53,570 nucleotides of DNA from the NCBI GenBank assembly GCA_025360045.1, contig JANYCY010000007.1:1-53570 (forward strand). Direction: 5' to 3'. Source of the DNA: Janthinobacterium sp. Lineage in GTDB: Bacteria > Pseudomonadota > Gammaproteobacteria > Burkholderiales > Chitinibacteraceae. Made by a program: the position numbers and the translations under genes. Below, one piece after another: positions 1-53,570 of the stretch (position 1 is the first letter of the stretch; every line of letters starts with the position of its first letter). The notes beneath the pieces are model-generated. The model worked only from the letters and a program-made list of their open reading frames with translations. It was not told the origin of the DNA and made no database searches.

Positions 1-108
1 GGCCTCGACCCACAAGCTTGGCTAACCGATACACTAGAAAAACTGCCAACCTGGCCCAACAGCCGAATCGATGAACTGCTACCACTGCGCCCAGTAACAG
101 AAAAATAA
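1..108 (+). CDS. IS66-family transposase, C-terminal end (partial)
   Basis: The reading frame is open from the first base to a TAA at 106-108 and encodes 35 residues beginning GLDPQAWLTDTLEKLPTWP and ending in a RIDELLPLRP-type tail. This matches the usual C-terminus of IS66-family TnpC transposases (a GLNPQAWL...LP..RI.ELLPW pattern), known from family knowledge. The catalytic DDE part lies outside the window, so whether the gene is intact cannot be judged. A terminal inverted repeat follows 12-32 bases downstream, as expected for the distal end of such an element. Confidence 0.85.
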   Translation, partial: GLDPQAWLTDTLEKLPTWPNSRIDELLPLRPVTEK

Positions 109-140
109 GCTGTGCAGTCACGGGGCGGCTGGGTGCTTAC
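1..140 (+). mobile_element. Right end of an IS66-family insertion sequence
   Basis: After the transposase stop, the sequence at 121-140 ends in GGGTGCTTAC. Read from the outside it begins GTAAGCACCCAGCCGCCCCG, matching the GTAAGC-type terminal inverted repeat known for IS66 elements. The element boundary is therefore placed at 140. IS66 elements usually make 8-bp target duplications, so bases 141-148 (ATAAAATG) are the predicted right-hand copy. The left end is outside the window, so the duplication cannot be confirmed. Confidence 0.75.
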
Positions 141-344
141 ATAAAATGGAGAGTTATTGCAGATTCTTATCAATTTCAGCCATCGATATTAAGTGATAAA
201 TATTTGATTAATTCAACAATGCCGTATGCCGATATCAGTTAATATCTAAAATATAGCAAGCAACACTAGCTCAGACTTGGCTTTATTTCAACAACGCCCC
301 TGCACAACTAATGATTAATAATTTACTAATATGAGACGTCCGAC
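141..344. other. AT-rich leader between the IS66 end and the McrBC-like operon
   Basis: This stretch of about 200 bases is AT-rich and holds no credible gene. It should contain the promoter of the downstream two-gene module. TTGATT (204-209) and TAAAAT (247-252) are possible promoter-like hexamers, but their spacing is wrong for one sigma-70 promoter, so none is called. It is also the candidate target flank of the IS66 insertion. Confidence 0.4.
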
Positions 345-2888
345 ATGTCACTTACCCTAGTTCTAAAATTCTCAAGCAATCTTTCAAGTGATACAGGAAC
401 CGTGATTCCCATCGCGATAGAAAACGATGACGGCTCAGTCAGAGCGACAACGCCAGAAGAATACCCAAATAACAATAGAATATTTATATCCAAAGAATAT
501 TCCACAATAGATTCAAAATATGGAGACCTTGAATTATTCGTTCTTACTAAAGTCAATGAGAGCGAGGATCACAACGAAGACATCACATCACATTCTAAGT
601 TTTATTCCATGGGCTTTTATGCGAAATCTTTGGACACCAACACCTACCTTCCCATCATATCCATGGCGATGCCAGACATTGCATCAGGGCGAGTAGAGCA
701 AGGCCCTCCTATTGATATTGGCAATCGACATTTTTTCATATTGAACAATGAAATTGTGTCTGGCCCATTTTTAGCGCAGGCAGAAGAAGATATTTGGCTG
801 ATTGCGCCGACAAATACCACATCACCCCTAGCATTAAATAGCCATCATGTCGCGCAATTTAATCTCAACGAGCTAGAAGATGCAGGACTTATTCTTCGCA
901 GTTCAATGGGAGGAAACGATAGGCTATTCTTTACATCCCTTAAAAAAGCTAAGGATGAGGTGGGGTTTCAAAGTAAAGATTACATATCAGATTCGGCACT
1001 TATCCGATTTTTTGCCAAACAGGATTTTGGTAAAAGCATTGGAAACATAACAAAGGCCGAGGCAACTAAACTAGCAGCACTTATCGATGCATTTAGTAAA
1101 AAAATCAAAGTTACGAGTAATGATGAGCGGCGCATAAGGATAGATAACGTTCTAGAAAAATACATAAAATTTGACGGAATTGGGGTGGATGTTGTCCAGA
1201 ATTATTGGAACACCAAATCGGGAAAGATATTTTTAGAGGAATATGCAAGCACTAACCGAAATTCTTTGCTCAAAGATAAAATTGCAGAAATTGAGAAGGC
1301 CGAAGTCGGTTTACAAGAAAAATACGAACGGGAAACGGCCGATATTTTAGGAAAACTGGAAGATAAGCGTAAAGAATTAATTCAATTTGAATTAGACATG
1401 GATCGCAAAAAAAACGACCGTAAAATTGAGATGGAAATACTGATTGCTCAAACCAAAGAGCAAGAACAAAGTGCATTACGCAATCGTAATGACACGCTGA
1501 TGGCAGAAATAGAAAGTAATGAGGGCAAGTTAAGTGAACTAAAATTACGGGTTGGCAGCTACGAAAGCTTAGAGAAACTAAATAAAGAGTTCAACAAAAA
1601 AGAAAATCAGCTTGAATATCTTCGTGGTGAAGAGGCTAAGGTAAAGGGTCTTGTTGAAACGCAACGTAATTACATAAGTAGTCCGCAAATTGTTGACAAG
1701 GGTCTTGAATTTAAAACCATGCAAATGTTACTTAATGGTATATCTCCTGACACAAGTGACCTAATAGTTAGACCAATTATTTTACCTAAGCATGGCAGTC
1801 ATGTGACGGGGGAAACGCGCCAAAGCTATATCAACAGCCTAAAAATTGCACTGGAACAATCATCGGGTCGCCCATATAACCATGATGAAACGGCTAATTT
1901 ACTACTATGCACCCTGCAATCTTATATCACCATTTTAGCGGGACCACCCGGAACAGGGAAGACATCCACAGCAACTCGTTTTGCAGACGCCTTGGGTTTG
2001 ATCGCAAAGCAAAAAAGTTCTTTAGAAACGGATAATTTCCTTAGTATTCCTATCGGACGTGGTTGGGTTTCAAGCCGAGATATGCTGGGATTTTATAATT
2101 CATTGAAGAACACCTATCAACCATCACGAAGTGGGCTTTATTCATTTCTTAAAGCTTTTTCAGTTCACGAAGATAATAGTGAAAAAACTGATTTTCTAAA
2201 GCTAGTCCTCATGGATGAAGCTAATTTATCAGTAGTAGAGCACTATTGGTCTGACTTTCTATTGATGTGCGACTCCTTAGAAAAAAACAATAAAATAGAC
2301 CTAGGGATCGCCGACAAAAAAGAACGTTTTTTAGAAATTCCAAGTAGTCTTCGATTTATGGGAACAATCAACAATGATGCTTCCGTTGAAGGGCTAACGA
2401 GTCGTCTTATTGATCGTGCAGCGATTATCACACTGGGTTATGGTGCTGATTCTGGAACTGCAAATACTCAGGGGAATATTCTTTCCGGTGCCGTACCTTA
2501 TAAAGAATTGATGGATGCTTTTAGTCCAAAAAATGACGAAGAAGAAATGGAGCCATTTGAATCCGCACGGCTAAAACAAGTATTAGAGCTTCTATCAATG
2601 AGCTCAATCAAAGGTACTCAAATCCATTTCAGCCAGCGTAAATTAAATGCCATAACACGATACTGCTACATCGCTAATCAGTTAAATTTCGAGAAAATTG
2701 AACCTCTAGATTTCGCGATTAGCCAACATATTTTGCCGTCGATTAAAGGTAATGGACAAGGTTTGCGCGAGCGTTTACAGCTCCTAGAAGAAAAAATGGG
2801 CGAGTTTAAATATTCAGTATCACGAAAAATTATATTGAGCATCATTGATGCTGGTGATGATTTTTCTGACTCATATTCGTTCTTTTGA
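345..2888 (+). CDS. McrB-like AAA+ NTPase with a central coiled coil (restriction/defence-type)
   Basis: The 847-residue protein has three parts. Residues 1 to about 305 form an N-terminal region I do not recognise. Residues about 309-443 are a highly charged Glu/Lys-rich coiled coil. The rest is an AAA+ domain of the McrB/MoxR kind, with Walker A AGPPGTGKT at 532-540, Walker B LVLMDEANL around 620-628, and MGTINND at 672-678 followed by SRLIDRA at 686-692. That last stretch resembles the GT.N.D...(L/I)DRA segment of McrB-like ATPases paired with DUF2357 proteins. In McrBC systems the NTPase assembles rings that drive the McrC nuclease. The next gene encodes such a nuclease 7 bases downstream, so the two are surely one operon. 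Base use is clearly more AT-rich than from guaA onward, suggesting transfer. The start has only a weak GAG-type ribosome site. The substrate (DNA or RNA, modified or not) cannot be told. Confidence 0.8.
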   Translation: MSLTLVLKFSSNLSSDTGTVIPIAIENDDGSVRATTPEEYPNNNRIFISKEYSTIDSKYGDLELFVLTKVNESEDHNEDITSHSKFYSMGFYAKSLDTNTYLPIISMAMPDIASGRVEQGPPIDIGNRHFFILNNEIVSGPFLAQAEEDIWLIAPTNTTSPLALNSHHVAQFNLNELEDAGLILRSSMGGNDRLFFTSLKKAKDEVGFQSKDYISDSALIRFFAKQDFGKSIGNITKAEATKLAALIDAFSKKIKVTSNDERRIRIDNVLEKYIKFDGIGVDVVQNYWNTKSGKIFLEEYASTNRNSLLKDKIAEIEKAEVGLQEKYERETADILGKLEDKRKELIQFELDMDRKKNDRKIEMEILIAQTKEQEQSALRNRNDTLMAEIESNEGKLSELKLRVGSYESLEKLNKEFNKKENQLEYLRGEEAKVKGLVETQRNYISSPQIVDKGLEFKTMQMLLNGISPDTSDLIVRPIILPKHGSHVTGETRQSYINSLKIALEQSSGRPYNHDETANLLLCTLQSYITILAGPPGTGKTSTATRFADALGLIAKQKSSLETDNFLSIPIGRGWVSSRDMLGFYNSLKNTYQPSRSGLYSFLKAFSVHEDNSEKTDFLKLVLMDEANLSVVEHYWSDFLLMCDSLEKNNKIDLGIADKKERFLEIPSSLRFMGTINNDASVEGLTSRLIDRAAIITLGYGADSGTANTQGNILSGAVPYKELMDAFSPKNDEEEMEPFESARLKQVLELLSMSSIKGTQIHFSQRKLNAITRYCYIANQLNFEKIEPLDFAISQHILPSIKGNGQGLRERLQLLEEKMGEFKYSVSRKIILSIIDAGDDFSDSYSFF

Positions 2889-2895
2889 GTAACCC

Positions 2896-4758
2896 ATGAT
2901 GCTAGCAATCCAGATATTAAATGGTTCGTGTCAAGGTGAGGTACTGGAGCTATTCAGCACCTCACCTTCGCCTCCCACTCCCATAACTCTTCGAGAAGAT
3001 GACGTCATTCGATTCACTACAGTTTTGGATGAAGATTTACTCAATCTCACACTGGTTTTGCATGAAAATGAAGTGCTTTACACAAGACGATTCGAGAAAG
3101 ATGGCCGCTGGATCTATGAATGGCTTCCTAAGGATATGGGAAATCGAAAAGAAGCTTTTTTTCACAATTATTATGGATTGGCTGAGCTAACACTTATCGC
3201 GAAAAACCCCCAAAACTCAGATGAATTCATTTTTTTCAGAGAACTCAATCCAATTGAGGTCTTGGCAAAAAAAATTAATGCAGAACGAATTTCTTACATG
3301 CTAGATTTCCTTGCACGGCAAGATGGCAAAGATCTAGCAAGTGCTATCCGTATCACACGGATACGGGCAGGATACAAAGATGGGGGACGAACAGCGACAT
3401 TTTTGCTTGAGCGCATTGAGCATAATTTAATTTTTTTGAAAAAGGCTCTACCCGCTATTGGCTCAAGACCCATCATGAAACTTGAACAAATTTCGCGACT
3501 AGTCATTCCCAATCAAGAAACTCTAATTGATGAGCGGTCGCTCAGCTGGATTACAGAAAATACAGATAACCTTTATCAAGCGTCATCTTTAGATGAATCT
3601 ATTCTGAGCTTTGAAGGGGAGAACTTCAGCGCCTATAAAATCATCGAAAGCCAAACAGACGCTAGTTTTGATGTGTATGAAAATCAAGTTCTTCATGGTT
3701 TTATAGCGACTCTCATTTTTGCAAGCAAGGATATTCAGGCCAAACTCAGTCGCTATGCCAATATGCAGTTACAGCCAACTCGGCACTTTGAAGGCTACGT
3801 CTCATTTTTCAGCCAGCTTAATAAATTTTCTGATGCAATTAATAAGAGTAAATTCGAGCGATGCTCTCAACTGATCATTGAATTAAGCCGAATACATGCT
3901 TGGTTAAAACAAAAACTACCCGTAAAAAAAACCTGTCTTGGCATTCCACATTTCACACAAAAAGCCAAATATAACCTTTGTTATCAACAAGTTTTCAATC
4001 GGATGATTTCTTGGCATCGGCATGGAGCACCTGATTGGAGTTTTCAAGATGAGCTCAATTCTATTAAAGATATTCCTAGATTATTTGAGTATTACCTGCT
4101 CTGCGTTACCAAACATCACTTAGAAAACATGGGAACCCCCGATGTTCCTGTAACGCAAGAATACACAAAAGAATCAAGTGATATTTTCGAGTACAAATGG
4201 GGGGAAACTAAAATTCGATTAATGTATGAGCCTCAAATATGGATGGCAGGACACACTCAAATTAATTCAATGAATCTTGTTAATACAGAAGGCTGGACCA
4301 CAATTAACCGAGAAAATAATTATTGGCCAAACGCTAAACTATTAAAACCTCGTGGATCAACGGGTCGAAATTCAAATCGCTGCCCAGATTTGATGATTGA
4401 AATTAGTCAAGAGAATAATAACTCATCCCATATCATAATTGACGCCAAGTACACTGATAGTAAAAAAGCTTTTATTACTGAACTACCATCGTTAACAATG
4501 AAATATATTCATGGTATTCATCAAAGAAATAGCCACAAAAATCAAACAAGAGCGCTTATGATTGTCAATCCCGATGAGAAAGCACATACGAAACATTTTC
4601 ACCACGATGACTATAGCATCTATGGCAGATATCCAGTAACACCTGCATTAATGGTAACTTCTATAGATGTATCCAAAGCCCATGAGAGCAACTCAAACAT
4701 AAGGGGAGATATTTCAAGATTAATTGAATTAGCAAAACTGGGGTCAGACCACAGTTAA
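2896..4758 (+). CDS. DUF2357 / McrC-like PD-(D/E)XK nuclease
   Basis: The 620-residue protein is the predicted nuclease partner of the upstream AAA+ protein. Its N-terminal ~115 residues look beta-rich. A DUF2357-type helical middle follows, starting near FRELNPIEVLAKKINAERI and including YENQVLHGFI. The C-terminal third has a PD-(D/E)XK core: CPDLMIE at 496-502 with Asp498, then IIIDAKY at 513-519 with Asp516 and Lys518. Spacing and hydrophobic strands fit an intact active site. McrC proteins share this arrangement and cleave DNA when driven by McrB. Two adjacent ATGs (2896 and 2899) could serve as start. The gene is AT-rich like its partner. It is followed by about 90 bases of spacer and the guaA terminator, so no third gene of the module is visible on this side. 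Confidence 0.8.
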   Translation: MMLAIQILNGSCQGEVLELFSTSPSPPTPITLREDDVIRFTTVLDEDLLNLTLVLHENEVLYTRRFEKDGRWIYEWLPKDMGNRKEAFFHNYYGLAELTLIAKNPQNSDEFIFFRELNPIEVLAKKINAERISYMLDFLARQDGKDLASAIRITRIRAGYKDGGRTATFLLERIEHNLIFLKKALPAIGSRPIMKLEQISRLVIPNQETLIDERSLSWITENTDNLYQASSLDESILSFEGENFSAYKIIESQTDASFDVYENQVLHGFIATLIFASKDIQAKLSRYANMQLQPTRHFEGYVSFFSQLNKFSDAINKSKFERCSQLIIELSRIHAWLKQKLPVKKTCLGIPHFTQKAKYNLCYQQVFNRMISWHRHGAPDWSFQDELNSIKDIPRLFEYYLLCVTKHHLENMGTPDVPVTQEYTKESSDIFEYKWGETKIRLMYEPQIWMAGHTQINSMNLVNTEGWTTINRENNYWPNAKLLKPRGSTGRNSNRCPDLMIEISQENNNSSHIIIDAKYTDSKKAFITELPSLTMKYIHGIHQRNSHKNQTRALMIVNPDEKAHTKHFHHDDYSIYGRYPVTPALMVTSIDVSKAHESNSNIRGDISRLIELAKLGSDHS

Positions 4759-4845
4759 ACACAAAGAGCTAACAAAACCACTCAAACCATTACAAATCAC
4801 CTTCACCAACAGCTAGCGGCATACTCTCCCACACCCAAAAACAAC

Positions 4846-4872
4846 AAAACCCCAGCCATTGGCTGAGGTTTT
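4846..4872 (-). terminator. Intrinsic terminator of guaA (possibly bidirectional)
   Basis: AAAACC and GGTTTT pair around an inner AGCC/GGCT stem and a short loop. On the minus strand the hairpin runs into TTTTGTTGTTT, a fair U-tract, so it fits the 3' end of guaA. On the plus strand a T-containing tail also follows, so it may end the McrBC-like operon as well. Confidence 0.7.
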
Positions 4873-4917
4873 GCTTGTGTTTGTAATACTCAACAAACGC
4901 TAGAAACTAAGTCAGGA

Positions 4918-6495
4918 TCATTCCCACTCAATCGTAGCAGGTGGTTTTCCGCTTACATCATAAACAACGCGGTTAATGCCTTTCACTTCGTTAATGATGC
5001 GATTCGACACTTTGCCGAGTAAGTCGTAAGGCAGTTCGGCCCATTTGGCGGTCATGAAGTCGCTAGTAACTACGGCACGCAGTGCTACCACGTAGTCGTA
5101 GGTGCGGCCATCGCCCATTACGCCGACGGATTTTACTGGCAGGAAGACGACGAAGGCTTGGCTGGTGAGTTCGTACCAGTTTTTGCCGGTTTTTTCATCG
5201 ACTGTAGCGCGTAGCTCTTCGATAAAGATGGCGTCGGCAAAGCGCAGTAGATCAGCAAATTCTTGCTTTACTTCGCCAAGGATACGCACGCCTAGGCCTG
5301 GGCCTGGGAATGGGTGGCGGTAGACCAGCTCTGGGGCTAGGCCGAGCGCTACGCCTAGTTCGCGCACTTCGTCTTTGAATAATTCGCGCAGTGGCTCCAG
5401 CAAACTCAGCTTCATGGTTTCTGGCAGGCCGCCTACGTTGTGGTGGCTCTTGATGGTGTGCGCTTTGCCGGTTTTTGCGCCAGCAGATTCGATTACATCA
5501 GGGTAGATGGTGCCTTGGGCTAGCCATTTTGCGCTTGGCAATTTAGCGGATTCGGCTTGGAATACTTCTACGAATTCGCGGCCAATAATTTTGCGCTTGG
5601 CTTCTGGATCGGTTACACCAGCAAGGTGGCCCATAAATTGCGCGGCGGCGTCAACGTGAATCACTTTTACGCCAAGGTGCTCGGCAAAGGTAGCCATCAC
5701 TTGCTTGCCTTCGTTCAGGCGCAACAGGCCGTTGTCTACAAACACGCAAGTCAGTTGATCGCCAATGGCGCGGTGGATCAGGGCTGCGGCAACGGATGAA
5801 TCCACGCCGCCAGATAGGCCCAAGATCACTTCGTCTGTGCCGACTTGTTCGCGGATTTTGGCCACGGCTACGTCGATGTAGTTAGGCATGGTCCAGCTTG
5901 GCTTTGCGCCACAAATATCGAGCACAAAGCGGTTAATCATTTCACGCCCTTTTAGGGTGTGCGTTACTTCTGGGTGGAATTGCACGGCGTAGAAGCCACG
6001 CGCTTCGTCAGAAATAGCAGCAATCGGGCAAGCTTCGTTGCTGGCAATCACGGAGAAGCCAGCTGGCAGCGCGGTGACTTTGTCACCGTGGCTCATCCAG
6101 ACTTCTAATACGCTTTGGCCTGCGCTATTTTTGCGATCTTCAAGGCCGCCGAATAATTTGCTGCTTGCTTGCGCGCCAATTTCGGCAAAGCCAAACTCGC
6201 GCACCGTGCCTGCTTCTACCTTACCGCCTAGCGATTCGGCCATCCATTGCATGCCGTAGCAAATGCCGAGTACCGGCACGCCCAGCTCAAACAATTTAGG
6301 ATCGGCTTGGTAATCGCTCTCGTAAACTGAATTTGGGCCGCCAGAAAGAATAATACCGGTCGGCTTAAATTCACGAATAAAATCAATCGATACATCAAAA
6401 GAATGCAGCTCAGAATACACATGCGCTTCGCGAACACGGCGGGCAATCAGCTGAGTCACTTGCGAGCCAAAGTCCAAAATCAGAATTTTATCCAT
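4918..6495 (-). CDS. guaA: GMP synthase (glutamine-hydrolysing)
   Basis: GuaA converts XMP to GMP using ATP and ammonia from glutamine, the last step of guanine nucleotide synthesis. The 525-residue length is normal. An N-terminal class I amidotransferase domain carries the nucleophile Cys79 in GICYGMQ and the FHPEVTHT segment of the triad. An ATP-pyrophosphatase domain follows with the P-loop GLSGGVDSS (around 224-232). The C-terminal dimerisation domain contains [16 protein letters not shown] and ends in the typical PPATIEWE. No guaB lies next to it, unlike the guaBA operon of enterobacteria. The gene appears monocistronic, with its own terminator downstream. Confidence 0.98.
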
Positions 6496-6698
6496 GCTGT
6501 CAAAATCTTTGATGTTTAAATAATCGCCGAATTTTACCTTGCTCAGCCCATTGCGGCTAGCACGTATTCAGCAAACAAGGGCTACAGCGGTAGAAGTTCT
6601 CTTATTACAGCGATAGCGGTGCATTTTCTTTCCCGCAAAGCAAGCGCAGAAAATACCAAAGGGATAAACTTGTAAGACCTACGCCAAGGAGTGCCGCC

Positions 6699-7127
6699 AT
6701 GCCCATCAGCGATTACCATATCAGCACCGATCAGCAACGCTTTGATCTGGATGCCATTCATGCTTTCCTCAGCCAAGCGTATTGGTCTCCAGGTATTTCA
6801 CGCGATACGGTAGAAAAAGCCACGCAAAATTCGCTGGCTTTTGGCGTGTTTCTTGGCGACCAGCAAATCGGCTTTGCACGGGTGATTACCGATAGGGCCA
6901 GCTTTGCTTATTTGGCCGATGTGTATATTCTGGACGCGCATCGCGGCCAAGGCTTAGCCAAGTATTTAATCGCCACCATCCAGGCCCACCCTGATTTGCA
7001 AATGATTCGGCGCTTTATGCTGGCAACCAAAGATGCTCACTCGCTGTACACCCAATTTGGCTTTACTGAGCTGGCTAATTCCTCACGCTTTATGGAGATC
7101 CATAGCCCAAGTGTGTATCAGGCTTAG
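6699..7127 (+). CDS. GNAT-family N-acetyltransferase
   Basis: This 142-residue protein has the acetyl-CoA binding signature HRGQGLA at 81-87, preceded by the strand YLADVYIL and followed by a helix, as in GNAT enzymes. The YWSPGISRDTVEKATQNS segment near residue 28 is typical of a small widespread GNAT subfamily of unknown substrate. The start is well supported by AAGGAG at 6686-6691, 7 bases before the ATG. It is transcribed away from guaA and converges on the esterase gene. Substrate unknown. Confidence 0.9.
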   Translation: MPISDYHISTDQQRFDLDAIHAFLSQAYWSPGISRDTVEKATQNSLAFGVFLGDQQIGFARVITDRASFAYLADVYILDAHRGQGLAKYLIATIQAHPDLQMIRRFMLATKDAHSLYTQFGFTELANSSRFMEIHSPSVYQA

Positions 7128-7167
7128 TTTTGGAGTGGAAGGTCACAGCAAATACGCAGGCTTTATC

Positions 7168-7247
7168 GCGTAACCCAACATTCTGTTTACGTTTAAATGT
7201 TGGGTTACGCTGGTTTATCCGCCCTTAAAATAGGCGAATAAACCAGC
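7168..7247. repeat. Double palindromic repeat
   Basis: GCGTAACCCAACATT (7168-7182) and its exact complement (7196-7210) form a 15-bp stem with a 13-base loop. A second inverted repeat follows at once: GCTGGTTTATCCGCC (7209-7223) against GGCGAATAAACCAGC (7233-7247), with one mismatch. The two hairpins share their border bases. TAACCCAAC-type ends recur in other intergenic repeats of this window, so this looks like a REP-like element. Confidence 0.75.
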
Positions 7248-7316
7248 TAACCCAACCTACACAAGCACCATTTCCGGTTGGTTTTGCTTAATTTGATAGG
7301 ATTGCCCCCCCCTAAG

Positions 7317-7357
7317 AAAAACGCCGCCCTTTATTTAAACAAGGAGCGGCGTTTTTT
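7317..7357. terminator. Bidirectional intrinsic terminator between convergent genes
   Basis: AAAAACGCCGC (7317-7327) pairs with GCGGCGTTTTTT (7346-7357) around a loop of about 18 bases. The A-tract and T-tract on either side let it work in both directions. That suits the 3' ends of the acetyltransferase gene (plus) and the esterase gene (minus) that converge here. Confidence 0.85.
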
Positions 7358-7372
7358 ATGCTGACCAAGCAA

Positions 7373-8461
7373 TTAGTTTTTAGCCTGCCCCAAGCGATCC
7401 AGCATGGCTTTTACTGCCGACATCTGTGGTGAGGTTTTGCTGTAAAAATTAGGTGCTAAAGGATTTGTAGGATCTGAATAGCCCCAGAAATCCCAGCAGC
7501 CCTTAGGGTTGAGTGGGGTAAAAAACCAACCGCTACTCGCCTCTGCTTGCGGGTAAAGCACAATCATTTTATTGGCGTCCGCCAGCTCGTTGTAGCCGGT
7601 GGTGCCATAAAACAGATTGCCGATTTTTGTAGCGCCCTGCTCGCAGCCATGAAAAGCAATGTGCACTTTGCATGTTTCTGCCTCGCATGCCTTTGGCACA
7701 TAAAGATAGGCATCATCACTCATGCTGGTATAGCCAGACTTGATAAATTCGCTCTGATCAAACTTAACAATCTTGCCACTAAGCGTTGCTACGGCAGGCT
7801 GTAGATCACCATAGATATGCTTCAAAATATCCTGTGATTGAACAAAATTGCAGTTATTGATGTAGGGAGCTTGCGTCTCTGCACACACCACATCCTGCAT
7901 ATTATTAGTAATGATGGCGTGCCCAGCATTCACACTTTTAACGTATTTGATATTGGAAGCAGGCACTCCAGCCAGTTGATAAAACGCAGCCGTTTGATCT
8001 ACCACGGCCGTAGCCACGGTGGTGTCAGCCTGACCGCTAAACAAATAGACTTTTTGATTTTTTAACAAGTCGAGCTTATCTATTGCGCCAGCGCGCTCAA
8101 ACCCTTTTGCCAGCTGCAGCAATAAAGCAGGATCTGGCGGGCCATACACGCTGAGTGATGGATTCATGCAAGCCGTCGTCGCCACGGTAATGGATGGCGG
8201 CATTGGGTAAGCCGAGCCTGAACAATAAAATGGCCCACCCGCCACCACGCCTGCGCCGACCAGCGTGCTCGAAAAAGCGGCATGAAACTGCGCCGCCATA
8301 AACGCACCAGAAGAGAGGCCTGAAACCGAGGTCTGGCTCAAATCAACTTTATAAGCAGGCAGTTTTACTGCTGTATCTGCAAGAGCCGAATCAGTCAGCA
8401 AGCTCAAAAAAAGAGCCGCTCCAGCCAAACGATAGAGGTGTTTTCTTGACTTAGCTTTCAT
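7373..8461 (-). CDS. Secreted PHB-depolymerase-family esterase
   Basis: The 362-residue protein starts with a signal peptide (basic MKAKSRKH, hydrophobic LAGAALFLSLL, cleavage near ALA-DT). A serine-hydrolase nucleophile motif GLSSG lies at 48-52, with Ser50 the likely nucleophile. AGHAIITNN and FHGCEQG segments fit type-2 extracellular short-chain polyhydroxyalkanoate depolymerases and related feruloyl-esterase-like enzymes. It probably acts outside the cytoplasm on PHB or another ester. The ATG at 8461 is preferred to the in-frame TTG at 8473 because GGAA lies about 10 bases upstream. No separate substrate-binding domain is visible. Confidence 0.85.
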   Translation of the reverse strand: MKAKSRKHLYRLAGAALFLSLLTDSALADTAVKLPAYKVDLSQTSVSGLSSGAFMAAQFHAAFSSTLVGAGVVAGGPFYCSGSAYPMPPSITVATTACMNPSLSVYGPPDPALLLQLAKGFERAGAIDKLDLLKNQKVYLFSGQADTTVATAVVDQTAAFYQLAGVPASNIKYVKSVNAGHAIITNNMQDVVCAETQAPYINNCNFVQSQDILKHIYGDLQPAVATLSGKIVKFDQSEFIKSGYTSMSDDAYLYVPKACEAETCKVHIAFHGCEQGATKIGNLFYGTTGYNELADANKMIVLYPQAEASSGWFFTPLNPKGCWDFWGYSDPTNPLAPNFYSKTSPQMSAVKAMLDRLGQAKN

Positions 8462-8623
8462 GAAGTTTTCCAATTTAAGACGCCAGTTTCAAATTTAACT
8501 TTCATTAAACTTAGCAATCTTCGATAGGAAATAATACATCCGCTCTTGAATTTTTTATGAAACTTTAACTTCAGAGCTTTTAAGCTGGTCATTGTAGGGC
8601 GGGTAAAACCCAATCTGTATCCT

Positions 8624-8768
8624 TAGGGTAGGTTAGGCCAAAAAATGTATTAAATATGGGCACTGCCGTATCCTGGCCGTAACCCACCGCAGCGCAGTGT
8701 CATGGTGGGTTACGGCCGAAATAGATCAGCACCCTAATGAGCATCAAGAGCGGCCTAACCCACCCTAA
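8624..8768. repeat. Nested palindromic repeat, TAGGGTGGGTTAGGCC type (copy 1)
   Basis: Outer arms TAGGGTAGGTTAGGCC (8624-8639) and GGCCTAACCCACCCTAA (8752-8768) enclose an inner inverted repeat, GGCCGTAACCCACC (8675-8688) against GGTGGGTTACGGCC (8704-8717). The copy at 46065-46206 has the same order of parts and shares the inner-to-outer segment GAAA.AGATCAGC.CCCTAAT. It fills most of the 364-base gap between the esterase start and dacB; the rest is the esterase upstream region. Confidence 0.85.
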
Positions 8769-8825
8769 GATGACATTTTTCTTCTACAGGAATTGTGTAG
8801 ATACTTATGCCCATAAGCTGCCCCG

Positions 8826-10250
8826 CTACTTCGCCACCCTGCGATGCACAAAACGCAAGATTTCATCCAGTACTGGCAAGCCCGCTGCGGCCTGCGGATG
8901 GTTAATCATCGCCACCACCACCGAAGTTTGGCCGTTGATATCGCGTACATAGCCCGCTGCGGCGCGCACATCACGTAGCGTGCCGGTTTTGATATGCGCT
9001 TCGCCCGCCATATTGCCAAGGCGCTTTTTCATCGTGCCATCGAGCGCTACTAGCGGCAAAGATGAGACAAATTCTGCGGAGTAAGGGCTTTGCCATGCGT
9101 CGATGAGTAGCTCGGCCATATGGCGCGCGCTAATTTGCTCCTGCCTTGACAGGCCCGAGCCATTTTCCATTTTTAGCTCGTCAAAGGTTTTGCCTCGGCC
9201 AGTCAACCAATGGCGCACCGCCATAAATGATTTAGCAGAAGAATCTTTACCCGCCTCACCCGTGCCTAGGCTGAGGTAAAGCTGACGCGCCATGGTGTTA
9301 TTGCTGAATTTATTAATATCACGAATCACATTCGCCAGATCAGGCGAGCGCGTGGTCAGCAAGACCTGTGCTTCACTCGGCACTATACCCGCACGATTCA
9401 CGCCTGTTATCACCCCGCCCTGCTCGGCCCAAAGGCTACGAAATAGGCTGGCGGTATAGCTAGGATGATCGAGCAGCGCCAAATAACGCTCGCTGGTGCA
9501 GCCCAATGGCATGCTGCCGTTCAGCACGATTTTGGCACTACTCCCCTGATTATCGATAGCTAGCTGGAGTTTGTTTTTTACCGAAGCACAAGACGCGGCA
9601 GGGCCGCTACTCAGCCGATTGTCGATTTGTACAGCCGCTAAATTAGGCTCCAACGAAGCGACCACACCACTGGCCTCCGCCCTGAGTGTTAAACGCAGGC
9701 TTTTTAAATTGCTCAGCAGGCTGTCAGGAGAAACTAAAAAGGGCCGATACGGCTCATCGCCATCATCGTCATAGGCGGCGTTTTCGTCACTTGCGCTAAA
9801 AAAACTGCGATCAAGCACCAAATCACCGCGAATCTCTTTCACGCCTGCGGCTTTTAAATCGCGCAGCATCAGCCAAAATCGCTCCAGATTCAGCTTGGGA
9901 TCGCCGTAGCCTTTAATGTAAAGATCACCATTTAAAATGCCATTCACGGGCTTAACGGTGGACGAAATTTCAGTAATCCATTGGTAAGCTGGGCCTAAAA
10001 GCGACAATCCGGCATAGGTGGTGACCAGCTTCATGGTAGATGCTGGGCTGCTGGGCTTGTCCCCCTGAAAATAGACTGCGGGCAGAGACGATTGCAACGG
10101 TACAATCGCTAGGCTCAAGGAATCGCTGGGCAGTTTTGCGGCCTTTAAAGCGCTAAGAATCTCGGCGGGCAGCTCAGCTGCATGAGCCGGAGCCCAGGCG
10201 AAGGCACACACTAGTAATATTTTTTTCAAAAAATAATGGGTATTTTTCAA
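8826..10250 (-). CDS. dacB: D-alanyl-D-alanine carboxypeptidase/endopeptidase (PBP4 type)
   Basis: This class C penicillin-binding protein trims or cleaves peptidoglycan cross-links in the periplasm. The 474-residue protein has a signal peptide ending near AHA-AE (residue 24), then the three active-site motifs: S71-T-M-K74, S316-N-N318 and K421-T-G423. The long insert between the first two motifs is typical of PBP4. The start is TTG at 10250, overlapping the TGA of the preceding small gene as TTGA, so the two are translationally coupled. A TTG start keeps the basic N-region of the signal peptide. Confidence 0.95.
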   Translation of the reverse strand: MKNTHYFLKKILLVCAFAWAPAHAAELPAEILSALKAAKLPSDSLSLAIVPLQSSLPAVYFQGDKPSSPASTMKLVTTYAGLSLLGPAYQWITEISSTVKPVNGILNGDLYIKGYGDPKLNLERFWLMLRDLKAAGVKEIRGDLVLDRSFFSASDENAAYDDDGDEPYRPFLVSPDSLLSNLKSLRLTLRAEASGVVASLEPNLAAVQIDNRLSSGPAASCASVKNKLQLAIDNQGSSAKIVLNGSMPLGCTSERYLALLDHPSYTASLFRSLWAEQGGVITGVNRAGIVPSEAQVLLTTRSPDLANVIRDINKFSNNTMARQLYLSLGTGEAGKDSSAKSFMAVRHWLTGRGKTFDELKMENGSGLSRQEQISARHMAELLIDAWQSPYSAEFVSSLPLVALDGTMKKRLGNMAGEAHIKTGTLRDVRAAAGYVRDINGQTSVVVAMINHPQAAAGLPVLDEILRFVHRRVAK

Positions 10251-10495
10251 AGAGGTTTCTCTTTTTTAGCAGCCTGACGTGCCTGCCAAGCGGCATAATC
10301 CACAAGGTACTGGGCGCGTAAAACATAATAAATATCAAAGACACAGCTATCCCCACAGCCGCTTCCGCAGCAGGATTCAAACTCTGGCTCTATCGGCGCT
10401 GTTGGCGCGGGATCATCTTCGGGAAAGGTAAGCTGATTATCTGGCAGGCTACCAGACTCAAATTGTTCTACTGCAGAAATACCGGATTGGGTCAT
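10247..10495 (-). CDS. Small Cys-rich oxidoreductase-like domain protein
   Basis: The 82-residue protein has a Pro/Glu-rich N-terminal half and then CCGSGCGDSCVFDIYYVL with a Tyr/Trp-rich helix. This matches the oxidoreductase-like domain (PF09791) known as a short CCGSGC..CV.D.Y module in proteobacteria and at the N-terminus of some eukaryotic proteins. Its biochemical role is not established. The cysteines could bind metal or be redox active. It lies directly before dacB, overlapping by 4 bases, and is divergent from dnaX. Confidence 0.8.
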   Translation of the reverse strand: MTQSGISAVEQFESGSLPDNQLTFPEDDPAPTAPIEPEFESCCGSGCGDSCVFDIYYVLRAQYLVDYAAWQARQAAKKEKPL

Positions 10496-10630
10496 CTTTC
10501 GCTCGTTTTTTCGTTAAATAACTTGTTATTCGCCTCAAAACCAAACGAAACCTGCCTCCAACCGGAATTTCTTCGCTACGAACATTTAAGTCGGGCAGCC
10601 TGCTAAGGCAGCATCTGGTAGAATTCATCT

Positions 10631-12340
10631 ATGGCTTATCAAGTACTGGCACGCAAATGGCGGCCCAAATCATTCGCCCAACTCGTTGGGCAAGAACATG
10701 TGATCAAAGCGCTGGCAAATGCCTTCGCAAATGATCGTTTACACCACGCCTATCTGCTAACCGGCACACGCGGTGTGGGTAAAACCACCATCGCGCGGAT
10801 TATGGCAAAAGCGCTGAACTGCGAAACCGGCGTCACCGCCACGCCGTGTGGTGTGTGCTCGGCGTGTATGCAGATTGACGCGGGGCGCTTTGTTGATCTC
10901 CTAGAGATCGACGCGGCATCGAACACCGGTATCGACAATATTCGCGAAGTGCTCGACAACGCGCAGTATTCGCCGACCGCTGGGCGGTTCAAAGTGTACA
11001 TCATCGATGAAGTACACATGCTGTCAAAAAGCGCTTTTAACGCCATGCTTAAAACGCTGGAAGAGCCGCCTGCCCACGTTAAATTTATTTTAGCCACCAC
11101 CGATCCGCAAAAAGTACCGATTACGGTACTGAGCCGCTGTCTGCAGTTTTCCTTACGCCAAATGACGCCACAGCAAGTCTCTAGCCATCTGGCGCAGGTA
11201 TTGCAGGCCGAAGAAATCAATTTTGAGCAAAGCGCGCTTAATATCCTTGGCCACGCCGCCAATGGCTCGATGCGTGATGCGCTCAGCCTTTTGGATCAAG
11301 CCATTGCTTATGGCGGTGGCGATGTGGGCGAACTGGCGGTACGCGCTATGTTGGGTGCGGTAGACCAAAGTTATTTATTTGATATTCTGCAAGCGCTGAT
11401 TGCGGGCGATGGCAATGCTGTACTGGCCACCGCCGACGCCATTGCGGGCCGTGGTTTATCTTATGAATCAGCCTTGCACGAACTGGCGCATTTGCTGCAC
11501 CAAGTAGCCGTGGCGCAAGCCGTACCCAAAGCCCTAGCCGACGATTTGCCGCAAAGAGCACAAATTACCGCCCTTGCAGAGGCGATGAGCCCGGAAGACG
11601 CTCAGCTTTATTATCAAATTGCCCTGCACGGCCGCCGCGATCTGCCGCTGGCACCGGATGAATACGCTGGCTTTAGCATGACGCTGCTGCGGATGTTAGC
11701 CTTCGCTCCCGCAGAAGCCAGCCAAATTAATCTGCCATCGCAAGCGACCAGTCCTGTCGCAACAGCAACGCCAGCGATTCAGATCGCGCCTCAGCCTGTG
11801 CTAGCGCCCAATCCGCCGATACAACAGCAAGCCGCACCGCGCCCACCGATTAGCGATGAACCCGCTCATTACGACGCGCCGCCTTGGCACGAGGAAGAGC
11901 GTGCTGCATCGCCTGCAACAGCGGCCCCTGCTACTCCTTCAGCGCCCGTCACCAAAGGCCCATTTAATGGCGACTGGCGCGCGCTGATTCTGCAGCTCAA
12001 GCTCGGTGCTGCAGGTATGTTGGCGCAAAACGCAGAGTTACTTGGCTATACCGCGAATTCTATCGAGCTATTAGTCGGCGAAGAACACACCGCCGTCGCC
12101 AGCCGCGCCTACCAAGAAAAGCTGCGCGAAGCGCTAAGCAATCACTTTGGCCATGATATTTTGCTGACGATTACGCTAGGCTCGGCCAGCGGTGACACGC
12201 CAGCAGCCATTGCCTTAAGAGAAAAATTAGCTCGCCTTGCAACGGCAACGCAATCAATTCAAAACGATCCTTTTGTACAATCCGTGGTACGTGATTTTGG
12301 TGCCACGGTGATTCCTGATTCAATCAAACCCCTCAATTAA
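10631..12340 (+). CDS. dnaX: DNA polymerase III subunit gamma/tau
   Basis: DnaX is the ATPase of the clamp loader that opens the beta clamp and organises the replisome. The 569-residue protein has Walker A GTRGVGKTT at 45-53, a zinc-binding cysteine cluster at about 64-79, IDEVHMLS as Walker B, and a Pro/Ala/Gln-rich linker (about 365-440) before the tau-specific C-terminal domain. I saw no A-AAA-AAG slippery site, so a frameshifted gamma form as in E. coli is not evident. Gene order dnaX-ybaB-recR is the usual one. Confidence 0.97.
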   Translation: MAYQVLARKWRPKSFAQLVGQEHVIKALANAFANDRLHHAYLLTGTRGVGKTTIARIMAKALNCETGVTATPCGVCSACMQIDAGRFVDLLEIDAASNTGIDNIREVLDNAQYSPTAGRFKVYIIDEVHMLSKSAFNAMLKTLEEPPAHVKFILATTDPQKVPITVLSRCLQFSLRQMTPQQVSSHLAQVLQAEEINFEQSALNILGHAANGSMRDALSLLDQAIAYGGGDVGELAVRAMLGAVDQSYLFDILQALIAGDGNAVLATADAIAGRGLSYESALHELAHLLHQVAVAQAVPKALADDLPQRAQITALAEAMSPEDAQLYYQIALHGRRDLPLAPDEYAGFSMTLLRMLAFAPAEASQINLPSQATSPVATATPAIQIAPQPVLAPNPPIQQQAAPRPPISDEPAHYDAPPWHEEERAASPATAAPATPSAPVTKGPFNGDWRALILQLKLGAAGMLAQNAELLGYTANSIELLVGEEHTAVASRAYQEKLREALSNHFGHDILLTITLGSASGDTPAAIALREKLARLATATQSIQNDPFVQSVVRDFGATVIPDSIKPLN

Positions 12341-12355
12341 GCAAGGAGCAAGACA

Positions 12356-12685
12356 ATGTTTGGTAAAGCCGGCATGGGCAATCTGATGAAACAAGCCCAA
12401 CAAATGCAAGAAAACATGAAAAAAGCCCAAGACGAATTGGCAACCGTAGAAGTAGAAGGCCAAGCGGGTGCAGGCATGGTGAAGGTGGTGATGACCTGCG
12501 CCAATGTAGTGAAACGCGTTGCCATCGACGACAGCCTAATGACCGACGATAAAGACATGCTAGAAGACCTGATCGCTGCGGCATTTAACGATGCAGTGCG
12601 CAAAGCAGCAGCCACATCAGAAGCAAAAATGGCGGGATTTTCGGCAGGCATGCAATTGCCTCCCGGCTTTAAAATGCCGTTTTAA
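12356..12685 (+). CDS. ybaB: YbaB/EbfC nucleoid-associated protein
   Basis: This 109-residue protein belongs to the YbaB/EbfC family of small dimeric DNA-binding proteins. It has the typical [22 protein letters not shown] start, a central [19 protein letters not shown] strand region, and a PPGFKMPF tail. AAGGAG sits 10 bases before the ATG. It begins 15 bases after dnaX, so the two are co-transcribed. The normally adjacent recR is displaced by a repeat-filled gap of 423 bases. Confidence 0.95.
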
Positions 12686-12698
12686 TTGAAATTAGTTT

Positions 12699-13064
12699 CG
12701 TAGGGTGGGTAAGCCCCCATGTGCGCTAACCACTTCGTTTTTTCATTAGCAAACAACGAAAAAACGTAAGAACTATGCTCTCAGCACGGGGCTTTTACCC
12801 TCCCCTGAAAACACGCCGAGCGAGGAACAAGCGGGGTGGAGCCGTCGTCAATTCGTGTTTGAGCGAAGCGAGTTGAATTGACGCCACCTCGATTGTCCGC
12901 AGCGAGGGGATTTCGTGTTTTAGGGGCGGCCTTCTTTGGCTTCGTTTCTTGGCCGCGCAAGAAAGGAAGGTCCAGCGGGACGCCCGCACCAAAATCAACG
13001 TGCCGAAGGCACTAAAAAGATCTTTTTTACTTTGGTTAGCGTGTATGGGGTAAGCCCCCCTACG
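12699..13064. repeat. Long palindromic-ended element between ybaB and recR
   Basis: CGTAGGGTGGGTAAGCCCCCATGTGCGCTAACC (12699-12731, written as the left arm) and the imperfect complement at 13034-13064 give terminal inverted repeats of about 31-33 bases around a ~366-bp unit. Inside are a CGTTTTTTC/GAAAAAACG hairpin (12736-12744 with 12758-12766) and a stretch around 12940-13000 that resembles repeats often mistranslated as FLGRARKE-type proteins. No real gene is visible. It is a non-coding repeat, perhaps MITE-like. Confidence 0.65.
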
Positions 13065-13108
13065 CATCTATCCAAAAGGGGCAATTCTGCCCTAAGCCAG
13101 AGCGCCCC

Positions 13109-13705
13109 ATGTCCACACCACCATCCCTGCACGCCCTGATCGCCGCACTTAAAACCCTACCCAGCATTGGCCCCAAATCCGCACAAAGAATGGCTTTTCA
13201 TTTGATGCAGCGCGATCAAAAAGGCGCGGCCGATTTAGCCACAGCGCTGAATAACGCCCTGATCAAGCTCAAACATTGCAGCCTATGCAATACCTTTGCC
13301 GAAGTGGATTTATGCGATGTGTGCAGCGATGAAAAACGCCAGCACAATCTGCTTTGCGTAGTAGAAATGCCCACCGATTTAATGATGCTGGAGCAAACAC
13401 TGGCTTTTCATGGCCTGTATTTTGTATTGATGGGCAGACTTAGCCCGCTCGATGGCATCGGCCCCAAAGATATCGCCTTAGAAAGGCTGTTAGAGCGTGC
13501 CAGCGATGGCATTGTGGAAGAAGTTATTTTAGCCACTAACTTCACCACCGAAGGCGAAGCCACCGCGCATTACCTAGCCGAAATGCTCCGAGCCCGTGGC
13601 TTAAAAGTCAGCCGAATCGCCCGAGGCATGCCAGTAGGCGGCGAGCTAGAACACGTGGATGCAGGCACACTGGCGCAAGCGATGCTAGAGCGGCGCAGTG
13701 TTTGA
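13109..13705 (+). CDS. recR: Recombination protein RecR
   Basis: RecR works with RecO and RecF to load RecA on gapped DNA. The 198-residue length is standard. The helix-hairpin-helix [17 protein letters not shown] is at the N-terminus, the zinc finger C..C...C..C ([16 protein letters not shown]) follows, then a Toprim domain with [12 protein letters not shown], and the C-terminal [18 protein letters not shown] segment. It lies downstream of dnaX-ybaB as usual, though separated by a repeat element that may end or attenuate the transcript. Confidence 0.97.
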
Positions 13706-13743
13706 TACCTGCCCCCATTTTTTCCATTAGAGTGGAGAGTTTC

Positions 13744-14685
13744 ATGCATAAGCGACTTGCCATACTTTTAATTTGCTACACACCATTCGCTCACGCTAAC
13801 GAGCTATCCGTACACATCGGCAACGAGCCACAAATTCTGCATGCAAGCTTGCTACTTCCTGAGCAGCTCAAAACTAAAGTACCCGTCGTACTCATTATTG
13901 CAGGCTCTGGCCCGACAGATAGAAATGGCAATAGCAAAAGCTTAGCTGGCGAAAATAATAGCCTCAAAATGTTAGCGGAAGGATTGAGTGAGGCTGGCTA
14001 TGCCACGCTGCGTTTTGATAAGCGCGGAATTGGGCAAAGTGCTGGTGCAGGCTTTAAAGAGCGAGAGATGCGTTTCAGCCATTATGTACAAGACGCCGCT
14101 TCTTGGATCGCCTATTTGAAAGCCGATGTGCGTTTTTCCAAAGTGGTTGTACTAGGACACAGCGAAGGTGCATTAATCGGTCTATTGGCGGCGAAAGCGG
14201 GCAAGGCCGACGCTTATATTTCCCTAGCGGGCCCCGCTCGCCCTGCCGCTGCAATATTACGCACTCAGCTAGAAGATAAATTGCCAAGCGAGCTTGCCCA
14301 GCAGAACGAGATAATTTTGCAAAAGCTAGAACAGGGGGAAGAGACGGACAAAATTCCCGCTGCTTTACAATCACTTTACCGTCCTAGCGTACAGCCCTAT
14401 TTAATTTCTTGGTTTAAATTCAATCCAGCCGCAGAGCTCAAACAACTCAATTTACCTACCTTAATTATCCAAGGCACAACGGATATACAAGTTGCGACAA
14501 ACGAAGCAAATGCGCTTCACCAAGCACAAGCACACGCCGAAATTGCTCTTATATCAGGCATGAATCATATTTTAAAATTAGTCCCCGCAGACCAAAGCTT
14601 ACAACTCGCCTCTTACTCCGACCCTAAGCTACCACTGGCACCAGAGCTGATCAAAAAACTAACCGAGTTCCTCGTTAAACTTTAA
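13744..14685 (+). CDS. Secreted alpha/beta hydrolase
   Basis: The 313-residue protein has a short signal peptide ([18 protein letters not shown]) and an alpha/beta-hydrolase fold. The oxyanion region is [22 protein letters not shown] follows, and the nucleophile elbow is GHSEGA with Ser140. [11 protein letters not shown] supplies the probable acid region, and the GMNHILK stretch near the end carries the likely catalytic His. The ATG at 13744 is chosen over the one at 13702 because GGAGAG lies 5-10 bases before it and it begins a proper signal peptide. The natural ester or peptide substrate is unknown. Its stop overlaps the stop of the convergent SMR gene by 3 bases. Confidence 0.85.
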
Positions 14686-15017
14686 TGAGCGGACATCTTT
14701 GAAAACAGCTGCAATACCACCACGCCGCTTACAATGAGGCCCAAGCCAATAATGGCGGGCCAGTCTGGCTTCTGGCCATAAAATAGCATCGCCACAATCG
14801 TCACCAGCACAATCCCCATCCCTGACCAAATCGCATAGGCCATGCCGACTGGCATGCTTTTCAACACCAAAGACAGCATCCAAAACGCCACGCCATAACC
14901 CACCACGACAAGCATGCTGGGCATCAATCGGCTGAAGCCTTCGGTGGCTTTTAGGGCCGATGTAGCAATCACTTCGGCCACAATGGCGATGGCCAATAAA
15001 AAATACGCATTCATCAT
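14682..15017 (-). CDS. EmrE-like small multidrug resistance (SMR) transporter
   Basis: The 111-residue protein spans the membrane four times and resembles E. coli EmrE along its length. It has the conserved Glu in [10 protein letters not shown] (Glu14 in EmrE numbering), the WSGMGIVL segment in TM3, and the [16 protein letters not shown]4. SMR dimers exchange protons for lipophilic cations or guanidinium-type compounds. The EmrE-like WSG and PAIIG segments favour a quaternary cation exporter, but substrate cannot be proven. Either of two adjacent ATGs may be the start. Confidence 0.9.
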
Positions 15018-15100
15018 TGAGTCACCTACAAAAATAAGCCCGCCATCTTACGATATACGGGCCAAGGAATACGGGGGAATAATGCTGTGTTCAGTCAATT

Positions 15101-15208
15101 ATTAAGTACTTAAGTAAAAGTTTTCGAGCAAGGCATCCTGACGAAGACAGTATGAATAATACGGCGAGGAAGGATAACGAAGCTCGAAAACTTTTATTAG
15201 GGCACTTA
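15101..15208. repeat. 108-bp TTTTCGAGC inverted-arm repeat (copy 1)
   Basis: This unit is 102/108 identical, without gaps, to 38930-39037. The arms TAAGTACTTAAGTAAAAGTTTTCGAGC and, on the other side, GCTCGAAAACTTTTATTAGGGCACTTA are near-complements, enclosing a GCAAGGCATCCTGACGAAG core. It lies just downstream of the transporter ATPase gene and reaches into its stop region. No gene is inside it. Confidence 0.85.
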
Positions 15209-16297
15209 CTCGATCCTTAAGGTGGTTTCTGGATCAAACATCACCGCCTTACTCATATCTAGCGATAGGCGCAGCGTTTCACCCGGCTTTTTTGCTGCCC
15301 GTGGATGAATCCGTGCCACCACTGGGGTGTGGTTTATTTCTGTGAAGATCATGGTGTCTGGGCCTGTTGGCTCGGTCAGCTGCACAAGGCAGCCCAAGCC
15401 AGCCGTTGCAGATTCCACCACATCCAATTGCTCAGGCCGAATACCCAATAATACTTTCTGCCCCACGCACTGAGTGAGTTGTGCGCTTTGTTTTACAGCT
15501 AAAAACTGGATATCTCCTTCAGATTGCAAGCTCACCCCAATACTGCCGTCTTGCTCAGCCAAATGGCAGGGAATAAAATTCATTGAAGGCGAGCCAATAA
15601 AACCAGCCACAAATAAATTAGCAGGCTTTTCATAAATATCTTGTGGGCTGCCAAACTGCTGAATAATCCCATCTTTCATGACCGCAATTTTATCCCCCAA
15701 CGTCATTGCCTCAATTTGATCGTGAGTTACATAAACAATGGTCGTTTTTAAGCGCTGATGTAATTGCTTTATTTCAGTGCGCATTTCAACGCGCAATTTA
15801 GCATCTAAATTAGACAGTGGCTCATCAAATAAAAACAAAGTTGGATTACGCGCTAAAGCCCGCCCCATCGCCACTCGTTGCCGCTGCCCACCCGATAATT
15901 CAGCAGGCTTTCGATTTAATAGCGGGGTAATTTGCAGCATTTTAGAAACACGCTCAATAATATCTTCCTGCTCTTTTTTTGGCACGCCACGCGTTTCCAA
16001 ACCAAAAGCAATATTTTGCCGCACGCTCATGGTGGGATAAAGCGCATAGCTTTGAAACACCATAGCGATATCTCGATCTTTAGGCGGTACATCATTCACC
16101 TTGCGCCCGCCGATATAAATCTCACCACTGGTTGGTGCATCAAGGCCTGCAATAATATTCATTAAAGTCGATTTACCACAGCCAGATGGCCCGACCAAAA
16201 TCAGAAACTCACCCGCCTCAATAGAAATATCAATGCCTTTTAAGATATCTGTATCACCAAAGCTTTTGATGATATTTTTAATTGCCAGTGCGCCCAT
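15206..16297 (-). CDS. Carbohydrate ABC transporter ATP-binding protein (MalK/UgpC type)
   Basis: The 363-residue ATPase energises sugar import. It has Walker A GPSGCGKST at 36-44, the signature LSGGQRQRVAMGRAL near 134-148, Walker B LFLFDEPLSNLDAKLR, and the VTHDQIEAM switch. A C-terminal MalK-type regulatory domain with LGIRPEQ follows. Such ATPases serve monosaccharide, disaccharide and glycerol-phosphate importers. Here it belongs with the GtsA-like binding protein and permeases upstream, although a 316-base gap holding two repeats separates it from the second permease. Its last bases overlap the 108-bp repeat. Confidence 0.93.
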   Translation of the reverse strand: MGALAIKNIIKSFGDTDILKGIDISIEAGEFLILVGPSGCGKSTLMNIIAGLDAPTSGEIYIGGRKVNDVPPKDRDIAMVFQSYALYPTMSVRQNIAFGLETRGVPKKEQEDIIERVSKMLQITPLLNRKPAELSGGQRQRVAMGRALARNPTLFLFDEPLSNLDAKLRVEMRTEIKQLHQRLKTTIVYVTHDQIEAMTLGDKIAVMKDGIIQQFGSPQDIYEKPANLFVAGFIGSPSMNFIPCHLAEQDGSIGVSLQSEGDIQFLAVKQSAQLTQCVGQKVLLGIRPEQLDVVESATAGLGCLVQLTEPTGPDTMIFTEINHTPVVARIHPRAAKKPGETLRLSLDMSKAVMFDPETTLRIE

Positions 16298-16372
16298 TAT
16301 TAAATCCTTCTGGTGTTAGTGCCGTGTTAGCAAATAAACCTTGCCCTAAGGCCAAGCAAAAAATCCGATTTT

Positions 16373-16449
16373 TATAGGTTGTGCAAGTCGTTTTTCTTGC
16401 GCACCGGCTGGTTGCGGTGCGTAACGCCTACGGCGTTTTGCACCCTATA
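16373..16449. repeat. TATAGGGTGTGCAA-type palindromic repeat (copy 1)
   Basis: The unit begins TATAGGTTGTGCAAGTCG, continues TTTTTCTTGCGCACCG, contains the inner hairpin AACGCC/GGCGTT, and closes with TTGCACCCTATA. The same parts recur at 34630, 38839, 50711-50822 and 53463. It lies within the sugar transporter cluster, between the second permease and the ATPase. Confidence 0.75.
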
Positions 16450-16490
16450 TCAGGATATGGCTCATATTCATTTCCCGTTTTAAAAACGTC

Positions 16491-16562
16491 GTCATTCCCG
16501 CGTGCCTTTGGCGGGAATCCAGCTGCGCGGCTTGATTCCCGATAACAACATTCGGGAATGAC
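16491..16562. repeat. REP-like GTCATTCCCG element
   Basis: GTCATTCCCG (16491-16500) pairs with CGGGAATGAC (16553-16562). Inner GGCGGGAATCC and GATTCCCG segments can pair as well. This is the widespread proteobacterial GTCATTCCCG palindrome. Together with the repeat at 16373 it fills the gap between the second permease and the ATPase gene. Confidence 0.75.
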
Positions 16563-16613
16563 GGCGGTGTCATTTCAGGACGTTATTTCGCACCAAATCC
16601 TAAGCAAGAAACA

Positions 16614-17465
16614 TCAACCTTTCACCGCACCTGCCGTTAATCCACGCACAAAGTATTTACCGGCAAAGACATAAACCAAGATAGTTGGCAATGCCGCAAT
16701 AATAGCTGCAGCCATATCAACGTTGTATTCTTTAACTGAAGTAGAAGTATTCGCCAGATTGTTTAACCCTACCGTAATCGGCTGGCTATCCCCTGCTGAA
16801 AACACCACACCAAATAAGAAATCATTCCAAATATTGGTGAATTGCCAAATCAGCGTCACCATAATAATCGGCGTCGACATGGGTAAAATAATTTTAAAAA
16901 AGATACGCCAGAATCCTGCACCATCCAGCCTTGCCGCTTTAATCAGCTCATCCGGAATACCCACATAATAATTTCTAAAAAATAAAGTAGTCGATGCCAA
17001 ACCACAAACCACATGGACAAATACAAGGCCAGTAGTCGAGCTGGCAATCCCCAGCCAGCCCAAGGTTTGCGCCATAGGTAAAAGCAATACTTGAAATGGC
17101 ATAAATACGCCAAATAAAATCATAGCAAAAACAATTTCAGAGCCTTTAAAGCGCCATTTAGCGAGCACATAGCCATTAATCGCGCCCAGCGTGGTAGAGA
17201 TTAATACGCCAGGAATCACCATCCTTACCGAATTAAAGAAATAGGTAGATAAGCCATGGCATTCCACACCTGTGCAGGCAGATGACCATGCTTTAGCCCA
17301 TGCTACGAATGAGATCGAGCTAGGAAAGGAAAGTAAATTGCCACTTCTAATTTCATCTAAGTCTTTAACTGAGGTAATAAACATCACATACAGCGGCAAT
17401 AGATAATAAAGCGCCGCCAAACACAGCAAGGTATATAGCAGGGCTCGGCCCATTTTATTCGCCAT
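16614..17465 (-). CDS. Sugar ABC transporter permease (MalG/GtsC type)
   Basis: The 283-residue inner-membrane protein has about six membrane segments and the binding-protein-dependent permease loop (RLDGAGFWRIFFKIILP), which contacts the ATPase. Segments such as FRNYYVGIPDELI and the C-terminal FVRGLTAGAVKG are typical of MalG-like permeases of the CUT1 family. The ATG at 17465 is chosen because GAGG lies 9 bases upstream. The longer frame from 17516 has no such signal. The start overlaps the end of the first permease gene by 11 bases, so they are coupled. It pairs with the MalF-like permease upstream. Confidence 0.93.
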   Translation of the reverse strand: MANKMGRALLYTLLCLAALYYLLPLYVMFITSVKDLDEIRSGNLLSFPSSISFVAWAKAWSSACTGVECHGLSTYFFNSVRMVIPGVLISTTLGAINGYVLAKWRFKGSEIVFAMILFGVFMPFQVLLLPMAQTLGWLGIASSTTGLVFVHVVCGLASTTLFFRNYYVGIPDELIKAARLDGAGFWRIFFKIILPMSTPIIMVTLIWQFTNIWNDFLFGVVFSAGDSQPITVGLNNLANTSTSVKEYNVDMAAAIIAALPTILVYVFAGKYFVRGLTAGAVKG

Positions 17466-18357
17466 TTTTCTTGCCTCGCAATTCTGAATAAAGATAAGGC
17501 ACCACCAACGCTGCAACGGTTGCTAACATCATCATTGAGCTAGCCGCGCCTACACCCATTTGCCCGCGAGTAAACGCCATGGCGTACATAAAAGTGGCAG
17601 GCACATCGGAAGAAAAGCCTGGTCCACCACCGGTCAAGGCCATCACCAAATCAAAACTCTTAATGGCAATATGCGACAAAATCATCAAGGTCGAAAAAAA
17701 CACCGGCCTTAATGCGGGGAGGATGATTTTCCAATAGATTCTAGGCAAAGAAGCACCATCAATTTGCGCCGCTTTTAATATGGAATCATCCACTCCGCGC
17801 AAACCTGCTAAAAATAAAGCCATCACAAAACCTGATGATTGCCATACGCCCGCAATCACCACGGTATAAATCGACATATCAGAATTAACTAACCAATCGA
17901 AAGTAAACCCAGTAAAGCCCCAATCATGCATCAGTTTTTCAAGCCCCAGGCCGGGATTTAACATCCATTTCCATGCCGTACCCGTTACCACAAAAGACAG
18001 TGCCATTGGGTAGAGATAAATCGTGCGCAATACGCCTTCACCGCGTATTTTTTGATCAAGGAAAATCGCCAGACCAATACCAATCGCCATGCCACTGCCA
18101 ATAAATAAACTTGCAAAAATAAATAAATTTTTTACCGCAACCCACCAACGCTCATTTTCAAATAATATTTGATATTGTGCCGTGCCTGCCCATTCTAAAT
18201 TAGGCATTAATCTTGAAACGGTAAATGACAAATAGCCATTCCAAAGAATAAAGCCATATAAAAAAACCAGCGTAAGTAAAAATGATGGTGCTAAAACGAG
18301 GCGCGGCAGCCAGCGCTCCGCGAAGCCATATTGTGCTTCCTGAGCAGATGTAGACAT
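17455..18357 (-). CDS. Sugar ABC transporter permease (MalF/GtsB type)
   Basis: The 300-residue protein has six predicted membrane helices, an N-terminal cytoplasmic stretch, and the permease EAA-like loop QIDGASLPRIYWKIILPALRP. LTGGGPGFSSDVPATFMY is a hallmark segment of MalF/UgpA-type permeases. It has a GGAG site 8 bases before its ATG. It follows the binding-protein gene after a 201-base spacer that carries a REP-type palindrome. It should form the membrane channel with the next permease. Confidence 0.93.
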   Translation of the reverse strand: MSTSAQEAQYGFAERWLPRLVLAPSFLLTLVFLYGFILWNGYLSFTVSRLMPNLEWAGTAQYQILFENERWWVAVKNLFIFASLFIGSGMAIGIGLAIFLDQKIRGEGVLRTIYLYPMALSFVVTGTAWKWMLNPGLGLEKLMHDWGFTGFTFDWLVNSDMSIYTVVIAGVWQSSGFVMALFLAGLRGVDDSILKAAQIDGASLPRIYWKIILPALRPVFFSTLMILSHIAIKSFDLVMALTGGGPGFSSDVPATFMYAMAFTRGQMGVGAASSMMMLATVAALVVPYLYSELRGKKNGE

Positions 18358-18446
18358 TTTTTTCTCCAGAGCATCTTATGAGAGAGGCTGAAAAGCGAAA
18401 TGGGGCCGAAGCAGGCCTTCTAAATCGACAGAAATCAATCGCCCCC

Positions 18447-18512
18447 GTAGGAGCGGATTTATCCGCGAATCAGCGCTATTGACGGCGCTTTCGCGGATAA
18501 AGCCGCTCCTAC
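18447..18512. repeat. REP element GTAGGAGCGG between binding-protein and permease genes
   Basis: GTAGGAGCGGATTTATCCGCGAA (left arm, 18447-18469) and its near-complement TTCGCGGATAAAGCCGCTCCTAC (18490-18512) form a 23-bp stem with one mismatch and a 20-base loop that can itself pair (AGCGC/GGCGCT). This is the well-known GTAGGAGCGG REP of many proteobacteria. In the minus-strand transcript it lies directly after the binding-protein gene, as does the REP between malE and malF in E. coli. Confidence 0.9.
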
Positions 18513-18558
18513 AAGGTAGTATTTAGAATGTCTGGGGAAGCCCCATTCATTACCGTAT

Positions 18559-19803
18559 TTATTTAACCTTGGCTGCCGCAGCCAATTTCACACTTGCTTG
18601 CTGTGCAGTCATCGCATCGTCATTCCAGAATTGCGAAATCACATCCGCCACTGCGCCTTGAGTAGCGGAGTGCATGGCCATACCATGCGCCCATGATGGC
18701 AGTAATGAGCCTTTGGCTGATGTGGTTTTGAAATCTTCGGCTGATTTCTTACCACAATCATCAAACTTGCTCATATCCATGCCTTGCCGCACGGGAATAG
18801 AGCCTTTATTCAAGTTAAATATTTCTTGGAACTCGGGGCTCATCAAAGTAGCCGCCAAGTCTTTCTGCCCTTTTTCAGCGTCTTTATTCGGCAGTTTAAA
18901 CATGGCAAAGCTATCAATATTAAAGGTGTACGCACCGGCAGTACCAGGAGCCGCTACACAGAGAAAATCTTTACCCGGCACTTTGCCAGCAGCGAGAAAT
19001 TCCCCCTTGGCCCAGTCGCCCATGATTTGCATGGCGGCCTTGCCATTAATGACCATCGACGTGGCTAAGTTCCACTCGCGCCCTGCTGCATTTTTATCGG
19101 TATAAGGTTTGAGTTTTTTATAGGTTGTCAGCGCCTTAATCATATTGGCGCTTTTTATAGTGGCAGGGTCGAGCTGAATAAAAGCTTTTTTATAAAAATC
19201 ACTGCCACCCACACCGAGGGCAACTGCTTCAAAGACCGTGGCGTCTTGCCAAGGCTGGCCGCCATAGGCAAGCGGCTGAATACCGGCTTTTTGTAAGGCA
19301 GCAGCGGTAACAAAGAACTCATCCCAAGTAGTTGGCACTTTGGCATTGGCTTTTTTCAGTAAATCGGGGTTCACCCAAAGCCAATTAACGCGGTGCACAT
19401 TGACTGGGGCCGCTACGTAGCTGCCTTTGTATTTCATCACATTGGCAACGACGGGCGGCAGCAATTTGTCCCAGCCTTCTTTTTTAGCCACATCGTCTAA
19501 AGAAGCCAACACCCCTTCATTGCCCCACTCCTGAATGGATGGCCCTTTAATTTGAGCTGCAGCTGGAGGCTGGCCTGACACCACGCGAGTTTTAAGCGCC
19601 GTCATCGCGTTGTCCCCTGCCCCGCCCGCCACCGCAAAGTCTTTCCACTTATGGCCTTTGGCTTCAAGCATTTTTTTGAGCTCTACAGCAGCCTTTGCCT
19701 CTCCACCCGAAGTCCACCAGTGCAATACTTCAACATCAGCGGCATGTACGGAAAACGCAATCGAAAAACTCGCCGCTAATAAACTCACCTTCAGTTTCTT
19801 CAT
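18559..19803 (-). CDS. gtsA: Glucose/mannose-type ABC transporter substrate-binding protein
   Basis: The 414-residue periplasmic protein has a signal peptide ending near VHA-AD (residue 21). The mature start VEVLHWWTSGGEAKA, the AVAGGAGDNAMTALKTRV stretch and NVHRVNWLWVNPDLL closely resemble GtsA of Pseudomonas and the Thermus glucose/mannose-binding protein. It should bind a monosaccharide and hand it to the two permeases. It is the first gene of the transporter operon, following a response regulator gene 166 bases upstream. The symbol rests on remembered family features, so the sugar is an inference. Confidence 0.88.
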   Translation of the reverse strand: MKKLKVSLLAASFSIAFSVHAADVEVLHWWTSGGEAKAAVELKKMLEAKGHKWKDFAVAGGAGDNAMTALKTRVVSGQPPAAAQIKGPSIQEWGNEGVLASLDDVAKKEGWDKLLPPVVANVMKYKGSYVAAPVNVHRVNWLWVNPDLLKKANAKVPTTWDEFFVTAAALQKAGIQPLAYGGQPWQDATVFEAVALGVGGSDFYKKAFIQLDPATIKSANMIKALTTYKKLKPYTDKNAAGREWNLATSMVINGKAAMQIMGDWAKGEFLAAGKVPGKDFLCVAAPGTAGAYTFNIDSFAMFKLPNKDAEKGQKDLAATLMSPEFQEIFNLNKGSIPVRQGMDMSKFDDCGKKSAEDFKTTSAKGSLLPSWAHGMAMHSATQGAVADVISQFWNDDAMTAQQASVKLAAAAKVK

Positions 19804-19969
19804 TACCGTATTCCTTGTGTGGGGTCCGCACCTTAGACTGATGTGCTGTAGTGACTTTAGAGTGGCTACATTGTCATTTAAATGAGGCGAAATACGATCG
19901 GGGACTTACCCTAAGGCAAACATACTACAAATACCGTAAGAAAATGCAGTGAGTATTGAAATCTAGCTG

Positions 19970-20578
19970 CTAGATTTCAGATATTTGCACCCCTTTTAAA
20001 GAAGCGGCCAAGCCACCTGCAGAGCGTACTTTTAATTTGGTGTAAATGCGGGCGCGATGCACTTCTACCGTTTTAATACTGATATCTAATTCATCGGCAA
20101 TTTGCTTATTCAAACGCCCAGTGAGTAACTCACGCAGCACTTCACGCTCACGCGGAGTGAGACTTTCTAGGCGCTCATCCAAGGATTGGCGAGCCGACCA
20201 TTTGCTACGCGCGTCTTCATCTCTCGCTAAACAGTCTTCAATTCTGGACACCAGCAGGCTGTAATCGCAGGGCTTTTCTAAGAAATCCATTACGCCGTCT
20301 TTAACTGCCGCAACCGCCATCGGCACATCCGCATGACCCGTTAAGAAAATAACCGGTGGCAAATAAAAGGAGGTTTTTAATTCAGCATAGAGCTCCAAGC
20401 CGCTCATCCCCGTCATACGAACATCAATAATCAAGCAGCTATAATCGGCTGCATCGGCTTCGTTTAAAAAGTGTTCAGCCGATTCAAATCCAAATACTGG
20501 CCATTGATGTGCCTCAAATAAAATTTGCAGCGCATCACGAACAGCGGAATCATCATCAATTACAGCAATAGGACGCAT
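19970..20578 (-). CDS. FixJ-family response regulator
   Basis: The 202-residue protein has a receiver domain (DDD at 8-10, phosphorylated Asp52 in LIIDVRM, Lys in FLEKP) and a C-terminal LuxR/NarL helix-turn-helix (SLTPREREVLRELLTGRLNKQIADELDISIKTVEVHR). The FLTGHADVPMAVAAVKDGVMDFLEKP segment is typical of the FixJ/TtrR group. It lies between its likely kinase and the sugar-binding protein gene on the same strand, so it probably activates that transporter. In Pseudomonas a two-component pair (GtrS/GltR) also sits by gtsABCD, but that regulator is of the OmpR type. Confidence 0.93.
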   Translation of the reverse strand: MRPIAVIDDDSAVRDALQILFEAHQWPVFGFESAEHFLNEADAADYSCLIIDVRMTGMSGLELYAELKTSFYLPPVIFLTGHADVPMAVAAVKDGVMDFLEKPCDYSLLVSRIEDCLARDEDARSKWSARQSLDERLESLTPREREVLRELLTGRLNKQIADELDISIKTVEVHRARIYTKLKVRSAGGLAASLKGVQISEI

Positions 20579-20689
20579 ACGATTACCTTTAAAAATAGTT
20601 ATTACTCAGGAGAGCCTTAGAAAACACCAAGCTATATTCCCAGCAAAGGAAGCAATAGATTGATCAGCATTCTCTGAATGGCTCAGCCC

Positions 20690-22987
20690 TCAAGATAAAA
20701 CAATTGGAAGGCGAAAAATAAAACAACTACCACCATCGGGGTTAGCTTGAATTTTTAAATGCCCCTGGTGTTGTTCAATAACCGAACGACAAATATTCAA
20801 ACCAATTCCCATTCCCTCGGGTTTACTGGTATAAAAAGATTGGAATAACAAAGCAGGATTTTCAATCCCAGATCCACGATCTGCCACGCAAACTTCTAGG
20901 CAATCTTTACTGGCATAAGCCGTTACTTTGATTTCCCTTTGCATAGGCGGCGTATCAACCATTGCTTCCATGCCATTCTTAATTAAATTAAAGAGCACTT
21001 GCTCCAGCATGACGCCATCGCCCATTACTTTGGGCAGAGGCTGAGCTAAATCCAGCACAATGCGGCTTTTATATTTTCTCGCCATTGGCTCAAGCAATTG
21101 CATGGGCACCGCCAATAATTCAGCAAAATCACAAGGCTCGCTACGCGACGCTCGCCGAGATGAGAAATTACGAATCCCACTAATAATTTGCCCCGCGCGG
21201 CGCGCTTGCTCGCCCATCTTGGCCAAAATATGCCGTACCGAATGCTGCTCATCACGCGATAAAATTTCTTCACCTGCTGCAGCATAGCCCGCAATCGCGG
21301 CTAGAGGTTGATTCAGCTCATGAGCAAGACTGGAAGCCAACTCGCCCATGCTGACTAATCTGGCGGTATGTTGCAGTTTTTCCTCACGACTACGCTCATC
21401 TTCGGCTTGTTGCCGACGCTCAGTAATATCTGCGGCAATCTCAAGCCAAGCAACATGCCCATCCACCCACTGAATACGGCGGCGTTGTACTAAAAACCAA
21501 CGTCCGCTCACAGGATCTTGCCGCTCTGCCGCCACGCCGCCCAAGGGCAATAAAGGCCACATGCAGCATTCGCCGTCAGCCAATAGCGGAAACGTATCGC
21601 TATGGTGGCGATTTCGATAGCGCACTACGCCGCTATCGACATCAAACACAGAAACCGCAGCATCTAAGCCTTCTAATACGGTGAGCAGCTGCTTACGCGA
21701 TTCTGCCAAGGCTTCACGTTCGCTCTTCAACTCGGTGACATCATATAAAGAAGCCATCCAGCCTCGATGCTCACCCCGCCCATCCACTAAGCGCGAGGAG
21801 TAAAGCCGCACATCAAAACGCTCACCATCACGGCGCATAAAACGCAGTGCAAAACCACTCACTGGGCATTCGCCAGAGAGCAAAGATTCCCAAGCCCCTG
21901 CGCAAACACTCAATTCTTCGGGGGCCCAATAAGGCATAGGTGACGATTTACCCAGCAACTCCGCTTGCGTTCTGCCCACCATGCTGCAAAACGCCAAATT
22001 GGCATAAATTAAATGCCCAGATGTATTAATCGCTAATAAGCCTGTCGTGAGCGAATCTTCCATCGCCGCACGGAAACGCATTTCATCTAAGAGCGCATCC
22101 TCGGCCACTTGCCGCTGCCTCATTCGCTCACGTAATAGCCGCAGCGCCCAAAACAGAGACACCAATAATATAAACACGACGCCAAGCAGCCATAGCTGGG
22201 TAATCGAGGTGGTTTCATGCCTTACACTTGCCCGTAATTTAAGTCCGTGCCCCAGCGGCTCAAAGCCGACCGCACGACTGATTCCCGTAAAATTGGTGTG
22301 TGCATCACGCGGCGCCAACACATTACCCTTGCCATCGAGCAGGGATAAGTCATAGCGCTGAATCATCCACCAAGGCACACGCTGCTGCAAAATAGCGGGC
22401 AAGGCATACGAAGCTAAAACAGAGCCAAGATAGACCGTGCCTTTAAATATCGGCACAACCAGCATCATTTGCGGAACTTTAGGCTCACCCGCCAGAATCA
22501 CATTTGAATACAAAACATAGCCCAAAGTAGCCGCACCATCGAGCACCTCCAATAAAAGAGGATCCTCCAAAGGCACGAGGCTTTGTGGGCGCGAGCTATA
22601 AGCCGGTAAGCCCCAAACGCGATTACCCGATGAATTCACATAATCAACAGAGAGCATTTCTGGGGAGGCGCGCAATAGGCTATCGGCTCTGGCACGAAAA
22701 TCCTCTTCGCGCAAAGCATTGGCGGCAATCCCATAGGCTAAGTTTTCAATCGCATTTTGATTAGTTTGTAAATGCAAACGCAGGCCTTGCTCTTGCCAAA
22801 GTAAATCCTGCGACAAGACCGTATTTTGAGCATTTCGGGCTTGACGATAATCCAGCCAAACAAAACTAGTGAGCGCTAATAGCACCAAACTAATTGAGAT
22901 GTAGGCTAGCCACCATAACCAATGAGGGCCAATTCGACGCATGAGGGAGGAAATCATTTGTGGAGGATAGGGTGCATTGTGACTCAT
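20690..22987 (-). CDS. Membrane sensor histidine kinase with PAS domains
   Basis: The protein has an N-terminal membrane helix (LWWLAYISISLVLLALTSFVWL) and a periplasmic region of about 200 residues. A second helix follows (LWLLGVVFILLVSLFWAL), then two PAS/PAC segments, a dimerisation box with the phosphorylated His in HELNQPLAAIAGY, and an HATPase domain (NLIKNG, DRGSGI, GMGIGLNICRSVI). The layout is of the FixL/DctB/TtrS kind that pairs with FixJ-type regulators. Its partner gene is 111 bases downstream. The reading frame is open to a TTG at 23029, but that start would lie in the terminator hairpin of the next gene, so ATG 22987 is used. No clear ribosome site supports any start. Confidence 0.88.
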   Translation of the reverse strand: MSHNAPYPPQMISSLMRRIGPHWLWWLAYISISLVLLALTSFVWLDYRQARNAQNTVLSQDLLWQEQGLRLHLQTNQNAIENLAYGIAANALREEDFRARADSLLRASPEMLSVDYVNSSGNRVWGLPAYSSRPQSLVPLEDPLLLEVLDGAATLGYVLYSNVILAGEPKVPQMMLVVPIFKGTVYLGSVLASYALPAILQQRVPWWMIQRYDLSLLDGKGNVLAPRDAHTNFTGISRAVGFEPLGHGLKLRASVRHETTSITQLWLLGVVFILLVSLFWALRLLRERMRQRQVAEDALLDEMRFRAAMEDSLTTGLLAINTSGHLIYANLAFCSMVGRTQAELLGKSSPMPYWAPEELSVCAGAWESLLSGECPVSGFALRFMRRDGERFDVRLYSSRLVDGRGEHRGWMASLYDVTELKSEREALAESRKQLLTVLEGLDAAVSVFDVDSGVVRYRNRHHSDTFPLLADGECCMWPLLPLGGVAAERQDPVSGRWFLVQRRRIQWVDGHVAWLEIAADITERRQQAEDERSREEKLQHTARLVSMGELASSLAHELNQPLAAIAGYAAAGEEILSRDEQHSVRHILAKMGEQARRAGQIISGIRNFSSRRASRSEPCDFAELLAVPMQLLEPMARKYKSRIVLDLAQPLPKVMGDGVMLEQVLFNLIKNGMEAMVDTPPMQREIKVTAYASKDCLEVCVADRGSGIENPALLFQSFYTSKPEGMGIGLNICRSVIEQHQGHLKIQANPDGGSCFIFRLPIVLS

Positions 22988-23013
22988 CCCTATATGGTAA
23001 AACCCTAGGTCAA

Positions 23014-23046
23014 AAAAATGCCGAAGCAATATGCTTCGGCATTTTT
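23014..23046 (-). terminator. Intrinsic terminator downstream of the Bax-inhibitor-1 gene
   Basis: AAAAATGCCGAAGCA and TGCTTCGGCATTTTT form a perfect stem with a tiny loop. On the minus strand it ends in a run of T (GGCATTTTTTTG). It lies about 100 bases after the stop of the membrane protein gene and just before the sensor-kinase gene. Confidence 0.88.
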
Positions 23047-23151
23047 AAACAGCACAACTTAAAACAAAATCTAATATGGCGTATTCCACAATAGAAACAA
23101 TCACTTATAGAAAAAAACAACCATAAAGGATCATCACATCATCATGCTTAA

Positions 23152-23832
23152 TTAATCTCGACTATTGCCGGTAAAAGCCATAATCAAATGCAAAAGACTC
23201 GTAAATAAATTGTAGACGTTAAGATAAAGGCTGAGCGTAGCGCTTACATAATTGGTTTCACCACCATTGACGATACGGCTGACGTCATACAAAATAAAGC
23301 CAGAGAAAATCATCACGGCTACAGCCGAAATCGTTAAAGACAGCGCAGGGATTTGGAAGAAAATATTAGCCAATGCAGCCAAAACAATCACCACCAAACC
23401 AATCATTAAGAATTTCCCCATAAAGGAGAAATCTTTCTTAGTCACTGTTGCAATCGTCGCAAGGGTAAAGAAAATCGCCCCAGTTCCAATCGCCGCCATT
23501 GCAATCATTTCTGCGCCGTTACTAAAGCGCAAAGCCATTTGCAACATTTGTGATAACCACAGACCCATAAAGCCGGTATAAGCCAGCAGAATAAATACAC
23601 CGACAGCGCTTTCTTTGGTTTTTTCAATGGCGTAAAAAGAGCCAAAGCTAATCGCCATAAAAGCAATAAAGCCCATCATAGGCGACATGCGGAACTGCAT
23701 GGCAATTCCTAAGAAAGCGCCAATGGCTGTTGGTACCATGGTCAGTGCCAACATAAAATAAGTGTTACGTAATACGCGATTACGTTCAGTCGACAGCGCT
23801 GAGCTGCCATAAGCGGTGGTATTTAATTGCAT
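23152..23832 (-). CDS. Bax inhibitor-1/YccA family membrane protein
   Basis: The 226-residue protein has seven hydrophobic segments and the family's characteristic C-terminal LYLNVYNLFTSLLHL and SGFILYDVSRIVNGGETNYVSATLSLYLN stretches. Bacterial members include YccA, which modulates the FtsH membrane protease, and YetJ-like pH-gated calcium leak channels. Which role applies here is unknown. GGAGAG lies 8-13 bases before the ATG. It is monocistronic with its own strong terminator. Confidence 0.93.
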   Translation of the reverse strand: MQLNTTAYGSSALSTERNRVLRNTYFMLALTMVPTAIGAFLGIAMQFRMSPMMGFIAFMAISFGSFYAIEKTKESAVGVFILLAYTGFMGLWLSQMLQMALRFSNGAEMIAMAAIGTGAIFFTLATIATVTKKDFSFMGKFLMIGLVVIVLAALANIFFQIPALSLTISAVAVMIFSGFILYDVSRIVNGGETNYVSATLSLYLNVYNLFTSLLHLIMAFTGNSRD

Positions 23833-23900
23833 TGTCGTGTCTCTCCATTCGCACGGACTAGCCGTGTATGTCAGATAGATGGGTATGCTTTAAAAAAGTT

Positions 23901-24968
23901 TCAAGGAGATTGAAAGAAAGATTCAATATCTGCAAATTTTACTAATGCGAGCTCTTTTGGCGACCACTGCGGCTGATCGTCTCTATCGATGAGTTTAGCA
24001 CGCACGCCTTCATGGAAATCACCATGGCGCAAACAATTTCTTGCACCCAACCATTCCATTTCTACCACTTCATCGTAAGGAAGTGACTGAGCCCGCTGCG
24101 CCATTTCCCAAGTCAAGTAAATAGACGTTGGCGAGCCTGCCGCTTGCAATTCAGCCGCCAAACGCAAAGCCGCTGCATCGCCTTGATAATTTTGAATCCG
24201 CTCACAAATAGCGAGTAAATCATCCCCTGCACAGATCGCCTCTACTTCATCGGCCAAGGGCAACCACACCGATTCAGGCAGGGGGCAAGGCCAAGCTGCC
24301 GATAGGGCAGCCAAGGTACCAGAAGCCAGCTCGGCATCGCGCTCACCCACTCCACTCCACGGCAATTCTTGCAAAATGGCGAGCAAATCATTAAAGGTAG
24401 TCGATGGCAAGGCAAACTCGGCAGCGCCAAAGGCCAAAGCATCTGCCGCATTCAAGCGGCTACCGGTTAGCGCCAATAAGCGCCCCATCTGCCCTTGTAA
24501 TTGTTGCAGCCAAAAACTGGCGCCCACATCGGGAAACAGGCCAATACTGACTTCAGGCATGGCTAACACACTGGATTCAGTCAGGATTCGATGGCTAGAC
24601 GCTGCAAAAATCCCCCAGCCGCCGCCCATTACAATGCCATTTCCCCAAGCAATCACCGGCTTAGGATAGCGATGTAACTCCCGGCAAAGATCATACTCAT
24701 GGCGAAAGAAATCATCGCCCTCATGCAAGAACTCGGGCTGGTTCATGGCATGGTAAAGCGCACGAATATCGCCGCCCGCACAAAAAGCCCGCTCACCCTC
24801 ACCACGCACCAATACCGCCACCAGCAATGGATCATGTCGCCAAGCCTCAATCTGCTCACGGATCTTCAAAACCATAGGCAAGCTTTGCGCATTCAGCCTG
24901 CTAGAGGCTAATAAAATTTCACCCAAAAACATCCCATTACTCAGCGCAATCTGCTGAAAATGCACCAT
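23901..24968 (-). CDS. Enoyl-CoA hydratase/isomerase family, 3-hydroxyisobutyryl-CoA hydrolase-like
   Basis: The 355-residue protein is a crotonase-fold enzyme. GERAFCAGGDIRALY and the GNGIVMGGGWGIFAASSHRI stretch form the oxyanion hole, and MPEVSIGLFPDVGASFWL carries the catalytic Glu/Asp pattern of 3-hydroxyisobutyryl-CoA hydrolases (valine degradation). The C-terminal extension is longer than in simple hydratases, again as in the hydrolases. No valine-pathway gene is adjacent, so the physiological substrate is uncertain. Confidence 0.85.
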   Translation of the reverse strand: MVHFQQIALSNGMFLGEILLASSRLNAQSLPMVLKIREQIEAWRHDPLLVAVLVRGEGERAFCAGGDIRALYHAMNQPEFLHEGDDFFRHEYDLCRELHRYPKPVIAWGNGIVMGGGWGIFAASSHRILTESSVLAMPEVSIGLFPDVGASFWLQQLQGQMGRLLALTGSRLNAADALAFGAAEFALPSTTFNDLLAILQELPWSGVGERDAELASGTLAALSAAWPCPLPESVWLPLADEVEAICAGDDLLAICERIQNYQGDAAALRLAAELQAAGSPTSIYLTWEMAQRAQSLPYDEVVEMEWLGARNCLRHGDFHEGVRAKLIDRDDQPQWSPKELALVKFADIESFFQSP

Positions 24969-25066
24969 TTTTATATCTCACTTTAAAACAAGGGGGGAGT
25001 GCTGCGAATATTGATTGATACGAGGGACAAGCATTACATAACAGCGAAAACACCACCACAAGCATA

Positions 25067-25196
25067 AAACCCAAATCTTAAACCACGGAGAAAAAGGAGA
25101 ACACGAAGGGTCACGGAGAAAAACAGAGGGAAAACTAGGTTTTCTCCGTGAAACTCCGTGTTCTCTGTGCCCTCTGTGTTTCAAGATTTGGGTTTT
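25067..25196. repeat. CACAGAG-type long inverted repeat (copy 1)
   Basis: Outer arms AAAACCCAAATCTT and AAGATTTGGGTTTT enclose purine-rich ACCACGGAGAAAAAGGAGAACAC-like sequence on one side and its pyrimidine-rich complement TTTCTCCGTGAAACTCCGTG on the other. The same unit recurs at 26935, 34717 and 50571. Translations of such repeats give the known false NHREHREHREH-type proteins. Confidence 0.85.
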
Positions 25197-25251
25197 GGCT
25201 AGAGGCTAATTGTCACTGTGGGGTACTGGTCTTGAAAAATATATCAGTCTC

Positions 25252-25333
25252 GTAGGGTGGGCACACAGTTTCATCGTGCCCACGCGAACAGTCACACACA
25301 GAACGCGTGGGCAAAAAAACTTGCCCACCCTAC
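25252..25333. repeat. Nested palindrome, GTAGGGTGGGCA type
   Basis: Outer arms GTAGGGTGGGCA (25252-25263) and TGCCCACCCTAC (25322-25333) are perfect complements. An inner pair CGTGCCCACGCG (25275-25286) and CGCGTGGGCA (25304-25313) folds within. The organisation equals the repeats at 8624 and 46065 with a different inner sequence. It lies downstream of tldD. Confidence 0.85.
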
Positions 25334-25356
25334 ATGCTACAAAACCAAAATAATGA

Positions 25357-26796
25357 TCAGCCTCCCGTGCCACCCACGGTCAGGCCACCATCAATACGTA
25401 AGGTAGGTTGGCCAACGCCAACGGGTACACTTTGGCCTTCTTTGCCACAGGTGCCGACGCCGGGGTCGAGCTGCATATCGTTACCGATCATCGATACGCG
25501 GGTCAGCACGTCGGGGCCATTGCCGATTAAGGTTGCGCCTTTTACTGGATACATTAGCTTGCCGTCTTCTACCCACCATGCTTCGGCGGCGGAGAATACA
25601 AATTTGCCGCTGGTGATATCCACCTGACCACCACCAAAATTAGCCGCGTACAGGCCACGCTTGATCGAGCCGATAATTTCTTCAGGCTCAGCACTGCCTC
25701 CCAGCATCAGGGTATTGGTCATGCGCGGCATCGGCAGGTGGGCAAAGCTTTCACGACGTCCATTACCAGTCAGCGGCATATTCATCAAGCGAGCATTCAG
25801 GCTGTCTTGCAGATAGCCTTTTAAAATGCCGTCTTCGATCAAGACCGTGCGCTGGGTTGGATTGCCTTCATCATCAATATTGAGCGAGCCACGGCGATCC
25901 GTGATGGTGCCGTCATCCACCACAGTCACGCCCTTGGCCGCAACTTGCTGACCAATTTTGCCACTAAAGGCGGAAGAGCCCTTGCGGTTGAAATCGCCTT
26001 CTAAACCATGGCCAATCGCTTCGTGCAGCAAGATACCCGGCCAGCCCGAACCCAGCACCACGGTCATTTCACCGGCAGGCGCAGGGCGGGCGTGTAAATT
26101 CAGCACGGCTTGATCGACTGCTTTTTTCGCGTAATCCAGCACCACGGCATCATCAAAATAGCCGTAAGCAAAACGGCCACCACCGCCTGCACTACCCTGC
26201 TCACGCAGGCCGTTTTCTTCCACAATCACTTGAATAGACAAGCGGCAGAGCGGGCGCACATCGGCAGCACGATGACCATCGTGACGCGCCACATAAACCA
26301 CTTCAAATTCGGAAGCCAAGCTGGCCATCACTTGCACCACACGCTTATCTAAGCTGCGAGCGGTACGCTCTAGTTTTTCTAACAGCGCCACTTTCGCCAG
26401 CTCATCTAGGCTAGCCAGCGGATCAATCGGCTGATACAGCGAATGACCCACAATATCCCGATTTAAAGCGACGGTGTTTTGCCCACCCTGACGACCAATC
26501 GCCCGCGTAGCGGCTGCAGCTTGGCTCAGTGCAGTCAGGCTGATGTCATCAGAATAGGCAAACGCTGTTTTCTCTCCCGATACCGCACGAACGCCAACAC
26601 CGGTATCAATATTAAAGCTACCTGACTTCACAATGCCTTCGTCCAGACTCCATGCTTCGCTACGGCTGTATTGAAAATACAAATCGGCGTAATCAATATC
26701 GTGCGTCAGCATCTGCCCAAACACTTGATCGAGCTTGGCATCATCCAGATTAAATGGTGTTAGCAACGTTTGGCGGGCAGTTTCTAAGTGAGTCAT
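25357..26796 (-). CDS. tldD: TldD metalloprotease subunit
   Basis: TldD forms a TldD/TldE protease that cleaves unfolded peptides and matures some peptide natural products. The 479-residue protein carries the zinc-binding HEAIGH at 258-263 (His258, Glu259, His262-region motif HExxxH) with GLEGDFN after it. The C-terminal half has the conserved YAANFGGGQVDITSGKFVFS and LIGNGPDVL segments. It is the third gene of a minus-strand yhdP-amidase-tldD group, with a 262-base spacer containing a CACAGAG repeat before it. The partner tldE (pmbA) is not in the window. Confidence 0.96.
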   Translation of the reverse strand: MTHLETARQTLLTPFNLDDAKLDQVFGQMLTHDIDYADLYFQYSRSEAWSLDEGIVKSGSFNIDTGVGVRAVSGEKTAFAYSDDISLTALSQAAAATRAIGRQGGQNTVALNRDIVGHSLYQPIDPLASLDELAKVALLEKLERTARSLDKRVVQVMASLASEFEVVYVARHDGHRAADVRPLCRLSIQVIVEENGLREQGSAGGGGRFAYGYFDDAVVLDYAKKAVDQAVLNLHARPAPAGEMTVVLGSGWPGILLHEAIGHGLEGDFNRKGSSAFSGKIGQQVAAKGVTVVDDGTITDRRGSLNIDDEGNPTQRTVLIEDGILKGYLQDSLNARLMNMPLTGNGRRESFAHLPMPRMTNTLMLGGSAEPEEIIGSIKRGLYAANFGGGQVDITSGKFVFSAAEAWWVEDGKLMYPVKGATLIGNGPDVLTRVSMIGNDMQLDPGVGTCGKEGQSVPVGVGQPTLRIDGGLTVGGTGG

Positions 26797-26934
26797 TGTT
26801 TTGTCGCTTGTGTGAATCAGATTATTGAAAGGTATTACACACTATCTTTAAGACGCAGGGAAGGCGAGAAATCCCCTGAAGGAAAAATAGGTCTGTAGAC
26901 GCTATGGGCACTGTAGGGTGGGCACTCGGCTTTA

Positions 26935-27050
26935 AACCTTGAACCACAGAGGGCACAGAGAACACAGAGTTACACAGAGAAAAACAATGATTGGGTGATT
27001 TTCTCTGTGGCACTCTGTGTCCTCGTTTTACTCTGTGGTTCAAGATTTAG
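26935..27050. repeat. CACAGAG-type long inverted repeat (copy 2)
   Basis: AACCTTGAACCACAGAG with GCACAGAGAACACAGAG on the left faces CTCTGTGTCCTC...CTCTGTGGTTCAAG on the right, forming a ~110-base snapback. It occupies most of the gap between the amidase gene and tldD. A lone GTAGGGTGGGCAC half-palindrome precedes it at about 26913. Confidence 0.85.
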
Positions 27051-27058
27051 CAAAAACG

Positions 27059-27862
27059 TCAAAGTAAGCGATGCGTTAAGGCAGGCAGGATGCGTCTTAC
27101 TCTATCCATTTGGCTGGCTTTTAATTCGGCCATCACCACACCTTCGCCACTGGCTTGGCAGGCCAAAACCTTGCCCCATGGATCAATCAACAAGCTATGG
27201 CCAAAGGTATGACGGCCAGTAATATGCTCGCCGCCCTGCCCCGATGCAATCACATAACATTGGTTTTCGATGGCACGGGCGCGCAGCAAGACTTCCCAAT
27301 GCGCTTCGCCAGTGGTCTGAGTAAATGCAGCAGGCAGAATAATAAAATCAACCGGCAACATGGCACGGAAAAACTCAGGAAAACGCAGATCGTAACAAAC
27401 CGACAAACCGATTCGCCCAAAGGGTGTATCAAAGGCCACCGGCTGCTGCCCCGCTAAAATCGTATCGGCCTCACGAAAACACTCTGATCCATTATCAAAG
27501 CCAAATAAGTGCATTTTATCGTAGCGCGCCACGCACTCGCCTGTCGGCGAATAGGCCAAGCAGCTGTTGTTGACCCGCGTTTCATCTGGGCAAGCCAAGG
27601 GCACCGTACCGCCAACCAACCACACCGCATGCTCTTTGGCCAAGGCGGCCAAAAAATCTTGGATAGGGCCATGACCAAACGTTTCTTTAACCGCTACTTT
27701 ATCGCTATCATTTTTACCCATAATGGCAAAGTATTCCGGCAATACAATTAACTGAGCCCCCGCCATCGCGGCGTCTTTAACCAGACGTGCGGCGGCGGCT
27801 AAGTTGTGTGCAACTTCAGGCCCGGACACCATTTGAATCGCTGCTGCAACCAGACTATTCAT
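27059..27862 (-). CDS. Carbon-nitrogen hydrolase (nitrilase superfamily, Nit1/omega-amidase-like)
   Basis: The 267-residue protein has the catalytic triad of the nitrilase superfamily: Glu43 in VLPEYF, Lys116 in YDKMHLF and Cys156 in SVCYDLRFPEFF. The RFPE segment after the Cys and RARAIENQCYVIASGQGG are typical of the Nit/YbeM branch, which includes deaminated-glutathione amidase. This repair role is likely but not shown. It starts 11 bases after the yhdP stop, so they share a transcript. Confidence 0.92.
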   Translation of the reverse strand: MNSLVAAAIQMVSGPEVAHNLAAAARLVKDAAMAGAQLIVLPEYFAIMGKNDSDKVAVKETFGHGPIQDFLAALAKEHAVWLVGGTVPLACPDETRVNNSCLAYSPTGECVARYDKMHLFGFDNGSECFREADTILAGQQPVAFDTPFGRIGLSVCYDLRFPEFFRAMLPVDFIILPAAFTQTTGEAHWEVLLRARAIENQCYVIASGQGGEHITGRHTFGHSLLIDPWGKVLACQASGEGVVMAELKASQMDRVRRILPALTHRLL

Positions 27863-27873
27863 GATCTTCTCGA

Positions 27874-30800
27874 TTACTTTTTCGTAAAGGGTAGGCGTGA
27901 CAAAGGGCTACTCACGCCTTTAATTTGCGGATCGAGCATGCTACCCGTAATGTCATATTCATAAGCCACCAATTGGCCGAGCGGGTCTTTAAACACGCGT
28001 TGTAATAAGAAGGTAGCCACGCCGATCACTGGATTAATAATAGTAGTCGCCACCGCCACGCTATCGCCGATCACCGGCACAATCCGCACACGTAAATTTT
28101 GTGTGGCAGCCATAAAATTAGCGTCACCCCTAAATAAGACTTGTGCAGCAGGCCCTGCAATCACCAGATTATCAGTACGCGCCACGCCTCTATCGATCAC
28201 GCTGTCGCCTCGGATTGAATCAAATTCAAAGCCCTCAGAGAACACATCTCTAAAATCGAGCTGCACACGGCGCGCCAAGGATTGCAGGCTAAGAATCGAT
28301 AATAAGCGCCCCACACCGGGGTCAATCTTAGCAAACTGCCCAGCTTCCACATCAACCCGCAGCTTGCCTTGTAAAGTAGATAAATCAGGCGGAAATAGCT
28401 CGCCATCCCATGCCACATCGCCACTGAGTTTGGCAGGCGCGCGCCGCATCGTGTCTGGCACACCAAGACGAGTGAGTAATTTACCGAGATTTTCGGTTTC
28501 AATTGCAAAGTTACCGTTAATTCGGCCGGGGGATTTATCCCAAACACCGCTCATATTCAGCTTGCCATCAGGGTTGCTGATATTTACGCCGCTTAAACGC
28601 CAGTTCTCCCCTTGCTGCACCGCATCGATTTCTAATTTACCTAGTTGTAAATTTTTATACCGGAAATCACTGACCTGTAAATCCAGCGCAGGCAGCTGTT
28701 GCAAGGGGGACGCCAGTTGCACCGCGCCGTAAGTTTGAAACGGCAGCCAAAGCTTAGTTAGGCGACTACTGAGCTTACCTTTGTCATGGCCATTCCAATC
28801 AAATGTTCCCGCTAACTCCTGACTATCAATACTGCCTTTCCAGAGTGCCTCGTTTTGCTCTTGTGCCTTAATCCGTACATCGGTCAGCCGCCTACCCCAG
28901 CTCATGATGCGGCCAAAACGTAAATCCACACTAAGAGGACTAGGCCGAACACTTGCCTGATCCGTTTTTAACTCATCGCTCAAATCTAGCCAGCTTTGAA
29001 TATTGAGCTCGGGCAGGCCACCACTGATATTCACCCCCGCCTTGGGCATGGCGGGCATAGCTCCAGCCCCAAGTACAATCTGCCCTTGCAGCTTATTACC
29101 CAAGGACAGCTGCCCTTGCAGGCTTCTATCGTAGGCAAATTCCAATAAAGTGGGATCATGCGCCGTGCCGCTGAGACGCAAACGGAGTGGCTTACTATCC
29201 CAGCTGCTTTTAGCCAGCGGCGCAGGCAAATCAACACTTAAACCTTGTAGCGGCGACTGAATACTCAGGGCGTACTGCGCCTTCCCTGTGCTTAAGCTGG
29301 CCTGATACGGCACTTTGCCACGCAAGCGTTGCTTAAATGGCAGGCCATATCGCTCGCTTACATCCTGCATCTCGGCCTGCCCGTTCATATTCAGCTGTAA
29401 TGCACCTTGCGCATTGCTTGCTCCAGAGAGCTTTACCACCCCACCCAAGGCTTGAGCCTTGGCGTCTTTAATCGTTAATGCATGCTCAGTAAAGCCAATC
29501 TTTCCATCGGCTTTACTCAAGAGCGGCACTGCACCACCAAAATCGAGCTTATTGCCGCTAAAGCGATATTCGCCCACTATTTTGCTGGCATCGGTGTCTT
29601 CTAGCGGCAGGGCCAATTGTAAGGCTAGCTCGCCCTCACCCTCGGCTTTTAGATCATCGATAAATCCATCGGTACTTTCTTTAACGGGGCTTTGGTGCAC
29701 AAAACGTAAGAACTCATGAGTTGCCCCCTGCGCCTTGCCTTTGACATTGAGCATCGGAGATAAGGTATCCATCTCAGGGATAGACACCAAGACATCGTGC
29801 AAATTCACCGCAAAGATTTTGCCCTTGCTGGCCTTGATATCCATCGCCGCGCCATGAAAATCAAGCAAGGCATCAATATGCTCGATGGCAGGCCAATCGT
29901 TCGCGTAAGACAGCGCTACATCTTTGGCATCCGCCGTAATTCTAAACAAGCCATCCTTAGGATTACGGAAAGGAAAATCTTCTAAATTGCCACGCAATTC
30001 GGCGCGGCCATTCACGGCCTTACCACTGAGCAAGGATGTTTTCAGCCAAGCTAAAGTTTCATCGCCTGCGGCACGGGGCAAATACAGGTAGGCCCGCTTA
30101 GCTTGCAGCTCGCGAATATCGCCTTTTAAATTAAGATTCCCCAGCCCCTTGCCGGGCCAAATATATTGAGCGCTAGCGCGTAAATGGGTATCGGCATTAG
30201 CCAACTCAGCCTGTGGCACATTCAGCTTCCACCCCTTGGCTGCCCGCTGCCACGATACGTCAAAGCCTGCACGATCAAAGTGTAGTGGCTCTAAAAATTG
30301 CTCGGGCATAGTCAGCGATAAATCATCGCTCGCAAGGGTGGCTTTACCGGTGTTTTGATCCAGCTTGGCTTTTAAATTAAAGCGCCCCAAAAGTGGCAAG
30401 CCTTGCTGTGGCAACGCCAGCTCTAGCGCCTTGGCCTCGATTTCTGCACTATAAATTTTGGCTTTCTGCCAAGGGCCTTGCCAATGCGCGCTTAGCTTGG
30501 CAATTTTTCCCTTCATGGCAGCATCTTGTAGCTGCTCGGGCCACCATGATGCGAAAGCGCCCAAACCATCCAACAGAATATTGCTGGCGTCGAAGCTTTG
30601 GCCCGCCGCATCGCGCTGATAATCCACACGGCAATCCTGGCAAAGATCCCCACTTGCGGTGGCAATTCGCTTTGCCTTTAGGCGTAAAGACTGACTATCT
30701 TGCTCACCCCTCCAAATAAAGCCGCCTTCAAATACCGGCAGATACAAGGCTTGTGGCGCATCAGGCCATGCCACGTTTAAAGCATTCAATTTTAATTGCG

Positions 30801-31659
30801 CATCAATTTTTTCAATCTTTGCCTGCGCAAAATTAAGCGAGGCTCTAGCCCCACCCTCCCCAGCCAACTGGCTAAACCATTGCGCTTCTTGTGGAAGCCT
30901 TGCAGAGAGTTGTTGTAAATCTACACGGGGTAGATCCAACTTGAGTTGCCCAGACCAAGCGCGCCACTCGCCCATATCATTGCCACGCCAGTTGCCAGAT
31001 AAGGCAAAAGATCCTGCCAAGGCACTAGGCGGCTGCAAAGATAAATCAAATTGATGAAAACCAAAACGCTGCGTGATCTCCATATCAAGCTTAGAAAACA
31101 CCTGCTGACCCGCTTGGCTTTGCTCATCCACATAGCTAAGCTGACCATCGCTAATCTTCAACTCGCCTTGCGCCAGCAGCCAATTAACAAAGCTATTTTC
31201 ATTTTTTTTAGCGCCCGTTTTAACTTGGAAACCGGCCACAAACCACGCACCCGCAGCATCTCGGCGCAGGCTTAAATGAGGGGAAACAGTGGCTAAGCGG
31301 CTAAATAACAACTCGCCCCGCAGTAGCGTCCACCACGATAAATCAGCATCAACCGAGGCCAGCTGCAAGCCCGGCTGGCCCGCTGTATGCACCTTAAAAT
31401 CATCCACCCGCACAAAGGGATGAATACCCCGCCAGCCGCCGGACAAACGCCCCATTTCAATCTGACTACCCGTTGCAAGCGCCAGCTTTTGTACTAACCA
31501 TGGGCGATACTCATCCAAGCGTGGCAATACATAAAACTGCCAAGCCAGCACGACAGCCAGCAAAATCAAACCGATGCCCGCCAAAATGCGCAACAAGGCA
31601 CGGTAATGCCAATGAATGAATAGGGAAAAGCGTTGCAGTAACTTAGAAAAAACAGGCAT
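27874..31659 (-). CDS. yhdP: YhdP-family AsmA-like envelope protein
   Basis: The 1261-residue protein has one N-terminal membrane helix (about residues 22-42) followed by a very long periplasmic region of repeating beta structure. It has the AsmA-like C-terminal part, with LSGDVAWDGELFPPDLSTLQG and GRLLSILSLQSLARR. YhdP and its relatives TamB and YdbH span the periplasm and move phospholipids to the outer membrane. Length and position (before a nitrilase and tldD, divergent from glnE) match the family. The start at 31659 directly precedes a basic stretch and the helix. Confidence 0.94.
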   Translation of the reverse strand: MPVFSKLLQRFSLFIHWHYRALLRILAGIGLILLAVVLAWQFYVLPRLDEYRPWLVQKLALATGSQIEMGRLSGGWRGIHPFVRVDDFKVHTAGQPGLQLASVDADLSWWTLLRGELLFSRLATVSPHLSLRRDAAGAWFVAGFQVKTGAKKNENSFVNWLLAQGELKISDGQLSYVDEQSQAGQQVFSKLDMEITQRFGFHQFDLSLQPPSALAGSFALSGNWRGNDMGEWRAWSGQLKLDLPRVDLQQLSARLPQEAQWFSQLAGEGGARASLNFAQAKIEKIDAQLKLNALNVAWPDAPQALYLPVFEGGFIWRGEQDSQSLRLKAKRIATASGDLCQDCRVDYQRDAAGQSFDASNILLDGLGAFASWWPEQLQDAAMKGKIAKLSAHWQGPWQKAKIYSAEIEAKALELALPQQGLPLLGRFNLKAKLDQNTGKATLASDDLSLTMPEQFLEPLHFDRAGFDVSWQRAAKGWKLNVPQAELANADTHLRASAQYIWPGKGLGNLNLKGDIRELQAKRAYLYLPRAAGDETLAWLKTSLLSGKAVNGRAELRGNLEDFPFRNPKDGLFRITADAKDVALSYANDWPAIEHIDALLDFHGAAMDIKASKGKIFAVNLHDVLVSIPEMDTLSPMLNVKGKAQGATHEFLRFVHQSPVKESTDGFIDDLKAEGEGELALQLALPLEDTDASKIVGEYRFSGNKLDFGGAVPLLSKADGKIGFTEHALTIKDAKAQALGGVVKLSGASNAQGALQLNMNGQAEMQDVSERYGLPFKQRLRGKVPYQASLSTGKAQYALSIQSPLQGLSVDLPAPLAKSSWDSKPLRLRLSGTAHDPTLLEFAYDRSLQGQLSLGNKLQGQIVLGAGAMPAMPKAGVNISGGLPELNIQSWLDLSDELKTDQASVRPSPLSVDLRFGRIMSWGRRLTDVRIKAQEQNEALWKGSIDSQELAGTFDWNGHDKGKLSSRLTKLWLPFQTYGAVQLASPLQQLPALDLQVSDFRYKNLQLGKLEIDAVQQGENWRLSGVNISNPDGKLNMSGVWDKSPGRINGNFAIETENLGKLLTRLGVPDTMRRAPAKLSGDVAWDGELFPPDLSTLQGKLRVDVEAGQFAKIDPGVGRLLSILSLQSLARRVQLDFRDVFSEGFEFDSIRGDSVIDRGVARTDNLVIAGPAAQVLFRGDANFMAATQNLRVRIVPVIGDSVAVATTIINPVIGVATFLLQRVFKDPLGQLVAYEYDITGSMLDPQIKGVSSPLSRLPFTKK

Positions 31660-31777
31660 TCAGTGTGGCTCGGGCATGCCAAAATTAGGCGGTGCTGTGT
31701 TAGGCTTTGCTGACACTCAGGTGGTAAGCCCAGTGTCAAACAGCGCCCTAGGTTAGGGGATATGAGATTTTAACCGT

Positions 31778-32013
31778 TTTTGAGCCTCTACCTACGACTG
31801 ATCTAAGGTAAAGCGCCAAATCCTTACTTACCCCTGCGCGAGTGCAGAGCCAACACAGGCAACAATTATTCTTTCGTCATGCGTATCTAGCGCAATTTTG
31901 AGCCGACATTTATGACTGATCCAACACAAACCGCCCAATCCTTACTTAGCCCTGCGCTAGCGCATAGCCGATACCTGCTGCAATTATTCACCCGCCATGC
32001 GGATCTAGCGCAA
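31778..32013 (+). repeat. 118-bp tandem duplication of the glnE 5' end
   Basis: Unit 1 (31778-31895) and unit 2 (31896-32013) align without gaps. Both begin TTTTGAGCC, and about 78 of the last 99 bases match. Unit 2 holds the glnE start and its first 34 codons. In unit 1 the base positions of the ATG read ACG (31794), and a TAA follows five codons later (31809-31811), so unit 1 is a decayed, untranslated copy. The junction is exact. Nothing else is in the yhdP-glnE gap apart from the presumed promoters. Confidence 0.9.
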
Positions 32014-34599
32014 GAAACCCTAGAGCAGCTCGCTCAGCCTTATACCCGAGCAAGTATGGAAGCACAGCTAAACGCTACTTTTGAGCTGGATGATCAAGCT
32101 TTAAAACAACGCTTACGCCTCTTGCGTCAGGCGGTTATGGCAAGGCTCATCAGCAGAGAATTAGCCGGTTTATCAGACCTCACCGAAGTAATGCACACCA
32201 TCAGCGATCTGGCTGAAGTCACCTTGGCGGCTGCTTTAGCTTGGGTGTCCCAGCCCGACGCACGCTATGGCCTGCCCATAGGTGAAGAATCTGGGCAGGT
32301 GCAAGCGCTGATTATTGTGGGCATGGGCAAATTAGGTGGGCGCGAGCTAAATGTATCGTCTGATATTGATTTGATTTTTATCTTCCCCGAAGACGGCCAA
32401 ACCACGGGGCCACGCAAAATCAGCAATTCTGAATACTTTGCCCTGATCGGCAAGCGGCTCATCAGCCTGATTGGCGAAATCACCGATGAAGGCTTTGTAT
32501 TTAGAGTGGATATGCGCTTGCGCCCGTTTGGCGATGTGGGCCCGCTGGCTTGCAGCTTTGCCGCATTAGAAGGCTATTTGCTCACCCAAGGCCGTGAGTG
32601 GGAGCGCTATGCTTGGATCAAAGCGCGGGCGCTGTGTGGTGATGAAGCGGGGCTGATGCAAATGGTCACGCCCTTTGTTTATCGTAAATACCTCGATTAC
32701 GGCGCTTATCAATCCATGCGCGAGCTACACAGCCAAATTCGCCGCGAAGTGGCGCGTAAAGACAAAATCGACAATATCAAACTCGGGCCGGGCGGGATTC
32801 GTGAAATTGAATTTATCGGCCAAGTTTTTCAATTGATACGCGGTGGGCGCAATAAAATCCTACAGCAGCGGCCAACCCAAGCCATTTTGGACGAGCTGGC
32901 CCAGCAAGGCACCCTGACGCACGCCGCCGTAGCCGAACTACAAGAAGCTTACTCGTTCTTACGCAATACCGAACATCGCTTAATGTATCTGGACGATACA
33001 CAAACCCAGATGCTGCCGCTCAATGCTGAAGATCAAGCCCGGATTGCGCTCAGCATGGGCTTTAGCGATTGGGCGCAGTTTAAAGAACAGCTCACCTTGC
33101 ACCGCAGCCGTGTCAACCAACACTTTGAGCATGTTTTTGTGCTACCGCCCGATGAAGGCGAAGACCACCCACAAGCGGCCATATGGCTCAGCGCACAGGA
33201 TGGCGACAGCACCGATCTGGCCGCATTAGGCTTTGAAAACCCTAATGAAATCAACCGCCGTTTGTCCTCAATGCAAAGCAGCAGCCGCTACCAGCAAATG
33301 CCTGATCGCTGCCGCAAACGCATAGACAGTATTTTGCCGCCTTTAATTGAAGTCGCCGCTAATTTTCATAATCCTGACGCTACTTTCACTCGTATTCTCG
33401 ATTTACTCGAGGCCATCAGCCGCCGCGAATCCTACCTTGCCCTACTGGCCGAACACCCGCGCACCTTAAAGCGGCTGGCTAGCCTGTATAGCGCCAGCCC
33501 TTGGGTATCGCAATATTTAACTCGCCATCCTATTTTGCTCGATGAGCTGCTCGATTTCCGCTTATTAGAAGAGCTGCCTGACTGGCCCAAACTCGGCAAA
33601 ATCTTACGCCAAGAATTAAAAGACTTAGAAGATGACACCGAAGCCAAGATGGATTGCTTACGTCATTTTCAACACGCGCAAGTTTTTAGATTAGTTTGTC
33701 AGGATTTAGATGGCCTACTGGTACTAGAAACGGTATCAGATCACTTATCTGATTTGGCCGACTTAATGCTCACCGTTACGCTTGAGCAAGTCTGGCAAGA
33801 GCTGCCAAATACGCACCGAGCCAAGCCCCAATTTGCAGTCATTGGCTATGGAAAACTCGGCGGCAAGGAGCTGGGCTTTGCCTCTGATTTAGACATTGTT
33901 TATCTGTTTGATGACGATCACCCTAATGCCGCCGAAGTCTATGCCAAATACGCCAAACGCATCGTCAATTGGCTAACCGCGCTCACCCCTGCCGGGCATC
34001 TTTATGATATTGATTTACGTCTGCGGCCCAATGGCACATCGGGCTTACTGGTTTCCAACATCGGTACCTTTGCCCAATACCAACGAGAATCGGCCTGGGT
34101 GTGGGAGCACCAAGCCCTCACTCGCGCCCGCTATTGCGCAGGAGATCGCGTCGTAGGCAATGCTTTTGAAGCCATTCGTGAAGATGTTTTGCGCACGCCA
34201 CGCGATTTAGCCAAGTTGCGCGATGAAGTGCGCACCATGCGCAAACGCATGCTCGAAACCCACCCTGCACGGCCAGAAGATGTGAAACATGTACGAGGTG
34301 GGATTGTTGATATCGAATTTATCATGCAATACCTCATCTTGGCCTACGCCAAAGAGCACCCCGCCTTTTACCTAAACAGCGGCAATATCGCCCTACTCGC
34401 CACCGCCGCACAACTCGGCTTAATTCCACAAGATGCGGCCCTGCTTGCAGCAAATGGCTACCGAGAATTACGCCGCCTACAGCACAGCAGTCGCCTAAAT
34501 GGCACTGAACTGACACCAAAGATGCTCCTACCCATCCAAGCTCAGCTGGCAGCCGTCAAATTACTTTGGGAGACTTTATTTGAGGAAGACTTGGGGTGA
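31912..34599 (+). CDS. glnE: Bifunctional glutamine synthetase adenylyltransferase/deadenylase
   Basis: GlnE attaches AMP to glutamine synthetase and removes it according to nitrogen status. The 895-residue protein has two nucleotidyltransferase domains. The first has GMGKLGGRE near 137-145 followed by SSDIDLIFIF (the deadenylase half). The second has GYGKLGGKE at 645-653 followed by ASDLDIVYLF (the adenylylase half). GGIREIEFIGQ and GGIVDIEFIMQ flank them. The length is near the usual 930-950 residues. The first 34 codons exist as a degenerate tandem copy directly upstream. No strong ribosome site precedes the ATG. Confidence 0.97.
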   Translation: MTDPTQTAQSLLSPALAHSRYLLQLFTRHADLAQETLEQLAQPYTRASMEAQLNATFELDDQALKQRLRLLRQAVMARLISRELAGLSDLTEVMHTISDLAEVTLAAALAWVSQPDARYGLPIGEESGQVQALIIVGMGKLGGRELNVSSDIDLIFIFPEDGQTTGPRKISNSEYFALIGKRLISLIGEITDEGFVFRVDMRLRPFGDVGPLACSFAALEGYLLTQGREWERYAWIKARALCGDEAGLMQMVTPFVYRKYLDYGAYQSMRELHSQIRREVARKDKIDNIKLGPGGIREIEFIGQVFQLIRGGRNKILQQRPTQAILDELAQQGTLTHAAVAELQEAYSFLRNTEHRLMYLDDTQTQMLPLNAEDQARIALSMGFSDWAQFKEQLTLHRSRVNQHFEHVFVLPPDEGEDHPQAAIWLSAQDGDSTDLAALGFENPNEINRRLSSMQSSSRYQQMPDRCRKRIDSILPPLIEVAANFHNPDATFTRILDLLEAISRRESYLALLAEHPRTLKRLASLYSASPWVSQYLTRHPILLDELLDFRLLEELPDWPKLGKILRQELKDLEDDTEAKMDCLRHFQHAQVFRLVCQDLDGLLVLETVSDHLSDLADLMLTVTLEQVWQELPNTHRAKPQFAVIGYGKLGGKELGFASDLDIVYLFDDDHPNAAEVYAKYAKRIVNWLTALTPAGHLYDIDLRLRPNGTSGLLVSNIGTFAQYQRESAWVWEHQALTRARYCAGDRVVGNAFEAIREDVLRTPRDLAKLRDEVRTMRKRMLETHPARPEDVKHVRGGIVDIEFIMQYLILAYAKEHPAFYLNSGNIALLATAAQLGLIPQDAALLAANGYRELRRLQHSSRLNGTELTPKMLLPIQAQLAAVKLLWETLFEEDLG

Positions 34600-34629
34600 T
34601 GCTGGGGGTATTTGAGGAGGTATTGATTT

Positions 34630-34766
34630 TATAGGGTGCACAACGACGAAGTCGTTGCGCACCGCACTCGATGTGCAAGAAAAACAAAGGCTGAGAGCTC
34701 ACTCAACAAAGCTTCGCTTTTCTCCGTAAAACTCTGTGTTCTCTGTGGTTCAAGGTTTGGGTTTTC
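34630..34766. repeat. Composite of two half-repeats after glnE
   Basis: TATAGGGTGCACAACGACGAAGTCGTTGCGCACCG (from 34630) to GTGCAAGAAAAAC (about 34686) is a TATAGGGTG-type palindrome lacking its closing arm. At 34717-34766 only the right half of a CACAGAG repeat remains (TTTTCTCCGTAAAACTCTGTG through TTCAAGGTTTGGGTTTT). Both seem truncated and fused by deletion. They fill the gap between the convergent genes. Confidence 0.7.
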
Positions 34767-34774
34767 ACCAGCTA

Positions 34775-35263
34775 TCAACTAGCGATATCCGCAATCACCT
34801 TAGGAAAATCAGCAAAATGCACCGCAGCCTTACCATTCGGTAGGTAATCAGCCAATAAATACGCTTCCTCACGAATTCGCTCCATCAAGGCAACAACGTG
34901 GGTAGGCTGAATATTGACATCAAACCAGAACTCTTTACGCCAAACGGGATTCAAGCCTACATCCCCACCCGGCTCAAGCTCGCTGAGCGATGCCTGACGA
35001 CACGCAAAGCCAAGAGCGGCCAAAAAGTCAGCAAACTCTGGCCCACTATCGCTCACCTCTAACACAAACGCCGCCATCCCTGGCGCAACCTGCTGTAAGT
35101 TTACATAAATGCACGTATCAAATCGTGTTTGCACCGATTGCATGCAATGAGAACAAAAAAAACCAGAACGCGGGGCGTACTCGCTTTCATCCGCATAAGC
35201 ATCAGTGATAGGTAAGACTGGGTGCCCGCAACTATGATACGAATCCACGTTAAACCTTTCCAT
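34775..35263 (-). CDS. Hypothetical protein with Cys/His pairs near the N-terminus
   Basis: I do not recognise this 162-residue protein. It begins MERFNVDSYHSCGHPVLP and then has FFCSHCMQSVQ, so CGH and CSHC could form a zinc site. The rest is soluble and mixed alpha/beta, with AFVLEVSDSGPEFADFLAALGF and a C-terminal helix. Acidic and amphipathic content looks like a genuine coding gene, and no longer frame competes on the other strand. It converges with glnE. No ribosome site is evident before the ATG. Confidence 0.6.
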   Translation of the reverse strand: MERFNVDSYHSCGHPVLPITDAYADESEYAPRSGFFCSHCMQSVQTRFDTCIYVNLQQVAPGMAAFVLEVSDSGPEFADFLAALGFACRQASLSELEPGGDVGLNPVWRKEFWFDVNIQPTHVVALMERIREEAYLLADYLPNGKAAVHFADFPKVIADIAS

Positions 35264-35314
35264 CAGTTAGCATTAGGACAAGCTTATGCTTTCATATTAG
35301 CTTTAAGGAAGAAA

Positions 35315-35342
35315 AAAAGCACCTATATTAGCAGGTGCTTTT
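35315..35342 (-). terminator. Orphan intrinsic terminator upstream of the hypothetical gene
   Basis: AAAAGCACCT and AGGTGCTTTT form a 10-bp stem with an 8-base loop. On the minus strand it continues as TTTTTTTCTTCC, a strong U-tract. No gene lies within 250 bases upstream on that strand, and aspS already has its own terminator at 35577-35605. It is either a backup terminator or the end of a small RNA. Confidence 0.75.
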
Positions 35343-35576
35343 GTAAATATTTACACACACAAACTTAAACAATGTCTAATCACTTAGCCGAGAAAAATCA
35401 GCGCCTCAGTTGTTGCTCATCCGCACAATGAGCAGCCGCTATTAACAAGCCTTGAGCATACTTGCACCTAAAAGCAGCGTAACGACAACAATAGATGCCC
35501 CCTGCATACCCTGCACTCCGCCCCTAAATGCTTTATATAAAAGAACAGGTAGTCCCTATCCATTATTTAAAAGCAA
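35343..35576 (-). other. Gene-free interval between two minus-strand terminators
   Basis: No open reading frame of note is present. A hairpin TGCTCAT/ATGAGCA (35414-35420 with 35428-35434) lies inside, and the segment ends at the orphan terminator at 35315-35342. The layout could suit a minus-strand small RNA of up to about 200 bases, but I find no convincing promoter. It is listed as unexplained sequence rather than as an RNA gene. Confidence 0.3.
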
Positions 35577-35605
35577 AAAAAGCACCCACATTCAGTGAGT
35601 GCTTT
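35577..35605 (-). terminator. Intrinsic terminator of aspS
   Basis: AAAGCAC and CAC (35579-35589) pair with GTG and GTGCTTT (35595-35605), leaving a small loop. On the minus strand it ends in TTTTTTTGC. It lies 17 bases after the aspS stop. Confidence 0.85.
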
Positions 35606-35621
35606 ATGACAGCTTAAATAC

Positions 35622-37427
35622 TTAACTCGCTGCGACTTCTGCCTTCTGACGCAGGCGGATATGCAATTCACGCAGTTGTTTTTCATCCACGCTATTTGGC
35701 GCATCGGTCAGCAAGCACTGAGCACGTTGCGTTTTAGGGAAGGCGATCACGTCACGGATGGATTCTGCGCCCACCATTAAAGTCACCAAACGATCCAGAC
35801 CAAAGGCTAAACCACCGTGTGGAGGTGCACCAAATTGCAGGTTTTCTAGTAAGAAACCAAACTTGTTCTGCGCTTCTTCCGCATCAATTTTCAACGCGCG
35901 GAATACTTTAGATTGCATTTCTTCACGGTAAATACGGATCGAGCCACCACCAATTTCAGAGCCGTTTAACACCATATCGTAGGCTTTAGCGATACAAGCG
36001 CCTGGGTTGGTGTCGAGCATATCTTCGTGGCCATCTTGCGGTGCAGTAAACGGATGGTGACATGCGGTCCAGCGATCGGCTTCTTCGTCGTGCTCGAACA
36101 TTGGGAAATCAATCACCCACATTGGCTTCCAGCCTTGGGCAAAGTAACCGCCCGCCTCGCCCTTCTCGTGGCCTACTTTGATACGCAATGCGCCGATGGC
36201 TTCGTTCACCACCTTGGCTTTGTCTGCACCAAAGAAAATCAAATCGCCATCGGTTGCGCCAGTACGCGCGATGATTTCTTTCAGCGCGGCTTCAGAAAGA
36301 TTTTTAACGATTGGTGATTGCAGGCCAGAATGCTCATCATTGGTCAGCTTAGTAACATCATTTACTTTAATGTAAGCCAGACCCTTAGCACCGTAAATGG
36401 CGACAAACTTGGTGTATTCGTCGATTTCCTTACGGCTCAGCGCAGCACCACCCGGTACGCGCAAGCCAACCACACGGCCGTTTTCCATTTCTGCTGCGGA
36501 GCGGAATACTTTGAATTCTTCTGTCTTCATCAAGTCAGTTAACTCAACGAATTCAAGCGTCACGCGCAAATCTGGCTTGTCTGAACCGTATAAACGCATC
36601 GCGTCTGCGTAAGTCATGCGTGGGAAGTCGGTCAGCTCAACGCCAATGCCTTCTTTAAACACATGCTTGGCCATCGATTCGGTGATGTCCATGATTTCGT
36701 GTTCATTCAGGAACGATGTTTCGATATCGATCTGGGTGAATTCTGGCTGACGATCTGCGCGCAAATCTTCATCGCGGAAGCATTTAACGATTTGGTAATA
36801 GCGATCAAAACCCGCCACCATCAGCAATTGTTTGAAGAGTTGTGGAGATTGTGGCAGGGCAAAGAATTGACCATCGTGCACACGGCTAGGCACAAGGTAA
36901 TCGCGCGCGCCTTCTGGTGTGGAGCGAGTCAACATCGGTGTTTCGATGTCGATAAAACCCAAGCCATCAAGGTAATTACGGATCAGCATGGCGATGCGAT
37001 AACGCAGACGCAGATTTTTTTGCATCACTGGGCGACGCAAATCAATCACACGGTTTTGCAGGCGCACGTTTTCAGAGAGATTTTCATCATCGATTTGGAA
37101 CGGTGGTGTCACTGCGGTATTCAGAATTTTGATATCGCTCGCGACAATTTCAATTTCGCCAGAGATCAGGTTTTTGTTCGCAGCGCCGTCCGGACGGGTA
37201 CGCACCAAGCCGGTGATTTCTAATACGTATTCATTACGTGAAGAATCAGCCGTCGTAAACGCCTCTGCGGTGTCAGGATTAATAACAACTTGCACTAGGC
37301 CTTCACGATCGCGCAAATCAATAAAAATCACGCCACCGTGGTCACGACGACGATGCGCCCAACCTTTGATCGTGACGGTTTGACCGAGGTAACGGCTATC
37401 AATAAGACCACAGTAATCTGTACGCAT
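35622..37427 (-). CDS. aspS: Aspartyl-tRNA synthetase
   Basis: AspS charges tRNA-Asp (and tRNA-Asn if the enzyme is non-discriminating). The 601-residue protein has an N-terminal OB fold ([25 protein letters not shown]), the class II core with motif 2 [18 protein letters not shown], the bacterial GAD insertion in the middle, and motif 3 [15 protein letters not shown] near the C-terminus. It lies downstream of a DUF502 gene on the same strand, a common betaproteobacterial arrangement. A repeat element separates the two here. Confidence 0.98.
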
Positions 37428-37466
37428 TTGGTTTTCTCTTAGAATTTAATCAATTTTCACGACACT

Positions 37467-37611
37467 GGTAAGTGCTTGAAAAATGTAACGAGAAAGTCAA
37501 GGGCAAGGCAAAAAATGACGAAAACCCAGAATTTACATCAAGTAAATGAGGAGTTTGAGTTGTTTTTTAACGCCACCATCAGCTTTCGAAGTCGCTTTGC
37601 AATCACTTACC
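37467..37611. repeat. 145-bp inverted-arm repeat overlapping the DUF502 gene end
   Basis: The left arm begins GGTAAGTGCTTGAAAA (from 37467) and the right arm, read inwards on the other strand, begins GGTAAGTGATTGCAAA (ending 37611). The core contains GCAAGGCAAAAAATGACGAA, resembling the GCAAGGCATCCTGACGAAG core of the 108-bp repeat, so they may be related families. The right arm supplies the last codon and stop of the DUF502 gene. Confidence 0.7.
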
Positions 37612-38247
37612 GGGTGTAACGACACCCATGGAAATAACATACTTTAATGCTTCATCAACGCTCATATCCAGCTCAATCACGTCGGACTTTTTAACCATAA
37701 TAAAGTAGCCCGAAGTTGGGTTGGGCGTCGTTGGCACATACACACTGACGTATTCCCCCTCCAAAACCGTAGCCACTTCTCCGCCGGGAATCCCCGTCAT
37801 AAAGGCAATCGTCCACGCATCCGCATGTGGAAAACGCACTAACAGCGCTTGACGAAAGGCTTGGCCAGAATCAGAAAACAGCGTGTCTGATACCTGCTTC
37901 ACACTGCTATAAATCGAACGCACAATCGGAATACGGTTAAGTACTTTTTCTCCCACCAGCAACAAGCGTAAGCCCAGCACATTGGTTGCAAACACACCCG
38001 TCAACAACAAAACAACAATGGTAAGAATCACACCAAAGCCGGGGATGTGGTGCGAGCCAACCAAAAAGGGAAAAGACCCTTCCATTGCTTGGAGCAACCA
38101 TGAATCGGGGCGCATTGACGTTGGCAGCAAAGCACCAATCTGATCCATTGTGCCAATAATCAGTTGCAAGACCCAAAGTGTGATCGCCAATGGCACCCAC
38201 ACCAATAAACCTGTCAGCAAGTATTTTTTAAAATGCGTCATCAGCAT
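37603..38247 (-). CDS. DUF502 family membrane protein
   Basis: The protein (214 residues from ATG 38247) has two membrane helices, TGLLVWVPLAITLWVLQLIIG and FGVILTIVVLLLTGVFATNVLGLRLL. It then has the hallmark GEKVLNRIPIVRSIYSSVKQVSDTLF and a soluble C-terminal domain with VYVPTTPNPTSGYFIMV. DUF502 (COG2928) proteins are widespread, often next to aspS, and their function is not known. Upstream starts at 38262 and 38301 are possible. GGATGG lies 12-17 bases before 38247. The C-terminal residues and stop lie inside a repeat element. Confidence 0.9.
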   Translation of the reverse strand: MLMTHFKKYLLTGLLVWVPLAITLWVLQLIIGTMDQIGALLPTSMRPDSWLLQAMEGSFPFLVGSHHIPGFGVILTIVVLLLTGVFATNVLGLRLLLVGEKVLNRIPIVRSIYSSVKQVSDTLFSDSGQAFRQALLVRFPHADAWTIAFMTGIPGGEVATVLEGEYVSVYVPTTPNPTSGYFIMVKKSDVIELDMSVDEALKYVISMGVVTPGK

Positions 38248-38720
38248 GGATTTATCAACCATCCGAAGGCAATTTAGATGGAGAACCACCTTTAAAATCA
38301 ATTACATCCCAGCCATTACCCTTCAATTGAAAACCAGTAATAGTGAGTTGTTTTTTATAACAAGGCACATGGCTAGCTGGACACACAGAAAACGTGTAGT
38401 CCCGCATTCTCTGAATACAAAACATTGGCGACTATTTCCTTTGGAATCAACGAGCTAACTACCAATCGGACTGGGTTAAAAATAGGGACCATAGCAGTTT
38501 TAGTGCTTGACTAAAGGAGAGGATTCTACCTAACTTTAATTGCTCTGTCTTGCCACTGGATTTTTATGCGAAATTTTCTGTCAGGAAACGTGACCACCCC
38601 CAATACGCCCGTACCGCTCCTGCCAAGCTAAACGCGGGCAGCAGCCAAATCATCAAGGCTAGCTGGGGCATCACACAAAGAGGGGCAAAGGAAGGAATGA
38701 CTGGAAAATATTAATCACAT

Positions 38721-38801
38721 TTAAGGCAAGGGGGGCTGACGGAAACTAGCCAGATAAATCACTACATCAGCAATTTGCTCGTCAGTTAGTGCCCAATCCT
38801 G
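38721..38801 (-). pseudogene. Cytochrome c C-terminal remnant
   Basis: The minus strand reads QDWALTDEQIADVVIYLASF, continues RQPPLP, and stops (TAA at 38721-38723). LTDEQIADVVIYLASF is the typical last helix of class I cytochromes c, with the (I/V)..YLAS pattern. An in-frame TGA immediately precedes it (38802-38804). No haem-binding CXXCH is found nearby, so only 26 codons survive. The upstream border coincides with the outer arm of the adjacent repeat element. Confidence 0.7.
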
Positions 38802-38911
38802 TCAACTTAAGCTTATTAACATTGAGAGAGTTGATATTTATAGTGTGTACAACGACGCAGTCGCTCTTCACCGAAAACGGTGCGCAAGAAAAACGACTTG
38901 CACACCCTATA
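38797..38911. repeat. TATAGGGTG-type palindromic repeat (copy 3) with outer arm
   Basis: The core TATAGTGTGTACAACGACG (38839 on) through CGGTGCGCAAGAAAAACGAC to TTGCACACCCTATA (ending 38911) matches the copy at 53463. The similarity extends leftwards through ACTTAAGCTTATT to TCCTGTCAACTTAAG (38797-38811), which is the complement of the right-hand end CTTAAGTTGATAGGA of the copy at 53430-53570. That marks an outer arm. Confidence 0.8.
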
Positions 38912-38929
38912 AAAACCAAACTTTCCCCT

Positions 38930-39037
38930 ATTAAGTCCTTAGGTAAAAGTTTTCGAGCAAGGCATCCTGACGAAGACAGTATGAATAATACGACGAGGAA
39001 GGATAACGAAGCTCGAAGACTTTCATTAGAGCACTTA
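38930..39037. repeat. 108-bp TTTTCGAGC inverted-arm repeat (copy 2)
   Basis: This copy differs from 15101-15208 at six positions with no gap. The GTAAAAGTTTTCGAGC arm and its counterpart GCTCGAAGACTTTCATTAG are less perfectly paired than in copy 1. It directly follows a TATAGGGTG-type element. No gene is inside. Confidence 0.85.
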
Positions 39038-39095
39038 TTTACGGCCACACTTTACAGTGCAAGCGCAGCGAGCAGCTATCAACCCGATATTTGCC

Positions 39096-39131
39096 GTCAG
39101 CGCGCAGGCAGCGATGCCTGCACGCTAACAG
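39096..39131. repeat. GC-rich hairpin downstream of rlmB
   Basis: GCAGGCA (39104-39110) and TGCCTGC (39115-39121) pair around GCGA, with flanking CAGCGC and GCTAACAGCG able to extend the stem imperfectly. There is no T-run on the minus strand, so it is probably a REP-like palindrome rather than a classical terminator of rlmB. Confidence 0.55.
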
Positions 39132-39145
39132 CGATTAAATAGCGA

Positions 39146-39886
39146 TTACTTACTCATTTCGCGCTGACGACGGCTTTCAGCAAGGATAATCCCGCTGGCA
39201 ACCGATACATTCAAGCTTTCTACCGAGCCAAACATCGGGATTGATACAAGGGTATCGCAGGATTCACGCGTCAGGCGGCGCATGCCTTCGCCTTCATTAC
39301 CCAAGACCCAAGCCAGCGGGCCAGTTTGGTTAAAATGATGCAAGTCGGTTTTAGCATCGGCATCCGTTCCCACAATCCAAACACTCTGGTCTTTTAGGTC
39401 ACGTAAAGTACGCGCTAAATTAGTCACCATAATGTAAGGAATGACTTCGGCAGCGCCGCAAGCCACTTTAGAAACGGTGGCGTTAATGCTGACTGATTTA
39501 TCTTTAGGAGCGATCACGGCGTGTACGCCCATCGCATCCGCCACGCGCAGGCAAGCGCCTAGATTATGCGGGTCGGTAATGCCATCCAAAATCAGTAAAA
39601 ACGGTGGCTCGGTCAAGTCTTCCAGTACGTCTTCCAGCACCACATAGGATTTGCCCGCGTCGATCATAGCGGCTACGCCTTGGTGACGAGCGTGGCCGGT
39701 CATGCCATCCAAACGTGCGGCATCGACCATAATCACGTGCACGCCCTGCTGCTCGGCTAATTTCAGCAGCTCTTTAGCGCGTGGATCGCTGCGGCTGCCG
39801 TTAAAGAACAGCTCTAATACGCTGTCTGGAAAACGCTTAATACGTGAAGCAACGGCATGAAAGCCGTGAATTAATTTTTTTTGCAT
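39146..39886 (-). CDS. rlmB: 23S rRNA (guanosine-2'-O) methyltransferase
   Basis: RlmB methylates G2251 in the peptidyl-transferase P loop of 23S rRNA. The 246-residue protein has an N-terminal substrate-binding domain and a SPOUT (SpoU) domain with [27 protein letters not shown] and [20 protein letters not shown], the three conserved SpoU motifs that form the knotted AdoMet site. Length is standard. It precedes a repeat-rich interval. Confidence 0.96.
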
Positions 39887-39968
39887 CTTTTTATTACCTA
39901 AATAAAACGCCGATCCTCTTTATAGATCACCCACATCAATCAACTTAAAGATGATTTTATGCGGTGCT

Positions 39969-42473
39969 TTATAAAGTGGATTCGGCTGTGACTAGCCCTT
40001 GCTGGGCCAAGTAAATCTCGAGATCGTCTGCGGGCAATGCACGTGAATATAAATATCCTTGCGCACTCTGGCAGCCACTTTTGCGCAAGAATAACATTTG
40101 TTGAGTGGTTTCTACGCCTTCAGCGACCACAGAAAGGCGTAATTTACGCGCCATGGCAATAATTGCCTCGGTAATTGCAGCGTTATCCGAGTCATCCGGC
40201 AGACCATCAACAAAGGAGCGATCAATTTTCAGGCTATCAATGGGGAAGTGTTTTAGATTAGATAGCGATGAATAGCCCGTACCAAAATCATCAATCGCCA
40301 GCATCACACCCATGGTTTTCAACTCATTCAAGGTCTGCACCGCGCGCTGCGGATCTTGCATAATCATACTTTCGGTAATTTCTAATTCTAAACGGGGAGC
40401 TGCCAAACCCGTACTGACCAGGGCCGCTTGCACTTGCTGGACTAAATTCGCCTGCTGAAATTGCCGTGGCGATAAATTAACGCCCACATGCGGAATATCA
40501 AAGCCTGCTTTTAGCCATTCACGCATTTGCCGACACGCTTCAAGCAAAACCCACTCACCAATAGCCACAATCAAGCCATTTTCTTCCGCCAAGGGAATAA
40601 AACTCACCGGTGGCACTAAACCTAAGCCGGGATGATTCCAGCGAATTAAGCTTTCCAAACCACTTAAACGCCCACTCGCCAAATCAATTTTGGGCTGATA
40701 GTGCAAGCAAAATTGTTGCCGCTCTAGGGCATGGCGTAAGCCGTTTTCCATCATTAAATGCTCAAACGCCATTTCATTCATATTGGCCGCAAAAAACTGC
40801 ACATTATTTTTGCCGGTTTCTTTGGCTCTATACATCGCCACATCGGCATTTTTCAGCAGCGCGGCGGGTGTTTTCCCGTCGCAAGGATAGACGCTAATGC
40901 CGATCGAGCAGCTAACAAATAGCTCTTGGCCATTAATCAAGCAGGGCTGGATTAATGACTGCCGTAGCTTTTCAGCAACCTGCCCGACCAAATCAAGGCA
41001 GACCACGTTTTCTAGCAAAATCGTAAATTCATCGCCACCAATTCTAGCCAGCACATCACCATCGCTTAATATCGACTGTAAGCGATTGGCCACAATCACC
41101 AGCAAGGCATCCCCCACCTCATGACCTAGGGTGTCATTAATGGTTTTAAAGCGATCCAAATCAATAAAAAGCACGGCAAATTGCTGCTCATTGGCGCGAA
41201 ATATGGCGGCATTAAGCTGCTCTTGCAGCGCCATTCGATTAAATAAGCCCGTTAATGGATCGTGGTTAGCTAAATAAAAGAGCCTTTGTTCCGCTTCTTT
41301 TCTATGCGTGTAATCAGAAAAAACACCTACATAATTAGTCATACTGCCCTGCTCATCACGCACAGCACTGATCGATAACCACGCAGGATAAATATCACCA
41401 TTTTTGCGCCGATCTTCCATCTCGCCTTGCCAATGTCCATAAGCATTCAGCTCAGCGAGCATGGCCTTATTGATGACCCGCCCATGGCCGCGCTGATTAA
41501 ACATCCGTGAAATACGGCCAATTGCATCCACTGCCACAAAGCCAGTAATCCGGCTAAATGCAGGATTAACCGCCACAATCCGTGCGTCGGCATCAGTAAT
41601 TAAAATGCCTTCGCTGGCATTACCAAATACTTGCGCCGCAAGCCGCGTGCTTTTTGCGGCCACAAATTCTTCTTGATTTGATGCGGCCAGCACCACGCCC
41701 GTTACAACCACGGACAACAACAACAGCAAACTAGATAAAAGCCCACCCGACCAAACCGTGCCCGAATGAGAGAAAATCGCCAATAAAGCGACCACAAGCC
41801 CAAGCACGCCATTTCCCACATGGCCCAAGCGTAAAGCCGACCAAATAATCAAAGGGAATAATAAAAACAATAGCTCTTGATAACCATTAAATTGACTTAG
41901 CAAAATAGCGCCAAAGCTTGCAATAGCAACAATTAGCATTAACTCGGCCAAGCGGCCAGGCCAAATCATCGCGCGCTGATGCAATAAACCCAAACAAAGA
42001 GGAACAATGATTAAAATAAATAGTGCGTCGCCCAGCCACCAACAAACCCAATCAGAAAACAAGGCCATAGCGGGAAGAGGAAAGAAAACACTTTGAATAA
42101 GCACACCGCAACTGGCCCCAAAAAAAGCCCCCACCATCGGGCCGGCCAAGATCAAGCGTAAGCTGTCTTTTACCCTCAGCTCGCCATCAAGCACAAATTG
42201 CGGTAATAAAGCGACAATCAGCAGGGGCTGAAAAACATCCAATAAAGAAAGCTGCGCCACGCCCCAAAATGGATAGCCCTGTAATACAGGTAATAGCCAG
42301 GACACTGAAGCAATCGTCAGTAATGCATAAGGCCCACCTAACAATAAAGCCGCAACACCGATGCCCGTATGTAAGTTAAATAAATGCTGTCCCGATGATA
42401 ACTTCCAGCTCAGAAAACTAGATAGGCTATACACGGAAGCAATAAGCAGCTGCTGTAGCCATGGCCTACGCAT
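39969..42473 (-). CDS. Membrane GGDEF/EAL protein with MASE1-like sensor and PAS domain
   Basis: This 834-residue protein should control cyclic di-GMP. Eight or so membrane helices in the first ~280 residues resemble MASE1, and a PAS domain follows ([21 protein letters not shown]). The GGDEF domain holds an intact GGDEF at 479-483. The EAL domain has the catalytic Glu607 in ESLIRW (Ser replacing the middle Ala), NLSPRQF and [10 protein letters not shown], so both activities look possible. I place the start at ATG 42473, with GGGAG about 10 bases upstream. The frame is open further to a TTG at 42539, but without such a signal. Confidence 0.92.
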
Positions 42474-42632
42474 TAATCTTGCTCTCCCTGAGCTCATTAT
42501 TTTTTTATTTGCCAATAAGGCAAATCTAATATTTGGCAAGCATCATTAGTTACTTACCCAAAAAAATCAAGCCCCACCTTTCTGAAACAGATCGGATAGG
42601 ACGGGTATAATCCGCCACTACGCTTTCTAAGA

Positions 42633-45600
42633 ATGCCATCTGCCATGACACTACCCGCACTCCCTCTTAACGGCCAACGCACCCAAATCAATACCTTACA
42701 TGGCTCGGGTGATGCTTTTGCCTTAAGCCATTACGCCAATATTGCGCGTCCTTTGGTGGTATTTACGTCGAATGCGCAGGTGGCCAGCCGCTTAAAAGAA
42801 GAGCTGGCCTTTTTAGCGCCGCAAAAAAACATCGTACTTTTCCCCGATTGGGAAACGCTGGCTTACGATCACTTCAGCCCGCACCACGATTTGATTTCAG
42901 AGCGCTTAGCCGCACTATGGCAAATTCGTCAGAACCAAGCTGATGTGGTCATTGTGCCGGTGCAAACAGCCATGGGTGTTTTACCCCCTGTAGAGTACCT
43001 TGCTGCTTACACCTTCTTCTTAAAAAAGGGTGAGAAGCTTGATGCAGATCAGCTACGCGCTGATATGGCCTTTGCAGGCTATAGCCATGTCACACAGGTG
43101 TATGGGCCGGGTGAGTTTTCGATTCGTGGCGGGCTGATTGATTTATTCCCGATGGGCTCTACCCTGCCGTTTCGCCTTGATCTATTTGGCGACATCATCG
43201 AAACCATCCGCACCTTTGATGTGGACACCCAGCGCAGCCTTTACCCCGTTCCTGAAATCCGACTGCTGCCCGCACGCGAGTTTCCGCTCGATGAAAAGGG
43301 TCGCACACAATTTAGACAGCGCTTTAGAGAAGTGTTTGAAGGCGATCCAAGCAAGGCGCGTATTTATAAAGATATTGGCAACGGCAGCACCCCTGCGGGG
43401 ATCGAATACTATCTGCCGCTGTTTTTCGAGCAAACTGCCACGCTGTTTGATTACCTCCCCAAAGACGCTGTTTTGGCGCAGCACGGCGATCTATTACAAG
43501 CTGCCGAGCAATTTTGGGCCGAAACCTCAGACCGTTACCGCAATCTATCTGGCGATCATGAACGACCCATTCTTGCGCCAAAAGATCTCTACCTCACCCC
43601 CGACGCTCTATTTAGCGGCTTAAAAAAACACCGCCGTATCGAGTTTATTGCGGGCGAATCAACACTCACTGCCGCTTTACCGCCGCTAAACGTCGACCGG
43701 CGCAGCGACAATCCAATCAGCAAGCTGACTGACTTTATCGCCAGCTACAGCGGGCACATCCTGCTCTGCGCCGAAAGCCTAGGCCGCCGCGAGACCATGG
43801 CGCAGTTTTTTGCCGAATATGGCTTAAAACCTAAGCTGATCGAAAGCTGGGATGATATTAAAGCCAGCAAAGATAAAGTGCTGCTGACTGCCGCACCGTT
43901 TTATAACGGCTTTATCTTAAATGATGGCCCTTTAGCCATTATCACCGAAGCCAATCTTTACGAGATGGTGGCGCAAAGCCGTGGCAAACGTCAGCAAAAA
44001 CGCAGTAATACTGACGCCATGTTGCGTGACTTATCCGAACTAAAAATTGGCGACGCCGTGGTGCATGAAGGCCACGGCATTGGCCGCTATTCCGGCCTGA
44101 CCAGCATGGATTTGGGCGAGGGCGAAACCGAGCTAGTCGTCATCGAATACGCGGGCAACGATAAGCTTTACGTACCTGTTAGCCAGCTGCACGTCATCAG
44201 CCGTTATTCTGGTGGCAGCGCAGACGCAGCGCCCCTGCATAAGCTAGGCAGCGGAAACTGGGATAAATCCAAGCGCAAAGCCGCCGAGCAAGTCAGAGAC
44301 ACCGCCGCCGAGCTACTTAATCTTTACGCCCGCCGCGCCGCGCGTAAGGGCCATGCCTTTGAGTGGGATTTCCACGATTACGCGGCCTTTAGCGCGGGCT
44401 TTGGCTTTGAAGAAACCGCCGATCAAGCCGCCGCCATCGAAGCCGTACTGGTAGATATGCGTATTGATAAGCCAATGGACAGATTAGTCTGTGGCGATGT
44501 GGGCTTTGGTAAAACCGAAGTGGCGCTGCGTGCTGCTTTTGCCGCCGTAGCGGGTGGCAAGCAAGTGGCCGTACTTGTGCCAACCACCCTGCTCGCCGAG
44601 CAACATTTCCAAACCTTTAGCGATCGCTTTTCTGACTGGCCAATTAAAGTGGCTGAAATCTCACGTTTCAGAAGCGCCAAGGAAGCGAGCGCCACCATGA
44701 AAGGCATGGCGGAAGGCACTGTTGATATTGTGATAGGCACGCATAAGCTGGTGCAGCCGGATGTGGAATTCAACAAGCTGGGTCTGGTGATTATCGACGA
44801 AGAACACCGCTTTGGTGTGCGGCAAAAAGAGCAACTTAAAGCACTGCGCGCCGATGTGGACGTGCTCACCCTCACCGCCACGCCGATTCCGCGCACGCTG
44901 GCGATGAGCTTAGAAGGCTTGCGTGACTTTTCCGTAATTGCCACCGCGCCCAATAAACGCCTCGCCGTTAAAACCTTTTTGGCCAAATTTAGCGACGGCA
45001 TTATCCGTGAAGCGGTATTGCGCGAACTAAAGCGCGGCGGACAGGTGTTCTTTTTGCATAATGAAGTCGACACCATCGACAATATGCGCGAAAAACTAAC
45101 GGCGCTGCTGCCCGAAGCCCGCGTTGGCGTAGCACATGGCCAGATGAGGGAACGTGACCTTGAGCATGTAATGCGCGACTTTGCCCAGCAGCGTTTTAAT
45201 ATTCTGCTCTGCACCACCATTATTGAAACAGGGATCGACATCCCCAATGCCAACACCATTTTGATGAATCGCGCCGATAAATTTGGCCTGGCGCAATTAC
45301 ACCAAATGCGTGGCCGTGTGGGCCGTAGCCATCACCAAGCTTACGCCTACCTCTTGGTTCCTGAGCCTGATGCCTTAAAGGGCGATGCTAAAAAACGCCT
45401 CGAAGCCATTCAAATGATGGATGAATTGGGCGCAGGGTTTTATCTGGCGATGCACGACTTGGAAATCCGCGGTGCGGGTGAAGTGCTGGGCGATTCGCAA
45501 TCGGGTGAAATGCAAGAAATCGGCTTCTCGCTCTACAGCCAAATGCTCAAAGAAGCGGTTAAATCGCTCAAAAAAGGCATTGAGCCAGATCTATCCCAGC

Positions 45601-46043
45601 CGCTTGGGGTCACCACCGAAATCAATCTACGCGCCCCAGCGCTGCTACCCGCTGAATACTGCCCCGATGTGAACGAGCGGCTCAGCCTGTATAAGCGCCT
45701 TGCGCATTGTGAAAGCAACGACGATCTGGATGACATCATGCAAGAGCTGATCGACCGCTTCGGCCTTTTACCTGCGCCTGCCAAAGTGCTGCTCGATTGC
45801 CATCGCCTGCGTATGCTGGCAGGTGCGCTCGGTATTGTTAAAATTGACGCCGCCGACAACGCCATCGTGCTCAGTTTCACCACCAATACCGTGATTGAGC
45901 CGATGAAAATCATTAAACTCATCCAAAACAAGAAGAATTACAAAATGAGCGGCCAAGATAAATTGCGCGTAGAAGGCAGTTGGCCAGAAAGCGCCTTGCG
46001 GGTGGTGAGAGTGAAAGAGCTATTGCATGAGCTAAGCCATTGA
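42633..46043 (+). CDS. mfd: Transcription-repair coupling factor
   Basis: Mfd removes stalled RNA polymerase from DNA lesions and recruits UvrA. The 1136-residue protein has the N-terminal UvrB-like domains (LFPDWETLAYDHFSPHHDLISERL, GPGEFSIRGGLIDLFP). It has the RNA-polymerase-interacting CarD-like domain (GDAVVHEGHGIGRYSGL). The translocase has Walker A GDVGFGKT at 621-628, IIDEEHRFGV as the DEEH box and TLTATPIPRTL as motif III. A C-terminal TRCF domain completes it. Length is normal. A nested palindromic repeat follows the stop. Confidence 0.98.
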   Translation: MPSAMTLPALPLNGQRTQINTLHGSGDAFALSHYANIARPLVVFTSNAQVASRLKEELAFLAPQKNIVLFPDWETLAYDHFSPHHDLISERLAALWQIRQNQADVVIVPVQTAMGVLPPVEYLAAYTFFLKKGEKLDADQLRADMAFAGYSHVTQVYGPGEFSIRGGLIDLFPMGSTLPFRLDLFGDIIETIRTFDVDTQRSLYPVPEIRLLPAREFPLDEKGRTQFRQRFREVFEGDPSKARIYKDIGNGSTPAGIEYYLPLFFEQTATLFDYLPKDAVLAQHGDLLQAAEQFWAETSDRYRNLSGDHERPILAPKDLYLTPDALFSGLKKHRRIEFIAGESTLTAALPPLNVDRRSDNPISKLTDFIASYSGHILLCAESLGRRETMAQFFAEYGLKPKLIESWDDIKASKDKVLLTAAPFYNGFILNDGPLAIITEANLYEMVAQSRGKRQQKRSNTDAMLRDLSELKIGDAVVHEGHGIGRYSGLTSMDLGEGETELVVIEYAGNDKLYVPVSQLHVISRYSGGSADAAPLHKLGSGNWDKSKRKAAEQVRDTAAELLNLYARRAARKGHAFEWDFHDYAAFSAGFGFEETADQAAAIEAVLVDMRIDKPMDRLVCGDVGFGKTEVALRAAFAAVAGGKQVAVLVPTTLLAEQHFQTFSDRFSDWPIKVAEISRFRSAKEASATMKGMAEGTVDIVIGTHKLVQPDVEFNKLGLVIIDEEHRFGVRQKEQLKALRADVDVLTLTATPIPRTLAMSLEGLRDFSVIATAPNKRLAVKTFLAKFSDGIIREAVLRELKRGGQVFFLHNEVDTIDNMREKLTALLPEARVGVAHGQMRERDLEHVMRDFAQQRFNILLCTTIIETGIDIPNANTILMNRADKFGLAQLHQMRGRVGRSHHQAYAYLLVPEPDALKGDAKKRLEAIQMMDELGAGFYLAMHDLEIRGAGEVLGDSQSGEMQEIGFSLYSQMLKEAVKSLKKGIEPDLSQPLGVTTEINLRAPALLPAEYCPDVNERLSLYKRLAHCESNDDLDDIMQELIDRFGLLPAPAKVLLDCHRLRMLAGALGIVKIDAADNAIVLSFTTNTVIEPMKIIKLIQNKKNYKMSGQDKLRVEGSWPESALRVVRVKELLHELSH

Positions 46044-46064
46044 GTCGTTGATGTATCAATTACC

Positions 46065-46206
46065 CGTAGGGTGGGTTAGGCCGTTGAAATGCCAAAGAAA
46101 GATAAAACGGTTTCCAGGCCGTAACCCACCACCATGCCATGGCGGGTTACGGCCGAAAGAGATCAGCGCCCTAATCCGCATAAAGAGCGGCCTAACCCAC
46201 CCTACG
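46065..46206. repeat. Nested palindromic repeat, TAGGGTGGGTTAGGCC type (copy 2, best preserved)
   Basis: The outer arms CGTAGGGTGGGTTAGGCCG (46065-46083) and its complement (46188-46206) match perfectly over 19 bp. The inner arms GGCCGTAACCCACC (46117-46130) and GGCGGGTTACGGCC (46141-46154) differ at one position. It closely matches 8624-8768 in part order. It lies between mfd and the DUF1737 gene. Confidence 0.9.
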
Positions 46207-46267
46207 ATATTCGCATCAGCAAACTTTCGCGGCACAATCCGCTCATACAAATACATACAAAACACAA

Positions 46268-46465
46268 ATGAATACAGAGCCCAAATCCGCACCACCGAAT
46301 AATCTGCCCCGCTATCGCTTAATCACCGGCCCCGATGACGCCAGCTTTTGCCATAGAATCAGCGAAGCGTTGGCTCTGGGTTATCAGCTTTATGGCTCAC
46401 CCGCTGCGACTTTCAACGGTCAGAATGTCATCGTTGCCCAAGCCGTACTCTGGCCTTCACTTTAA
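46268..46465 (+). CDS. DUF1737 domain protein
   Basis: This 65-residue protein has the DUF1737 pattern YRLITGPDDASFCHRISEAL, then LGYQLYGSPAATFNG and VAQAVLW. Family members are short and of unknown function. They are often found beside helicase or repair genes, though I cannot confirm a link. It ends 23 bases before the SNF2 helicase gene and is probably co-transcribed with it. Confidence 0.85.
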   Translation: MNTEPKSAPPNNLPRYRLITGPDDASFCHRISEALALGYQLYGSPAATFNGQNVIVAQAVLWPSL

Positions 46466-46488
46466 TTAATGCTATCCAACAAGCCACT

Positions 46489-49400
46489 ATGCCCCTGACC
46501 CAAAAACTCTCTGAACTTCATCCCGATGATCTGCCGCTGCTCTATGCCATGGCGCTGCTGCAAGAGCCAATGCCGCAGGTTCGGCTGCTCACGCTGATGC
46601 AGCTGCGTAAAGAAAAAATGGCCAATGGCAATGCTTATGACCAGCCCAAGGTTAAAGCCTGCCTTGCACGGTTGATGCTGCAAAAAATGGTGACCTTGCA
46701 AATAGGCATGGGCTATACGCTGGAAGACGAATATATTTTCCCCGCGTTACTTAAGCTAAAACAAAGCGGCTGGCTACCTAGCTGGGTAGGAGCTGCCCGT
46801 GATTTACTCACCCAGCAGCATGAATATTCGCCCTGGAAAACGTACCCAGACGATTTTTGCCAACGTGAAGTGATGTTCTCAGCTTTTTGCGGGCAAATTG
46901 ACATCGTCAATGAATGGCGGCAGCGTATGGCCATGGCTGACAGCCTTGCCTTGCATTTTTTTGAGGGCGACAGCGGCCAGCTTTTATTTAGCCTGCTCGA
47001 TGAAGAAATTCAAAGCCAGCTTCTGCATGACGCCTTGCAAAGCAGCGCATGGAATCTAGCCGATTGCAGCGCCATCTATCAGTACACCCTCAGCCTATTT
47101 GAGCAAAGCTTTCACGAATGGCCGCTGCTGTCTGCCCAGCTAGCCGCCCATGCCCTACTCCGTGGCGATTTTGCTTATCTCAAAATGATCCAGCAAAAAA
47201 CACCTTCGCAGTTTTTAGCCGAAAATCTAGCCGCGCTCGCTACCTTACGGGGTGAATACGGCATTGCGGTCGAGATTTACGACGCGCTGCTTAAAGCGCT
47301 TAAACAAGCCAGCGGCAAGCGTAAATACTTTTTGACCGACAGCAATGGCCTGCTCTATACCATAGCGCTGTTGGGGCTGAACACCCCTGCCAGCCTGAAG
47401 CTTGCCAAGGCGCAGGTCGATGAAGGCCAAAAACAAAAACACGCTTACAGCTATTTTGCGTTGCATCCTTTAGTCGATCATCTGGCCCAAGGCACACCGC
47501 TGATCAGCGCCCGCCCCAGCTATATTCATCAGCCAAACGATTGTGATGGTCTATTTGAAGCGCTGGCCCTTTTCTGGCAAGACGCAACGGTAGACGATAG
47601 CTGGTGCCAAAAACTGATTACCGCCAGAACCAAAGCCAGCAAACACGGCTATCAATGGATTGCCGCCGAGCTGGATGTAGTGCTCTTCCAGCAATTTGGC
47701 AAGCCGCTACTCTACCCCGGCTGGCACGCCCAGCAGCAGCTCACGCCCTTGATTTCAGCCATTACACGGGAAGAAGGCTGGCAACGTGCGCTTGTGGCAC
47801 TGAGCCAGCTCAAAGCAGGTACACCGGTGAGCACCAGCGATGTGCGCATCGCTTGGCTGATTGAAATCAATCACGGCGATATTCGGATCGACCCGCGTGA
47901 GCAAAAGAAAAGCGCCAAAGGCGTTTGGAGCAAAGGCCGCGCCGTGGCACTGCGCCGTATGCTGCAAGAGCAAGACACCTTGCCGGGCATGACCGATCAG
48001 GACAAACGCGTCGCCAGCTGTATCGGAAAATCGTATAACAACTATTACGGCGGCAGCGAATACGAGCTGGATGCCGAAGCCGCCCTCAGCCATCTCATTG
48101 GCCACCCCGCGCTATTCTGGTTTGACGCACCCGATGTGCGTATCGATATTGCCAAGGGCGAAGTGGCGCTGCTGCTCAAAGAAAAACAAGGCCAGATCAC
48201 CCTGCAGCTCGACCCCGACATGGATAGCAACGCGCCGCTGATCTGGAAAAAAGAAACGCCAACCCGCTTAGTGATTTACAGCTCCAGTGCCGAAATCAAG
48301 CAAATCGCTGGGATTTTAGGCACAGGGCTGGCCGTACCGGTGGCCGCTAAAGCACAGCTGGTGGATGTGATTACCGCGATTGCGCCGCATATTGCCATTC
48401 ACTCCGATCTGCCCGAGCTGGCCGCCCATGTGGATAGCGTGCCCGCCAATGCCACGCTTTATGCGCATCTTTTGCCGCTACAAGAAGGCCTGCGTATGCA
48501 GCTGCTGGTTCGCCCGCTCGCCGGTGGCAGCTGGATGACACCCGCCAAGGGCAGCGTGAATGTGCTGGGCGAGATTGATGGCAAGGCAGTGCAAGCCGTC
48601 CGCGATTTGGCCGCAGAAAAGAAGCTCCTCAAACGCGTGGTCGATGGCTCGCCCACCCTCAGCCAAGCCGAGCAAAATGGCATTGAGTGGGAGCTATTCC
48701 ACCCCGAGCTTTGCTTAGAGCTACTGGCCGAGCTGCGAACCTTTGGTGACGACACCCTGCAACTGGTCTGGCCCGAAGGCGAGCGTTTCCGCCTAAACAG
48801 CACCCGTGGTCTGGCGCAAATGTCGCTCACGGTCAAAAAACAAGGCGAGTGGTTTGTAGCGGGTGGCGAGCTGACGCTGGACGATGGCCGTGTGCTGGCG
48901 CTGCGCGAGCTACTGCAAATGATGGACAAAGCCGAAGGCCGTTTCTTGCCGCTGGGCGATGGCGATTATTTAGCGCTCACCGCCGCCTTTAAAAAGCGCC
49001 TCGACGAATTGCGCGTGCTGGCCGAAGTTAACAAAGACGGCCTGCGCATCAGTGCCCTCACCGCGCCGCTGCTGGCCGAGCTGGCCGGCGAAGTGGGTGA
49101 TTTACAAAGCGACGCGGCTTGGCAAGAGCAAGTGGAAAAGCTTGATTCGCTGGCCGACTTTCAGCCCAAAGTGCCCTCCACCCTGCAAGCCACGCTGCGC
49201 GATTATCAGCTAGAAGGCTTTCAATGGTTATCCCGCCTAGCACGTTGGGGCGTGGGGGCTTGCCTCGCCGACGACATGGGCTTGGGTAAAACCGTGCAAG
49301 CACTGGCGCTGCTCTTAACTCGCGCACCGCAAGGCCCAGCGCTGGTGATTGCTCCGCTGTCGGTGGCGCTCAATTGGCAAGCCGAAGCGCTGCGCTTTGC

Positions 49401-50553
49401 GCCTACGCTAAAAGTGCAGACTTATCACAATAACCGCAGCCTTACTGATCTTGGGCCTTTTGATTTGGTGGTTGCCAGCTACGGCATGTTGCAACAAGAC
49501 AGCGAAGCTTTCGCCGCCCAGCATTGGCACACCGTGGTCTTGGATGAGGCGCAAGCGATTAAGAATTCCGCCACCAAACGCAGCCAAGCCGCGATGGCGC
49601 TCAATGCCGATTTCAAAATCATTGCCAGCGGCACGCCGGTCGAAAATCACCTTGGCGAGCTATGGAATCTGTTCCGCTTTATCAACCCTGGCCTGCTCGG
49701 ATCGAAAGAGCGTTTTGCCGCCAAATTTAGCGGTCCGATTGAGCGCGGGGACAAAACCGCCAAACAGCATTTGAAAAAACTGATCCAACCGTTTATCCTG
49801 CGCCGAACCAAGACCCAAGTACTCAGCGAATTACCACCGCGCACCGAGATCACGCTGAAAGTCGAATTATCCAAAGATGAGCGCCATTTATACGAAGCAC
49901 TGCGCCAGGAAGCGGTAGAAAAACTCGATGCAGCCGGAGGGGATGAAAACCGCGCCATGCGTGTGCTGGCCGAAATCACCCGTTTACGCCGCTTTTGCTG
50001 CAATCCTAAGCTCACGCTTCCCAATTCAACGCTAGAAGGCAGTAAACTCGCCGCCTTTGGCGAAATCACCGAAGAGCTGCTAGAAAACAATCACAAGGCG
50101 CTGGTGTTTAGCCAATTTGTCGATCATCTGGCGATTGTGCGCGAATGGCTAGAAGAAAAAGGCATCCACTACCAATATCTGGATGGCAGCACGCCGATTA
50201 TGGAGCGCAAAAAACGTGTCGATGCTTTTCAGGCCGGAATCGGCGATGTGTTTCTAATCAGCTTAAAAGCCGGTGGTACAGGCTTAAACCTCACCGCCGC
50301 CGATTATGTGATTCACCTCGACCCATGGTGGAACCCCGCCGTTGAAGACCAAGCGTCTGATCGAGCACACCGTATGGGGCAGCAACGACCAGTAACGATT
50401 TACCGCCTCGTGGCGCAAGACACCATCGAAGAGCAAATACTGGCCCTGCACGCAGAAAAACGCGACCTCGCCGACAGCCTACTCGAAGGCGGCGACGCCA
50501 CCGGCAAGATGGATACGGCAGCGTTATTGGGATTGCTGCGAGGTGGTCATTAA
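46489..50553 (+). CDS. Very large SNF2/RapA-like helicase
   Basis: The 1354-residue protein has a SNF2 ATPase in its last third: Walker A DDMGLGKTVQ around 928-937, DEAQ at 1019-1022, and the motif IASGTPVENHLGELWNLFRF. A C-terminal helicase domain follows with YLDGSTPIMERKKRVDAFQ and SDRAHRMGQQRPVTIYRL. The first ~870 residues resemble no domain I can name firmly. They are rich in helical repeats and have few conserved motifs. Such proteins remodel nucleic acid-protein complexes, and RapA recycles RNA polymerase. The role here is unknown. No ribosome site is clear, so an upstream non-ATG start is possible. Confidence 0.9.
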   Translation: MPLTQKLSELHPDDLPLLYAMALLQEPMPQVRLLTLMQLRKEKMANGNAYDQPKVKACLARLMLQKMVTLQIGMGYTLEDEYIFPALLKLKQSGWLPSWVGAARDLLTQQHEYSPWKTYPDDFCQREVMFSAFCGQIDIVNEWRQRMAMADSLALHFFEGDSGQLLFSLLDEEIQSQLLHDALQSSAWNLADCSAIYQYTLSLFEQSFHEWPLLSAQLAAHALLRGDFAYLKMIQQKTPSQFLAENLAALATLRGEYGIAVEIYDALLKALKQASGKRKYFLTDSNGLLYTIALLGLNTPASLKLAKAQVDEGQKQKHAYSYFALHPLVDHLAQGTPLISARPSYIHQPNDCDGLFEALALFWQDATVDDSWCQKLITARTKASKHGYQWIAAELDVVLFQQFGKPLLYPGWHAQQQLTPLISAITREEGWQRALVALSQLKAGTPVSTSDVRIAWLIEINHGDIRIDPREQKKSAKGVWSKGRAVALRRMLQEQDTLPGMTDQDKRVASCIGKSYNNYYGGSEYELDAEAALSHLIGHPALFWFDAPDVRIDIAKGEVALLLKEKQGQITLQLDPDMDSNAPLIWKKETPTRLVIYSSSAEIKQIAGILGTGLAVPVAAKAQLVDVITAIAPHIAIHSDLPELAAHVDSVPANATLYAHLLPLQEGLRMQLLVRPLAGGSWMTPAKGSVNVLGEIDGKAVQAVRDLAAEKKLLKRVVDGSPTLSQAEQNGIEWELFHPELCLELLAELRTFGDDTLQLVWPEGERFRLNSTRGLAQMSLTVKKQGEWFVAGGELTLDDGRVLALRELLQMMDKAEGRFLPLGDGDYLALTAAFKKRLDELRVLAEVNKDGLRISALTAPLLAELAGEVGDLQSDAAWQEQVEKLDSLADFQPKVPSTLQATLRDYQLEGFQWLSRLARWGVGACLADDMGLGKTVQALALLLTRAPQGPALVIAPLSVALNWQAEALRFAPTLKVQTYHNNRSLTDLGPFDLVVASYGMLQQDSEAFAAQHWHTVVLDEAQAIKNSATKRSQAAMALNADFKIIASGTPVENHLGELWNLFRFINPGLLGSKERFAAKFSGPIERGDKTAKQHLKKLIQPFILRRTKTQVLSELPPRTEITLKVELSKDERHLYEALRQEAVEKLDAAGGDENRAMRVLAEITRLRRFCCNPKLTLPNSTLEGSKLAAFGEITEELLENNHKALVFSQFVDHLAIVREWLEEKGIHYQYLDGSTPIMERKKRVDAFQAGIGDVFLISLKAGGTGLNLTAADYVIHLDPWWNPAVEDQASDRAHRMGQQRPVTIYRLVAQDTIEEQILALHAEKRDLADSLLEGGDATGKMDTAALLGLLRGGH

Positions 50554-50570
50554 ACGTATGGGAAGAAACA

Positions 50571-50704
50571 AACCCAAATCTTGAACCACAGAGAACACAG
50601 AGAACACAGAGAGCACAGAGTTTCACAGAGAAGCTCTAAACCAGAGGGTAGGTTTTCTCTGTGGCACTCTGTGTCCTCCTTTTACTCTGTGGTTCAAGAT
50701 TTAG
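50571..50704. repeat. CACAGAG-type long inverted repeat (copy 3, most complete)
   Basis: The left part AACCCAAATCTTGAACCACAGAG plus repeated AACACAGAG units (roughly every 9 bases) is answered on the right by TTTTCTCTGTGGCACTCTGTG and CTCTGTGGTTCAAGATTTAG. Between them lies AAGCTCTAAACCAGAGGGTAGG. It is the fullest copy in the window. Confidence 0.85.
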
Positions 50705-50710
50705 CTTCCT

Positions 50711-50822
50711 CGGTGCGCAACGACTGCGTCGTTGCACACCCTATGAAACGTCAAAGGGTGTGCAAGTCGTTTTTCTTGCGCACCGTGTGCGGTGCGGAAC
50801 AAGAAACCGTTCCACACCCTAC
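50711..50822. repeat. Tandem TATAGGGTG-type palindromic repeats
   Basis: Three related parts follow one another: CGGTGCGCAACGACTGCGTCG to TGCACACCCTATG (50711-50744), GGGTGTGCAAGTCGTTTTTC with CTTGCGCACCG (50754-50785), and GTGCGGAACAAGAAACCGTTCCACACCC (about 50790-50820). They can fold into several alternative hairpins. They directly precede the YecA/SEC-C gene and follow a CACAGAG repeat. Confidence 0.75.
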
Positions 50823-50875
50823 AGCACTTTGTAAAAATTTTTGATTCACCGTTTTACACTTATTGGAAATACAGT

Positions 50876-51571
50876 ATGTCAGCACTAAAGCAAGCCGAAC
50901 TAGAACGCCTTGATGCGTTTTTAATGTCTGAAGCCACCGGCGCAGAGACCATGGATCTGGAAATGATCGATGGTTTCTTTGTTGCGCTGGCGATCAGCCC
51001 AGAGCAAGCACCGGAAGAAGAATGGTTGCCGCATATTTTTGAAGGCCAAGCGCCAGAATTTAAAGATGCGGCTGAAAAAGACGAGATTATTGAGTTAATC
51101 CGCCGCCATCACGCCGCCATTCAAGCCGCGTTTTCGCTCAAAGCCCGCAATAAAGAAACCGAAGAGCCTTTGTACGTGCCTATCGTTTTACAAGACGAAG
51201 GCATTGATGAAAAATGGCGTGAAACACTGGGCGCTTACTGGGCTTCGGGCTTCAGAGCCGGTGTTTTACTGCGTGAAGACCTTTGGCAAGATACGTTGGA
51301 CGAGAACGAAGACCTTTACGAAATCGTTGCTAAAATTCTGACCTTAGAGCTTGGCCATCATCCTGATGATGAAGAATTGGTACTAAGCATTAAGGCGCGT
51401 GATGCGCTGATCGACGAGCTGCCTTGGCTGATTGAAGACGTGCTGCACTGGTGGCTAAACAAGCAATTTGGCAAGGTAGAAACCATTGTGAATGACGGCC
51501 CAAAAATCGGCCGTAACGATCCTTGCAGCTGTGGCAGCGGCAAGAAATTCAAAAAATGTTGCGGTGCATAA
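50876..51571 (+). CDS. YecA/UPF0149 family protein with SEC-C zinc motif
   Basis: The 231-residue protein combines a UPF0149 (YecA/YgfB) helical domain ([32 protein letters not shown]) with a C-terminal SEC-C metal-binding motif, [21 protein letters not shown] motifs, first known from SecA, bind zinc and can contact ribosomes or other proteins. The exact role is unknown. ATG 50876 is chosen over the in-frame ATG at 50792 because the longer version would run through repeat-derived sequence. Confidence 0.9.
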
Positions 51572-51638
51572 TTAGTCAGCCTAAATAAAGTGAGGAAGAG
51601 GAAGCGATGTTAAAGACCAATTTCAGTGAGTTTGCATC

Positions 51639-52391
51639 ATGAAGCGCCTCCTCCTCCTTCTTGCTTGCCTCGTGGCCCTGCCCTGTGCGGCCAAAGAGAC
51701 TGTAAAACTTTGTTTTGACAATGAAGACGCTTACCCTAGCACCTTAAAAAATGGTACTGGGCTTAGCTTTTACTTACTCAACATTGTCGCCAAACAGCTC
51801 GACGTGCAAATGATTTACACCCCCTTGCCTTGGAAGCGCTGCCTTAAAGAAGTAGAAACGGGCAGCTACGATGGCGTGATTGGCATTGCTTATTTGCCAG
51901 AACGGCGCAGCATTGCCGCTTTTCCACTCAATAGCGCATCACAAGTACTACACGAGCAGCGCTTACTTACCACCACTCGCTCCGTTTATCGGCGCAAAGG
52001 CAGCTCTAGCTCTTGGGATGGCAAGCAATTTGTCGCACTCCAAAGCCCCGTCGGCGTACAAGCGGGCTATATGGCCGCCAGCGTATTAAAGCAAAGACAG
52101 ATCCCTAGTGAAGACAGCTCACAATCCACGGACGATATCTTTAGAAAACTAAGCATAGGGCTGATCCAAATTGCCGTCGTAGAAGAGCGGCAAGGCGATC
52201 GATCACTGAAAAATCACCCTGAATACGCTAATAAAATTGAAAAATTGGCGCAGCCTTTTTTAATTAGCGACTTATTTCTCGCTTTTTCATATCCATTTCA
52301 AAATAAAAAAACCAAGCTTAGCCAAGCTATTTGGCAAGAAATTACCCACGTTCGTGAATCCAGCCAATATAAAAACACCACTCAAGAATAA
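51639..52391 (+). CDS. Orphan periplasmic solute-binding protein (family 3-like)
   Basis: The 250-residue protein has a signal peptide (MKRLLLLLACLVALPCAAKE) and a family 3 amino-acid-type binding fold (KLCFDNEDAYPST at the N-terminus, GSYDGVIGIAYLPERR). There is no permease or ATPase gene beside it. Such orphans may serve distant transporters, act with chemoreceptors or be substrate-binding enzymes. It begins about 65 bases after the SEC-C gene, so they could share a transcript. Substrate unknown. Confidence 0.8.
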   Translation: MKRLLLLLACLVALPCAAKETVKLCFDNEDAYPSTLKNGTGLSFYLLNIVAKQLDVQMIYTPLPWKRCLKEVETGSYDGVIGIAYLPERRSIAAFPLNSASQVLHEQRLLTTTRSVYRRKGSSSSWDGKQFVALQSPVGVQAGYMAASVLKQRQIPSEDSSQSTDDIFRKLSIGLIQIAVVEERQGDRSLKNHPEYANKIEKLAQPFLISDLFLAFSYPFQNKKTKLSQAIWQEITHVRESSQYKNTTQE

Positions 52392-52490
52392 AACCAAAAA
52401 CACACTCTCATTCTCGCGGCAGGCCATAGGCTTAATGACGACCTGCCGTTACAATCAAGCCCTTCGCCCCAAGCCCTGCAGAGAATTGAT

Positions 52491-53330
52491 ATGTTCCGTC
52501 TTGTTATCCAAGCGCCAGAAATCGCCACGCAAAATCTTAAACAACTTGCTCGTCTTTCTGGTGCGCACAGCATAGAAGCCATCCATCAGCAGGCATTTCG
52601 CTTACAAGGCGCAGATATTGCTAATGAGGAAGCCGTAGCCGATTTTTGCGAATCCAATCAGCTCGATTTTGCTTTTATTCCTGAAGACATCAGCGTGCGA
52701 GATATTGGCCTTGTGGTGATGGATATGGATTCCACACTCATTACTATCGAATGCATCGATGAAATCGCCGACATGCAGGGCATTAAAGCAGAAGTATCGG
52801 CCATTACCGCCAGCGCCATGCGCGGTGAAATCGACTTTAAAGAAAGCCTCAGCCGCCGTGTGGCGCTGCTGGCGGGCCTAGACGAAAGCGCTTTAGAGCG
52901 GGTTTATACCGAAAGACTAAAGCTCATGCCTGGCGCAGAAATCATGCTCAAAGGCTTTCATGATGCAGGCGCTAAAACCTTGCTTATTTCGGGTGGATTC
53001 ACTTTCTTTACCGAAAAACTACAAGCCAAGCTGGGCCTCACACGCACCATCGCCAATGTATTAGAAATTGAAAATGGCAAGCTCACCGGCAAAGTGATCG
53101 GCGATATTGTGGATGCAGAGCGCAAACAAGCCGAGCTAATCAAATACCGAACCGAGCTAGGCTTGCGTGCTGATCAAGTCGTGGCAATGGGGGACGGGGC
53201 CAACGATTTACCGATGCTCAAAGAAGCGGGCTTTGGCATTGCCTGCCACGCAAAACCACTCGTACAACGCGAAGCACCGTATTGTATTAATCAGGTGGGC
53301 TTAGATGGGGTGTTGAATTACTTTATTTAA
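52491..53330 (+). CDS. serB: Phosphoserine phosphatase
   Basis: SerB makes L-serine from phosphoserine, the last step of serine synthesis. The 279-residue protein has an N-terminal extension and a HAD domain. The nucleophile motif MDMDSTLITIE has Asp78 and Asp80, ISGGFTFF forms motif II, and the acidic motif GDGANDLPM has Asp235 and Asp239. It lies 99 bases after the solute-binding protein gene. TTTAAAGGC and GCCTTTAAA (53326-53360) form a hairpin over its stop but lack a T-run. Confidence 0.96.
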   Translation: MFRLVIQAPEIATQNLKQLARLSGAHSIEAIHQQAFRLQGADIANEEAVADFCESNQLDFAFIPEDISVRDIGLVVMDMDSTLITIECIDEIADMQGIKAEVSAITASAMRGEIDFKESLSRRVALLAGLDESALERVYTERLKLMPGAEIMLKGFHDAGAKTLLISGGFTFFTEKLQAKLGLTRTIANVLEIENGKLTGKVIGDIVDAERKQAELIKYRTELGLRADQVVAMGDGANDLPMLKEAGFGIACHAKPLVQREAPYCINQVGLDGVLNYFI

Positions 53331-53429
53331 AGGCTTGATGGACAAACCCAGGCCTTTAAATAGGTAGGGAGAGCAAAACGTTTTATTTTGCCCCATAAGC
53401 ATCAAACCAATGGCATGCGTTTTTTTCGT

Positions 53430-53570
53430 ACTTAAGCTTATTGCATTGGATGCGTTGGCATTTATAGGGTGTACAACGACGTAGTCGGAGCGCAAAGAAC
53501 GGTGCGCAAGAAAAACGACTTGCACACCCTATATAAAACCAACCATGTTTTGACCTTAAGTTGATAGGAT
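53430..53570. repeat. TATAGGGTG-type palindromic repeat at the window edge (copy with both outer arms)
   Basis: Core TATAGGGTGTACAACGACG (from 53463) to TTGCACACCCTATA (ending 53535) contains GGTGCGCAAGAAAAACG. The outer part begins ACTTAAGCTTATTGCATTGG (53430) and ends CTTAAGTTGATAGGAT at 53570, which answers the TCCTGTCAACTTAAG arm of copy 3. The unit is therefore about 140 bp when complete and may run past the window end. Confidence 0.8.

What the first reader, a model, noticed from the sequence alone, without database searches (positions are those of the whole stretch)
345..4758. Two-gene McrBC-like module with a coiled-coil NTPase and a DUF2357/PD-(D/E)XK nuclease
The pair is seven bases apart, AT-rich, beside an IS66 end, and has intact NTPase and nuclease motifs. 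The NTPase carries a coiled coil of roughly 135 residues and an unrecognised 305-residue N-terminal region. That resembles coiled-coil McrBC relatives (the CoCoNuT group) but lacks their extra nucleases and helicases here. The N-terminal region would be the natural target sensor and may be undescribed.
Basis: partly seen in the sequence, partly recalled or inferred. Interest (0 to 1): 0.8.

Follow-up and report, generated by a model that had tools for sequence, protein, structure and literature searches.

The report
Two-gene coiled-coil McrBC-like defence module
A bacterium carries, next to a housekeeping gene, a two-gene system related to the DNA-cutting enzyme McrBC that probably protects it from viruses; it fits an already described but experimentally untested family and is a new member rather than a new kind.

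Summary
In detail: two intact, AT-rich genes (345-2888, 847 aa; 2896-4758, 620 aa) seven bases apart, between an IS66 remnant and the 3' end of guaA. They form an McrBC-like pair with the shortened NxD sensor motif. The partner's predicted structure has E. coli McrC as best PDB match (E 2.6e-5); D498/D516/K518 are invariant in 12 of 12 aligned relatives. The NTPase resembles McrB over 177 residues, Lon over 28 (blastp), but hhalign does not separate McrB from Lon, and trees do not settle its root. The "missing nucleases and helicases" are no anomaly: published Type I-A and I-C CoCoNuTs consist of these two genes only. Type I-A is excluded; Type I-C or an unnamed sister fits best. Residues 1-107 look weakly like an OB fold; at 108-215 no YTH-like domain was found, which counts somewhat against I-C. 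Some relatives lie on plasmids, near a phage terminase, in a P4-like element, or beside DpdE, MvaI/BcnI or TIR genes; in 5 of 7 readable sister genomes the guaA spot holds an integrase or a defence-like gene. An anti-phage restriction role is likely but unproven; target and effect are inferred.

The parts
1..140 (+). 3' tail of an IS66 transposase gene (stop at 106-108) and IS end; the contig breaks here
   Evidence: 99-100% identical copies at C69, C23, C90; C90 copy is IS66 transposase by Pfam
345..2888 (+). CnuB/McrB-like NTPase, 847 aa
   Evidence: ORF; PADLOC PDC-M26A 2.3e-16; blastp to E. coli McrB 2.7e-5 over 177 residues; hhalign to McrB 96.3% but to Lon 96.1%
345..665 (+). residues 1-107: beta-rich domain, tentatively a cold-shock-like OB fold
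   Evidence: AF2 model; Foldseek only weak: exosome chain 5vzj_I prob 0.51, viral cold-shock protein prob 0.38
666..989 (+). residues 108-215: second beta-rich region with conserved GPF (G140, P141 in 14 of 14); fold unresolved
990..1259 (+). residues 216-305: helical region
   Evidence: AF2 secondary structure; pLDDT 56-89 in 10-residue blocks
1260..1694 (+). residues 306-450: coiled coil
   Evidence: 41% charged, 5% Gly+Pro, heptad windows partly above shuffles; matches to coiled coils
1827..2885 (+). residues 495-847: McrB-like AAA+ NTPase domain
1941..1967 (+). Walker A GPPGTGKTS (533-541)
2202..2225 (+). Walker B LVLMDEAN (620-627)
2370..2378 (+). NxD sensor motif N676-N677-D678, one residue shorter than McrB NTAD
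   Evidence: N676 and D678 invariant in 14 of 14; alignment to McrB
2896..4758 (+). CnuC/McrC-like activator-nuclease, 620 aa
   Evidence: ORF; Foldseek best hit McrC 6ut6_G, E 2.6e-5, prob 1.00
2896..3243 (+). residues 1-116: N-terminal beta-sandwich, Ig-like; RhoGDI among the weaker matches
   Evidence: AF2 strands; RhoGDI 1hh4_D, 5fr1_B, 2jht_A prob 0.75-0.80, Ig protein 3wyr_A 0.99, over 103-148 columns with E 0.11-0.30; the listing does not print the query range
3244..4155 (+). residues 117-420: DUF2357 helical bundle (McrC stalk/activator)
   Evidence: Pfam DUF2357 8e-05, 22.4 bits against a cut-off of 23.3; helices in the model
4183..4755 (+). residues 430-620: PD-(D/E)XK nuclease
   Evidence: Pfam PDDEXK_7 6.3e-04, 20.3 bits against 22.1; P497, D498, D516, K518 invariant in 12 of 12
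4843..4875 (.). 15-pair stem with a T run on the minus strand: terminator-like site between the pair and guaA
   Evidence: number of such sites not above the shuffled expectation for the region
4918..6495 (-). guaA; its 3' end (4920-4932) carries the sequence known as an island insertion core
   Evidence: ORF, named by its sequence (recalled); core pattern once in the genome; site known from PMC7775301

Best explanation
It is a mobile, two-gene Type IV-restriction-like defence module with an NxD-type McrB relative (the CoCoNuT branch of McrBC), best matched by Type I-C. Proposed working, in order: (1) CnuB assembles a hexameric NTPase ring, probably a GTPase, as McrB does [inferred from homology]. 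(2) Its N-terminal beta domains, held out on a coiled coil, bind the target nucleic acid [inferred]. (3) CnuC docks into the ring through its DUF2357 stalk; the NxD aspartate is the contact through which it stimulates hydrolysis, and the Ig-like domain may tune it [likeness to McrC shown; action inferred]. (4) The PD-(D/E)XK domain cuts [catalytic residues shown; cutting and substrate inferred]. The outcome is restriction of phage or plasmid DNA, possibly with an RNA-sensing step that triggers it.
For: NxD and Walker residues invariant in 14 of 14 aligned CnuB. blastp of the window's NTPase domain: McrB-type rows L025 2.7e-8 over 188, L026 1.2e-7 over 149 and E. coli McrB 2.7e-5 over 177 residues, against Lon 4e-4, RuvB 0.005 and RavA 0.027 over 23-28 residues; hhalign against a three-row McrB-type alignment 97.1%, 5.2e-11. 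McrC is the top PDB structural match of CnuC, and RhoGDI is among the weaker ones, a feature Bell et al. give for Type I-B and I-C. The coiled coil is fused to CnuB, unlike I-B. A second ORF follows in 34 of 36 loci. Defence or mobile context: L010 has a DpdE-like gene 37 bases downstream (PADLOC 3.6e-186); L004 MvaI/BcnI endonuclease and a cytosine methyltransferase; L006 a TIR gene; L029 lies between an integrase and a P4-alpha-like primase; L028 has a DNA methylase, an AAA ATPase and a subtilase downstream; L032 lies about 2 kb from a phage terminase; L034 and L036 are in loci with integrases. The guaA slot holds an integrase or defence-like genes in 5 of 7 readable sister genomes. All 14 aligned CnuB match PADLOC's candidate model PDC-M26A.
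Against: No experiment on this pair; no test of an NxD McrB relative was seen in searches judged by titles and abstract starts. hhalign does not separate McrB (96.3%, 2e-9) from Lon (96.1%, 3.7e-9; RuvB 88.6%, RavA 46.1%). The trees do not settle the root: in the tree with Lon, RuvB and RavA the McrB trio attaches inside the NxD rows on a branch of length 10 and the controls split off at 58/37, so a monophyletic NxD group was not shown here. Reference Type I-C sequences could not be fetched. The OB call is weak and no YTH-like domain was identified, although Bell et al. say that almost all early-branching I-B and I-C systems have one. RhoGDI is not the best Ig-type match (3wyr_A, 0.99). CnuC against McrC by sequence is weak (9.5%). 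Neighbourhoods were only sampled; L009 and L020 looked mostly ordinary by eye. Residue 679 after NxD is A, where E or D is usual.
Confidence: 0.66

Rival explanations
1. It is a CoCoNuT-like NxD system outside the named types (an unnamed sister of Type I-C) with a different, non-YTH sensor. It would work as above but recognise another target.
For: Residues 108-215 gave no confident fold match and no Pfam or PDB profile hit of note; G140 and P141 are kept in 14 of 14 relatives; the window's 7-row clade has 100/99 in both trees; almost all early I-B and I-C systems are said to have YTH.
Against: A shallow alignment (14 rows) can hide a known fold; Bell et al. call YTH frequent, not obligatory, in I-C.
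Confidence: 0.35
2. It targets RNA or acts by abortive infection rather than by cutting invading DNA: recognition of phage-altered RNA activates the nuclease.
For: Cold-shock-like OB folds typically bind RNA or ssDNA, and Bell et al. predict RNA targeting for CoCoNuTs.
Against: The only nuclease seen is a PD-(D/E)XK of the McrC type; no further gene lies between the IS66 end and guaA; the OB call is weak.
Confidence: 0.25
3. The pair serves competition between mobile elements or stability of an island without protecting the host from phages.
For: Relatives on plasmids, near phage genes or in a P4-like element; L009 and L020 lie among mostly ordinary genes by eye.
Against: Adjacent DpdE-like, R-M and TIR genes in part of the loci and AriA/AriB-like, NERD-UvrD and PDC-M38 genes in the sister slot; P4-like satellites are a published site of tested anti-phage systems (PMC9122126, passages).
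Confidence: 0.12

Closest known systems
Type I-C CoCoNuT (CnuB-CnuC), Bell et al. 2024, PMC11090510
   Same: NxD NTPase with fused coiled coil, two genes only, CnuC with Ig-like sandwich, DUF2357 and PD-(D/E)XK domain
   Different: N-terminal OB fold only weakly supported and YTH-like domain not identified; reference sequences could not be compared
Type I-A CoCoNuT
   Same: Two genes, coiled coil, NxD
   Different: No helical insert between Walker B and NxD (52 residues against 54 in E. coli McrB); no CPxC in CnuC
E. coli K-12 McrBC (EcoKMcrBC)
   Same: AAA+ NTPase plus DUF2357/PD-(D/E)XK partner in adjacent genes
   Different: NxD instead of NxxD; no DUF3578 hit; coiled coil and beta-rich N-terminus instead; Ig-like domain on the McrC side
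PADLOC candidate PDC-M26
   Same: PDC-M26A model hits CnuB at 2.3e-16 over residues 324-659 and all 14 aligned CnuB
   Different: In the window the hit covers profile positions 162-446 of 724; no PADLOC model matched any of 12 CnuC; no paper in the library names PDC-M26
YdjA-YdiS model (PDB 9a5m)
   Same: Second-best structural match of CnuC (E 3.7e-5, prob 0.98)
   Different: Not compared further; its link to BsuM restriction in B. subtilis is recalled

Membership tests
NxD-branch McrB (CoCoNuT and relatives) | NxD signature in place of NxxD | tested here: met
   NND at 676-678; N and D invariant in 14 of 14; one-residue deletion against McrB
NxD-branch McrB (CoCoNuT and relatives) | Grouping in one clade apart from NxxD McrB | tested here: inconclusive
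   First tree separates the McrB trio from 30 rows; with outside controls the trio attaches inside the NxD rows on a saturated branch and the root is weak
CoCoNuT | Long coiled coil fused to the NTPase | tested here: met
   Composition, heptad windows and coiled-coil profile matches at about 306-450; heptad test not specific; no dedicated coiled-coil program was run
CoCoNuT Type I | Cold-shock-like OB fold at the CnuB N-terminus | tested here: inconclusive
   Beta-rich 1-107; Foldseek probabilities 0.51 and 0.38 at E above 0.1
CoCoNuT Type I-C | Operon of CnuB and CnuC only | tested here: met
   guaA follows on the other strand, IS66 end before; the contig ends there
CoCoNuT Type I | CnuC with N-terminal Ig-like beta-sandwich | tested here: met
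   Strands at 1-116 and Ig-type structure matches; also present in non-CoCoNuT NxD systems
CoCoNuT Type I-C | Ig-like domain closest to RhoGDI | tested here: inconclusive
   RhoGDI chains at prob 0.75-0.80, E 0.16-0.30, but 3wyr_A at 0.99 and other Ig folds rank similarly
CoCoNuT Type I-C | YTH-like domain between OB fold and coiled coil (frequent) | tested here: inconclusive
   No YTH or EVE match for 108-215
CoCoNuT Type I-C | Position in the published GTPase tree | not testable with these tools
   Supplementary sequences and the named GenBank proteins were not available
CoCoNuT Type I-A | Helical insert between Walker B and NxD | tested here: not met
   52 residues against 54 in McrB
CoCoNuT Type I-A | Zinc ribbon (CPxC) in CnuC | tested here: not met
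   No CPxC
CoCoNuT Types II and III | Adjacent SF1 helicase CnuH; McrC nuclease motif lost | tested here: not met
   No such gene between IS66 end and guaA; nuclease residues present
CoCoPALM | FtsB-like segment with transmembrane helix on the NTPase | tested here: not met
   Highest 19-residue hydropathy 1.1, at 516 in the NTPase domain
Canonical McrBC | NxxD motif and DUF3578 domain | tested here: not met
   NxD; no DUF3578 hit at E up to 1

The most novel reading that the evidence does not exclude
The beta-rich region 108-215 of CnuB, with its GP pair kept in the 14 aligned relatives, is an undescribed nucleic-acid or phage-signal sensor, and this clade, found on plasmids, in IMG/VR contigs and in a P4-like element, is a distinct CoCoNuT subtype that recognises something other than the modified bases expected of a YTH domain.
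Probability: 0.22. Interest if true: 0.55.

Novelty: new member of a known kind. Interest (0 to 1): 0.36.

Why it matters
Bell et al. (2024) state that no NxD-motif McrB GTPase had been characterised. A compact two-gene member with intact motifs is one of the simpler places to test what this branch recognises and cuts. The guaA 3' end in this genus also looks like a changing cargo site that could be mined for further defence genes.

Tried and rejected
Housekeeping AAA+ (Lon, ClpB): the profile's top PDB sequence hits (Lon 5.8e-7, McrB 0.0037) align coiled coil plus Walker A, while the McrB hit runs past Walker B (to 630). As controls I then ran hhalign against E. coli Lon, RuvB and RavA: Lon scored like McrB, so that comparison is not specific; blastp and the McrC-like partner favour McrB. 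Profile search of CnuC against PDB sequences: no match up to E 10; of the N-terminus: none. Pfam at E up to 10 on 14 N-termini: 15 families, each in one member, treated as noise, HIRAN 0.11 in the window included. PHROGs on two window proteins and four relatives: weak or generic ATPase hits to CnuB, none to CnuC. tblastn in the phage collection: no match, although IMG/VR contigs carry relatives. Second copy of the guaA core: pattern found once in the genome, so no direct repeat was shown; the window holds no integrase next to the pair. Promoter-like sites: 8 against 13.6 in shuffles. Relatives: CnuB in 3 of 150 near genomes, own included, the other two matching the NTPase part only; CnuB profile in 12 of 369 of the class at 1e-10, own included; CnuC in 3 of 399 of the order, own included, the other two at 3.9e-5 and 7e-4.

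Rows left out: of the 36 entries, A2 holds 14 and A3 12. The first tree dropped L021, L030, L031 (same place as L004) and L035; the second also L022, L023, L024, L034, L037 and L038 (long branches). My DxK pattern found nothing in the partner of L022, L023, L024 or the cut L035.
Full report
What is there. Two genes lie head to tail at 345-2888 and 2896-4758 on the + strand, seven bases apart, in a stretch of 38-41% GC against 41-58% in the later bins. To the left the contig breaks inside an IS66 copy; to the right, after a terminator-like stem at 4843-4875, is the 3' end of guaA on the other strand. Each gene has one match in this genome of 4.02 Mb. The first gene has no match in the eight other genomes of the genus (G001-G008).

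First gene. Pfam gives generic AAA hits below their cut-offs. PADLOC gives its candidate PDC-M26A at 2.3e-16, which all 14 aligned members match. The alignment A2 keeps Walker A, Walker B and an N-x-D motif in 14 of 14. hhalign of A2 with E. coli McrB gives 96.3%, E 2e-9 over window residues 530-701, with the sensor one residue shorter than NTAD. As a control, E. coli Lon gives 96.1%, 3.7e-9, RuvB 88.6% over 22 columns and RavA 46.1%: hhalign with single sequences does not tell McrB from Lon. A three-row McrB-type alignment gives 97.1%, 5.2e-11. blastp of the window's domain does discriminate: McrB-type L025 2.7e-8 over 188 residues, L026 1.2e-7 over 149, E. coli McrB 2.7e-5 over 177, but Lon 4e-4 over 28, RuvB 0.005 over 23 and RavA 0.027 over 27.

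Trees. In a tree of 33 NTPase domains, E. coli McrB and two actinobacterial relatives with NTAD are split at 100/100 from the other 30, and the window sits in a clade of seven at 100/99 with a Citrobacter and an Acinetobacter plasmid, Aliivibrio and IMG/VR contigs. Rooting was by midpoint. With Lon, RuvB and RavA added and six long rows dropped (30 rows), the seven-row clade is again 100/99, but the McrB trio attaches beside L005, L006, L032 and L033 inside the NxD rows on a branch of length 10, and the controls split off at 58/37. So the clade of seven is firm; a single NxD group apart from NxxD McrB is not shown here.

N-terminus. AlphaFold2 on residues 1-315 with 14 sequences gave pLDDT 78.7 and pTM 0.67: beta-rich to about residue 212, then helices. 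Foldseek found nothing under 0.001 in the PDB or the viral library. Hits with the higher probabilities in the listed top 50 include an exosome subunit (5vzj_I, 0.51) and an enterotoxin complex chain (1sbb_D, 0.51), and in the viral set an unnamed protein (0.41) and a cold-shock protein (0.38); that the first two hold OB folds is recalled. This is weak support for the cold-shock-like domain of Type I CnuB. Region 108-215 found no named match. G140 and P141 are invariant in 14 of 14.

Second gene. Pfam DUF2357 (8e-05) and PDDEXK_7 (6.3e-04) fall just short of their cut-offs; at 0.01, DUF2357 is found in 6 of 12 and PDDEXK_7 in 8 of 12 relatives. The model (pLDDT 77.5, pTM 0.71) shows an N-terminal set of strands, a helical bundle and an alpha/beta C-terminal part. 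The best PDB match is McrC in the E. coli McrBC complex (E 2.6e-5, prob 1.00), the second YdjA-YdiS (3.7e-5, 0.98); TM-scores are low (0.18 by query). RhoGDI chains (0.75-0.80) and Ig domains (3wyr_A 0.99) match over 103-148 columns at E 0.11-0.30. Sequence-only comparison with McrC is weak (9.5%). P497, D498, D516 and K518 are invariant in 12 of 12.

Which known system. Bell et al. 2024 (PMC11090510; abstract, sections 7 and 8, part 1 of 2 of section 9, and passages read; figures and supplements not seen) define CoCoNuTs within the NxD branch. Types I-A and I-C consist of CnuB and CnuC only; I-A has a helical insert between Walker B and NxD; I-B has no fused coiled coil; in I-B and I-C the CnuC Ig domain most resembles RhoGDI; almost all early-branching I-B and I-C systems have a YTH-like domain. 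The window has no insert (52 residues against 54 in McrB), no CPxC, a fused coiled coil and an Ig-like CnuC N-terminus. That leaves I-C or an unnamed sister; the missing YTH match speaks for the sister, but the fold is unresolved. The paper states that no NxD McrB GTPase had been characterised., judged from titles and abstract starts, listed no later test; the library lacks most subscription journals, and the other papers listed there were not opened. PMC11514479 (passages) lists other PADLOC candidates and shows nothing on PDC-M26.

Neighbourhoods. Of the relatives read, L010 (uncultured proteobacterium) has a DpdE-like gene 37 bases downstream (PADLOC 3.6e-186); L004 (A. baumannii plasmid) has MvaI/BcnI endonuclease, cytosine methyltransferase and Vsr genes; L006 (Klebsiella plasmid) a TIR gene; L029 lies between a tyrosine integrase and a P4-alpha-like primase; L028 has a DNA methylase, an AAA ATPase and a subtilase downstream; L032 lies about 2 kb from a phage terminase; L034 and L036 are in loci with integrases. 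L002, L003 and L005 lie among plasmid genes in which I saw no clear defence gene by annotation. P4-like satellites are a published site of tested anti-phage systems (PMC9122126, passages). Against this, L009 and L020 have mostly ordinary chromosomal neighbours by eye, and the phage collection gave no match. On plasmids 289 of 72,556 records match the first gene, 5 of them over at least 80% of it in one place, and 4 match the second.

The guaA slot. The 3' end of guaA is a known insertion site (PMC7775301, passages, citing Song et al. 2012, not read); the published core GAGTGGGA is present here within 4920-4932 on the complementary strand. Seven of eight sister genomes could be read past guaA; in the eighth the matching contig starts inside guaA. 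G003 and G004 have an integrase there; G006 a NERD-UvrD protein (C3a187, 4.4e-168), G007 an AriA/AriB-like pair (1.1e-28, 2.3e-28) and G008 PDC-M38A/B (4.5e-148, 9.1e-76). For G002 two genes were scanned with one weak PADLOC hit (2.1e-5); G005 was not scanned. No second copy of the core was found in the window's genome, so insertion by site-specific recombination is suggested, not shown.

Verdict. A real, intact McrBC-like module with a probable anti-phage role, filed provisionally with Type I-C CoCoNuT or a sister. It is a new member of a described but untested kind. The open part is the sensor at residues 108-215.

Noticed in passing
L084-L090, downstream of guaA in sister genomes: The spot after guaA holds different cargo in the readable sister genomes: integrases, an AriA/AriB-like pair, a NERD-UvrD protein, a PDC-M38 pair, and in L085 genes that look filamentous-phage-like by eye.
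   Followed up: partly
L010:5438-9607: A 1389-aa DpdE-like protein starts 37 bases after the CnuC homologue, as if in one operon.
   Followed up: partly
L011, L016, L018, L019: CnuB relatives of 1068-1142 aa in Lachnospiraceae, Ruminococcus and Succinivibrionaceae carry about 230-290 extra residues before Walker A.
   Followed up: no
L028:12900-17783: A DNA methylase, an AAA ATPase and a subtilase follow the pair, possibly a second defence module.
   Followed up: partly
L033:7150-9734: The CnuB homologue is split into two frames next to an intact CnuC; neighbours look phage-like by eye, though Pfam found nothing in the one scanned.
   Followed up: no
L003:10704-13403: The CnuC homologue on an Acinetobacter indicus plasmid is 899 aa, about 280 longer than that of the window.
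   Followed up: no
window 31796-32013: A 118-base unit repeated 1.8 times in tandem, overlapping the start of a large ORF (31912-34599).
   Followed up: no
window 50587-50632: Five copies of a 9-base repeat (CACAGAGAA) just after a 1354-aa ORF.
   Followed up: no
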